40,168 nucleotides of DNA from Clostridia bacterium. Its GTDB lineage: Bacteria > Bacillota > Clostridia > UBA1381. Each line of letters opens with the position of its first letter. Position 1 is the stretch's first letter. Under the pieces are notes generated by a model. It did not search any database. It worked only from the letters and a program-made list of their open reading frames with translations, and was not told where the DNA came from. The stretch spans positions 1-40,168 of the forward strand of contig JAFRDB010000037.1 of the NCBI GenBank assembly GCA_017404065.1. The letters are read 5' to 3'. Shown one piece after another: positions 1 through 40,168 of the stretch. The position numbers and the translations under genes are program-made.

Positions 1-160
1 AATTGTTGTTGTTGAATCAATTATACAGCAAAAGGGAGGTTATTGCTATATTTTTATTCAAAATTATGCAAAAGCCTCGTAAAAGCAAGGATTTTAATAA
101 AAATAAAATCAAAAAACGGGGTGTCGATTTGACACTACCTATATAGCATCGGAGGAATTT

Positions 161-1642
161 ATGATGAAAAAGCTTGAAGAAAAATTTCCATATATCTGGT
201 TGATTTTGGGACTGATACTAACAATGCTGTCATACGGTATTTTTAACACCGGTATATGTGCATGGATATTTGCGATACCGCTTATCAGATTTATTAACAA
301 ACGCACAAAATGGTCATCGATCATTTTGATGCTTATAGGGTTAATAATCGTTGCCAACATAACCTTTTACAGGCTTGTTACAGATAATCCCGATATCGGC
401 AATCAGATATTCTGTACATTGAACGGTATAAGGATCTGGTTCCCGTTTTTTGTATATTTCCTTTGCAGGAAGCTCGGCGGAAAAAAGCTCATCGCTTACT
501 ATGCGTTCCCTGCGGCAGTGGCGGTGGCTGAGTTCTTCATAGATAATCCGTTTATTTCGGTCATGACCTCGCTTTCGGTATCACAGTTCTGGAACATAGG
601 TCTTATGCAGCTCGCAAGCATTACAGGCGTGGTCGGCGTTTCATTTATAGTAACATTATTCGCCTCGATCGCAAATTATATCTGGGAAGAGGGCATTCGC
701 AAGGATACAGTTATGAACGCTGTTGTATACGGGATAGTCGTTGTTGCTATCACAGGTATAGGCATGATCAATGTTGAGAAAATAACAACAATGGATAAGA
801 CTGTGAAGGTAGCGGCAAGCGTAGAAAATTTTAATACTTTACTTAAGGACCCCTCTATCCTTGATCAATACGAGGGCTCAGACGAAGAAAAGATGCTTCA
901 GGCTAATTTGGACATGATCGGCAAGCGTGCTGCGCAGGCTGCGCAAAACGAGTCGGCCCTGCTGGTTTTTCCTGAGGATGCGTTTGGCTGCATGGAGGCG
1001 TCAAGCGAAAAGTTTATAGAAGACGTTCAGACTATAGCAAAAGAAAATAATATCAATATTATTCTTCCGCTGCTCAGACTTCCGGCAGAAGAGGGGCAAA
1101 AGAAAAAGAACACCTTGAATTTTATAAACAGAAATGGTGAGCTTTTAAATACTTATTTGAAAAATCATCTTGTGCCGGTAGTAGAGGAGCCGGAAACGGA
1201 AAAGGGCGACGGGGTAACTCCGGTCATCGAAGTAGACGGGGTAAAATATACATACCTTATCTGTGCCGATTATACCTCAAATAAATACGCATATAACGGC
1301 AGAGAAGCTGACATCTTCATAAATCCGTCCTATGACTGGAAAGCGTTCCAATACTTTACGACCTACGGTGTGCAGGCACGCGCCATTGAGTGCGGCTTCT
1401 CCGTTCTCAGAAACCCCGTAAACGGCAATATTATCCTTTATGACATGTTTGGCAGACCCATTCACATGCAAAACGCCATGAATGTGCAAACGGGTATGCT
1501 ATATCTTGATATCCCGAAGGATGGCAGACAAACTATATATGGCGCTACCGGAAACTGGTTCCCGTGGATGTGCGCAATATATTCATTACTTGCAATATTT
1601 AGCTGTTTTGTTTTAAAAGAAAAAACAACGGCTAAGGCTTAA
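161..1642 (+). CDS. Lnt-like membrane protein with nitrilase (carbon-nitrogen hydrolase) domain
   Basis: 493 residues. About the first 215 residues are hydrophobic and form several membrane segments. Residues about 220-460 form a nitrilase fold with the Glu-Lys-Cys triad visible: E272 in LVFPEDAFG, K334 in YLKNHLVP and C368 in YLICADYTS. A last hydrophobic helix precedes the C-terminus. This is the architecture of apolipoprotein N-acyltransferase, which N-acylates lipoproteins on the outer face of the membrane. The organism looks monoderm, so the substrate is uncertain, although the window encodes at least two lipoproteins. GGAGGA at 151-156 serves either ATG161 or ATG164. It stands alone on the + strand and ends at a strong hairpin. 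Fold and triad are clear; the N-acyltransferase role is family inference. Confidence 0.85.
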   Translation: MMKKLEEKFPYIWLILGLILTMLSYGIFNTGICAWIFAIPLIRFINKRTKWSSIILMLIGLIIVANITFYRLVTDNPDIGNQIFCTLNGIRIWFPFFVYFLCRKLGGKKLIAYYAFPAAVAVAEFFIDNPFISVMTSLSVSQFWNIGLMQLASITGVVGVSFIVTLFASIANYIWEEGIRKDTVMNAVVYGIVVVAITGIGMINVEKITTMDKTVKVAASVENFNTLLKDPSILDQYEGSDEEKMLQANLDMIGKRAAQAAQNESALLVFPEDAFGCMEASSEKFIEDVQTIAKENNINIILPLLRLPAEEGQKKKNTLNFINRNGELLNTYLKNHLVPVVEEPETEKGDGVTPVIEVDGVKYTYLICADYTSNKYAYNGREADIFINPSYDWKAFQYFTTYGVQARAIECGFSVLRNPVNGNIILYDMFGRPIHMQNAMNVQTGMLYLDIPKDGRQTIYGATGNWFPWMCAIYSLLAIFSCFVLKEKTTAKA

Positions 1643-1682
1643 CAGAAAGCGACGGCGCGTACGCAATTCGTATCTAATTTAA

Positions 1683-1730
1683 AAACGGCGCATATTGATT
1701 GGCTGAATAGCCAATCAATATGCGCCGTTT
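1683..1730. terminator. Bidirectional terminator, perfect 22-bp stem
   Basis: Left arm 1683-1704 and right arm 1709-1730 are perfect reverse complements around a GAAT loop. The stem is GC-rich in the outer half and flanked by A-rich sequence on the left and T/A-rich sequence on the right. It sits between the ends of two convergent genes (1642 and 1742), so it probably stops transcription from both sides. Confidence 0.85.
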
Positions 1731-1741
1731 ATTATATTTTC

Positions 1742-2452
1742 CTAATGTCCCATTGGTTTATGGTCAAGCTCGCTGCGCTCAACGCCGAGATCGGCATGTG
1801 CCATCATTACGAACGCTATCGCAAGCGGAAAAGCGGCAAGCCAGATCGCTCTCACTTCCGCAAGACTGATCGCGACTGCCATAAGTCCCGCGCCGAGCGC
1901 GAACGCGGCAAGCATCACAAGATGCTTTTTACTTGTTTTCCATGCAGCCTTATCATGCTTGCGCCAGAGCTTCGCGATACCTATACCCGCCTGCCTTATA
2001 TGGTTTGTACAGAACGTTGTCGCCATTGGAGTACCCTCCGATCGGCGGAAGGTGTTATATTGCATGGACGCGAGAAAATTTATCGTGATCTGCACAACAT
2101 GATCCGGAACCGACAAGGGCAGAAAGCCTATTGCCACAAGCACAGCTATCTCAAAGCCGACAAGATATGTGTCCCAACGCAGAAACCCGAAATGTCTCAC
2201 CGGACTTGGCAGTATCTCGGATATTATCGTGCCGAAAAAGTATGCGCTTATCGGTATAAGGAGATACAGCCCGTCAAGCCATCTCCGCTGTCCGAAGGCG
2301 ACAGCCATAAGCACGATATTTGCGGTCTGCGCGTTACAGAACACGCCGCCGCGCAGCACAAAGGTATACGCGCCCATCATTCCCGCCGAGAGCATCAGCA
2401 GCCGAAACACCGAATTGCGCTCACATGTAAGGTAATGTATGTTATTATCCAT
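1742..2452 (-). CDS. YoaK/DUF1275 family membrane protein
   Basis: 236 residues with six or so hydrophobic segments. It has the conserved features of the DUF1275 (YoaK) family: a Gly-rich first helix (SAGMMGAYTFVLRGG), the motif FCNAQTANIVLM, and further on a FRRSEGTPMATTFCTNHIR segment. The family is widespread in bacteria and its function is unknown; a transport role is often guessed. The start codon at 2452 lies inside the 3' end of lacZ (8-nt overlap), with no strong ribosome binding site of its own, so translation is probably coupled to lacZ. It is the last gene of the malQ-lacZ operon before the 1683-1730 terminator. Confidence 0.85.
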   Translation of the reverse strand: MDNNIHYLTCERNSVFRLLMLSAGMMGAYTFVLRGGVFCNAQTANIVLMAVAFGQRRWLDGLYLLIPISAYFFGTIISEILPSPVRHFGFLRWDTYLVGFEIAVLVAIGFLPLSVPDHVVQITINFLASMQYNTFRRSEGTPMATTFCTNHIRQAGIGIAKLWRKHDKAAWKTSKKHLVMLAAFALGAGLMAVAISLAEVRAIWLAAFPLAIAFVMMAHADLGVERSELDHKPMGH

Positions 2453-5396
2453 TGTTTTTTATCATAATATCTATATCCCAATGGAATTCCTTTTCTATCC
2501 TTTCGCGCTCCGGCAGCTCCGGTCCGCAGCTGTTTGAGCCTATGCCCGCCTGCTTATAGTCAAGGCACAAAATGGTCATACCGCTCTTTTCAAGCTCAAA
2601 ATTATGCTTCTTTTCCGTTAGCTCCTCCTGCGTGTATTCCGATACATTGAACGAGAACCCGTCACCATACGCTTCGATACATCCGCTTTCATCCGCGAGC
2701 CGCATATATTTGCATCCGAAGTGACTTCCGTTTTCCTGCGGTTTTATATAATCCTCGTGCATATCGCCGACCTTTGCCTCAAACAGCCCGATATATGAAG
2801 CTATATGCTTGTCGGAATAGCTCTCGTATGGACCATAGCCGTAATATGCAGCGCTGTCAAATTCCCTCGGCAAAAACGCTCTTATACCAAATCTCGGCAA
2901 AAACGGTAGCTCAAAATAAGGCTCGTTATCATTCAGCTTCACATCAGCCGAAAGGCTTATCGCTCCGTCATTTCTTATCCGCCATTTTGCGTTAATTCTC
3001 GCGATCGAACGCAACGCAACGGCGGTGAGATTTACCGGCGTGGCTAAAATAACATCCGTTCCTTCCCGAATTATCTCCGTTTCATAAGCGCGCGCGACCG
3101 GTCTGTTATAGCCCGCGTCTATCCACGACCTCTTTACGTTTCTGTCATTATCCGTCGGTGCGCGCCAAATGTTCCACTGCATCGGACGCGTGATAATATC
3201 CTTCCCTCCGAGGCGGATGCTTTTGAATATTCCGCTGAATCGGTCGTATACATATATAAAGCCATCGCCCGCTATCGTTATCTCCTTTTCCGTTTCTGTT
3301 ACAGACAGAGTAGCCGCGCTCTTGTTTACGCACAGATCAAAGGTATTCCCCTCCGTAAGCTTTATTTGGTCAAACCCCATCTCTGCGCCTGCCGGAACGA
3401 GAGCCGTGTCCGCTTTTGTGATATATATAAGCCGTATAAAGCATTCACCGCCTGCCGGATCGTATTTTGGCAGCTCCGCGGTATATTTGCCGCGCGGTTC
3501 TATAGCAGGAATATCAAGTTCGCCGGTCTTTATTATCTCACCACTGCGTGTGATCTCATATCGGATAGTATAAAGCTCCGATATATCCGAAAAGTCCAAA
3601 CGGCTCTCTATTATTATTTTATTGTCCCTAACGCTTGCGCGTACCGGACGCAGAGCATTCTTGTATTCATAAAGCCCCGTATGCGGTGTCCTGTCGGGAT
3701 ATACCGCTCCGTCCATGCAGAAATTCTCGTCATGCACGACCTCGTTAAAATCGCCGCCGTAATAATACTTATCCCGTCCGTTTTCCTCACCCATATATAT
3801 AGCGTGGTCGCACCACTCCCATATAAATCCGCCGGCAAAGCCCGGATACTTATCCACAAGATCGAGATAATCGTATATGCCGCCTGGTCCGTTACCCATC
3901 GCATGAAGAAACTCACACATGATATACGGCTTTTTTTTGTCCCCGCTATTAAAGTATTCCACTACGCTTTCTGGCGATGCGTACATGGTGCTGTAGAGAT
4001 CGAGCATGGAGGTGTCATTCTTATGTCCCAGCGTCTCCCACACGCTGCTCTCGTAATGCGTGAGACGGGACGGATCAAATTCCTTCACCCATTTGCCGGC
4101 TTTTTCGATATTTTCACCGTACCCGCCCTCATTTCCGAGCGACCAAATTATAACACAAGGGCGATTTTTGTCTCTGTGCACATTGCGCTGCGAGCGGTCG
4201 AGGATCGCTTCAAAAAAGCGTTCGTCCTGCGCGAGCTGACCGAAGGTCTCCTCCTGTGAGCCGCCGTAGTAGCTGCATACTCCATGAGCTTCAAAATCAG
4301 CCTCGGCGCACACATAAAAGCCAAGCTCATCGCACAGCTCCGTAAACCACGGCGCGTTCGGATAGTGCGATGTACGGACAGCATTTATGTTGCTCTCCTT
4401 CATCAAACGCAGGTCAACAAGCGACTGTTCCTTCGAGATAGTATAACCGGTTTTCGGATCGCTGTCATGGCGGTTTGCGCCCTTTATCTGTATCGGTCTG
4501 CCGTTTAAAAGCACAACACCGTTTTTTATTGAGATCTCACGGAAGCCGACCCTTTGAACGATATATTCATCGCATGAATGAATAACAATCGTGTACAGAT
4601 ACGGAGTTTCCGCCGTCCATAGTCTCGGCTCATTGATTTTCAGCTCTGCTTTTTTTCCGCTTCCGCTTGCTATCAGACTGCCGCCGTCATAAAGAGAAAG
4701 CTCCACCTCTGCATCAGCTGCAAAGCTCAGTCTGCCTCCGACATCCGTATGTATAAAGAAGTCTTTTATGTGTCCCTTATCACGAACAAGTATATATACG
4801 TCACGGAAAATACCGCTCATGCGGAATTTATCCTGATCCTCCAGATAGCTGCCGTCGCACCATTTAAGTACAAGAACGTTTACCCTGTTTGTCCCGTCTT
4901 TTATCTTCTCAGTAATATCAAGCTCGCTCGTTGAATGCGACACCTGGCTGTAGCCGACAAATTCACCATTTATCCAAAGGTAAAAGCAGGAGTCGACACC
5001 TTCAAAATTTATATAGTATCTTTTTCCGTCCCGTTTAGACAATTCGATCTCGCGCTCATACATAGCGCACGGATCCTCATTCGGCACATAAGGCGGATCG
5101 AACGGAAACGGATAACGTGTGTTTGTATAATTATGCTTATCATACCCCTCGCACTGCCAGCATGACGGCACAGTTATACTATCTGTATATTTTATGTCCA
5201 CCAGCTCCGGCATATCCGCAGGGCTTTCCGAATACAGAAAGCTCCATGTGCCGTTAAGGCTTATAAATCTGTCCGATGCTTCGCGCGGCGCGGTAAGTGC
5301 CGTCTCCCTATCCGAAAACGGGATATAGTACGCTCTCGGCGGCTCGCAGCCGACATGGAGCATAGCCGGATCTTCATAGTATTTTTCTAATTTCAT
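2445..5396 (-). CDS. lacZ: Beta-galactosidase, GH2 (LacZ type)
   Basis: 983 residues, close to the usual length of LacZ (about 1,020). Domain order is N-terminal sugar-binding jelly roll, Ig-like domain, TIM barrel, second Ig-like domain and C-terminal beta-sandwich (Bgal_small_N). The acid/base Glu is E423 in SLGNEGGYG and the nucleophile is E495 in MCEFLHAMGNG. RTSHYPN and the Trp-rich ligand loops are present. No signal peptide, so it is cytoplasmic and cleaves terminal beta-galactosides. An upstream GTG at 5408 lies inside the AAGG of the ribosome binding site, so ATG 5396 is preferred; it overlaps the malQ stop as TAATG, implying coupled translation. Specificity for lactose versus plant or host galactosides cannot be told. 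Confidence 0.95.
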   Translation of the reverse strand: MKLEKYYEDPAMLHVGCEPPRAYYIPFSDRETALTAPREASDRFISLNGTWSFLYSESPADMPELVDIKYTDSITVPSCWQCEGYDKHNYTNTRYPFPFDPPYVPNEDPCAMYEREIELSKRDGKRYYINFEGVDSCFYLWINGEFVGYSQVSHSTSELDITEKIKDGTNRVNVLVLKWCDGSYLEDQDKFRMSGIFRDVYILVRDKGHIKDFFIHTDVGGRLSFAADAEVELSLYDGGSLIASGSGKKAELKINEPRLWTAETPYLYTIVIHSCDEYIVQRVGFREISIKNGVVLLNGRPIQIKGANRHDSDPKTGYTISKEQSLVDLRLMKESNINAVRTSHYPNAPWFTELCDELGFYVCAEADFEAHGVCSYYGGSQEETFGQLAQDERFFEAILDRSQRNVHRDKNRPCVIIWSLGNEGGYGENIEKAGKWVKEFDPSRLTHYESSVWETLGHKNDTSMLDLYSTMYASPESVVEYFNSGDKKKPYIMCEFLHAMGNGPGGIYDYLDLVDKYPGFAGGFIWEWCDHAIYMGEENGRDKYYYGGDFNEVVHDENFCMDGAVYPDRTPHTGLYEYKNALRPVRASVRDNKIIIESRLDFSDISELYTIRYEITRSGEIIKTGELDIPAIEPRGKYTAELPKYDPAGGECFIRLIYITKADTALVPAGAEMGFDQIKLTEGNTFDLCVNKSAATLSVTETEKEITIAGDGFIYVYDRFSGIFKSIRLGGKDIITRPMQWNIWRAPTDNDRNVKRSWIDAGYNRPVARAYETEIIREGTDVILATPVNLTAVALRSIARINAKWRIRNDGAISLSADVKLNDNEPYFELPFLPRFGIRAFLPREFDSAAYYGYGPYESYSDKHIASYIGLFEAKVGDMHEDYIKPQENGSHFGCKYMRLADESGCIEAYGDGFSFNVSEYTQEELTEKKHNFELEKSGMTILCLDYKQAGIGSNSCGPELPERERIEKEFHWDIDIMIKNNG

Positions 5397-6883
5397 TATC
5401 TTGGACACCTTCCGTATGTTCTCGTTATATCCGCTATTTTTTCGGCAAGCTCATCTGTATACGCACCCGCCTTCATCCGCCACTGCCAATTGCCGGAGGC
5501 GGTCGATGGCGTGTTCATACGCGCGCTGTCGTCAAGGGCAAGATAATCCTGCATCTGTATAACGAGCGTATCGCCCACACACGCGAACGCGGTATTTATA
5601 AAGTCCCACACGAATTCGGCGGCATCATCCGTCTTACAGTTCAAAAACTTTTTGCAGAATTCGTATGTTTCCTTGTCAATATCATTAAGCCAGCCCAGTA
5701 TGGTAGAATTGTCATGCGTGCCGATATACACCGCGCAATTTTTATCATACGTATACGGCAGATAGTTGCTTTCCTCTCGCGGGTCAAAGGCAAATTCCAG
5801 TACCTTCATGCCAGGGAAGCCCGATTCGGTCAAAAGCTGAATGACCGACGGTGTGAGAAAACCAAGATCCTCCGCAATTATCGGCAGCTTGCCGAGCCGA
5901 GCTTCAACAAACCTGAAAAACTCTATCCCCGGTCCCGTTCTCCACTCTCCGTTTTCTGCTGTAGCGTCGCCGAAGGGGATAGCGTAGTAGCTGTCAAAGC
6001 CGCGGAAGTGGTCTATACGGACTATGTCATACAGCTCCGCCGCGCCTCTCAATCGGTCTATCCACCAGTTATAGTCTGTTTCCTTATGTCTCTGCCAGTT
6101 ATATATAGGATTGCCCCAAAGCTGACCTGTCGCGGAAAATGCGTCCGGCGGACAGCCCGCCACGGTCCGCGGCACAAGCTCTTCATCCAGATCAAACAGA
6201 TCCGGATGCACCCATACCGCCGCGCTGTCAAGCGCTACATAGATCGGGATATCGCCTATGATCTGAATTCCGCTGTCGTTCGCATATTTTTTTAGCTTTG
6301 TCCATTGCTCAAAAAACTTGAACTGCAAAAACTCCCAAAACTCCACCTCGTCACGGTGCGCCTCCTTGAACAGCCACAGACTGTGCGGATCGCGCCGTTT
6401 CAGTCCCTCGTCCCATTCGGACCACGGTTTGCCGTCATAGCTTTCCTTTATCGCCATAAACAGCGCGTAATTAGATATCCACATATCGTTCTTTTCAAGG
6501 AAGAGGTCAAACATAAGCCTGTCCTGCTGCTTAAACCGCTCATACGCCTTTTTTAGCACCTTGAAACGGTTACTGTACAGACGCTCATAATCGGCACGCT
6601 CCTCATCCTTTCCCCAGCTTATATCTGTTATATCGCTCTCCTCAAGCAGTCCGTCCTCGCACAGCATATCAAGGTCTATAAAATACGGGTTTCCCGCGTG
6701 CGTTGAAAACGACTGATACGGCGAATCCCCGTAGCTGGTGGGACCAAGAGGCAGTATCTGCCAATATGTCTGCTTTGCCCTCACCAGAAAATCCACAAAT
6801 TTATATGCCTCAATGCCCATCGTGCCTATACCATAATTTGACGGCAGGGACGATATATGCATAAGTATTCCGCTTGCTCTCAT
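5396..6883 (-). CDS. malQ: 4-alpha-glucanotransferase, GH77 (amylomaltase)
   Basis: 495 residues, the normal length for MalQ. It begins with the family signature RASGILMHISSLPSNYGIG and has the GH77 barrel motifs: nucleophile D291 in VRIDHFRGFD, acid/base E338 in IIAEDLGF and D391 in IGTHDNSTI. The enzyme transfers segments of alpha-1,4-glucans between acceptors and releases glucose, feeding maltodextrin and glycogen use in the cytoplasm. AAAGGAG lies 10 or so bases upstream of the start. It is the first gene of malQ-lacZ-yoaK and has a clear promoter at 6917-6944. A GH13 enzyme at 37999-39933 could supply its oligosaccharides. Confidence 0.96.
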   Translation of the reverse strand: MRASGILMHISSLPSNYGIGTMGIEAYKFVDFLVRAKQTYWQILPLGPTSYGDSPYQSFSTHAGNPYFIDLDMLCEDGLLEESDITDISWGKDEERADYERLYSNRFKVLKKAYERFKQQDRLMFDLFLEKNDMWISNYALFMAIKESYDGKPWSEWDEGLKRRDPHSLWLFKEAHRDEVEFWEFLQFKFFEQWTKLKKYANDSGIQIIGDIPIYVALDSAAVWVHPDLFDLDEELVPRTVAGCPPDAFSATGQLWGNPIYNWQRHKETDYNWWIDRLRGAAELYDIVRIDHFRGFDSYYAIPFGDATAENGEWRTGPGIEFFRFVEARLGKLPIIAEDLGFLTPSVIQLLTESGFPGMKVLEFAFDPREESNYLPYTYDKNCAVYIGTHDNSTILGWLNDIDKETYEFCKKFLNCKTDDAAEFVWDFINTAFACVGDTLVIQMQDYLALDDSARMNTPSTASGNWQWRMKAGAYTDELAEKIADITRTYGRCPR

Positions 6884-6916
6884 TATAAGTACTCCTTTTG
6901 TGTGTTGTTCTATGTA

Positions 6917-6944
6917 ATTATACCATAACTAAATAATATGTCAA
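6917..6944 (-). promoter_or_regulatory. Promoter of the malQ-lacZ-yoaK operon
   Basis: On the - strand a consensus -35 TTGACA (6939-6944) and -10 TATAAT (6917-6922) are separated by 16 bases. The -10 ends about 33 bases upstream of the malQ start. Housekeeping sigma type. Confidence 0.8.
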
Positions 6945-6977
6945 CAAAAAGTTTACATATTATTTTTATTTAACCGC

Positions 6978-7006
6978 TTGATTTTTGCCCGACAATGTGG
7001 TAGTAT
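6978..7006 (+). promoter_or_regulatory. Promoter of the 7042 lipoprotein gene
   Basis: TTGATT (6978-6983) and TAGTAT (7001-7006) with a 17-base spacer ending in TGTGG. It lies 35 bases upstream of the ATG and diverges from the malQ promoter. Confidence 0.55.
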
Positions 7007-7041
7007 ATACAAGATCAAAAACAAGAAAGGATCGAGGCAAC

Positions 7042-7641
7042 ATGAAAAAAATATTAGCAATCCTGCTCGCGGCAGCTATGGCAATAGGCATGAGCGCGTG
7101 CGGCAAAACAGGTAAGGTTACCGAATCAGATATGAACGCCATTGAGGGCGAGGCTCTCGGCGAGGTAGCGGAGAAAACAGCAGAGGAAACGGCGGACAAA
7201 ACAGCGGACGAGGGCAAAAAGCTTGACGAGGCCGAGAATACAGAGGATGATACGAGCGATGACAAGCCGAAGTCGGCGGCGTCCATAGACGAGTTCGATA
7301 TAGCGATCGGCAGCGCAAAGCTCATAGACTCAGAGGACGGTCGCGCGATCGTGGTCGAATTCACCTTCAAGAACAATACCACGCATCAGAAATCATTCGA
7401 CGGGATATTTTCCGAAACTGTAACACAGGGCGAAAAGACGCTTTTTGGAGCAACCGTTATCGAGAAGATAGCAGGATATGATCCGCTCTCGGCAACCACC
7501 ATGATCGAAGGCGGCGATACCGCAACCGTACAGAAGGCTTTCGCGTTAAATGACGAAACAACGGACGTTACCGTAACGGCATACAGGTATGAAGAACCGG
7601 AGCGCGGTACTGTTACAAAGACATTCAAGCTCAGCAAGTGA
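7042..7641 (+). CDS. Secreted lipoprotein with DUF5067-like domain
   Basis: 199 residues. A lipoprotein signal peptide ends in the lipobox GMSAC, so the mature protein starts at a lipidated Cys about residue 19. A low-complexity acidic, Ala/Glu/Asp-rich linker (about residues 25-85) spaces it from the membrane. The C-terminal half (about 90-195) is a beta-rich immunoglobulin-like domain resembling DUF5067: FDIAIGSAKL, then VVEFTFKNNT, then a terminal strand with TVTKTFKL. Function unknown; such proteins are extracellular. ATG 7042 is chosen because it begins the signal peptide and follows AAAGGA; an upstream in-frame ATG at 6985 precedes the -10 element. It has its own promoter and terminator, so it is a single-gene unit. 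Confidence 0.8.
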   Translation: MKKILAILLAAAMAIGMSACGKTGKVTESDMNAIEGEALGEVAEKTAEETADKTADEGKKLDEAENTEDDTSDDKPKSAASIDEFDIAIGSAKLIDSEDGRAIVVEFTFKNNTTHQKSFDGIFSETVTQGEKTLFGATVIEKIAGYDPLSATTMIEGGDTATVQKAFALNDETTDVTVTAYRYEEPERGTVTKTFKLSK

Positions 7642-7652
7642 TCACACAAAAA

Positions 7653-7672
7653 GACCGCCGCAAAAGGCGGTC
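7653..7672 (+). terminator. First hairpin downstream of the lipoprotein gene
   Basis: GACCGCC (7653-7659) pairs with GGCGGTC (7666-7672) around GCAAAA. The following bases are not a T-run, so this is an accessory hairpin before the stronger one at 7695. Confidence 0.45.
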
Positions 7673-7694
7673 CTGTTAATGGGTTAAGAATATT

Positions 7695-7730
7695 CGGCAT
7701 AGCCGCAGCTTACGGCTATGCCGTTTTTCT
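7695..7730 (+). terminator. Intrinsic terminator of the 7042 lipoprotein gene
   Basis: Arms CGGCATAGCCG (7695-7705) and CGGCTATGCCG (7713-7723) form a perfect 11-bp stem followed by TTTTTCTTT. It lies between convergent genes; the opposite strand lacks a good U-tract. Confidence 0.85.
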
Positions 7731-7762
7731 TTACATTACGCTCAAAACGTATAACCCTTTTT

Positions 7763-8320
7763 TCAATCCCATGGTGTAAGCGTATTATGACATACGATAA
7801 ATGCTTCATCCGCTATTTCGGCAAGAGGTGTGTCACTTTTGCTGTCAGAGTAGAATTTATCACAGCGGCTTATGCCGTATTTTTCCGCAAGCCGCTTTAC
7901 CTTTTCCTCGCCCCAGCAGTTCTCGCCGGTATATTTGCCCGTATGCTTATCCACTCGCGAGGCTATAAGCCGCTTGACACCGAGCCGCTTGCATATAGGC
8001 TCAAGCAAAAATTCGGGTGATGCTGATATTATTATATCCTCCGGACTTTTTTGAGCCTTGTAATAATCAAATATGTTATCCTCGTGCTTGTCCCAGAAAT
8101 CCTCTACCGCGCGGTCGATATCCGGTATGTACTTTAAAAACGCGTACATTCGCTCCTTAAACCGCGTCTTTGTATATATGCCGAGCGCATACAGCAAAAA
8201 CGCTCCTGCCGTTGGTAGCGCCGTCACATACACTCCGGGATAACGCTTTGCGCAGTATTTTATAAATGCGGCGGTAGAATCGCCGTCATATATTGTCTTG
8301 TCAAAATCATATATATTCAT
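7763..8320 (-). CDS. HAD-superfamily (IB-type) phosphatase
   Basis: 185 residues. The three HAD motifs are present: motif I YDFDKTIYDGDST with nucleophile Asp, motif II ISASP, and motif III YSDSKSDTPL, with a Lys between. The helical cap between motifs I and II is of the phosphoserine-phosphatase-like (subclass IB) type, including a hydrophobic stretch near residues 35-50. Substrate unknown. ATG 8320 gives the usual HAD N-terminus. However, the ribosome binding site AAGGA lies inside repeat R1 and is nearer to the in-frame ATG 8332, which would add MVIS. It is the last gene of carD-ispD-ispF-HAD, separated from ispF by the 199-bp repeat. Confidence 0.85.
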   Translation of the reverse strand: MNIYDFDKTIYDGDSTAAFIKYCAKRYPGVYVTALPTAGAFLLYALGIYTKTRFKERMYAFLKYIPDIDRAVEDFWDKHEDNIFDYYKAQKSPEDIIISASPEFLLEPICKRLGVKRLIASRVDKHTGKYTGENCWGEEKVKRLAEKYGISRCDKFYSDSKSDTPLAEIADEAFIVCHNTLTPWD

Positions 8321-8322
8321 GC

Positions 8323-8521
8323 TTATGACCATTAAATCCTTCCACAAAACCGTATGGGGAAAGTGTGCAATAAAGATCGTGCGTATGAGCAAGCAAGACT
8401 ATTAGCACCGCCAAAATGGGCGGACAGCCGTCAAACCGGCTTTTGACGTAGTCAAAAGTGCTGAAGACTGCTATGTGAGCTTGCGAACACGCACAAGATT
8501 CAAAGCGCATTTTTCCCAAAC
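8323..8521 (-). repeat. R1 repeat copy A: palindromic intergenic element with cloverleaf-like insert
   Basis: On the - strand it runs from GTTTGGGAAAAATGCGC, one base after the ispF TAA, to AAGGATTTAATGGTCATAA, just before the HAD gene. The two halves are imperfect inverted repeats, giving a long bulged hairpin. Both ends match copy B at 19173-19309 almost base for base. Copy A has about 60 extra bases at the apex, near 8404-8462. These fold as stem AGCA/TGCT enclosing three hairpins: TTTTGAC/GTCAAAA, GCCG/CGGC and CCGCC/GGCGG. No transposase is nearby and there is no T-run, so it is not an ordinary terminator. Confidence 0.8.
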
Positions 8522-8522
8522 T

Positions 8523-8993
8523 TTATTCCTCCAGCAATGCTACCGCATACGCACTGATACCTTCCTCGCGGCCCTCAAAGCCGAGCCTTTCCGTCGTGGT
8601 CGCCTTTACGCTTACGCGGTTAATATCAACACCCATGTCCTCCGCCATATTCGAGCGCATCTTTTCTATATGCGGCATGAGCTTTGGTCTTTGCGCCGCT
8701 ACGGTTATATCTGCATTCCCTACCTTAAAGCCCGCCTCCGTTATTCTCTCAACAACGCGGCGCAAAATTATTCTGCTGTCCATTCCCTCATATTCATCAT
8801 CCGTGTCGGGGAAAAGTCTGCCGATATCGCCAAGCGCCGCCGCGCCTAAGAGCGCATCACACAGTGCGTGTATCGCCACATCCGCGTCCGAGTGTCCCAT
8901 AAGTCCCTTTGTATGCGGCACGTCCACGCCGCATATAACACAGCGCCGACCCTCTACGAGCTTATGCACATCGTAACCGAATCCTACTCTCAT
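8523..8993 (-). CDS. ispF: 2-C-methyl-D-erythritol 2,4-cyclodiphosphate synthase
   Basis: 156 residues, full length for IspF. It cyclises CDP-ME-2-phosphate to MEcPP in the MEP isoprenoid pathway. The zinc ligands are visible: D8 and H10 in GYDVHK and H42 in MGHSDADV. The C-terminal motif SVKATTTERLGFEGREEG is typical. The start overlaps the ispD stop as ATGA, so the two are translationally coupled. The stop is followed directly by repeat R1 copy A. Confidence 0.97.
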   Translation of the reverse strand: MRVGFGYDVHKLVEGRRCVICGVDVPHTKGLMGHSDADVAIHALCDALLGAAALGDIGRLFPDTDDEYEGMDSRIILRRVVERITEAGFKVGNADITVAAQRPKLMPHIEKMRSNMAEDMGVDINRVSVKATTTERLGFEGREEGISAYAVALLEE

Positions 8994-9676
8994 TTCAAGC
9001 TCCTCCTCTCAAGTATGCGCTCCCCGACAGCAATATCCTCCGGCGTCGTGAGCTTTATATTATCATACGAGCCTGCCGTAACGTGCACGGCGCGGCCGTA
9101 GCTTTCGAATACGGAACAATCATCAGTGACTGTTATTCCGTCATTCGCCGCGCGCTCGTGCAGCGCTTTTATCTCCTCAAGCGCAAACACCTGCGGCGTC
9201 TGTATCTGCACCGTTCTCTCGCGATCTATAGTAGCGGCTATGTTTCCCATCTCATCAATACTTTTAAGCGTATCCTTGACCTTTACGCCCAGCGCCGCCG
9301 CGCCGTATTTTATCGCGTCATCGGTTACCGCAACGATCTCCTCCTGAGTGATCAGACAACGCGCTCCGTCGTGAATCACGACAATATCACCCGTCGCGGC
9401 AAGGAGTCCGTTATATACCGAGTTCTGCCGCTCCGCGCCGCCCTCGACCATCGCTCCGAGCTTGGATATCCCGTCACGACTGACGATCTCTTTCATCCGG
9501 TCTATATCGCCCGCTCCCGTCACGACCACTATCTCGTCTATTGCGCCGCACCGCTCAAATGCATCGAGAGTTCTCGCAATTATCTCTCTTTTAGCAAGCG
9601 GTAAAAAAACCTTATTGATATCCGCGCCCATCCGCTTGCCGCGTCCGCCCGCGACAATGACCGCTGTTATCTTCAT
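8990..9676 (-). CDS. ispD: 2-C-methyl-D-erythritol 4-phosphate cytidylyltransferase
   Basis: 228 residues, full length. IspD couples MEP with CTP to give CDP-ME. It has the nucleotide-binding GGRGKRMGADINKVFLPL motif near the N-terminus, then the VIHDGARC motif and the TDDCSVFE motif with the acidic catalytic residues. ATG 9676 is preferred because GGAGGTGA lies 5-6 bases upstream and MKITAVIVAGG is the usual N-terminus; an upstream in-frame start at 9691 falls in the terminator T-run. It overlaps ispF by ATGA. A terminator lies between carD and this gene. Confidence 0.96.
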   Translation of the reverse strand: MKITAVIVAGGRGKRMGADINKVFLPLAKREIIARTLDAFERCGAIDEIVVVTGAGDIDRMKEIVSRDGISKLGAMVEGGAERQNSVYNGLLAATGDIVVIHDGARCLITQEEIVAVTDDAIKYGAAALGVKVKDTLKSIDEMGNIAATIDRERTVQIQTPQVFALEEIKALHERAANDGITVTDDCSVFESYGRAVHVTAGSYDNIKLTTPEDIAVGERILERRSLK

Positions 9677-9688
9677 CCGGTTCACCTC

Positions 9689-9728
9689 CAAAAAAGAACA
9701 GGCAAACTCCCGTTTCGAGACTTTGCCT
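9689..9728 (-). terminator. Intrinsic terminator/attenuator between carD and ispD
   Basis: On the - strand AGGCAAA pairs with TTTGCCT, with an inner GAG/CTC pairing, over 9700-9728, followed by GTTCTTTTTT (9699-9690). The T-run abuts the ispD ribosome binding site (9682-9689). Its position inside a same-strand gene cluster suggests partial termination lowering ispD/ispF expression relative to carD. Confidence 0.7.
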
Positions 9729-9733
9729 TTTCC

Positions 9734-10231
9734 TTATTTATCTGCATTTACAAGCTTCTCGACCGAATCGTCAAGAATAAGCTCAATGTCGCTTTCCTCC
9801 GCTACCTCCGACAGGATCAGCTCGCTTAATACTATCTGTCTTGCCGAGCCGAGCGTCTTTCTCTCGCTCGTGGACAGACCCTTGCGCTTTTCTCTGCACA
9901 TCAGCTCTTTAAGTACCCCCGCCACCTGATACAGGTCGCCTGATTTAAGCTTGACTATGTTCTCGCGCTGGCGCTTGTTCCAATTAGCATCCTCACCTAT
10001 CTCCTTGTCTCGGAAATACTCAAGCACCTTTTTTGCCTCGTCACGCGAAATAACGTCTCTGATGCCAATTTTTTCGCATCCGTCCACAGGAATATCGGAA
10101 ATCATATTGCCCACAGCAAAGCAGACAACGTAATAATCCCTTTTTACGCCGCCAAGCTCAATTTCTTTCATATCCTTGATCGTTCCGGCTCCATGCATAG
10201 GGTGCACAACCTTATCTCCGATGCTATACAT
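9734..10231 (-). CDS. carD: CarD-family RNA polymerase-binding transcription regulator
   Basis: 165 residues. The N-terminal about 60 residues form the CarD/TRCF Tudor-like RNA-polymerase-interaction domain (YSIGDKVVHPMHGAGTI, then YYVVCF). The rest is the helical DNA-binding domain with KVLEYFRD, NWNKRQRENIVKLKSGD and LSTSERKTLGSARQIVLSEL. CarD proteins bind RNA polymerase beta and stabilise open complexes at many promoters. Linkage to ispD-ispF is a common arrangement in Clostridia. GGAG lies upstream of the start. Transcribed from the promoter at 10281-10309, with a terminator right behind it. Confidence 0.93.
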   Translation of the reverse strand: MYSIGDKVVHPMHGAGTIKDMKEIELGGVKRDYYVVCFAVGNMISDIPVDGCEKIGIRDVISRDEAKKVLEYFRDKEIGEDANWNKRQRENIVKLKSGDLYQVAGVLKELMCREKRKGLSTSERKTLGSARQIVLSELILSEVAEESDIELILDDSVEKLVNADK

Positions 10232-10280
10232 GCCTTTACCGCTCCTATTCTTAAATTTTCCGATACTCCAACTTATCTAT

Positions 10281-10309
10281 ATTATACCACAACAGCCGTA
10301 AAAAGTCAA
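10281..10309 (-). promoter_or_regulatory. Promoter of carD-ispD-ispF-HAD
   Basis: - strand TTGACT (10304-10309) and TATAAT (10281-10286) with a 17-base spacer ending in TGTGG. It lies about 50 bases upstream of carD. Strong match to the housekeeping consensus. Confidence 0.85.
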
Positions 10310-10398
10310 ACGGTTATTTTATCACAAGATTAACAGAAATGCAAGAGATTTTTTGGGGAAATTTTTAGAAATTCAGAGTTTTTTTCGCAGCGTCGTTT

Positions 10399-11130
10399 TT
10401 ATACCAATATCAGGAGCTTTATGACCGCAAGAGACTCGCGCAGATAGCAAGGCATCAGGTTATACCACTGCAAGCCCGCGTGCAAGTGCTTCACATCCTT
10501 AAAGCCTTCATTTTTCGCAATACGCACGCTTCGGTATATGTGGAAGTTATTTGTTATGACCGCTACGCTGTACTCATCGCCAAACCGGTTATCAAGAATG
10601 ACCTTAGAAAATTTCATGTTCTCATTCGTTGAGGTCGCATTTTCCTCCTTGAGAACGCTCTCCGGCTTCACGCCCTTCTCCAGCAGATATTTCTCCATCG
10701 CCTCCGCCTCGGTCACAGTTTCCTGAAAGCCCCTGCCGCCGGTCACGACTATAACCGCTTCCGGATTTTTTTCATGGTATTCCAGCGCCTTGTCCAATCT
10801 CTGCTTTAACGGCAGGCTTACGCGGTCCCCATGCACACCCGCACCCAATACTATCACAGCGTCCTCGTTATAGCTGACGGTATCATGCACGCCCTGATAC
10901 GCTATAAAGCCTACAAGAACAGCTTCAACGCAAAGCGCAGCGATCACTATCTTCTCTATAACGCGCATTGCTCCATGCTGATCTAATCGCTTATAGAATA
11001 AGCCGTATATAAAAAGCACTGCCCCCAAAGCAAGTATCATTACGATACCGACATTGAAATTAGACATCAGAGAAAGAACAATGCCGTATACTATCAGCAC
11101 GGCTCCCAAAAACGCAAATAATTTTTTCAT
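10399..11130 (-). CDS. YdcF/SanA-like DUF218 membrane protein
   Basis: 243 residues. Three N-terminal membrane segments (about 4-25, 28-47 and 62-82) are followed by a DUF218 domain: DAVIVLGAGVHGDRVSLPL, then VIVVTGGRG, then ENATSTNENMKFSK and a VAVITNNFHIYRS motif. This family includes E. coli SanA, YdcF and ElyC, linked to envelope integrity and lipid-carrier metabolism; the reaction is not established. ATG 11130 is chosen because GGAGGTG lies 5 bases upstream; a longer frame to 11232 runs through an untranslated leader with a hairpin. The gene has its own promoter at 11271-11299. Confidence 0.85.
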   Translation of the reverse strand: MKKLFAFLGAVLIVYGIVLSLMSNFNVGIVMILALGAVLFIYGLFYKRLDQHGAMRVIEKIVIAALCVEAVLVGFIAYQGVHDTVSYNEDAVIVLGAGVHGDRVSLPLKQRLDKALEYHEKNPEAVIVVTGGRGFQETVTEAEAMEKYLLEKGVKPESVLKEENATSTNENMKFSKVILDNRFGDEYSVAVITNNFHIYRSVRIAKNEGFKDVKHLHAGLQWYNLMPCYLRESLAVIKLLILV

Positions 11131-11229
11131 AAGCACCTCCGGAATTTTTGATTTATACCAATAATAACACAGAAATATAAATTTTCTATAAACTTTCAAT
11201 GAGTTTTCTTTCAGCATTATGGCTTCTTT

Positions 11230-11269
11230 CATTGAAAACCAGCGGTAGCATTACCGTTCTTTTTCAATG
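11230..11269 (-). promoter_or_regulatory. Hairpin in the leader of the DUF218 gene
   Basis: CATTGAAAA (11230-11238) pairs with TTTTCAATG (11261-11269), and inside it CGGTA pairs with TACCG around GCAT. It starts about 2 bases downstream of the -10 box, so it would be at the extreme 5' end of the transcript, where such hairpins can protect mRNA. No known riboswitch motif seen. Confidence 0.45.
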
Positions 11270-11270
11270 T

Positions 11271-11299
11271 ATTATACGCTAAATATAGTCAAATGTAAA
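11271..11299 (-). promoter_or_regulatory. Promoter of the DUF218 gene
   Basis: - strand TTTACA (11294-11299) and TATAAT (11271-11276), spacer 17. An overlapping TTGACT is too close (10 bases) to serve as the -35. The leader would be about 135 bases. Confidence 0.65.
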
Positions 11300-11387
11300 T
11301 ACTTTTCAGAAAAAGACTTTAATGTTGTGATTGAATACTTTATGTGTTTTATAAAATCTATTTTTTTAAATTATTTTCATTTTTCTG

Positions 11388-11416
11388 TTGAAATCTGCGT
11401 CAATGCGTGGTAGAAT
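11388..11416 (+). promoter_or_regulatory. Promoter of the structured RNA at 11421
   Basis: TTGAAA (11388-11393) and TAGAAT (11411-11416), spacer 17 ending GCGTGG. The predicted start of transcription, about 7 bases downstream, coincides with the first base pairs of the closing helix of the RNA. Confidence 0.7.
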
Positions 11417-11420
11417 AAAG

Positions 11421-11690
11421 ATACCACATTTTTCATTGCTGTATGATATTATCGTATAGCACTATAACTTAATATATAGACTGCGGGTATTTCATTGGGA
11501 ATAGTCTTTATCTTGATATGTTGCAAAAGTTTGTGTTTGTAAAAAATGCAGGCTTCATATATAGAAATACTTTTGCTTTAATGTCAAGAAAGCATTTGTT
11601 ATAGTGTTTCGATATGGCAATGAAAATGTGTGGTAACATTAATCAAGGCTGCGTTTTTATGCGTGGCATTGATATGTGCCACGCTTTTTT
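11421..11690 (+). ncRNA. Candidate structured RNA or leader of unknown class
   Basis: No protein frame is evident. The closing helix pairs 11422-11439 with 11617-11635, about 18 bp with one bulge. A large internal loop follows, then CACTATAAC (11460-11468) pairs with GTTATAGTG (11598-11606). Inside are two arms: AGACT/AGTCT (11478-11507), and a long arm with CTTGATAT/ATGTCAAG plus GCAAAAGT/ACTTTTGC (11512-11588). A terminator ends the unit at 11661-11690. The shape of closing stem, large bubble and inner stem recalls 6S RNA, but I see no decisive 6S sequence. A terminating leader of the 11771 lipoprotein gene is the alternative. Confidence 0.6.
11661..11690 (+). terminator. Terminator of the 11421 RNA
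   Basis: GCGTGGCA (11661-11668) pairs with TGCCACGC (11677-11684) around an 8-base loop, followed by six T. It lies 80 bases upstream of the lipoprotein ATG, so it either ends an RNA gene or works as an attenuator. Confidence 0.85.
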
Positions 11691-11770
11691 AATGCGAAAC
11701 TAAGTAAAGGAGGTAAAAGGCTCACCGCAAGCCATAAAATTGCAAATCACACGGAAAGGGAAATGAAGAT

Positions 11771-12430
11771 ATGAAAAAAATATTATTAGTATTATTAACT
11801 TTAGTTGTAAGCTTTTCTGTTTCCTCTTGTGGGAAAGAATCAAAAGAAGAAATAAAGAATAGGGCAGAAAACTACACTGAATTTATTGAAAAAAATGGCG
11901 GAGTAAATAATATCGCAGATGCTAAGCAAAAGCTTGTGGGCAAGTATTTTTATTGCACCGGAACTGTTAGCGATATATATGAAGATTACACTTTAATATC
12001 TGGGATTAAGGTTTATTTGTCAAAAGACGAACTAGCTTCTGTTAAGGATGGTACTTTCGTGTCTTTTGTCGGCAAAATTGATTCTGTAGAGTCTGCGGAA
12101 ATAACGATTGAAGGCACTACTATTCAAACTTATTACAAAGTTATGAAGAATGCTTATCTAATCAATAACAAGTATACTGTTTCCGGAACTATTGAAGGAT
12201 TCTATAATGATATTGGTAAGCACTATGGTGATGCTAGCTATGGAATTATTACTGCCGAAATTGAAGGTGAGTCAAAAAAAATAGGGGTTGCCATTCCTAA
12301 AGGTGACTATGGAAAATATCCAACAGGGACAGAGATCAAAGCAGTGGGTGAATTAACACCGCTCGACTCAGTGACAAAAAAGCACACAAAGGCAGAGTTT
12401 TTGATGCTTAAGCCGGAATATATGGATTAA
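11771..12430 (+). CDS. Lipoprotein with two OB-fold-like (tRNA_anti-like) repeats
   Basis: 219 residues. The signal peptide ends in lipobox VSSC, so the mature protein is lipid-anchored. Two beta-rich segments follow: about residues 50-128 (GKYFYCTGTVSDIYED, then FVSFVGKID and YYKVMKNAYLI) and about 130-215 (NKYTVSGTIEGFYN, then TEIKAVGEL and AEFLMLKPE). Both resemble the OB-fold tRNA_anti-like domain found in secreted Firmicute lipoproteins. Function unknown. A weak GGAAAGGG precedes the ATG, while a perfect AAAGGAGGT lies about 57 bases upstream with no frame attached. The gene is clearly more AT-rich than its neighbours and may have been acquired. Confidence 0.75.
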   Translation: MKKILLVLLTLVVSFSVSSCGKESKEEIKNRAENYTEFIEKNGGVNNIADAKQKLVGKYFYCTGTVSDIYEDYTLISGIKVYLSKDELASVKDGTFVSFVGKIDSVESAEITIEGTTIQTYYKVMKNAYLINNKYTVSGTIEGFYNDIGKHYGDASYGIITAEIEGESKKIGVAIPKGDYGKYPTGTEIKAVGELTPLDSVTKKHTKAEFLMLKPEYMD

Positions 12431-12693
12431 AACAACAATCAGTAATAATCCAAAGAGTAACTATTATTAACTAATTAATCTTTTAGATTAATGGTATATC
12501 ACATTGACATACAGAGACAAGGAAATCCATCACGCATTGACTTGTACACTTTGTGGCGAAGGATTGCTTGTACATTTTCTGGCGAAAAGTTGTACATTTT
12601 ACTTGACTTTTCACATTTTACGCTTTTGGAAATGGAATAAAATAAAATAGTACAAGAAAAGTACCATTTGCGGCGGCGGAAGGGCATAAAAAA
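12431..12693. other. AT-rich intergenic stretch with short direct repeats
   Basis: No gene seen. It holds a weak hairpin (TTAATCT/AGATTAA, 12475-12491) after the lipoprotein gene, the direct-repeat cluster at 12541-12603 and an A/T-rich tail. Confidence 0.5.
12541..12603. repeat. Direct-repeat cluster, possible insertion-sequence end remnant
   Basis: Two 20-mers, at 12541-12560 and 12567-12586, match at 18 of 20 positions (CTTGTACA then a T-rich stretch then TGGCGAA). A third partial copy, TTGTACATTTT, starts at 12590. Repeated short boxes of this kind occur at the ends of some insertion sequences such as the IS21 family. No transposase frame is present. Confidence 0.55.
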
Positions 12694-12715
12694 GAGCCTG
12701 CCGATCGGCAGGCTC
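12686..12715 (-). terminator. Terminator closing the large division/shape gene cluster
   Basis: GAGCCTGCCGA/TCGGCAGGCTC (12694-12715) is a perfect palindrome followed on the - strand by seven T (12693-12687). It lies just 8 bases past the last small gene. Confidence 0.9.
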
Positions 12716-12723
12716 CCCGTATG

Positions 12724-12849
12724 TTATTTTTCTTCCTTATAGTCGATATGCTTATCCCAGAAATGGAAGCCTATCATAAGAAGATAAATGGCTACCGCAT
12801 AGAAGAACGTAAACGCCATCAGGGGAACGGAGAATTCTTTATTCTTCAT
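12724..12849 (-). CDS. Small single-pass membrane protein, 41 residues
   Basis: It begins MKNKEFSVPLMAFTFF, has one hydrophobic helix (about residues 6-30) and a charged tail ending DYKEEK. It starts 13 bases after the rubrerythrin stop and ends 8 bases before the cluster terminator, which fits a real small gene rather than chance. The ribosome binding site (AGAGAACGG) is weak, so translation may be coupled to the upstream gene. No family recognised; a small partner of the membrane or of an oxidative-stress function is only a guess. Confidence 0.55.
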   Translation of the reverse strand: MKNKEFSVPLMAFTFFYAVAIYLLMIGFHFWDKHIDYKEEK

Positions 12850-12862
12850 CTTACCGTTCTCT

Positions 12863-13477
12863 TTATACAAGACCGAGCTTCTTTGCGATATTTTCGAGCT
12901 TCTTCTCGAACGCTTCCATTCTGAGCTCTTCTGCGAAATAACGGTTGAGTAAGCCCTCGAATGACTTGCCGTGTCTTGCCTCGTCCTTTGCCATTTCATG
13001 AACTGTGTCATGAATAGCATCGTAGCCGAGCTCCTTTGCGCGCTTTGCAAGCTCCAGCTTGCCCGCGGTCGCGCCGCACTCTGCCTCTGCTCTTACTCTC
13101 AGGTTTTCCTTTGTTGACGGTGATACTACCTCACCCAAAAGCTCGGCAAAGCGTGCCGCATGGTCAGCCTCCTCGTATGCAGCTCTCATATAGTAGTCGC
13201 CTACCTCCGGATAACCCTCTCTGAACGCTGCACGTGCCATTGCTATGTACATGCCTACCTCACAGCACTCGCCTTCAAAGTTGGACTTTAAGCCCTCGTA
13301 AACGTCATCCTCGATCTGCCCCTTTGCGCCCACACCAATAACGTGCTCGCAAACAAAGTTCAGTTCGCCCTCTTGCTTTATAAACTTCTCGCCGGGCACA
13401 TTGCATACCGGACACTTCTCCGGCGGAGCATCTCCCGCGTGAACGTATCCGCATACCGGACATACATATTTAGCCAT
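12863..13477 (-). CDS. Reverse rubrerythrin (N-terminal rubredoxin plus ferritin-like diiron domain)
   Basis: 204 residues. An N-terminal rubredoxin-type centre (C6-x2-C9 and C22-x2-C25) is followed by a four-helix diiron domain with [28 protein letters not shown] and [11 protein letters not shown] supplying Glu and His ligands. Classical rubrerythrin has the rubredoxin at the C-terminus; this order is that of reverse rubrerythrins, which reduce hydrogen peroxide and oxygen in Clostridia. Cytoplasmic. AAGGAGGAA precedes the start. A short hairpin (13510-13525) lies between mgsA and this gene. It may have extra expression control given its stress role, though no separate promoter is clear. Confidence 0.92.
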
Positions 13478-13509
13478 AATCAGTTCCTCCTTAAATTAAT
13501 ATATGAATT

Positions 13510-13525
13510 ACCGATCAGCATCGGT
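13510..13525 (-). promoter_or_regulatory. Short hairpin between mgsA and rubrerythrin
   Basis: ACCGAT pairs with ATCGGT around CAGC. No T-run follows on the - strand, so it is more likely an mRNA-processing or stability element than a terminator. Confidence 0.35.
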
Positions 13526-13532
13526 CCTTCTA

Positions 13533-13937
13533 TCACTTTTTTGGGTTTACGATGTCGCGCCAATCAAGATCGCCGCGCTCAAGTCCATGAATAAGCACCT
13601 CTGCGGTCGCAAGATTGGTCGCGATAGGTATATTATGCATATCGCACAGTCTGAGCAGAGAAAAAACATCCGGTTCATAGCTCTCAGCATCCAAAGGATT
13701 GCGGAAGAAGATCACCAAATCTATCTCATTATATGCGATCCTTGCGCCGATTTGCTGGTCACCGCCCTGCGGTCCCGACAAGAATTTGTATACATTAAGC
13801 CCTGTGCCTTCATTTACAAGCTTTCCTGTGGTTCCCGTTGCATACAGAGCGTGTTTTTCCAGGATGCCCTTGTATGCTATGCAAAACTGCACCATCAGCT
13901 CCTTCTTCTTGTCATGTGCTATTAATGCTATATTCAT
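13533..13937 (-). CDS. mgsA: Methylglyoxal synthase
   Basis: 134 residues, full length. It converts dihydroxyacetone phosphate to methylglyoxal and phosphate, bypassing lower glycolysis. Family motifs: [28 protein letters not shown] with the catalytic Asp, and a YEPDV segment near the C-terminus, then [12 protein letters not shown]. Compared with the E. coli and B. subtilis enzymes, the segment [15 protein letters not shown] has Asn where they have Asp after FFW/FLR, and Tyr where they have His before (D/E)PDV. These may be lineage-typical. Placement behind minD is the normal Clostridial order. The start follows AAAGGAG. Confidence 0.92.
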
Positions 13938-13964
13938 TTGATACGCTCCTTTCTTGCGATACTG

Positions 13965-14762
13965 TCAACTTCTTGAAAACAGGCTTTTTATTTTTGCCAA
14001 TAAACCTTTTTTTTCGCTATCAAAGTTCATCATACGGACATCAATGCCCATCAACCTTGCTGAAATATTCTTTATCGCCATACCCGCTCCGAATTTGTCC
14101 GGATCGAGCAGCGGCTTGCCCTTCGACATCGATTCCGTGACCGCTTCATCCTCAGGGATAAGCCCGAGTATCGGTATCGATAAAACGTCAACACAATCAT
14201 CAACGTTCATAAATATCTTTTTTTCTATAAGTCCGGCATCAAGTCTGTTCAGCACCAGTCTTATCGTCTCAATGCCGCATTCCTCAAGCTCGGCCACGAC
14301 CCTGTCCGCATCGCGCAGCGACGAGCTTTCCGGAAGTGATACTATTATCGCTTCGTCGGCATACTTCGCCGCAAACATAAATCCATCGCCCATTCCGGCC
14401 GGAGCGTCTGCCAGCACAAAATCAAATCGGTTTTTCAGACTCTCCCAGAATCCGGCGGTACGCTCTTCGTCGAAATCCGCAGTCAGAGCCGACTGAGGCG
14501 CGGCTACGAAATACAGATTTTCATTCTCCGTATTTTTTATCAGCACATCGTCAAGCGCCGCTGTTCCGTTTATGTAGTCCGAATAGTCGTAAACGATGCT
14601 ACTCTCCATACCGAGAGCCAGATCCAGGTTGCGAAATCCTGCATCCGCATCCACAAGCACCGTAAGCTGTCCTTCCGCGGCAAGCCTCGCGCCTATATGC
14701 GACGTGAATGTTGTTTTACCGGTACCTCCCTTGCCGGAGGCAACAATAATAATTTTACCCAT
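13965..14762 (-). CDS. minD: Septum-site-determining ATPase MinD
   Basis: 265 residues. Deviant Walker A motif GKGGTGKTT at residues 10-18, switch motifs DADAGFRNLDLALG and LADAPAG, and a C-terminal amphipathic membrane-targeting helix (GLLAKIKSLFSRS). MinD binds the membrane with ATP and recruits MinC to block FtsZ assembly away from midcell. It begins 7 bases after minC with no clear ribosome binding site, so translation is probably coupled. No minE follows, which is unusual beside a MinCD pair in this gene order. Confidence 0.95.
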   Translation of the reverse strand: MGKIIIVASGKGGTGKTTFTSHIGARLAAEGQLTVLVDADAGFRNLDLALGMESSIVYDYSDYINGTAALDDVLIKNTENENLYFVAAPQSALTADFDEERTAGFWESLKNRFDFVLADAPAGMGDGFMFAAKYADEAIIVSLPESSSLRDADRVVAELEECGIETIRLVLNRLDAGLIEKKIFMNVDDCVDVLSIPILGLIPEDEAVTESMSKGKPLLDPDKFGAGMAIKNISARLMGIDVRMMNFDSEKKGLLAKIKSLFSRS

Positions 14763-14769
14763 AACATTA

Positions 14770-15621
14770 TTATATCATATTTTTCGGATTTGTAAAGGTT
14801 TGAATTGTAAAATTATCAACAACAATTTTGTTGTTTTTGACCAACGCCACCGCCGAAAACTCTGTTTCTTGCGGTTCTTCGAGTGTTTCCTCCTGCTCCC
14901 TGGCGTGCTTTAGCTTTCCGAAAAATCCGCGTTTTGCCTCTTCCTTCTTCTGCTCAGGCTCAGGCGGAGTCTCTTCATATATAAATTCCTTCCTGTAGTC
15001 CGATATCTTTATAAGCTCAGGATGCATATCCATCGCAAGTATATATGATCCGTTATGTCCGTTACATCCGGCATGTGCCTTACCATACAGCCCGCCGATA
15101 ACAATAATATTGCCGATCGCGATAAGCTCCGCTCCCTCCTCCACGCTACCTAAAAGGATCAGATGTCCGTCTGAGCGGATCGTCATGCCGGTTTTAACAA
15201 AGCCTTCATACATACGCGCGCGATTTGAACGAAATACCGAATAGAACTCCTTTTCCGCCGCCGGTCTGTCCTCTTTATGCTCTGTTACCCTCTCCGCAGG
15301 ATGCTCGCCGCTTACCTTTTCCTTATACTCCACTATCCAGTCATTAGACGGAGCCGCCTTAGGCTCGTCGCTTACAAAGCTGACCTTACTCAGAGGCAGC
15401 AGCCTTTTAAGCAGCTCTGTGAGCCGCGCCTTTTCTCCCGGGCTGAAATCTCTGCCGTCAAACTTGACGCTGCAGTTGCCGTCACCGAAAAACGCCTTGT
15501 TCTCTATTATTTTATTCTCAAGAATATAAACGATCTCATAAATATCCGCCTTGGCGTCTATATTGATCTTAACTCCATCGCCGACGCCCTTGAACCGAAC
15601 AAGCTCTTTTTTCGATGCCAT
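14770..15621 (-). CDS. minC: Septum-site-determining protein MinC
   Basis: 283 residues, against about 220-230 for most MinC. The N-terminal FtsZ-inhibiting domain spans about 1-85. The C-terminal beta-helix starts about 130 (GFVKTGMTIRSDGHLILLGSVEEGAELIAIGN then GGLYGKAHAG) and has the RSG-like turn replaced by KTGMTIRSDG. Between the last full coil (ELIKISDYRKEFIY) and the final strand (VALVKNNKIVVDNF) there is a charged, Glu/Lys-rich insert of about 45 residues. This insert is the reason for the extra length. It lies 24 bases after PBP2 and just before minD. Confidence 0.9.
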   Translation of the reverse strand: MASKKELVRFKGVGDGVKINIDAKADIYEIVYILENKIIENKAFFGDGNCSVKFDGRDFSPGEKARLTELLKRLLPLSKVSFVSDEPKAAPSNDWIVEYKEKVSGEHPAERVTEHKEDRPAAEKEFYSVFRSNRARMYEGFVKTGMTIRSDGHLILLGSVEEGAELIAIGNIIVIGGLYGKAHAGCNGHNGSYILAMDMHPELIKISDYRKEFIYEETPPEPEQKKEEAKRGFFGKLKHAREQEETLEEPQETEFSAVALVKNNKIVVDNFTIQTFTNPKNMI

Positions 15622-15645
15622 TTTTGCCGCTCTCCTCTCTTATTA

Positions 15646-17733
15646 TTATCTTATTATCGAATTTAACGCTGCGTCATCCGCTGCCGCTTCATTGCCTTCC
15701 GCCGCAACACTCTCACCATTGCCGAAGAAATACTTATCAAAAACATCCCTTGCCACACGTCCGGCATTCGTGCCGCGCACACCGTGCTCAAGTACGACCG
15801 CTACCGCTATCTGCGGATCCTCAAACGGAGCAAACGCTATAAATATAGCGTTGTTAGCACCCTTGCCAAGCTGCGCCGTACCGGTCTTGCCGCCGACCTG
15901 TATCGGATATCCCTCAAATATCGAACGCGCGCTTCCTTCATCGACAACCTTCTTCATTCCGGCGTGTATCCTCTGCATAATAACCGGATCTACATCAATG
16001 CTGTCAAACACCTTCGGCTCATATTTGACAACAGCAGAACCGTCCACCGATGAGCGTATGCTGTCTATGAGATTTACCTTGTAGCGCGTGCCGCCGTTTG
16101 CTATCGTCGCGCAGTAATTGGCAAGCTGCAGCGGTGTAAACAAGCTGTACGACTGGCCTATCGCCGCCTGCAGCGTATCACCGCCGAACCACTCACGGTC
16201 GATTACATTTGAAACGGCCTTTCGCTTATACTCCGGACTTGCCATGTGTCCCTGCGTTTCCTCTGTCAGCTCTATACCCGTATACTCGCCCAAACCGAAT
16301 TTTGACGCATATTCATCAAGCTTATCTATGCCGAGCCGGTGTCCCAGCTCATAGAAGAACACATTGCATGAGTTTTCTATCGCAAGCGTTACATCCTGCG
16401 GGCCGTGTGTGAGCTTTGACTCGGACCATATCCAGCACGTAGGCTGATAATCCTCGTACTGTCTGTATACACCCGTACATGTTATATGCTCACCCAGCTG
16501 CAGAACACCGCTCTGTATCCCGGCAATTGCCGTAAGCGGCTTAAAGGTCGAGCCGGGGCTGTAAAGGCCGCTCACCGCGCGGTTTATCATCGGATTCCGC
16601 TCGTCCTGTACAAGTGTCTGATAATCCTCATTAAATCTTGTCATATCATAAGTAGGATATGAGCCCATAGCTAACAGATTTCCGTTATTTACATCAATTA
16701 CGGCAGCCGCGCCGGCATCACAGTCATTGCCGATACTCTTAACCGTATCCTCAAGCGATTTTTCTAACGTCTGCTGCAGATCCGCGTCAAGCGTCAGCAT
16801 AAGATAATTACCCGGAACAGGATCCACCTCCGGCGAGATCTCGACCTCCTCGCCATCCACTGTTGCCGTTGTACCGCTCACGCCGTCCTTGCCTCTTAAA
16901 AACGGCTCCGCCCAGCGTTCTAATCCCTGCTTGCCGATCATGTCGTTCATACCGTAGCCATCAGCCGAGTGCTCCTGGTATTCCTCACTTGAGATCTTAC
17001 CTATTCTTCCGAGAATATGTGTCGCCAGCCCCGGATAATTGTATGTGCGTTTATAATTTTCCGATATGGATATACCCGGCAGCTTGTCGCGGAATTCCTT
17101 GATAGCGGTAACGGTCTCAACGTCTACATTTTCCGCTACCGTCACAGGATTTGCGGGCGAAAAGCTCTGCTTCTCCGCCTCATAGCGTATACCTATTATC
17201 CTTCGTGTCTCAAGAGTGTTAATATCCTCCGTAAGTCCGTATATTTCCGCATACTCAGCTATGACCTGATCTGCTGTCATATCATAATTTATATATTTCG
17301 GACAATATCTGTTGTTGTCAAACCAGTCCTTCTTCTCATCATTTACAGTACCATCACCGTTTTTATCCTCAAACAAAAACACGTAGGGGGTCTCCATAGA
17401 TATAGGCATTGAACCATAGCTTATATCCTTCGCCCTGCTCAGGATCGTAACCGTATTTCGTATTATACTGTTGAGCTTACCGTCATCTGACGTGGTATAT
17501 TTCATCGTAACGGAATAACCGGTCTCATTGGTAACGAGCACTCTGCCATAGCGGTCCATTATATCCCCGCGCGGCGCGCGGCTGACAATGTTAGAATCCA
17601 GTCTTGACGACGCGCTTTGCAGATACTTGTCCCCCTCTATTATTTGTAAATTGAAAAGACGCACCGCAATAGCGGCCAGCATCAATGCCATTACGATCCT
17701 CAGTATTAAGAAACGGTATTTCGTCTCACGCAT
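15646..17733 (-). CDS. mrdA: Penicillin-binding protein 2 (elongasome class B transpeptidase)
   Basis: 695 residues. One N-terminal membrane helix (about 7-25), then the dimerisation domain with APRGDIMDRYGRVLV, then the transpeptidase domain. Active-site motifs: S395-T-F-K in SPGSTFKP, S455-C-N and K616-T-G in GGKTGTAQ. It cross-links peptidoglycan during elongation with MreBCD and a SEDS polymerase. The usual partner rodA is not in this cluster. A Ser/Ala-rich tail follows the transpeptidase domain. It starts 16 bases after mreD. Confidence 0.95.
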   Translation of the reverse strand: MRETKYRFLILRIVMALMLAAIAVRLFNLQIIEGDKYLQSASSRLDSNIVSRAPRGDIMDRYGRVLVTNETGYSVTMKYTTSDDGKLNSIIRNTVTILSRAKDISYGSMPISMETPYVFLFEDKNGDGTVNDEKKDWFDNNRYCPKYINYDMTADQVIAEYAEIYGLTEDINTLETRRIIGIRYEAEKQSFSPANPVTVAENVDVETVTAIKEFRDKLPGISISENYKRTYNYPGLATHILGRIGKISSEEYQEHSADGYGMNDMIGKQGLERWAEPFLRGKDGVSGTTATVDGEEVEISPEVDPVPGNYLMLTLDADLQQTLEKSLEDTVKSIGNDCDAGAAAVIDVNNGNLLAMGSYPTYDMTRFNEDYQTLVQDERNPMINRAVSGLYSPGSTFKPLTAIAGIQSGVLQLGEHITCTGVYRQYEDYQPTCWIWSESKLTHGPQDVTLAIENSCNVFFYELGHRLGIDKLDEYASKFGLGEYTGIELTEETQGHMASPEYKRKAVSNVIDREWFGGDTLQAAIGQSYSLFTPLQLANYCATIANGGTRYKVNLIDSIRSSVDGSAVVKYEPKVFDSIDVDPVIMQRIHAGMKKVVDEGSARSIFEGYPIQVGGKTGTAQLGKGANNAIFIAFAPFEDPQIAVAVVLEHGVRGTNAGRVARDVFDKYFFGNGESVAAEGNEAAADDAALNSIIR

Positions 17734-17749
17734 TCTTTATCTACCTCGT

Positions 17750-18247
17750 TTATAAAACTATCAGCTTTTTCTCTGTCTTTTTATACATTGTCTTCATCAC
17801 TATCGGATACAGTACGCACGCTGCCGCGGTAGTGTAAAGCACGAACGGCAGCACGATATGAAGTATCGCGCCCGCATCTATCGTATGATGTGCCGCAAAA
17901 CACTCCACCACAGCGATCGCGGCTGCGGTCAGTGCGGTCACTGCCGAAATTCTTACAGGCGCCGACACAAATCGGAAATATTCCACCGCGACGCGCGCCG
18001 CCGCGCTGCCGATTCCGATAAAGAAGACATCTGCCGCAAACAGGTGTCCCACGCAAGAGCCGGAAAGCAGTGCCGCGCCAAAAAGAACGTATGCCGCCTC
18101 CTTATCATCCTTCGCGCAGAACGCTATGATTATCGAATACCCCGCAAGCAGATTCGGCACGGTTCCGTATACAGCTATGAGACGTCCGAACACCGTCTGG
18201 ATGACAGTGAGCAGGATCAGCCATATTATATGTTTTACTATCCTCAT
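17750..18247 (-). CDS. mreD: Rod shape-determining membrane protein MreD
   Basis: 165 residues, four or five hydrophobic helices and a basic C-terminus (YKKTEKK), as expected for MreD. Sequence similarity in this family is low, so position between mreC and mrdA is the main support. ATG 18247 follows AAAGGGG by 6 bases; the frame continues upstream through repeat R2 copy A to 18337, but that extension lacks a ribosome binding site. Confidence 0.88.
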   Translation of the reverse strand: MRIVKHIIWLILLTVIQTVFGRLIAVYGTVPNLLAGYSIIIAFCAKDDKEAAYVLFGAALLSGSCVGHLFAADVFFIGIGSAAARVAVEYFRFVSAPVRISAVTALTAAAIAVVECFAAHHTIDAGAILHIVLPFVLYTTAAACVLYPIVMKTMYKKTEKKLIVL

Positions 18248-18264
18248 GATGACCCCTTTATTAC

Positions 18265-18355
18265 CTGATGCCGTCAAGTTAAGCAGGCAATACTCGTCAG
18301 CCGCCGCGAGCGGTGTCAGCCGAGCTGCCATAAACATACCTTAACAAGGCAACAT
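18265..18355 (-). repeat. R2 repeat copy A, between mreC and mreD
   Basis: A dyad-symmetric element. One end is CTGATGCCGTCAAGTTAAG, and the other end, in reverse complement, is AATGTTGCCTTGTTAAGG. It contains TAAACATACCTTA (18331-18343), also found in copy B at 24475-24526. An inner palindromic part (CAGCCGCCGCGAGCGGTGTCAG) fills the apex. No T-run. It occupies most of the gap between the two genes. Confidence 0.6.
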
Positions 18356-19167
18356 TACTTTATTACCAATACCTCGCCGAGATTTTCCATATCCGCCGCC
18401 GGTTCAATGACAGCATAGTTGAGCGCGCCGGAATTGTCCGCGGAAATGCTTATAACGCTGCCTACAACTATCCCCGCAGGATACAACCCGCCGGAGCCGG
18501 AGGTCTCGACCATATCGCCGACAATAAGCGTAGTGTTCCTGTCAAGAAACGACAAAGAACACTGTGCATTTGCGGCAAGCTTTATATCGCCTTCAACAAG
18601 ACCGGTTCCGCCCGTCCGCGTTACACGGATACCCACTGCGGAGGAATCGTCCAAAATAGTCTTGACAATGGAATAGTCAATGCCGGCTTCGCTTACCCTT
18701 CCGACAACACCGTCCGCGGTTATAACAACATCGCCCGTCTTTATGCCGCTCGCCGACCCTTTGCTTATCTCTATCTCCTCACACCTGTTGCTGCCGGAAT
18801 ACGATACCACGCGCGCCGCCACCGTATCATAAGTATCCATTGACGTTTGCAGCGCCAGCAGCTCGTTTAGCCGTGCGTTCTCCTCTCTGTATGCGGCAAT
18901 ATCACGATTGGCTCTTTTCAGCTCAAGATTTTCAGCCTCAAGCTTTTCGTTATCCGCCTTATATGCGCGCATCTCAATCATAAAATCTATTCCGCTCTCT
19001 ATATGTCCGACAATATATGAAAAGCCTGCTTTTATAGGTGACAAAACGGAATTTATCACCACTGACATTGGGTTAAAGCCGAGCGCATATTCGGAAACAA
19101 ACCCAAGAACCGCAACAGCGGCAACCGCTGTGATTATTATCTTCCACTTTTTTGTAAGAAAATTCAT
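18355..19167 (-). CDS. mreC: Rod shape-determining protein MreC
   Basis: 270 residues. N-terminal membrane anchor (about 8-28), a coiled coil (about 60-105, including NEKLEAENLELKRANRD), then the twin beta-barrel extracellular domain with VAARVVSYSGSNRCEEIEISKGSASGI and GVVGRVSEAG. It scaffolds PBP2 and MreB. The start ATG directly abuts TAG of a 4-codon frame (MVIN) carried by repeat R1 copy B, and the AAAGGA of the repeat is about 19 bases away from ATG. So initiation may depend on the repeat. Confidence 0.94.
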   Translation of the reverse strand: MNFLTKKWKIIITAVAAVAVLGFVSEYALGFNPMSVVINSVLSPIKAGFSYIVGHIESGIDFMIEMRAYKADNEKLEAENLELKRANRDIAAYREENARLNELLALQTSMDTYDTVAARVVSYSGSNRCEEIEISKGSASGIKTGDVVITADGVVGRVSEAGIDYSIVKTILDDSSAVGIRVTRTGGTGLVEGDIKLAANAQCSLSFLDRNTTLIVGDMVETSGSGGLYPAGIVVGSVISISADNSGALNYAVIEPAADMENLGEVLVIK

Positions 19168-19172
19168 CTAAT

Positions 19173-19309
19173 TTATGACCATTAAATCCTTTCACAAAAC
19201 CGTTTGGGAGAAATGCGCAACGAAGATTGTGCACATGAGCAAACAAGACTATATGCTTATATGCGAGCTTGCGAATGTGTGCAAAATTCAAAGCGCATTT
19301 TTTCCAAAC
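19173..19309 (-). repeat. R1 repeat copy B, between mreB and mreC
   Basis: 137 bp. On the - strand it starts at the mreB stop (TAG-TTTGG) and ends AAAGGATTTAATGGTCATAA before mreC. The arms pair over about 45 bases: GTTTGG..AAATGCGC against GCGCATTTCTCCCAAAC, then TTCGCAAGCTCGCATA against TAGTCTTGTTTGCTCATG. Relative to copy A, two adjacent pairs in the stem changed on both sides while staying paired (G-C to A-T and T-A to C-G). No insert at the apex. Confidence 0.8.
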
Positions 19310-20307
19310 TACCTCTTGCCTATATACTCCCTTATATTATCAAGCGCCTTACCTGTTCCGACAGCGACACAGTCAAGCGGATATTCCGCAACGTGCGCAG
19401 GTATCTTGGTAATATCGGTTATGAGCCTGTCCAGTCCCTTTATAAGCGCGCCGCCGCCTGTGAGCACTATGCCGCGCTCCATTACATCCGCAGCAAGCTC
19501 CGGCGGAGTATGCTCAAGCGTTGTCTTTATCGACTCTATCATCTCATTGATATTTTCCTGTATCGCCTCGCGTATCTGCGCCTCATGGACCTGAACCGTC
19601 TTCGGCAGTCCGGTAGACATATCCCTGCCGCGAACATCGAACACGCCTTCCTCGTTATCCTCAAACGCCGAACCAATCGCAAGCTTGATCTCCTCAGCCA
19701 TCTTGTCGCCCACGTTTATCCCGATATTCTTTTTGAGATAGCTTACAATAGCGCTGTCAAGCGCATCTCCGGCTATTCGTATCGATCTTGACGACACTAT
19801 TCCTCCGAGCGAGATCACAGCAACCTCGGTCGTGCCGCCGCCTATATCGACAACCATGCTTCCGGTAGCTTTGTTTACCGGCAGTCCGGCACCCATTGCC
19901 GCCGCCATCGGCTCCTCTATAAGGCCGACCTCCTTGGCTCCTGCCTGTATTACCGCATCCTCAACAGCATTACGCTCTACCTCGGTTATTCCCGATGGTA
20001 TGCATACGATCATTCTGGGTTTGAGAACGCTTGTGACCTGCGCTTTTTTTATGAACTGCCTTATCATCGACTGCGTTATGTCAAAATCAGCAATAACGCC
20101 GTCCTTCATCGGCCGTACCGCTATTATATTCTCCGGTGTTCTGCCTATCATCTTGTTCGCGTCCTCGCCAACAGCGACAACCTTGCCTGTATATCGATCT
20201 ATAGCGACAACCGACGGTTCACGCAGAACAATGCCTCTTCCCTTAACATATATTATGGTATTAGCCGTGCCGAGATCAATCGCCACGTCCTTAGATAAAA
20301 ATCCCAT
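19309..20307 (-). CDS. mreB: Rod shape-determining actin homologue MreB
   Basis: 332 residues, full length. Actin-fold nucleotide motifs: phosphate-1 IDLGTANTIIYVKG, connect-1, phosphate-2 VVDIGGGTTEVAVISLGG and the adenosine motif IVLTGGGALIKGLD. MreB filaments orient cell-wall synthesis for rod shape. GGAGG lies upstream of the start. It is 34 bases downstream of maf, and its stop codon is the first part of repeat R1 copy B. Whether it is MreB or the MreBH/Mbl paralogue cannot be decided here; operon position favours MreB. Confidence 0.96.
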   Translation of the reverse strand: MGFLSKDVAIDLGTANTIIYVKGRGIVLREPSVVAIDRYTGKVVAVGEDANKMIGRTPENIIAVRPMKDGVIADFDITQSMIRQFIKKAQVTSVLKPRMIVCIPSGITEVERNAVEDAVIQAGAKEVGLIEEPMAAAMGAGLPVNKATGSMVVDIGGGTTEVAVISLGGIVSSRSIRIAGDALDSAIVSYLKKNIGINVGDKMAEEIKLAIGSAFEDNEEGVFDVRGRDMSTGLPKTVQVHEAQIREAIQENINEMIESIKTTLEHTPPELAADVMERGIVLTGGGALIKGLDRLITDITKIPAHVAEYPLDCVAVGTGKALDNIREYIGKR

Positions 20308-20341
20308 TTCTCTTATCCTCCGGTTTATTATTTGTTTATAT

Positions 20342-20932
20342 CTACATCAGATCAAAATCAAATTCTTCTTCAAGCACGCCCGCAAGCTCACTCACCGGCA
20401 AACCGACCACATTGAAGTAGTCCCCGTTTATGCCGCTCACAAACATTGAGCCAAGCCCCTGTATGCCGTATGCACCCGCCTTGTCCATAGGCTCGCCCGT
20501 TTCTATATATTTTTCTATCTTCTCATCGGCAAGCTCTCTGAACCGCACCTCCGTACACACATCCTTGCATACCATTTTGCCGTCAGACAGCCTTATTACG
20601 CAAAAGCCGGTAAACACCTTGTGCATTCTGCCGGACAGCATTTTAAGCATATCAAAGGCTTCCTTCTTATCCTTTGGCTTACCAAGCACCTTATCATCAC
20701 ACACAACTATAGTATCCGCTGATATGATTATTTTGTCCTTTCGCTTTTTGATCTTCTTCGCAGACGCTGCCGCCTTCAGAAACGCAAGCTCCTGTACATA
20801 TATCCCCGGCGGCACCTGCTTATCCGCGGCGGACTCATCAGCGTCCGATACCACAACGGAAAAATCAAGCCCCATTGTTTTCATCAGCTCCCGCCGCCTT
20901 GGAGAGGCGGAAGCAAGAATTATCTCCGACAT
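20342..20932 (-). CDS. maf: Maf family nucleotide pyrophosphatase
   Basis: 196 residues. N-terminal signature ILASASPRRRELMK, then SADTIVV and the GKPKDKKEAFDML segment, then GAYGIQGLG. Maf proteins hydrolyse dTTP, UTP and modified nucleotides, and are linked to division arrest. Its ATG follows the U32 gene stop with no gap; the ribosome binding site AGGAG sits in the last U32 codons. It precedes mreB, a common order. Confidence 0.94.
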   Translation of the reverse strand: MSEIILASASPRRRELMKTMGLDFSVVVSDADESAADKQVPPGIYVQELAFLKAAASAKKIKKRKDKIIISADTIVVCDDKVLGKPKDKKEAFDMLKMLSGRMHKVFTGFCVIRLSDGKMVCKDVCTEVRFRELADEKIEKYIETGEPMDKAGAYGIQGLGSMFVSGINGDYFNVVGLPVSELAGVLEEEFDFDLM

Positions 20933-23011
20933 TTATATAACTCCTCTTTTTAAGTGACCGCGCGTAAACGTATTCACTTCTGGCGCATTTATCTTTTTCC
21001 CTAAAAGCGCATCTTTATATTCTTTTATTATTCTACCGCATCGGTCGGGCGTTTCATCGGTAAAAACAAGTCTTATACCGTTTACGCCTGTTTGCCGTAT
21101 AACATCCATAATATCCGCCGTATATATAGGCTTTGAATTCAGCAGCAGCGACCGGCACGTCCCGTCCCTGTACATGCTGCAAATTAAAGGAAATTCTATT
21201 CCTTTCCTGTCCCTTAGCGAATATTCTCGTCTGCCGTTCTGGCATCCTCCGAGCGCCTTTATCGGGCAGTTTCGCATAAGCATAAGCGGCAGCCGTCCGT
21301 ATCCTATTATCTCCGTTTCCGTCGTCGCATTCCGGATGACCGCGGCGATCTCACTGATATTGAGCTCGGGCGAGAGCGTGATACATTTAAGCTCCGACAG
21401 CGCCCTTAGCGTCAGCGAATTATATACATTCAGCCTGAAATCACCGTATCTTGCCATTTTGCCGTAGAACCGCACAGCCGCCGTGGACGATACCGATACC
21501 GATTTTGTTGTAATGCTTTCCGGCATAAATATGTCCGACGTTTTTGTTACAAGCTCTATGCCCTCCGGTACACCGTAAAGCTCTGCCGCAACAGGCGCGC
21601 TGACATATAATCTTCGTATATTGCCCGCGCTTAATATCGCTCGCGCCTGATCTGCCGTTTCCGCTTCGGCTGTAAGATACATCTCCGATATATCGGTTCT
21701 TTTTTCTCGCGGTATCGGGATATCCGTCGCAGCTTTTCTGTCCCTCTTTGCAAGCGTATCCTCAAGCACACGGCACATGCGCCTGCGAACAGCGTTTATT
21801 TCCTTTACCGGCACGGTTATGCCGTCCTCTGTTTCGGTGTTTATATCCGCCGCGTAAAACGGAGTTGCGCCAAGCTTTGAAAGCTGCTCTCTCAGGCGCT
21901 CGCCTGTCAGCGGCTTATTTTTTGCCGCCTCCGCTTTTATGTCCCCCAACACCGACACGCAGCTTCCGTCATTATCGTATGCAGTAACTCTTAAAATATC
22001 CTCAGCCGCAAGAGAAGCAAAAATATTTATCGGTATCCTGCGCGTGAACCCGCCGCAGGCGCGTTTTTTTGCCTCCTCCGTAAAATCACTGCCGGAATTA
22101 TTCGCCGGATTATCATGCGCCATCATGGCTCGTCCGAGCCTGCCGGTCAAATACCCGTCTGTAAACCCGGAGCGCGAGAATGCCGCGGCAAGCTCTCTTC
22201 TGTCTCCGACGCTTACCTTGTCCGGTTTGTCAAGATATTTTCTGTATATCCCCGTTACCGCGCTGACATATTCCGCGCTTTTGAGCCGACCTTCTATCTT
22301 CAGTGACGCTACTCCGATCCGGCGTAGCTCCTTCAAATGGTCTATAAGCGCCATATCCTTCGGACTCAATGCGTATGCCGATACCTCTCTGTTTCCGTTT
22401 CTTATAAGCTCGTAGCTCAGTCTGCACGGCTGTGCACACCGCCCTCTGTTGCCGCTTCTGCCCCCCAGAACGCTTGACATAAGACATTGCCCCGAATAGC
22501 ACATACATATAGCGCCATGTATAAACACCTCAAGCTCAATATCAATGCCCTTTGCTATCTCCTCTATCTCGCTCAAGCTCAGTTCACGCGCCAGAACCAC
22601 ACGTGAAAACCCATGCTCCTTTAAATATCTTGCTCCCTCAAGCGATGTAACAGTCATCTGCGTACTCGCATGGAGCTCTATATCCGAAAGCATTCGCCTG
22701 AGATGCGCGGCAAGCCCGATGTCCTGAATAATGATCGCGTCAACTCCGCATTCATAAACGCGCCTTGCGGCGGCAATTGCCGCTTCCAGCTCCGTTTCCT
22801 TAATTAGCGTATTCAGCGCACAGTGTACTTTAACGCCATATACATGGCAGTATCGGACCGCCTCGGCAAGCTCTTCATAATCGAAGTTTCCTGCTCCGGC
22901 GCGCGCGGAAAACTCTGACGCACCCAGATATACAGCGTCCGCGCCTGACTGCACCGCGGCTTTAAGCTCACGCATACCGCCGGCAGGCGCGAGCAGCTCC
23001 ATTCTTCTCAT
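20933..23011 (-). CDS. U32-family protein, RlhA-like RNA hydroxylation factor
   Basis: 692 residues. Residues about 1-270 form the U32 domain: LLAPAGGMRELKAAVQSGADAVYLG near the start, the signature FIHGAICMCYSGQCLMSS followed by GNRGRCAQPCRLSY, and SLKIEGRLKSAEYV. A middle DUF3656-like region and a C-terminal U32-like half with more Cys follow. Length and order match E. coli RlhA (YdcP) better than TrhP. RlhA and TrhP hydroxylate 23S rRNA and tRNA, using Fe-S clusters and prephenate; members were earlier called collagenases. Which RNA is modified here is unknown. Overlaps the zapA stop as TAATG. Confidence 0.85.
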   Translation of the reverse strand: MRRMELLAPAGGMRELKAAVQSGADAVYLGASEFSARAGAGNFDYEELAEAVRYCHVYGVKVHCALNTLIKETELEAAIAAARRVYECGVDAIIIQDIGLAAHLRRMLSDIELHASTQMTVTSLEGARYLKEHGFSRVVLARELSLSEIEEIAKGIDIELEVFIHGAICMCYSGQCLMSSVLGGRSGNRGRCAQPCRLSYELIRNGNREVSAYALSPKDMALIDHLKELRRIGVASLKIEGRLKSAEYVSAVTGIYRKYLDKPDKVSVGDRRELAAAFSRSGFTDGYLTGRLGRAMMAHDNPANNSGSDFTEEAKKRACGGFTRRIPINIFASLAAEDILRVTAYDNDGSCVSVLGDIKAEAAKNKPLTGERLREQLSKLGATPFYAADINTETEDGITVPVKEINAVRRRMCRVLEDTLAKRDRKAATDIPIPREKRTDISEMYLTAEAETADQARAILSAGNIRRLYVSAPVAAELYGVPEGIELVTKTSDIFMPESITTKSVSVSSTAAVRFYGKMARYGDFRLNVYNSLTLRALSELKCITLSPELNISEIAAVIRNATTETEIIGYGRLPLMLMRNCPIKALGGCQNGRREYSLRDRKGIEFPLICSMYRDGTCRSLLLNSKPIYTADIMDVIRQTGVNGIRLVFTDETPDRCGRIIKEYKDALLGKKINAPEVNTFTRGHLKRGVI

Positions 23012-23490
23012 TACTTGGAGTCGAGCATATCGAGAAGCTCTCTTTCACGTATTGCAAAATCGCTTCTCTGCTTTTTCATCTGGTTTTCCTTTAACGTTAT
23101 CTGCCCTTCAAGAAACTTTACCTTTTCCTCTGTCTCCTCAAGAACCTTTTGGGTGACATTCAGCTCTTCCGCTACCTCCGCACCGGAATCACGCGCCTTC
23201 GCCTCGGAACGTTTTATGTCCCTCATCTCTTCCTCAAGCTCGTTTATCCTCGTCATAAGCTCTGATGTTTTGACGCTTTCTTCGCTGCTGTTGAGCAGCT
23301 TGAAGTATTCGTCACAAATATTAAGCGCGGCAAGCACGATCGGTCTTTCGCCCATAACGTGGCTGCCCTCGCGAAGAACTGTGTTTACCTTGTCGTTGAC
23401 ATATTCGCAGAGGCTCTTGATATAGCTCTCCTCCTCATCCGCAACAACAGTGTACACCCTGGAGTTTATCGTAATATTGACCTTGTTCAT
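23011..23490 (-). CDS. zapA: Cell division protein ZapA
   Basis: 159 residues. The N-terminal about 85 residues are the ZapA globular domain (VNITINSRVYTVVADEEESYIKS, then VLAALNICDEYFKL). The rest is a long coiled coil of Glu/Lys heptads, longer than in proteobacterial ZapA (about 110 residues). ZapA bundles FtsZ protofilaments at midcell. TAATG overlaps on both sides tie it to the GerMN gene and the U32 gene. Confidence 0.9.
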   Translation of the reverse strand: MNKVNITINSRVYTVVADEEESYIKSLCEYVNDKVNTVLREGSHVMGERPIVLAALNICDEYFKLLNSSEESVKTSELMTRINELEEEMRDIKRSEAKARDSGAEVAEELNVTQKVLEETEEKVKFLEGQITLKENQMKKQRSDFAIRERELLDMLDSK

Positions 23491-24449
23491 TATTCTTCTC
23501 CTATTTCACTAATCATAGTCGTATCTCTTGATATGCAATCCTTTATCTCCACCGTGCCGAAGTGTTCTACTCTCTTTCCGTCCATATAGAACTGAACGCG
23601 ATTTATAGACTCCAGCTCCGTCAGTGAGTTAACGATCGAATATATTACAAGCCTGTCATGTTCGGGAGTACCGGTATTTTCACTCAGAAAGCCGGACTTA
23701 AAATTCAGATAACATATATTATCCTCAATATCCACCGACATCAACACCGTTTTAGGCGAGATCAGCGACTGATGATGCGCCTTATCTCTTGTTCCCTTTA
23801 TCAGCTCATTAATTATATACTGCTCGGTAGGCTGCTGATCTGTTATCTTTATAGTCCTGCCCTCGCGGACAAGTCCGCTCTCATCCTTCGCCGCAAAATA
23901 CAGCACAATATTGCGCATTTCACTGGAATACTCCTCGCCTTCAAGATTTATATCCGATGCGGAAATATCCCCCAGCGCATTCCCGTCGCGATCAGTTACG
24001 GGTGAACCGTTTACCGTTACATATACAGTTGACGCAAGCCCCGTAGAGCACAGCGTCTTTACAACAGCATAGGTGTCAAGCACGTTCCTCGCCGCGTCAT
24101 CGGTTATAAACTTGTCCGTAAAATCAACTATTATCTTCCCGCCATCGTAAAGCTCTATATTGTTCACCGCGGTCCCGCGCGGTATCACCCTGCCGCGGTT
24201 CGCATCTAATGATGATCTTGAAAGCTGACGTATCGTGTTTGACAGCAGCTCTGTGTCATGTCTGTATTTTATTACGGTCTGCTCGGCAACAATGCCGGTG
24301 CCGGCAGCATTGACAAAGTACATATCCACATCCGCCCTTGCCTTTGACCTGTCATCTTTTATATACAGCGCGATCCCCGTTATGAACGCGGCGAGCAGCA
24401 ACACGAACACCGATGTAGTGATGACTTTTTTTTTCATATCCTTTCTCAT
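23490..24449 (-). CDS. Membrane-anchored protein with two GerMN domains
   Basis: 319 residues from ATG 24449 (a GTG at 24455, only 4 bases from AGGAGG, is an alternative). An N-terminal anchor (about 7-27) is followed by two GerMN domains, about 55-165 and 210-310, each with a strand-rich core around VDFTDKFITDD and CYLNFKSGFLSE. GerMN domains are named after the Bacillus spore germination lipoprotein GerM, which works at the sporulation channel, but they also occur in other envelope proteins. Sporulation cannot be inferred from this gene alone. It follows the sensor kinase, which may control it. Confidence 0.8.
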   Translation of the reverse strand: MRKDMKKKVITTSVFVLLLAAFITGIALYIKDDRSKARADVDMYFVNAAGTGIVAEQTVIKYRHDTELLSNTIRQLSRSSLDANRGRVIPRGTAVNNIELYDGGKIIVDFTDKFITDDAARNVLDTYAVVKTLCSTGLASTVYVTVNGSPVTDRDGNALGDISASDINLEGEEYSSEMRNIVLYFAAKDESGLVREGRTIKITDQQPTEQYIINELIKGTRDKAHHQSLISPKTVLMSVDIEDNICYLNFKSGFLSENTGTPEHDRLVIYSIVNSLTELESINRVQFYMDGKRVEHFGTVEIKDCISRDTTMISEIGEE

Positions 24450-24474
24450 CGTCACGCGTCCTCCTGCATATTCT

Positions 24475-24526
24475 CTGATGTTGTCAAGCTAAGGTATGTT
24501 TACAGCCACTCACTTAGCCTGACGAC
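24475..24526 (-). repeat. R2 repeat copy B, at the end of the histidine kinase gene
   Basis: A compact hairpin: ATGTTGTCAAGCTAAG (from about 24478) matches the reverse complement of CTTAGCCTGACGACAT (from about 24513) at 14 of 16 positions. The loop carries the GGTATGTTTA box shared with copy A. On the - strand the upstream arm encodes the last residues MSSG and the stop of the kinase. Confidence 0.6.
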
Positions 24527-25929
24527 ATTGGTGTGTTTTCAGGCAGCCTAATGGTAAATCTGCTGCCGCCCGCGGAGCCGTCTACGACCTCTATGCTGCC
24601 CCCAAGAAGCCGAATTGCTTCATTTGTGATGGCAAGTCCGAGTCCGGTCCCTCCGGTATCTCTCGCGCGCGAATCGTCAAGTCTGTAGAAGCGCTCAAAT
24701 ACCCTGGTCTTTTCACTATCCGGTATGCCGGGACCGGTATCCTCGACTTCTATAATGATGCTGCCGTCCGCCCGTCTTAACCTCGCTGTTACCATTCCAC
24801 CTTCGGGCGTGTACTTTATAGCATTTTCAGTAATATTATATACCGATTCATACAGCTTATCATAATCGGCATCTATCATCACACCCTCATCAATATGCGA
24901 TGAAAATCCAAAGCTGATATGCTTTTCCTCCGCTATTTTGGAAAGTGATCTCACAACCCCCGCACACAGCGCGTTTATATCTACCTTGCTTATGCTCAAA
25001 CCGCTCTTTGCGTCAAGCCGGCTCAATGTCAGAAGCTTATTTATAAGCCGCGTTAGCCGATCTATCTCATTTGACATATCGCCAAGGAACTCACGTACCG
25101 TTGCCATATCCGGATTTTCCGCTTCTATAAGACTGTCGCATAAAAGCTTTATCCCTGCCATGGGCGTTTTCAACTCGTGCGACACATCGGAAACGAAATT
25201 TTTTCGTTTTTCGTCAAGCGCGTTAAGCTCATCACACATATAATTCAGCGCCTCGCCCATCTGCGCTATCTCCCGCATACCCTTTACCTTTGCGCGGCGG
25301 CTGAAATCTCCCTTTGATATAGCCTGCGCCACCTCGATAAATTCAGATATCGGCTGGGTTATGATATGGCTCGTGCCTATGCTCATGCCTCCGACCACAA
25401 ACGCTATCAGGATCGAAAAGATTATAAGGCTCGTCCTTATTGTGCTTATTGTTTCTGTTATGGACGATACATTCTCTGCAAGATATACACCGCCAACGAT
25501 CTCGCCATTGGCTTCTATCGGCACGGAAACCGTTATTGTTTTACCGCTGTCAGATTCAAAGGATGAATCCACCTGTTCACCATCAAGCGCGCGCTTTAAA
25601 ACATCGCGCATAAATACCTTTTTCAGCATATCCGCCTCGCGGTTATTGTCGTACAGCACGATATATGACCCGTTGACGATAATACCTCTTATGCTCGTTC
25701 CCGCAAGCAGACGGCTTGTAATATCCTCAGCGCGAAGTCCCGTTATATCCTCATCCTTTGTATCCCACATCTCGGAAACAGACTGTGAAATTATATTCGC
25801 CTTTGAATACAGACGTATGGTTCTGTCCGAATACAGATTCTCAGACAATATACCATTTATATATACACACATGAGCACCAGCGTTACCAGTGTAACACCG
25901 ATATATGTTGCGGACATAAGATAGCTCAT
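24514..25929 (-). CDS. Sensor histidine kinase (WalK/PhoR-like)
   Basis: 471 residues. One membrane helix (about 7-28), an extracellular sensor of about 135 residues, a second helix (about 165-190), then HAMP. The dimerisation motif is FVSDVSHELKTP with phosphorylated H251, followed by the ATPase domain with an N-box near YNITENAIKYTPEGG, and DTGPGIP and GGTGLGLAI boxes. No PAS domain. The stop and last codons lie in repeat R2 copy B. Paired with the regulator just upstream; linkage to division genes suggests an envelope or cell-wall signal, which is inference. Confidence 0.93.
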   Translation of the reverse strand: MSYLMSATYIGVTLVTLVLMCVYINGILSENLYSDRTIRLYSKANIISQSVSEMWDTKDEDITGLRAEDITSRLLAGTSIRGIIVNGSYIVLYDNNREADMLKKVFMRDVLKRALDGEQVDSSFESDSGKTITVSVPIEANGEIVGGVYLAENVSSITETISTIRTSLIIFSILIAFVVGGMSIGTSHIITQPISEFIEVAQAISKGDFSRRAKVKGMREIAQMGEALNYMCDELNALDEKRKNFVSDVSHELKTPMAGIKLLCDSLIEAENPDMATVREFLGDMSNEIDRLTRLINKLLTLSRLDAKSGLSISKVDINALCAGVVRSLSKIAEEKHISFGFSSHIDEGVMIDADYDKLYESVYNITENAIKYTPEGGMVTARLRRADGSIIIEVEDTGPGIPDSEKTRVFERFYRLDDSRARDTGGTGLGLAITNEAIRLLGGSIEVVDGSAGGSRFTIRLPENTPMSSG

Positions 25930-25993
25930 GTTAAAGGTCCTCGCGTGCAGCCTCTTTTTTGTCTTGTCAAGAAAAGGACCGACGCGGTTTTTT

Positions 25994-26677
25994 TTAAGCT
26001 TCCTTGTAGTAATAGCCTACACCCCATTTTGTTTTCAGATATTTCGGTTCCGCCGGATTATCCTCAAGCTTTTCGCGCAAACGGCGCATGTGCACATCTA
26101 TAGTTCTCGCTTCGCTCGGAGAACCCATGCCCCACAAGCTTTCCAGAAGCTGTTCGCGCGTGTATACTTTGTCCGGATTTTTCATAAGGAGCTCCAGCAG
26201 ATCAAACTCCTTGCTCGTAAGCTCCACATGTCTTTCACCCACCGTAGCGCGGCGGAAATTGTAGTCAAGCGTTATTGCGCCGGAGACCATGATCTTTCCC
26301 GAATCGCCCTTCGGCGCCGGATTGAGCCGACGCAGTATCGCCTTGATACGCGCGGTGACCTCGCGAACGTTGAAAGGCTTGGTTATATAATCATCCGCGC
26401 CGTATTCAAGCCCCAGAATCTTATCTACGTCCTCGCTTTTCGCAGTCAGCATTATTATCGGCACATTCGAGAATGCGCGGATCTGTCTGCACGCGGTAAA
26501 CCCGTCTATTTTGGGCAGCATAAGATCAAGCAGTATAAGATCTACGCTGTCGTCATGCGCAAGCCTTACAGCCTCCTCGCCGTCGTATGCTGCTATAACC
26601 TGATATCCCTCTTGTTCAAGATTAAACTTCAGACCCTTTACTAATATATTTTCATCGTCTACTACCAATATTTTCAT
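25994..26677 (-). CDS. OmpR/PhoB-family response regulator
   Basis: 227 residues. Receiver domain with acidic pocket D7-D8, phosphorylated D51 in LILLDLMLPKIDG, Thr in MLTAKSE and Lys in YITKPFN. A winged-helix DNA-binding domain spans about 130-225 (LTSKEFDLLELLM, then RTIDVHMRRLREKLE, then GVGYYYKE). ATG 26677 is chosen because it gives the usual MKILVVDDE start after AAGGAT; a longer frame to 26713 has no merit. It is the first gene of the long - strand cluster and is divergent from dacA. Confidence 0.94.
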   Translation of the reverse strand: MKILVVDDENILVKGLKFNLEQEGYQVIAAYDGEEAVRLAHDDSVDLILLDLMLPKIDGFTACRQIRAFSNVPIIMLTAKSEDVDKILGLEYGADDYITKPFNVREVTARIKAILRRLNPAPKGDSGKIMVSGAITLDYNFRRATVGERHVELTSKEFDLLELLMKNPDKVYTREQLLESLWGMGSPSEARTIDVHMRRLREKLEDNPAEPKYLKTKWGVGYYYKEA

Positions 26678-26809
26678 TATCTCATATCCTTCCGTCAGCT
26701 TCGAAACAGCCATAACACTCCATTATATATTATTATATCAGCAATACACGAAAATTTCTATAGTTTTAAAGAAATTTTTTAAAAAACTTAAAAAAAAATC
26801 ATCTCACTA

Positions 26810-26838
26810 TTGAAATTTGGCTTTGGTTTATGTATAAT
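26810..26838 (+). promoter_or_regulatory. Promoter of dacA
   Basis: TTGAAA (26810-26815) and TATAAT (26833-26838), spacer 17. It lies 54 bases upstream of the ATG, in the divergent region with the two-component genes, which might regulate it. Confidence 0.85.
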
Positions 26839-26892
26839 AAGATGGATAATTGCTAAATTAAATATGTAATTGAGAGACACAAAGGAGGAACT

Positions 26893-28407
26893 ATGCCAAA
26901 ATATAAAAGATCACTCACGCTCGCAGCAGCCGCCGCGATACTGACCTGCACAGCCGGTATCGTTTGCGCCGAGCCTGAACCGGAGACGGCAACCGCAGAA
27001 GAAACCGTACCGACAGTCGCGGACGCGCAGATATATACCGAAAATCCCGATGCCACACCGCCAAACACAGAACACTCCGAGGCAGCACTGCTGATGGATT
27101 TGGCTTCCGGAAGATTGCTGTACGGCAAGAACATAACCGAGCGGCTGTATCCGGCAAGCACAACTAAGATGATGACCGGCATCATCGCTCTTGAAAGCGG
27201 AAGAATGGACGAGATCGCAACCGCCTCCTATGAAGCGCTGCAATCCATAACCCTTGAGGATTCACACATGGGTATACTTGTAGGCGAAGAGCTTTCGATG
27301 ACCGATCTTGTGAACGGCATGCTGGTATACAGCGCCAACGACGCGGCAAACGTTATAGCAATACAGCTCGCGGGATCAATGCAGTCTTTTGTAGATCTGA
27401 TGAATGCAAAAGCGGCGGAGATCGGTATGACAGACACTCATTTTGTCAATCCGTGCGGTGTACACGATGAAAATCATTACACTACGGCAAACGATCTTGC
27501 AACACTCGCAAAATACTGTATGCAAAACGAGCAATTTCGCGAGATAGTAAAAAAACCGACTTACCACATTGATCCGACAAATAAATATTCGCTTAACCGC
27601 GACCTTCCCGCGACAAACCTGTTTCTTGGCACATCAAGGTCATCCTATTACGTATATAAGCAATGTACGGGAATAAAGACCGGAACAACGGAAGCAGCAG
27701 GGCACTGTCTTGTGGCGTCTGCCGAATATAACGGTCTGAACCTTCTCACTGTCGTAATGAAATGTGATGATGAGGATCAGAAAACAAAGGCGTACTCATA
27801 CAATGTATCTCGCAATCTGTTCGATTACGGCTTCAACAACTACGAAACAGGCATCCTTGCTTCGGTCGGCAACATCGTCGCCGACTCGAAGGTAAGCGAG
27901 GCAAAGAAGGATAAGCGGCTGACGCTGACAGTTGACGCGGATGTTACGGCACTGGTTCCGATCGGCAACGACATAACCGGTGAAGTTCAGCCGGTAATAA
28001 ACCGACCGTCGGAGCTTACCGCACCGATACACAAGGGCGATGTTGTCGGAACTATATCATATATCTACAAGGACGCAGAAATAGGCAAGGCAAATCTGAT
28101 CGCGGCAAATGACGTTGAGCAGGATATGATAAAGCACATACTGCACGTTATTTTACGCATTGTCCTGAGTCCGCTGTTCTTTATACCGATAATACTGATC
28201 GTTATCCTTGCATTCATTGTACGGGCCGCAAAGCAGCGTAAAGACAGAAAAAGACGGCTGCAGCAAATAAAGCAGCGCCGCGAGGCTGAGGAAAGCCGTA
28301 AAATCAACAGGACCGACAGAATAGTAAGGAATACCGAAAACCGCAGAACAAGCGGCAAAGGCGCAAATTCCCGCTACTCCGATCAAAACACAGACGACAA
28401 CGATTGA
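26893..28407 (+). CDS. dacA: D-alanyl-D-alanine carboxypeptidase (PBP5/DacF type)
   Basis: 504 residues. Signal peptide with cleavage after VCA (about residue 26). The Ser-peptidase S11 domain spans about 65-330 with S89-T-T-K92, S147-A-N and K262-T-G. It trims the terminal D-Ala of peptidoglycan stem peptides outside the membrane. A beta domain follows, then a membrane helix (about 420-445) and a long basic cytoplasmic tail rich in Arg/Lys, unlike the amphipathic anchor of E. coli PBP5. AAAGGAGGA is optimal. Own promoter and terminator. Confidence 0.92.
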   Translation: MPKYKRSLTLAAAAAILTCTAGIVCAEPEPETATAEETVPTVADAQIYTENPDATPPNTEHSEAALLMDLASGRLLYGKNITERLYPASTTKMMTGIIALESGRMDEIATASYEALQSITLEDSHMGILVGEELSMTDLVNGMLVYSANDAANVIAIQLAGSMQSFVDLMNAKAAEIGMTDTHFVNPCGVHDENHYTTANDLATLAKYCMQNEQFREIVKKPTYHIDPTNKYSLNRDLPATNLFLGTSRSSYYVYKQCTGIKTGTTEAAGHCLVASAEYNGLNLLTVVMKCDDEDQKTKAYSYNVSRNLFDYGFNNYETGILASVGNIVADSKVSEAKKDKRLTLTVDADVTALVPIGNDITGEVQPVINRPSELTAPIHKGDVVGTISYIYKDAEIGKANLIAANDVEQDMIKHILHVILRIVLSPLFFIPIILIVILAFIVRAAKQRKDRKRRLQQIKQRREAEESRKINRTDRIVRNTENRRTSGKGANSRYSDQNTDDND

Positions 28408-28432
28408 TCGTTAAGAAACAAAAAAATATATT

Positions 28433-28485
28433 AACACTGCCCTCGTCGACCGGTGATTTGCCGATTGCTGAGGGCAGTGTTTTGT
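28433..28485 (+). terminator. Terminator of dacA
   Basis: AACACTGCCCTC (28433-28444) pairs with GAGGGCAGTGTT (28470-28481), with a small inner stem in the loop, followed by TTGTTTG. Confidence 0.75.
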
Positions 28486-28824
28486 TTGATTTAAAACCCT
28501 TTTCAATTCGCTTTTTGTGCTAAAGAACGGCACTTTAATTTCATGTTTTCACGCTGTTTGTCGCTTTCCATATTCTTTATCCAAAGCAACCCGATAACAG
28601 CTTCGGCTATTCCTCCGTGCTGCCATTCTGCGTTATTATCCATTTTCTTTTTACATCAGCTCTAAAACTCTATGGATTTTAAATAAAAACTTAATAACAT
28701 TACCAGTATGCGTTCACGCTGCCGCAGATGATTTTTTCATTCACTATCATAAAAAGTCTATCGGCGCGGCTCTGCCCGCTAAATTGATTTTTTTATCCTT
28801 TCGCACGTTTTTTTGCATTAAAAA
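28486..28824. other. Intergenic region between convergent dacA and SLH gene
   Basis: About 340 bases between two terminators. Apart from the possible 46-residue frame, I see AT-rich sequence with no promoter consensus, repeat or RNA motif. Confidence 0.5.
28503..28643 (-). CDS. Possible 46-residue protein, unrecognised
   Basis: A frame MDNNAEWQHGG to QKAN on the - strand, with a short hydrophobic patch (AVIGLLW) and a basic C-terminal half. No clear ribosome binding site or promoter, and no family recognised. It lies between two convergent terminators, so it would need its own promoter. The composition looks protein-like but chance cannot be excluded. Confidence 0.25.
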   Translation of the reverse strand: MDNNAEWQHGGIAEAVIGLLWIKNMESDKQRENMKLKCRSLAQKAN

Positions 28825-28865
28825 GGCTTCTGAAACCAGCTTGGTTCAGCCGGATTTCAGAAGCC
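28818..28865 (-). terminator. Terminator of the 28915 SLH gene
   Basis: GGCTTCTGAAA (28825-28835) pairs with TTTCAGAAGCC (28855-28865); on the - strand the stem is followed by TTTTAATGC. An 11-bp stem. Confidence 0.8.
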
Positions 28866-28914
28866 GTTTGTAGTGTTTTATTTCACACTGCTGCTTTTAA
28901 CGATCGATCATATT

Positions 28915-31900
28915 TTACAGGAGCTTATAAAGCATCTTCGCAGCCTGCGCCCTTGTCGCGTTGGCAAGCGGAGCAAACTCCGTGTCGGACATACCGTTTA
29001 TTACGCCGCCCTTTACAAGCTTATCGACTGCTGTATTTGCATAATCCGCTATGCTGCCTTCGTCCGCAAAGGTCTTAGCTTCTGCTGTTTCTTCAATAGT
29101 CTTGCCCGCGACATCAATTGCCCTTTCCACCATTACAGCCATATCCTGTCTTGTGATGAGAGCATTCGGCGCGAATATTCCTTCGCCCACACCGGTGATG
29201 ATGCCAAGATTATATGCTGACTCAACAGCCTCAAAATACCATGCATCTGTCGAAACATCTCTGAAGCTCGATGTTGTATATGCGTTCGATGCAAGACCGA
29301 GCGTGCCCATGAGCATCTTCGCAAACTCTGCTCTTGTTATTGTGTCGTTCGGCGCAAACAGAGTGTCTGTTTTACCGTTTATAATGCCGGCTTTCGCAAG
29401 ACCGTTTATCTCATCTCTTGCCCATGCCGCCTCTGTAATGTCCTTGAACAAATCATTCGACGCAAGCGCCTCTTCCTGAAGCTGTGCTACCTTCTCCGCC
29501 GAGGACGTGGTATCTGCATCGATCGCGCTTGAATTAGCAGAATAGATGGTTCCGCCGGCGCCCGCGCCCTTATTGGTCGTACCGGTGCTCGACACGCTGC
29601 CGCCGCCACCGCCGCCGCCGGAGCTTGATCCGGTTCCGGAAACCGATACGGTGAAGCTCTTTGTCTCACTTACGCTGCCGCTTAACACTGTAGCAGCAAG
29701 ATTGATCGTCTTGGGAGATGACGGTTTGCTGAATTTACCCGAATTTGATATTATAGTCGGTGCGCTTGAAGTCCATGTGATCTCCGAGCCGAAATAACCT
29801 TCGGTCGGAAGCTTAATATCTGTCGTAGCTCTTGACGGAACAGCGCTGAAGTTATTGTCATAGGCCATGTCATATCTGACTCTGTACTTGCCCATTGTCG
29901 CATCGCCGCTTGTCTTGTCACTTTCCTCAAAGCCTGTCTTTATTGTAAAATTCTGCGGCTCGCTTGAATAGGTTATACTGCCCTTCTTGTATGTAACGAC
30001 CGCTGTGAGCGTTACCTCATGCGCATTGAAATCGCTCGTCTTTATTGTTGCGGTGCCGTCCTCCGCTATAGCAAGGTGGCTGCTGTCCGATGACGTCCAT
30101 GCTACGGTCGTATTCTTATATGCCTTGTACTTTAACGGCAGGATCAGGTCGCGCTTGAGCATTTCGCTGCCCTTGAGATCAAAGGTTATGGGTGTCTTGC
30201 CATCCGTACCCAAATCGGTAGTATTCACTACATTGAAGTCTGTTGCAAGTATACCGTTTATTTCATCCATAGGATTCGGAAGTTCCATCACGAAATCCTT
30301 TGTATCTGTTGCATCACCGGAGGTTATTGTCGCCACGAGCTTCACATCGTAATTATCTATATCCGCAGTCGGGTTGATCGTTGCGGATGTGCCTGATACG
30401 GTTATAAACGATGAATCCTCCCATTCTGATGCATCCTTTTTCTTCTGCATGACCTTCCATGATACTGTTACACCTTCAGGTGCATCCGGAAGAACGAAAT
30501 CATTTGTTGCTGTATAAACATCCTTTGATTTTTTTAGATCTGTGATCTCTGTATTTACTTTGCCGGCCGCTACTTTATCGGCGTCACTGATGATCTCATC
30601 ATCACTTGCGATATATAAATCATCTATATCTACCGTTGATGCATTCGTATCCTCCAGCAAAATAGTGTTGACCGATGTGAGCGGAGCATTGCCCGAATAA
30701 AAGGCAACAGGATTGCCCTCCTCATCCTTAGCAAGGATCGAAACCACGCTCGTGCCTGAACCTATTATTGTATAGTCAAGCCACTTGCCCGCATACGAGG
30801 TTGAAGGCGGCATTAACGTAAGCGTATGGCTGCTTCCATCCGTTATAAGAAGCTCATCATCAGCTGCGTCAAATCTTGCTTTAAACTTTAAAACAAGGTT
30901 ATAATAAACGTTTATCTTCCTTGTTAATGTAACTACAGGTTTTCTTCCCTGTCCTGTATAGTTAGAGTTTGCAATGGTCATATACTTACCGCCATCGTTA
31001 TCCTTAATAATAACACCGATAGCATCACCACCGCCATCGCCGCGCGTTCCGCATGAGAAGGTCATACCCTTTGAAGCCTTATAGTTTGTGTTGGAGCCGC
31101 TGGCTAAATTTACGATCGTACCTGCTGTAAAATCGTCAAAGTTCTCGTTGTAATAAGTGTCGTTTACCTTGTATATCAGATTTAGTGTAAACACTTTTTC
31201 CGCTTGAGCGCTTCCATAACTGATCTGAGCCTTCAGCGTTGCGACTTCGCCATCTATACCCGGCTCCTTTCTGAATTCAAACTCAGAATTATCTGATATC
31301 TGCACATAAGATGAACCCTCTACCGACCACACTATATCAGCATCATTGTTTGTGGAAACAGGCAAATCAAATAAACCGGTTACATTATATTCAGTTCCAT
31401 CAACAAGCTCTACACTTGTTCCTGACAGCACCAGCTCATCGCTTACATCCTGAACTATATCTGCTTCGGTTTTAGCCGTAATAGTAATCGTTTTTTTAAC
31501 AGTTATATCCTTTTCAGCTTGCACTGTGACTGTTGTTTGCGCACCGGATTCTGCAGATTGATCAACTGTTATATATACCTCTGTACCGGCATCGGTATCC
31601 TCTGTACTGTATGAAAAGTTCGTGTCATCCGTAAGCTGTACGTCAAAAGAATCTGCATTAGTAATCGTTGCCACTTTTGCCGAATCGCCTACAACAAGAA
31701 GATTAATATCCTCCATCGTTACAGACGGTGCATCAACAGTCGATATTGTAATATTCTTGAACACTGCTGCTGCATACTTGGCAAAGGAATATTTCACTGT
31801 GTTGAACGACGTTGCCGATGTGCTTGAAAACGGTGTTGTCTCCTCAACATAAATCGTCTCACCGATACCTATAGTCGTATCCACCGTTTTTGATTCCATA

Positions 31901-32400
31901 TTGACAATATGCTTTACATGCATATACTGTGACCAATAGCTTTTCGTTGCACTTGTATTGCTCACTGCAGGTATCGATGTTGAATTATTAGCTTTTGGTA
32001 CACCTGTATATGTTACACCATTGATGCTGCCGCCTACAGTAGCCGCATCCAGCTTGTTCAACGTTAATGATACGATATTGCCGAAGTTTATAGAGCTTGA
32101 TCCGTCACCTCTGCCGCAATACATAAAGTCATACTCTATAACTGAACTATCAGAAACAGTGGTATCAAGAGTAAGCGTTGCCGTAGGCCTCCTATCATTT
32201 CCTGTAGCATCCAAAAGCAATCCAAATTCATCCGATCGGCTTTGCACAACATTGGATACCGCCGGCCATTCCTCTGATTCAGAATCTGTGTAATCTATAT
32301 TTATTATAGTTTCTGTGGCAAACACAGGCACAGCCGTCATGGTTGCTAGCATCGCTGCCGCAGAAATACCGGCAACAAGCTTTTTTAATATATTAGCCAT
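28915..32400 (-). CDS. Large secreted SLH-anchored surface protein with jelly-roll and Ig-like segments
   Basis: 1161 residues. Signal peptide ending about VFA (28). Residues about 30-230 and 410-600 are beta-rich, jelly-roll-like modules (for example NFGNIVSLTLNKLD and VTLTRKINVYYNLVLKFKARF), resembling LamG-type carbohydrate-binding domains. Several bacterial Ig-like repeats (about 240-400 and 610-935) with the pattern DLPV..VSW follow. A Gly-rich linker (seven Gly in a row) leads to three SLH domains (about 990-1161; DITEAAWARDEINGLAKAGI, FRDVSTDAWYFEAVE) that bind pyruvylated wall polymers. No catalytic motif recognised. AGGAGG precedes the start. Likely adhesion or glycan binding. Confidence 0.85.
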   Translation of the reverse strand: MANILKKLVAGISAAAMLATMTAVPVFATETIINIDYTDSESEEWPAVSNVVQSRSDEFGLLLDATGNDRRPTATLTLDTTVSDSSVIEYDFMYCGRGDGSSSINFGNIVSLTLNKLDAATVGGSINGVTYTGVPKANNSTSIPAVSNTSATKSYWSQYMHVKHIVNMESKTVDTTIGIGETIYVEETTPFSSTSATSFNTVKYSFAKYAAAVFKNITISTVDAPSVTMEDINLLVVGDSAKVATITNADSFDVQLTDDTNFSYSTEDTDAGTEVYITVDQSAESGAQTTVTVQAEKDITVKKTITITAKTEADIVQDVSDELVLSGTSVELVDGTEYNVTGLFDLPVSTNNDADIVWSVEGSSYVQISDNSEFEFRKEPGIDGEVATLKAQISYGSAQAEKVFTLNLIYKVNDTYYNENFDDFTAGTIVNLASGSNTNYKASKGMTFSCGTRGDGGGDAIGVIIKDNDGGKYMTIANSNYTGQGRKPVVTLTRKINVYYNLVLKFKARFDAADDELLITDGSSHTLTLMPPSTSYAGKWLDYTIIGSGTSVVSILAKDEEGNPVAFYSGNAPLTSVNTILLEDTNASTVDIDDLYIASDDEIISDADKVAAGKVNTEITDLKKSKDVYTATNDFVLPDAPEGVTVSWKVMQKKKDASEWEDSSFITVSGTSATINPTADIDNYDVKLVATITSGDATDTKDFVMELPNPMDEINGILATDFNVVNTTDLGTDGKTPITFDLKGSEMLKRDLILPLKYKAYKNTTVAWTSSDSSHLAIAEDGTATIKTSDFNAHEVTLTAVVTYKKGSITYSSEPQNFTIKTGFEESDKTSGDATMGKYRVRYDMAYDNNFSAVPSRATTDIKLPTEGYFGSEITWTSSAPTIISNSGKFSKPSSPKTINLAATVLSGSVSETKSFTVSVSGTGSSSGGGGGGGSVSSTGTTNKGAGAGGTIYSANSSAIDADTTSSAEKVAQLQEEALASNDLFKDITEAAWARDEINGLAKAGIINGKTDTLFAPNDTITRAEFAKMLMGTLGLASNAYTTSSFRDVSTDAWYFEAVESAYNLGIITGVGEGIFAPNALITRQDMAVMVERAIDVAGKTIEETAEAKTFADEGSIADYANTAVDKLVKGGVINGMSDTEFAPLANATRAQAAKMLYKLL

Positions 32401-32428
32401 TATTAACCTCCTGGTTTAGTTTCATGCC

Positions 32429-32455
32429 GCCGGAGACTTTAAACAAGTCTCCGGC
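32429..32455 (-). promoter_or_regulatory. Hairpin between the two SLH genes
   Basis: GCCGGAGACTT (32429-32439) pairs perfectly with AAGTCTCCGGC (32445-32455). On the coding (-) strand no T-run follows, so it should not terminate; it may set the stability of the upstream SLH message. A similar stem lies at 37074-37097. Confidence 0.5.
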
Positions 32456-32469
32456 ACTGCTTTTTAAAA

Positions 32470-35400
32470 TTACCTTTCGATCTCAACACGGATCACATAT
32501 CCGTTGCTCATGTTGCCCTTGAGTGATGAGCATACGAAGTAGTCATACTGATTCTCGTCATCGCCCCAGTTATAAAGCTCCGTAGGCTCCATGCCGCCTG
32601 ATTTATCTACCTTGGTATTTGTTATCTTGCCGCTTTCGTTTACGGTGAGTGTTACATAGCTGAATGCCGTGCTGGAGTTATAGGATACCGAACCGTTCGC
32701 GGAACCCTCATAATCTCTCAATCCTATGAACGCAGAGTCATCTACGTCTACAGTCGAAACAAAGCCCATGAAGTACGTCTGACGTGTCGCGCCCGATGCG
32801 CTTGAGCCGCCCGGTAGCTGCTTAAGACCTTCAGCCTCGCCTGTAACAGCCTTTTTCGCAACATCCGCCGCCGATGCCATTATTACCATTGATCGGATAT
32901 CATTACCCGCCGTAGCCAATGCTATAATATCGCCCTGCTTCAGTACGGAGGTAAGCTCCACATTCGCCTTCTTATTAACTCCCGTAGCATCAAATACCAA
33001 ATCGCCGACATACTTTCTCGAAGTAGTATTCCAGCCGGTAAATTTATAGCAGCTTGTTGTATCCATTGTTGTGTAGGATACCTCTGAACCTGCCGAATAG
33101 CCATGTATGGTATAGACCTTATCGCCGTCTGCATTAGCCGATTCGTTTATCTTTGATACTATGAGTACAGGTCTGATTGATGCCGTATCAAGCTCGTCTA
33201 TGTTATACATGGACGTTGCGCTGGTAGCAAATTCTATAAGGACCTGGGCAGTCTTTGTGCTGCCTGTAGTAAATCCGCCAATAGCGTAATCTATATCAAC
33301 ACCGTTATCATAATTCTTATAACGTGAAGCCGTTATCTCGCTTACCTTGTAGTTCGCTCCCGATCCTCTTTCCGAAGCATCATCAGGAACGACAAAGCCT
33401 GTTATGCCGTCATTTATCGTATAGCCGTCTACCGTACCGCCTACTGCGGATCTGTTTCTCATGTTTGACGTATAGCTGTCATCCGAACCCTTTCTTGTGT
33501 AAATAACAAGCGCGTCATTATAATCACTTTCTTTTACGTTCTCAATGCCCGTTGCAACAAAGAGCTTGGAAAGCTCGCCGTTACTGTTTAAAGTGTACTT
33601 ACAGAGCTTGACCGGCTGCGAGCCGCACTGTACGTAATTGCTGTCAGTGCTAAGATCCTTGAACAGCTTTTCCTCCGAAGGCGTTGATGACGATCTTGCG
33701 GACGCATTCGGTGCCCAATACTTCATTGAGCTGGCGCGCTTCGCCTCGACCTCCGTACCCTCTTGTGTATAGAGTCTTATAACAAGCTCCTGCTCATCAT
33801 TATAATATGCTTTTGCCACTACAGCGTAGTTTTCGTTTTCAACAAGCGCGCTGTCAAGCTTAACATAGCCTATACGGTTAAACATGTCAAGATAGAAGGT
33901 TCCCGCAACGCCCGACTTCAGATCCGCTACTGCATTTGTATCTACCTTGTATATCTGTCCGTTTACGGTAGCGGTTACATCGTCATCCTCTGTTCCTGTT
34001 GCCGAAACGGTACCTGTGACGGACTCGCCTGTTACGACTATTGTTATCTTGTCACCGTCAAGATTTCTCTTTATCGATGCGACATCATTCTTTTTGAGGT
34101 TCTTTACCGATGCCGATGTATCGTTCTTTGTAACGAATAATTCATAGCTGCTGTCATCAAGATCATATTCGATCGTTGTATTCTTATTATTGATCTTACC
34201 GTTTAGCTTTTCCGATGTAGCACTTGTAACGAGCATCGTTTCATAGGAGTCAACAAAAACTATATCATAATAACCGTCATCATCATAATCGACGATCTTT
34301 ATCGTGCCGACATGCGGCTTCAGGAATTTATCGTAATCCGCTACATTTCCGCCGCTTGCCGCATAGCTTGCCGTTGTTATGATAGTGCCATTGTATACGA
34401 TCGTGGCATTTTTTATCTTGTATGATTTTGTTGAGCTTGAGTTTTCCGATGTATACACCTTGACCGAGGGTTCATTGCCCGTTGTAGCGATCGACTCTAT
34501 ATCCTTGTCCTTAAAGGTGTATTCTTTGGATTTGCCTACCGAGAACATTGCGATGACCTTACTGTCATCGTTCTTATCATCAATATAATAGAACTTTACC
34601 TTTGTGGCAACGTACTCATCAACATTGAAGTCACACTTGTAATCAACACCGTCTATCGTGATAATGTCATCCTTTGTTACGGTTCCCGCAGCAATCGTGA
34701 TGTTCGGAGTCGTTGTAAGCACACCCTCCTCCTCGTACATATCAAACTTCTCTATGCCGAGTGTATCCTTAGTCTGATATACAGGATAGCCGTTCTTAAA
34801 TTCCTTTATGTCTCTGTATGATGCCTTAAGTGCGTTATAGACTGTCTTTATGACCTCTCCTCTCGGCATATCGTCGCCTGAAGCGCCGGTAACGCCTGTG
34901 AGAAGCTTCAGTGTTGAGCCGCCTACAGCAAGGTAGCCCTGCGGATATCCGCCCGCGTTTTCAGCATCAGGACCATAGTTCATAGCGCAAACGATCATCT
35001 TGATGACCTGCTCATGCTTAACGGGACCGTCAGGCACAAATGTACCGTCGCCCATACCGTTAACAATGTTCTGCTCTACGGCTGTCTGGATAGTCCCGGC
35101 CGCCCAGTGCGAATCGCTTACATCAGTAAATACATTCTGATATGTCGATTCTGCGGTATTTGCGATCATTCTGAGAATGATCGTTGCCATCTCCGCACGG
35201 GTAACAGTCGATTCCGGCTTTACAGAACCGTCATCATATCCTGTTATGATTCCAAGCCCCGAGCATACCTTAAGCGCGTTCTGATAATATGTATCATTGT
35301 CGTATGACTTCGGAACCTCTGTCGGAGCGACCTCCTCCGATCCCTGTTCTGCCGCCTCGTCAGCCAGACGCGCCGCGTCTGCCTCATCCTCCACAATATC

Positions 35401-35583
35401 CGCACCGTTAACAGTCTCCGGCGTTTCTGTTGCAATCGCCTCAGAGCCGTCAGCCGCAAGCACGGTTTCTTTGCCTGAGCCGTCTGCATTTGTCTCTGCC
35501 GCAAATGCGGTGAAACCGACCGATGTAGTCATAAGCATACCTGCCGTTAACGCGCAAATGATAGCTTTAAGTTTTTTACTCAT
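32470..35583 (-). CDS. Large secreted SLH-domain surface protein
   Basis: 1037 residues. Signal peptide ending about AFA-AET (30). A short acidic Glu/Ala-rich linker, then three SLH domains (about 100-270; VCSGLGIITGYDDGSVKPESTVTRAEMATIILRM, FTDVSDSHWAAGTIQTAVE, MPRGEVIKTVYNAL). The rest (about 280-1037) is a beta-rich region rich in Thr, Asp and Lys with repeated short strands, no recognised enzyme motif. Could be a structural S-layer protein. ATG 35583 is chosen because GGAGGTA lies 5 bases upstream and the signal peptide starts there. It follows the AraC gene and precedes the other SLH gene, likely one transcript. Confidence 0.83.
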   Translation of the reverse strand: MSKKLKAIICALTAGMLMTTSVGFTAFAAETNADGSGKETVLAADGSEAIATETPETVNGADIVEDEADAARLADEAAEQGSEEVAPTEVPKSYDNDTYYQNALKVCSGLGIITGYDDGSVKPESTVTRAEMATIILRMIANTAESTYQNVFTDVSDSHWAAGTIQTAVEQNIVNGMGDGTFVPDGPVKHEQVIKMIVCAMNYGPDAENAGGYPQGYLAVGGSTLKLLTGVTGASGDDMPRGEVIKTVYNALKASYRDIKEFKNGYPVYQTKDTLGIEKFDMYEEEGVLTTTPNITIAAGTVTKDDIITIDGVDYKCDFNVDEYVATKVKFYYIDDKNDDSKVIAMFSVGKSKEYTFKDKDIESIATTGNEPSVKVYTSENSSSTKSYKIKNATIVYNGTIITTASYAASGGNVADYDKFLKPHVGTIKIVDYDDDGYYDIVFVDSYETMLVTSATSEKLNGKINNKNTTIEYDLDDSSYELFVTKNDTSASVKNLKKNDVASIKRNLDGDKITIVVTGESVTGTVSATGTEDDDVTATVNGQIYKVDTNAVADLKSGVAGTFYLDMFNRIGYVKLDSALVENENYAVVAKAYYNDEQELVIRLYTQEGTEVEAKRASSMKYWAPNASARSSSTPSEEKLFKDLSTDSNYVQCGSQPVKLCKYTLNSNGELSKLFVATGIENVKESDYNDALVIYTRKGSDDSYTSNMRNRSAVGGTVDGYTINDGITGFVVPDDASERGSGANYKVSEITASRYKNYDNGVDIDYAIGGFTTGSTKTAQVLIEFATSATSMYNIDELDTASIRPVLIVSKINESANADGDKVYTIHGYSAGSEVSYTTMDTTSCYKFTGWNTTSRKYVGDLVFDATGVNKKANVELTSVLKQGDIIALATAGNDIRSMVIMASAADVAKKAVTGEAEGLKQLPGGSSASGATRQTYFMGFVSTVDVDDSAFIGLRDYEGSANGSVSYNSSTAFSYVTLTVNESGKITNTKVDKSGGMEPTELYNWGDDENQYDYFVCSSLKGNMSNGYVIRVEIER

Positions 35584-35654
35584 TATACTACCTCCATATA
35601 ATTTTATCTCCAAAAGCCTTCGGGCGAATTACCCGTCCACTTAACAGATTCTGT

Positions 35655-36872
35655 TTATTGATTTGAAGCAATTCTTGCTGCCTCCTTGTACTCCAGCGGG
35701 GACAATCCCGTATATTTTTTAAACACCTGGCTGAAATACTGTGAATTGGTTCCGTATCCGACTCTTTCCGCCACCTCGTAAATACGATCCTTTTTGCCGC
35801 CCATGATAAGCTCTTTAGCAAGCTCCATCCGTTTGGTCATTACATAATGCGAAAAATTCGTCCCAACCTCTTTCTTGAATACCTTGCCGAGATAATCCAC
35901 ATTTGTAAACAAATGATTTTTTGCTATCCATCTCAGTGAAAGATTTTCATTTCTGATATTGTCATCGATTATCGCAAGCGTGTCCTTTACAAGCGAGCTG
36001 AATACCTTATACTCATTCGGCTTATTGATATGCACGATCTCAAGAGCCTTATCGGTTATAAACATTTTTATATCGATTATGCTATTGCAGCGGCTTATCA
36101 TCGAAAGACCCTTCATATAGGCCTCTATCTTCTTCGCCGGACAACAGCGGATTATGCATACATAAAGCTCCAGACAATATGTTTTGGCAACAGCCGGCGG
36201 AGGCATGCATTTTTCCAGCTCGTTATAAAACTCAGTCAGCAGGGATTTTGTCTTTTTTTCGTCTCCGCTTACGACCGCTCTCTCTATCCCCATATATTTT
36301 GGTATCAGCAAAGAGTAGCCCGCGCCTGTTCGCATTTCGTCTTCGCACATAACATCGAAGCTGCCAGTGTAAAACGAATACTCAAGGCATTTTTTTATTC
36401 TTTCGAACGCGCTCGGGATCTCTGCTAAAGGCACTGTCACACTGTATACCGAAAAAACCGCTTCCTCACGGCCCCCGATACGCGTCAGCTCCAAAAGCCG
36501 CCCTTTTATATCTCTGTCTGGCATATCCTCCAAAATCAGAAACAGCGATGCAAACAGCTGCGTGTTAAGGATTATACTGCGGCCAAACAGCTGCTCTGCA
36601 ACATTCATCAGCGTTAGCCTTAATTCCTTTGACATGCATTCTCCTGTGCTGATGATCGATACCCTTACCGGCATATCGCTCTTTACGCCAAACGCGCCGC
36701 AATAGAGTCTGAACGACTCCTCGGCATCTCCCACTCCGAATATATAGTCCCTGAGGAACCTCTCTTTTAGAATAGGTTTAACAAGCTCCGCATCACGCAG
36801 CATAAGCCGCGTAAAGCCTTCATTATCCTTTGTGCTGTCCTCGTTATGCGAAAAAAACTTATTATGCAGCAT
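35655..36872 (-). CDS. AraC-family transcription regulator
   Basis: 405 residues. The C-terminal about 100 residues hold the two AraC helix-turn-helix units, with NVDYLGKVFKKEVG and the signature VAERVGYGTNSQYFSQVFKKYTGLSPLEYK. The N-terminal about 290 residues are of unknown fold and resemble the sensing halves of two-component-style AraC regulators, but there is no receiver Asp motif. ATG 36872 is chosen over 36914 because GGGGAG lies 8 bases upstream, while 36914 overlaps a TATAAT box near the promoter. Placement upstream of two SLH genes and near GH13 suggests control of surface glycan functions. Confidence 0.88.
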   Translation of the reverse strand: MLHNKFFSHNEDSTKDNEGFTRLMLRDAELVKPILKERFLRDYIFGVGDAEESFRLYCGAFGVKSDMPVRVSIISTGECMSKELRLTLMNVAEQLFGRSIILNTQLFASLFLILEDMPDRDIKGRLLELTRIGGREEAVFSVYSVTVPLAEIPSAFERIKKCLEYSFYTGSFDVMCEDEMRTGAGYSLLIPKYMGIERAVVSGDEKKTKSLLTEFYNELEKCMPPPAVAKTYCLELYVCIIRCCPAKKIEAYMKGLSMISRCNSIIDIKMFITDKALEIVHINKPNEYKVFSSLVKDTLAIIDDNIRNENLSLRWIAKNHLFTNVDYLGKVFKKEVGTNFSHYVMTKRMELAKELIMGGKKDRIYEVAERVGYGTNSQYFSQVFKKYTGLSPLEYKEAARIASNQ

Positions 36873-36925
36873 ATAGCTCTCTCCCCTTCTTGCATAATTG
36901 CGCACAACTCTCATTATACATATAT

Positions 36926-36954
36926 ATTATACACTAAAATCACATAGATTTCAA
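36926..36954 (-). promoter_or_regulatory. Promoter of the AraC regulator
   Basis: - strand TTGAAA (36949-36954) and TATAAT (36926-36931), spacer 17. It lies about 53 bases upstream of the chosen start and argues against the longer frame starting at 36914. Confidence 0.8.
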
Positions 36955-37073
36955 GAGAAAATTTCATTGAATTTTTTTGCTGTTTTGTTTACATCTATGT
37001 ATCACTATATATGGTATGATCGGGGAGTTTTATTCCAATATTTGGTGTCAAATTATGGATAAAAATAATTTTT

Positions 37074-37097
37074 GCCGGAGACTGCGTTATCTCCGGC
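37074..37097 (-). terminator. Probable terminator or 3' hairpin of the 37117 gene
   Basis: GCCGGAGA (37074-37081) pairs with TCTCCGGC (37090-37097). On the - strand the stem is followed by AAAAATTATTTTTA, a poor U-tract a few bases away. Its stem shares GCCGGAGA with the hairpin at 32429. Confidence 0.45.
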
Positions 37098-37116
37098 ATT
37101 GTTATATTTCAAAAAA

Positions 37117-37896
37117 TCACTTGATCGAATACGGGTTTTGCTTGTCATCCGTCTTTGAGATCGTTACATGCGTAAGATCATAATTATATGCATTGCCTCT
37201 GATATATCCGAAGCACCATATACAAACCTTTGTGCATTCTTCCTGCTGATAGGATGCGTCCTCAAGCATTCCTACGACCTTGCCCGATTTCTTATCGGTT
37301 ACAGAAAGACTCGTTGCCTGGAGAACATTATCAACAACTATCTTAACCGTATACCACTGATCTGTTTTTATAGATGCCAGTGTTACCGTTTTTGAACCGT
37401 CATGCGAGATTATCTGCGTGGGGCTGAACGTCAGCGTGTTTGCCCTATAGTTTGTATTTGAGGTCGGGTCCGAGAACGAGCCGTAGCAAAGCTCAAACGA
37501 TCCGGACTTCATTCTGATATCAAACTGGCAATAGCCATACGTCTGGGAGAAATTCGATGTCGTATCTCTCTGATACATATACATTGAGCCCGCGCCGTCC
37601 GTGCCGACCTTATTGCTCTCGGAATACATGTTGCAATAGTTTGTCTTGTATTCCTCATCATAATAGAAGGTTTCAAAATGCCGATTAGACGAACCCTTGG
37701 AAAGCCACGGGCTGCCGTCCATTATAATTCCCATGCCGTATATCGGGTTCTCTGTCGCTCCGCCAACAGCACAGTCTGAAAAATCCGAATCCGTTATATA
37801 TGTAGCATGCGCCTCTGCATTAGCTATTATCGGCATTGCCGCAGCCTGGATAGCAAGCGCCGCTATCGAAATAACTGATATTAGCTTTTTGTTCAT
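37117..37896 (-). CDS. Secreted beta-sandwich (LamG/jelly-roll-like) protein
   Basis: 259 residues. Signal peptide (MNKKLISVISIAALAIQAAA, cleavage near ANA-EAHA). The mature part is beta-rich with aromatic, Gly and Ser/Thr-rich strands (QFDIRMKSGSFELCYGSFSD, then IKTDQWYTVKIVVDN), resembling LamG-like carbohydrate-binding modules of the large SLH protein in this window. About seven Cys are present. No enzyme motif or wall anchor, so it may be released or bound through partners. ATG 37896 follows AAGGAGGAA. Own promoter at 37942-37970. Confidence 0.7.
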   Translation of the reverse strand: MNKKLISVISIAALAIQAAAMPIIANAEAHATYITDSDFSDCAVGGATENPIYGMGIIMDGSPWLSKGSSNRHFETFYYDEEYKTNYCNMYSESNKVGTDGAGSMYMYQRDTTSNFSQTYGYCQFDIRMKSGSFELCYGSFSDPTSNTNYRANTLTFSPTQIISHDGSKTVTLASIKTDQWYTVKIVVDNVLQATSLSVTDKKSGKVVGMLEDASYQQEECTKVCIWCFGYIRGNAYNYDLTHVTISKTDDKQNPYSIK

Positions 37897-37941
37897 AAAT
37901 ATTCCTCCTTTTTTAAGAATCGATACACTTATATATGTACC

Positions 37942-37970
37942 ATGATACATTATTTTTAATAAATTTTCAA
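37942..37970 (-). promoter_or_regulatory. Promoter of the 37117 secreted protein gene
   Basis: - strand TTGAAA (37965-37970) and TATCAT (37942-37947), spacer 17. Confidence 0.65.
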
Positions 37971-37998
37971 GTAAAAAAACAGACTTTTTTGTGTGTTT

Positions 37999-39933
37999 TC
38001 ACGCTTTATATACAATAAATGAATGTGCGGGCACATTTATATAAAATATTCCGTCTGCCGAACCATAGCTTCTTTTTTCAGATGCAGTCGATAGCACGGT
38101 TTCTATGCCGGTGATGTCATATCGTGCAGCGTCAAGGCGGATATCCTTTGCCGTATCATCAAAATTAACTAACACAATATATCTTTCATCCGACGTTCGT
38201 CTGATATACGCATAAGTGCAGCCGATCCTGTATATGTAGTTGAATTGGCCGGTACTGAATGCCGCTGACGATCTTCTGAGCGCCGTGAGCTGCTTTATCC
38301 ACCCGCGCATCTGAGCATCCGGGTCGACCTCGTCCTCCCTGCCCCAAGGGAAGCACGCGCGGCAGAACGGATCTCCGTAACCCTGTATTCCCAGCTCATC
38401 GCCATAAAATATACACGGAACACCGGGCATGGTCAGCACCATGGCATAGATCAGCATAGCGCGTTTTCTTGCCACCTTGAGCGCATAGCCGTCAAGCATA
38501 AATCGCGCCTGATGCTCACGGTCGACCTCATGTCTGTTAGGCACTCCGCCCATCAATGTTACAATACGCTCCACATCATGCGATGAGATAATGTTGAGCA
38601 GAGAATAATATGCCGGATCGGGATAATTTTCCCTTATGCTCATTATTCTCTTATTGAACTCGATCGCATCGATACGACAAAGCGCAAAATCTATAAGAGC
38701 GTTTCTTAGCGGATAATTCATTACGGAATCCAGCTCGTCACCGTAGAAATACGCGCGTCTCTCGCCGTATGCTACCTTGTTGGACGCATCCTCCCAAACC
38801 TCACCGATCACTACCGCCTCCGGATCGACCTCCTTCACGGCAGCTCTCAGCTCCTTTACAAAGAAATCCGGCAGCTCATCGACGACATCCAGTCTCCAGC
38901 CCGATGCCCCAAGCCTGATCCACTTTTTTACTATCGAATTCTCGCCGGTAAGCAAATATTCTCTGAGCGCCTCGCTGCTCTCATCCACCTGCGGCAGAGT
39001 AGTCATTCCCCACCACGACTCATAAACATCTGGATATTCCATGAACCGGAACCATGAATAGTACGGTGAATCCTTTGACTGGAACGCGCCCACGCTGTCG
39101 TAATTTCCATATTTATTGAAATACATACTGTCATCGCCGGTATGGTTGAAGACACCGTCAAGAATGATACGTATGCCGCGCCTCTTTGCTTCTGCGCAAA
39201 GCCTCCTGAACGTATCCTCATCACCGAACATCGGGTCTATCTCCTCATAGCAGCCCGTGTCATATTTATGATTTGACGCTGCCTTGAATATCGGATTAAG
39301 ATATATTACCGTAATGCCCAACTCCTCCAAATACGGGAGCTTCTTAATTATACCCTCAAGGTTGCCACCGAAAAAATCGTTTGCCTTATACTCTCCGCCG
39401 AACTGCTCCGCCTTATAAAACGGCTGATCGCCCCAGTTTCTTTTTATAATGTCTGTACGATCGCCCAAAAACGAGCCGTCCTCGTTTCCGTTGCAGAACC
39501 TGTCGGGAAATATCTGATATGCAACTGCGTGCTTGAACCAATCCGGAGTTGTATATCCCTCTTTATACACAGTTATCTGGAACGAATGCTCGGGTGTGCC
39601 AAAGCTGATCTCGCCACGTCCGCCAAGATTATTATGACTGTTGCCGTAATATACTATACCGACATCGGTAGCTATCTCAAAATAATACCAGATAAGCCCC
39701 GCCTCATCCGGCATTTTAATTGTCTTTTCATACGTGCTGCTGCTGATAACCGAGAACACATACGGCATATCGACATAGACCTCGTTGCCGCCGTCACGTT
39801 TATATATGAGCTTGACCGAACGCGGTATTCCTACACCCGAAACGACCAGACGAAATCTTATCTCGGTACCGCACGTGACTGCGCCCATGGGACTGCGAAA
39901 AAATTCTTGTCTTGAATTATGCTCTATTTCCAT
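37999..39933 (-). CDS. GH13 alpha-amylase family enzyme (neopullulanase/cyclomaltodextrinase type)
   Basis: 644 residues. An N-terminal CBM34-like beta domain (about 1-125) precedes the barrel. Conserved GH13 motifs: GVFNHTGDDS, nucleophile D349 in WRLDVVDELP, acid/base E378 in GEVWED, and D453 in SSHDVERI. Such enzymes hydrolyse alpha-1,4-linked glucans, pullulan and cyclodextrins. No signal peptide, so it is probably cytoplasmic and acts on imported maltodextrins, with MalQ from elsewhere in the window. AAAGGAG lies about 10 bases upstream of the start. It has its own promoter. Confidence 0.93.
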   Translation of the reverse strand: MEIEHNSRQEFFRSPMGAVTCGTEIRFRLVVSGVGIPRSVKLIYKRDGGNEVYVDMPYVFSVISSSTYEKTIKMPDEAGLIWYYFEIATDVGIVYYGNSHNNLGGRGEISFGTPEHSFQITVYKEGYTTPDWFKHAVAYQIFPDRFCNGNEDGSFLGDRTDIIKRNWGDQPFYKAEQFGGEYKANDFFGGNLEGIIKKLPYLEELGITVIYLNPIFKAASNHKYDTGCYEEIDPMFGDEDTFRRLCAEAKRRGIRIILDGVFNHTGDDSMYFNKYGNYDSVGAFQSKDSPYYSWFRFMEYPDVYESWWGMTTLPQVDESSEALREYLLTGENSIVKKWIRLGASGWRLDVVDELPDFFVKELRAAVKEVDPEAVVIGEVWEDASNKVAYGERRAYFYGDELDSVMNYPLRNALIDFALCRIDAIEFNKRIMSIRENYPDPAYYSLLNIISSHDVERIVTLMGGVPNRHEVDREHQARFMLDGYALKVARKRAMLIYAMVLTMPGVPCIFYGDELGIQGYGDPFCRACFPWGREDEVDPDAQMRGWIKQLTALRRSSAAFSTGQFNYIYRIGCTYAYIRRTSDERYIVLVNFDDTAKDIRLDAARYDITGIETVLSTASEKRSYGSADGIFYINVPAHSFIVYKA

Positions 39934-39971
39934 ATATGAACACGATCTCCTTTCACAAACTTATGTCTTAT

Positions 39972-40000
39972 AGAATATCATATTATTCTCCTTTTGTCAA
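39972..40000 (-). promoter_or_regulatory. Promoter of the GH13 gene
   Basis: - strand TTGACA (39995-40000) and TATTCT (39972-39977), spacer 17. It starts directly after a hairpin (40007-40028) that may end the preceding gene outside the window. Confidence 0.75.
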
Positions 40001-40006
40001 ACAGAA

Positions 40007-40058
40007 AGGGGCTGTAGCAACAGCCCCTCAGCGTGTAGACAAACCTGTCTACACGCTG
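40007..40058. terminator. Two adjacent hairpins upstream of the GH13 gene
   Basis: AGGGGCTGT/ACAGCCCCT (40007-40028) and CAGCGTGTAGACA/TGTCTACACGCTG (40029-40058, a perfect 13-bp stem). On the - strand the first is followed by TTTCTG. Probably terminates a gene beyond the window end, but the double stem is unusual. Confidence 0.55.
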
Positions 40059-40084
40059 GCAGACGTCGAAAAATTAGGTTGGAT

Positions 40085-40140
40085 TTGACGAAAACAAGCT
40101 CGTCGGCGTACGTTGGTACGTTAGAGTTTGTTTTCGTCAA
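40085..40140. repeat. Palindromic repeat-like element near the window end
   Basis: TTGACGAAAACAA (40085-40097) and TTGTTTTCGTCAA (40128-40140) are perfect inverted repeats, extended inward by a G-T pair and three more pairs. The loop contains CGTAC/GTACG. No gene seen. Looks like a mobile palindromic element, cut off from its context by the window edge. Confidence 0.5.
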
Positions 40141-40168
40141 AAGCGCACAGCAACGGCGATTACTCGAT

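What the first reader, a model, noticed from the sequence alone, without database searches (positions are those of the whole stretch)
8323..8521. Repeat family R1: stop-to-start palindromic element in two unrelated operons
The same element fills the gap ispF-HAD (8323-8521) and mreB-mreC (19173-19309). In both it starts within a base or two of the upstream stop codon and ends with AAGGATTTAATGGTCATAA just before the next gene. Its halves fold on each other. Between the copies, two neighbouring stem pairs change on both sides (G-C to A-T, T-A to C-G), which supports selection on RNA or cruciform structure. It looks like a portable intercistronic module, not a terminator.
Basis: partly seen in the sequence, partly recalled or inferred. 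Interest (0 to 1): 0.8.

Follow-up and report, generated by a model that had tools for sequence, protein, structure and literature searches.

The report
Mobile hairpins inserted at start codons
The repeats are small mobile DNA hairpins that slip in between a gene's ribosome-binding site and its start codon while bringing a replacement ribosome-binding site; they share their ends with an RNA-guided jumping gene (IS110 family) whose guide RNA reads the start codon, so genes can be invaded at a vital spot and probably still be translated.

Summary
In detail: near-identical hairpin elements fill ispF-HAD (8323-8521) and mreB-mreC (19173-19309), with many more copies genome-wide and in the family. 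The "stop-to-start" reading needs revising. Of 128 distinct copies, 90 end exactly 2 nt before an ATG with an open frame (plus 4 GTG/TTG), and the host gene's own Shine-Dalgarno (SD) lies just upstream of the element. The real site is SD...WAA^NN-ATG; stop-to-start arises where the SD overlaps the upstream gene's end. The element's right end carries its own SD-like AAAGGA. A related species holds a 1.68-kb unit with the same ends encoding an IS110-family (bridge-RNA) recombinase. Its relatives in Monoglobales, Enterococcus, Lactococcus, Roseburia and viral contigs insert at the same place, and their bridge-RNA target guide matches the reversed start codon, the two next bases and the core of their own site (17 elements; 0/100,000 permutations). 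Empty sites in E. faecalis plasmids show exact insertion between SD and start codon with a 2-bp AA core. The window's repeats are most likely non-autonomous satellites of this start-codon-targeting clade. I found no published description of it. No autonomous copy was found in the window's genome; translation behind satellites is untested.

The parts
8323..8521 (-). Satellite element copy A between ispF and the HAD gene: GTTTGGGAAAAATGCGC...ATGGTCATAA
8528..8532 (-). Native SD (GGAGG) of the HAD gene, inside the last ispF codons, now upstream of the element
   Evidence: sequence; left flank
8323..8349 (-). Tail of copy A with SD-like GGAAGGA, internal ATG and the end CATAA
8318..8320 (-). Host start codon (ATG) of the HAD gene, 2 nt after the element; same start as the orthologs
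19173..19309 (-). Satellite element copy B between mreB and mreC: GTTTGGAAAAAATGCGC...ATGGTCATAA
19312..19317 (-). Native SD-like AAGAGG in the last mreB codons; the stop TAG uses the element's first base (G at 19309)
   Evidence: sequence; left flank
19173..19199 (-). Tail of copy B with SD-like AAAGGA, internal ATG and the end CATAA
19165..19167 (-). Host start codon (ATG) of mreC, 5 nt after the element; same start as the orthologs
39934..39960 (-). Degenerate solo tail (GTTTGTGAAAGGAGATCGTGTTCATAT) directly before the ATG of an amylase-like gene, without hairpin

Best explanation
The repeats are non-autonomous satellites of a clade of IS110-family insertion sequences whose bridge RNA targets start codons. 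The recombinase inserts DNA at SD...(W)AA^NN-ATG. The left target guide of the bridge RNA has the form 5'-(C/U)AU-NN-core-3', i.e. the complement of core-NN-ATG on the coding strand, so the guide reads the start codon and the two bases before it. The donor is the junction CATAA|GTTTG of the element's own ends, which the satellites share. Insertion moves the host's SD upstream, and the inserted right end carries an SD-like GAAAGGA, so the host gene keeps a ribosome-binding site and the insertion is tolerated. Shown by sequence: shared ends, insertion point, guide-target covariation in the IS110s, exact empty sites for the autonomous IS. Inferred: satellites are mobilised in trans by such a recombinase; the new SD works and initiation uses the host start codon; the hairpin stabilises the insert or isolates it on the mRNA.
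For: Position: 90 of 128 tails have ATG exactly 2 nt downstream, 4 more GTG/TTG; WAA left of the element in >90% of sites versus 13.7% of ordinary starts; joined flanks restore an SD (16 of 36 versus shuffle mean 3.0, maximum 9). Partner: a 1.68-kb unit with identical ends encodes an IS110 recombinase and lies in tandem with satellites in G008; homologs end at or within 3 nt of these ends and also lie before start codons. Guide: 17 IS110s match their own flanks 6.59 of 7 versus 5.09 for swapped flanks, 0 of 100,000 permutations; variable 4 nt alone 3.82 versus 2.49, also 0. Donor guide covaries with the element end in three elements. Empty site: GGAGGGATAA-AT-ATG becomes GGAGGGATAA|GCTTG...GAATTATAA|AT-ATG.
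Against: No autonomous copy of this clade was found in the window's genome; it is a 148-contig draft, and insertion sequences often drop out of such assemblies. Satellites of one genome sit at many different NN dinucleotides while each IS110 guide specifies one. The mreC copy is 5 nt, not 2 nt, from the ATG. Beyond about 20 nt at the ends the satellites do not resemble the IS. The right target guide could not be identified. No empty site is available for a satellite, only for the autonomous IS. Nothing here is experimental.
Confidence: 0.82

Rival explanations
1. An intercistronic RNA or cruciform module: a hairpin selected for mRNA stability or translational coupling that spreads between stop and start codons.
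For: Strong hairpin with covarying arms; both window copies lie inside operons right behind stop codons.
Against: Position tracks SD and ATG, not the stop codon; many copies lie behind promoters with no upstream gene close by; solo tails without hairpin occur; the ends equal those of an IS110.
Confidence: 0.08
2. A cis-regulatory leader: the conserved tail with SD, ATG and MVI codons is a translational control motif or a mini start cassette, not a transposon end.
For: The tail overlaps an SD and an ATG in frame with most genes, and solo tails occur in leaders.
Against: Genes carrying it are unrelated; species-specific tail variants indicate lineage expansions; when spacing is not 2 nt the frame is mostly lost (2 of 13 kept); the element ATG is no better conserved than its neighbours; tandem copies and IS110 ends.
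Confidence: 0.05
3. REP-like or IS200/IS605-type elements moved by a Y1 (HUH) transposase: hairpin ends, insertion 3' of a short target, no duplication.
For: Palindromic, no terminal inverted repeats at the outer ends, insertion behind WAA, tandem insertion behind the element's own CATAA.
Against: No Y1_Tnp above threshold in the satellite-rich genomes G000, G002 and G008, while an IS110 with the same ends exists.
Confidence: 0.03

Closest known systems
IS110-family insertion sequences with bridge RNA / seekRNA (IS621, ISEc21; PMC11208160, PMC11187229)
   Same: Recombinase with DEDD_Tnp_IS110 and Transposase_20 domains, guide-bearing noncoding region upstream of tnp, 2-bp core, no terminal inverted repeats, oriented site-specific insertion, guide matching its own site
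   Different: Known members target REP or attC sequences or other fixed sequences; this clade targets the start codon itself with variable neighbouring bases, uses mostly a TT core (AA on the coding strand) instead of CT, and carries an SD-like sequence at the end next to the host gene. The papers read do not mention start-codon targets
MITEs and small bacterial repeats (RUP and BOX of pneumococcus, PMC3049150; QMITEs of Coxiella, PMC5896051)
   Same: Short, non-coding, many copies, mobilised in trans by an insertion sequence (here inferred)
   Different: No terminal inverted repeats at the outer ends, no target duplication beyond 2 bp, placement between SD and start codon, SD carried along
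REP elements / BIMEs with RAYT transposases (PMC2817692)
   Same: Palindromic, outside coding sequence, many copies, tandem arrays
   Different: No Y1 transposase in satellite-rich genomes; oriented placement at start codons
Rickettsia palindromic elements (from memory, not tested)
   Same: Small palindromic mobile elements whose sequence is compatible with keeping the host gene expressed
   Different: Those insert in frame inside genes; these insert upstream of the start codon and bring an SD

Membership tests
IS110 family (autonomous partner, L295:600-2277) | DEDD RuvC-like N-terminal domain and Transposase_20 C-terminal domain | tested here: met
   PF01548 1.3e-23 and PF02371 2.3e-20; PDB relatives IS621 and ISCro4
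IS110 family (autonomous partner, L295:600-2277) | Noncoding region upstream of tnp with a target guide matching the own target | tested here: met
   17 elements, 0 of 100,000 permutations; the right target guide was not identified
IS110 family (autonomous partner, L295:600-2277) | Donor guide matching the RE-LE junction | tested here: inconclusive
   LDG follows the element end in three elements by inspection; RDG only suggested in one; no statistics
IS110 family (autonomous partner, L295:600-2277) | Short shared core, exact oriented insertion, no long target duplication | tested here: met
   Filled versus empty sites of the Enterococcus members
IS110 family (autonomous partner, L295:600-2277) | Circular intermediate and recombination activity | not testable with these tools
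   Needs an experiment
Non-autonomous satellite of this IS110 clade (window copies) | Same termini as the autonomous element | tested here: met
   GTTTG...GGTCATAA in both; tandem array in L295
Non-autonomous satellite of this IS110 clade (window copies) | Same target rule (SD...AA^NN-ATG) | tested here: met
   the mreC copy deviates (5 nt)
Non-autonomous satellite of this IS110 clade (window copies) | An autonomous element in the same genome | tested here: not met
   None found in G000; draft genome
Non-autonomous satellite of this IS110 clade (window copies) | Mobilisation in trans by the recombinase | not testable with these tools
   Needs a transposition assay
Classical MITE | Terminal inverted repeats and a fixed-length target duplication | tested here: not met
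   Outer ends GTTTG and CATAA are not inverted repeats; shared bases at most AA
REP / IS200-IS605 (Y1) | A Y1 transposase to mobilise it | tested here: not met
   None in G000, G002, G008
Intrinsic terminator | Short G+C-rich hairpin followed by a T-run | tested here: not met
   Hairpin is followed by GGTTTTGTGAAAGGA, by direct reading
Known structured RNA (Rfam) | Match to an Rfam family | tested here: not met
   No gathering hit in the window; only one weak, unrelated hit in six loci holding copies

The most novel reading that the evidence does not exclude
A clade of bridge-RNA recombinases uses an anti-start-codon guide to enter almost any gene between SD and ATG, carries a replacement SD so that the host stays viable, and has spawned hairpin satellites that re-set translation initiation of dozens of genes per genome, including core ones such as mreC.
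Probability: 0.7. Interest if true: 0.88.

Novelty: new variant of a known kind. Interest (0 to 1): 0.8.

Why it matters
Most insertion sequences damage what they hit. Here an RNA-guided element seems to have chosen the one sequence every gene must have, the start codon, and to have solved the toxicity problem by carrying a new ribosome-binding site. It is a natural example of programmable recombination aimed at a functional class of sites, directly testable with existing bridge-RNA assays, and a natural case for studying how insertions at translation starts reshape operon expression. It also explains an abundant, apparently undescribed repeat family in gut Clostridia.

Tried and rejected
Stop-to-start as the rule: rejected, position follows SD and ATG. 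Y1/REP transposition: no Y1_Tnp in satellite-rich genomes. Reverse transcriptase driver: RVT_1 in only 5 of 16 genomes of the genus. Known RNA family: none. In-frame MVI start as the reason for the 2-nt spacing: copies at other spacings do not keep frame (2 of 13), and in the autonomous ends the internal ATG, where present, follows AAAGGA without a spacer. SD position as part of the DNA target: the left-flank SD profile resembles that of ordinary starts with WAA, so only WAA and ATG stand out. Satellites carrying their own guide: 1 of 36. Satellites in phages, plasmids or viral contigs: none found. Empty satellite sites in the genus: relatives too diverged (81% or less around mreB). An IS1111 precedent at start codons in Coxiella: not found in the two papers looked at.

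Full report
WHAT IS THERE. On the minus (gene) strand, element A spans 8521->8323 between ispF and a HAD-phosphatase gene, element B 19309->19173 between mreB and mreC. Both begin GTTTGG(R)AAAAATGCGC, form a long hairpin with regular small internal loops (z -3.5 and -3.1), and end GGTTTTGTGRAAGGATTTAATGGTCATAA. A third, degenerate tail without hairpin lies at 39934-39960 in front of an amylase-like gene. No Rfam family matches.

HOW COMMON. The own genome (3.06 Mb draft, 98.5% complete) has 52 BLAST matches and 23 tails with up to 3 mismatches, reversed-pattern control 0. Of 61 genomes, 15 have tails, all in the same taxonomic family; none of 24 genomes from other families of the order. An exact scan of 84,980 species found 24 stretches, all in MAGs titled Clostridia, Clostridiales, Oscillospiraceae, Ruminococcus or Candidatus Ornithomonoglobus. 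Species have their own tail variants (GGAATTAATGGTCATAA in G002, GGAGTTAATGGTTATAA in G024), a sign of lineage-specific expansion. Same-genus relatives lack the elements at both window positions wherever the junction could be read; they have short gaps instead.

STRUCTURE. Eight left-arm sub-families differ in sequence, yet left arms pair better with their own right arms (2 of 20,000 permutations as good). Hairpin pairing is therefore maintained. The tip carries variable modules; two close orthologous copies differ by a tip insertion of about 60 nt (L265/L266).

THE POSITIONAL RULE. Of 128 distinct tails, 90 have an ATG with an open frame exactly 2 nt downstream, 4 a GTG/TTG there, 14 an ATG at another short distance, 11 are followed directly by a GTTTGR-type sequence (next element or leader), 9 are other. 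To the left of full elements stands W-A-A (54, 51 and 52 of 56 at -3, -2, -1), found at the same distance in only 13.7% of ordinary starts with an SD, and before it the host gene's SD. Joining the flanks restores an SD with at least 5 of 6 matches to AGGAGG in 16 of 36 sites, nearly all 5-9 nt from the ATG; shuffles average 3.0, maximum 9 of 2,000. So the element sits between SD and start codon. In the window the native SDs, GGAGG in the last ispF codons and AAGAGG in the last mreB codons, overlap the upstream gene, which makes the element look stop-to-start. In mreB the stop appears rebuilt from TAA to TAG by the element's first base (inference from the junction).

THE AUTONOMOUS PARTNER. In same-genus G008 a 1,678-bp unit (L295:600-2277) lies between two satellite junctions and has the same ends, GTTTGAAAAAAG...GGAAAGGTATGGTCATAA; it encodes a 414-aa IS110-family recombinase (PDB relatives IS621 and ISCro4). 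Alignments to homologs in G006 and G048 stop at, or within 3 nt of, these ends, and homologs in G006, G023 and G088 again lie directly before start codons. One G023 copy has GAGGAGGGTAG just left of GTTTG.

GUIDE AND TARGET. [quoted passage not shown]). In this clade the noncoding region upstream of tnp has a variable segment (C/U)AU-NN-core at a fixed place in a conserved RNA. Across 17 elements, including plasmid copies from E. faecalis, E. raffinosus, Lactococcus and Roseburia and IMG/VR contigs, this segment matches the element's own flank (6.59 of 7; swapped 5.09). The four variable positions alone give 3.82 of 4 versus 2.49; 0 of 100,000 permutations for both. Swapped guides still match fairly well because nearly all contain CAU-like bases, the complement of the start codon. 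The donor guide tracks the element end: GUAAACUU with CAAAC, GUAACCUU with CAACC, GUAGACUU with CAGAC (by inspection). Caveats: the guide segment was located by eye on the alignment, scoring counts G-U as half, and the right target guide could not be assigned.

EMPTY SITES. E. faecalis plasmid pUAMSEL3 reads GAAGAATTGGAGGGATAA-AT-ATGAGTAATAG. The occupied plasmid reads GGAGGGATAA|GCTTGAAAATAA... and ...GCGAAAGGGATGAATTATAA|AT-ATGAGTAATAG (flanks 93-99% identical). A second pair, at traC with a GTG start, behaves the same way although that empty plasmid is only 85-91% identical in the flanks. The IS enters exactly between SD and start codon with a 2-bp AA core, and its end brings GAAAGG.

MECHANISM (inference marked). 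Shown by sequence: site, ends, guide-target covariation, empty sites of the autonomous IS. Inferred: satellites, which carry no guide of their own (1 of 36), are moved in trans because their junction CATAA|GTTTG equals the IS donor; the inserted SD maintains translation; initiation is at the host start codon, since frame with the element's ATG is not kept when spacing differs (2 of 13). The hairpin may stabilise the transcript or shield the insert; this is untested.

NOVELTY. The two primary papers on IS110 guides do not mention start codons as targets and literature searches found none; subscription papers and preprints are largely outside the library. IS110 is a known kind; a start-codon-reading clade with SD-carrying ends and satellites is a new variant.

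OPEN POINTS. No autonomous copy was found in the window's genome; satellites in one genome use many NN dinucleotides; the bridge RNA has a conserved SD-like GGAGGUGAG near its 5' end of unknown role.

Noticed in passing
L060, L061, L064, L075 (own genome): Hairpin-only relatives without the SD tail sit directly behind TAA stop codons and leave the downstream native SD intact; perhaps a second insertion habit of related hairpins.
   Followed up: no
L265 and L266 (two related species), also L006, L010, L014, L172: Hairpin tips carry structured modules (e.g. AGCACTTTTGAC...GGCGGTGCT) shared between species and present or absent between orthologous copies.
   Followed up: partly
Noncoding regions of L295, L324, L325, L331 to L345: The bridge-RNA candidate has a conserved SD-like GGAGGUGAG near its 5' end, upstream of the target guide; role unknown.
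   Followed up: no
window 39934-39960: A degenerate solo tail precedes the amylase-like gene; the orthologous gene in G002 (L237) carries a full element at the same place.
   Followed up: partly
L342 and L346 (Enterococcus faecalis plasmids): The same IS110 sits before traC (GTG start) and before another plasmid gene; many plasmids carry these flanks, so natural before/after comparisons of expression look possible.
   Followed up: partly
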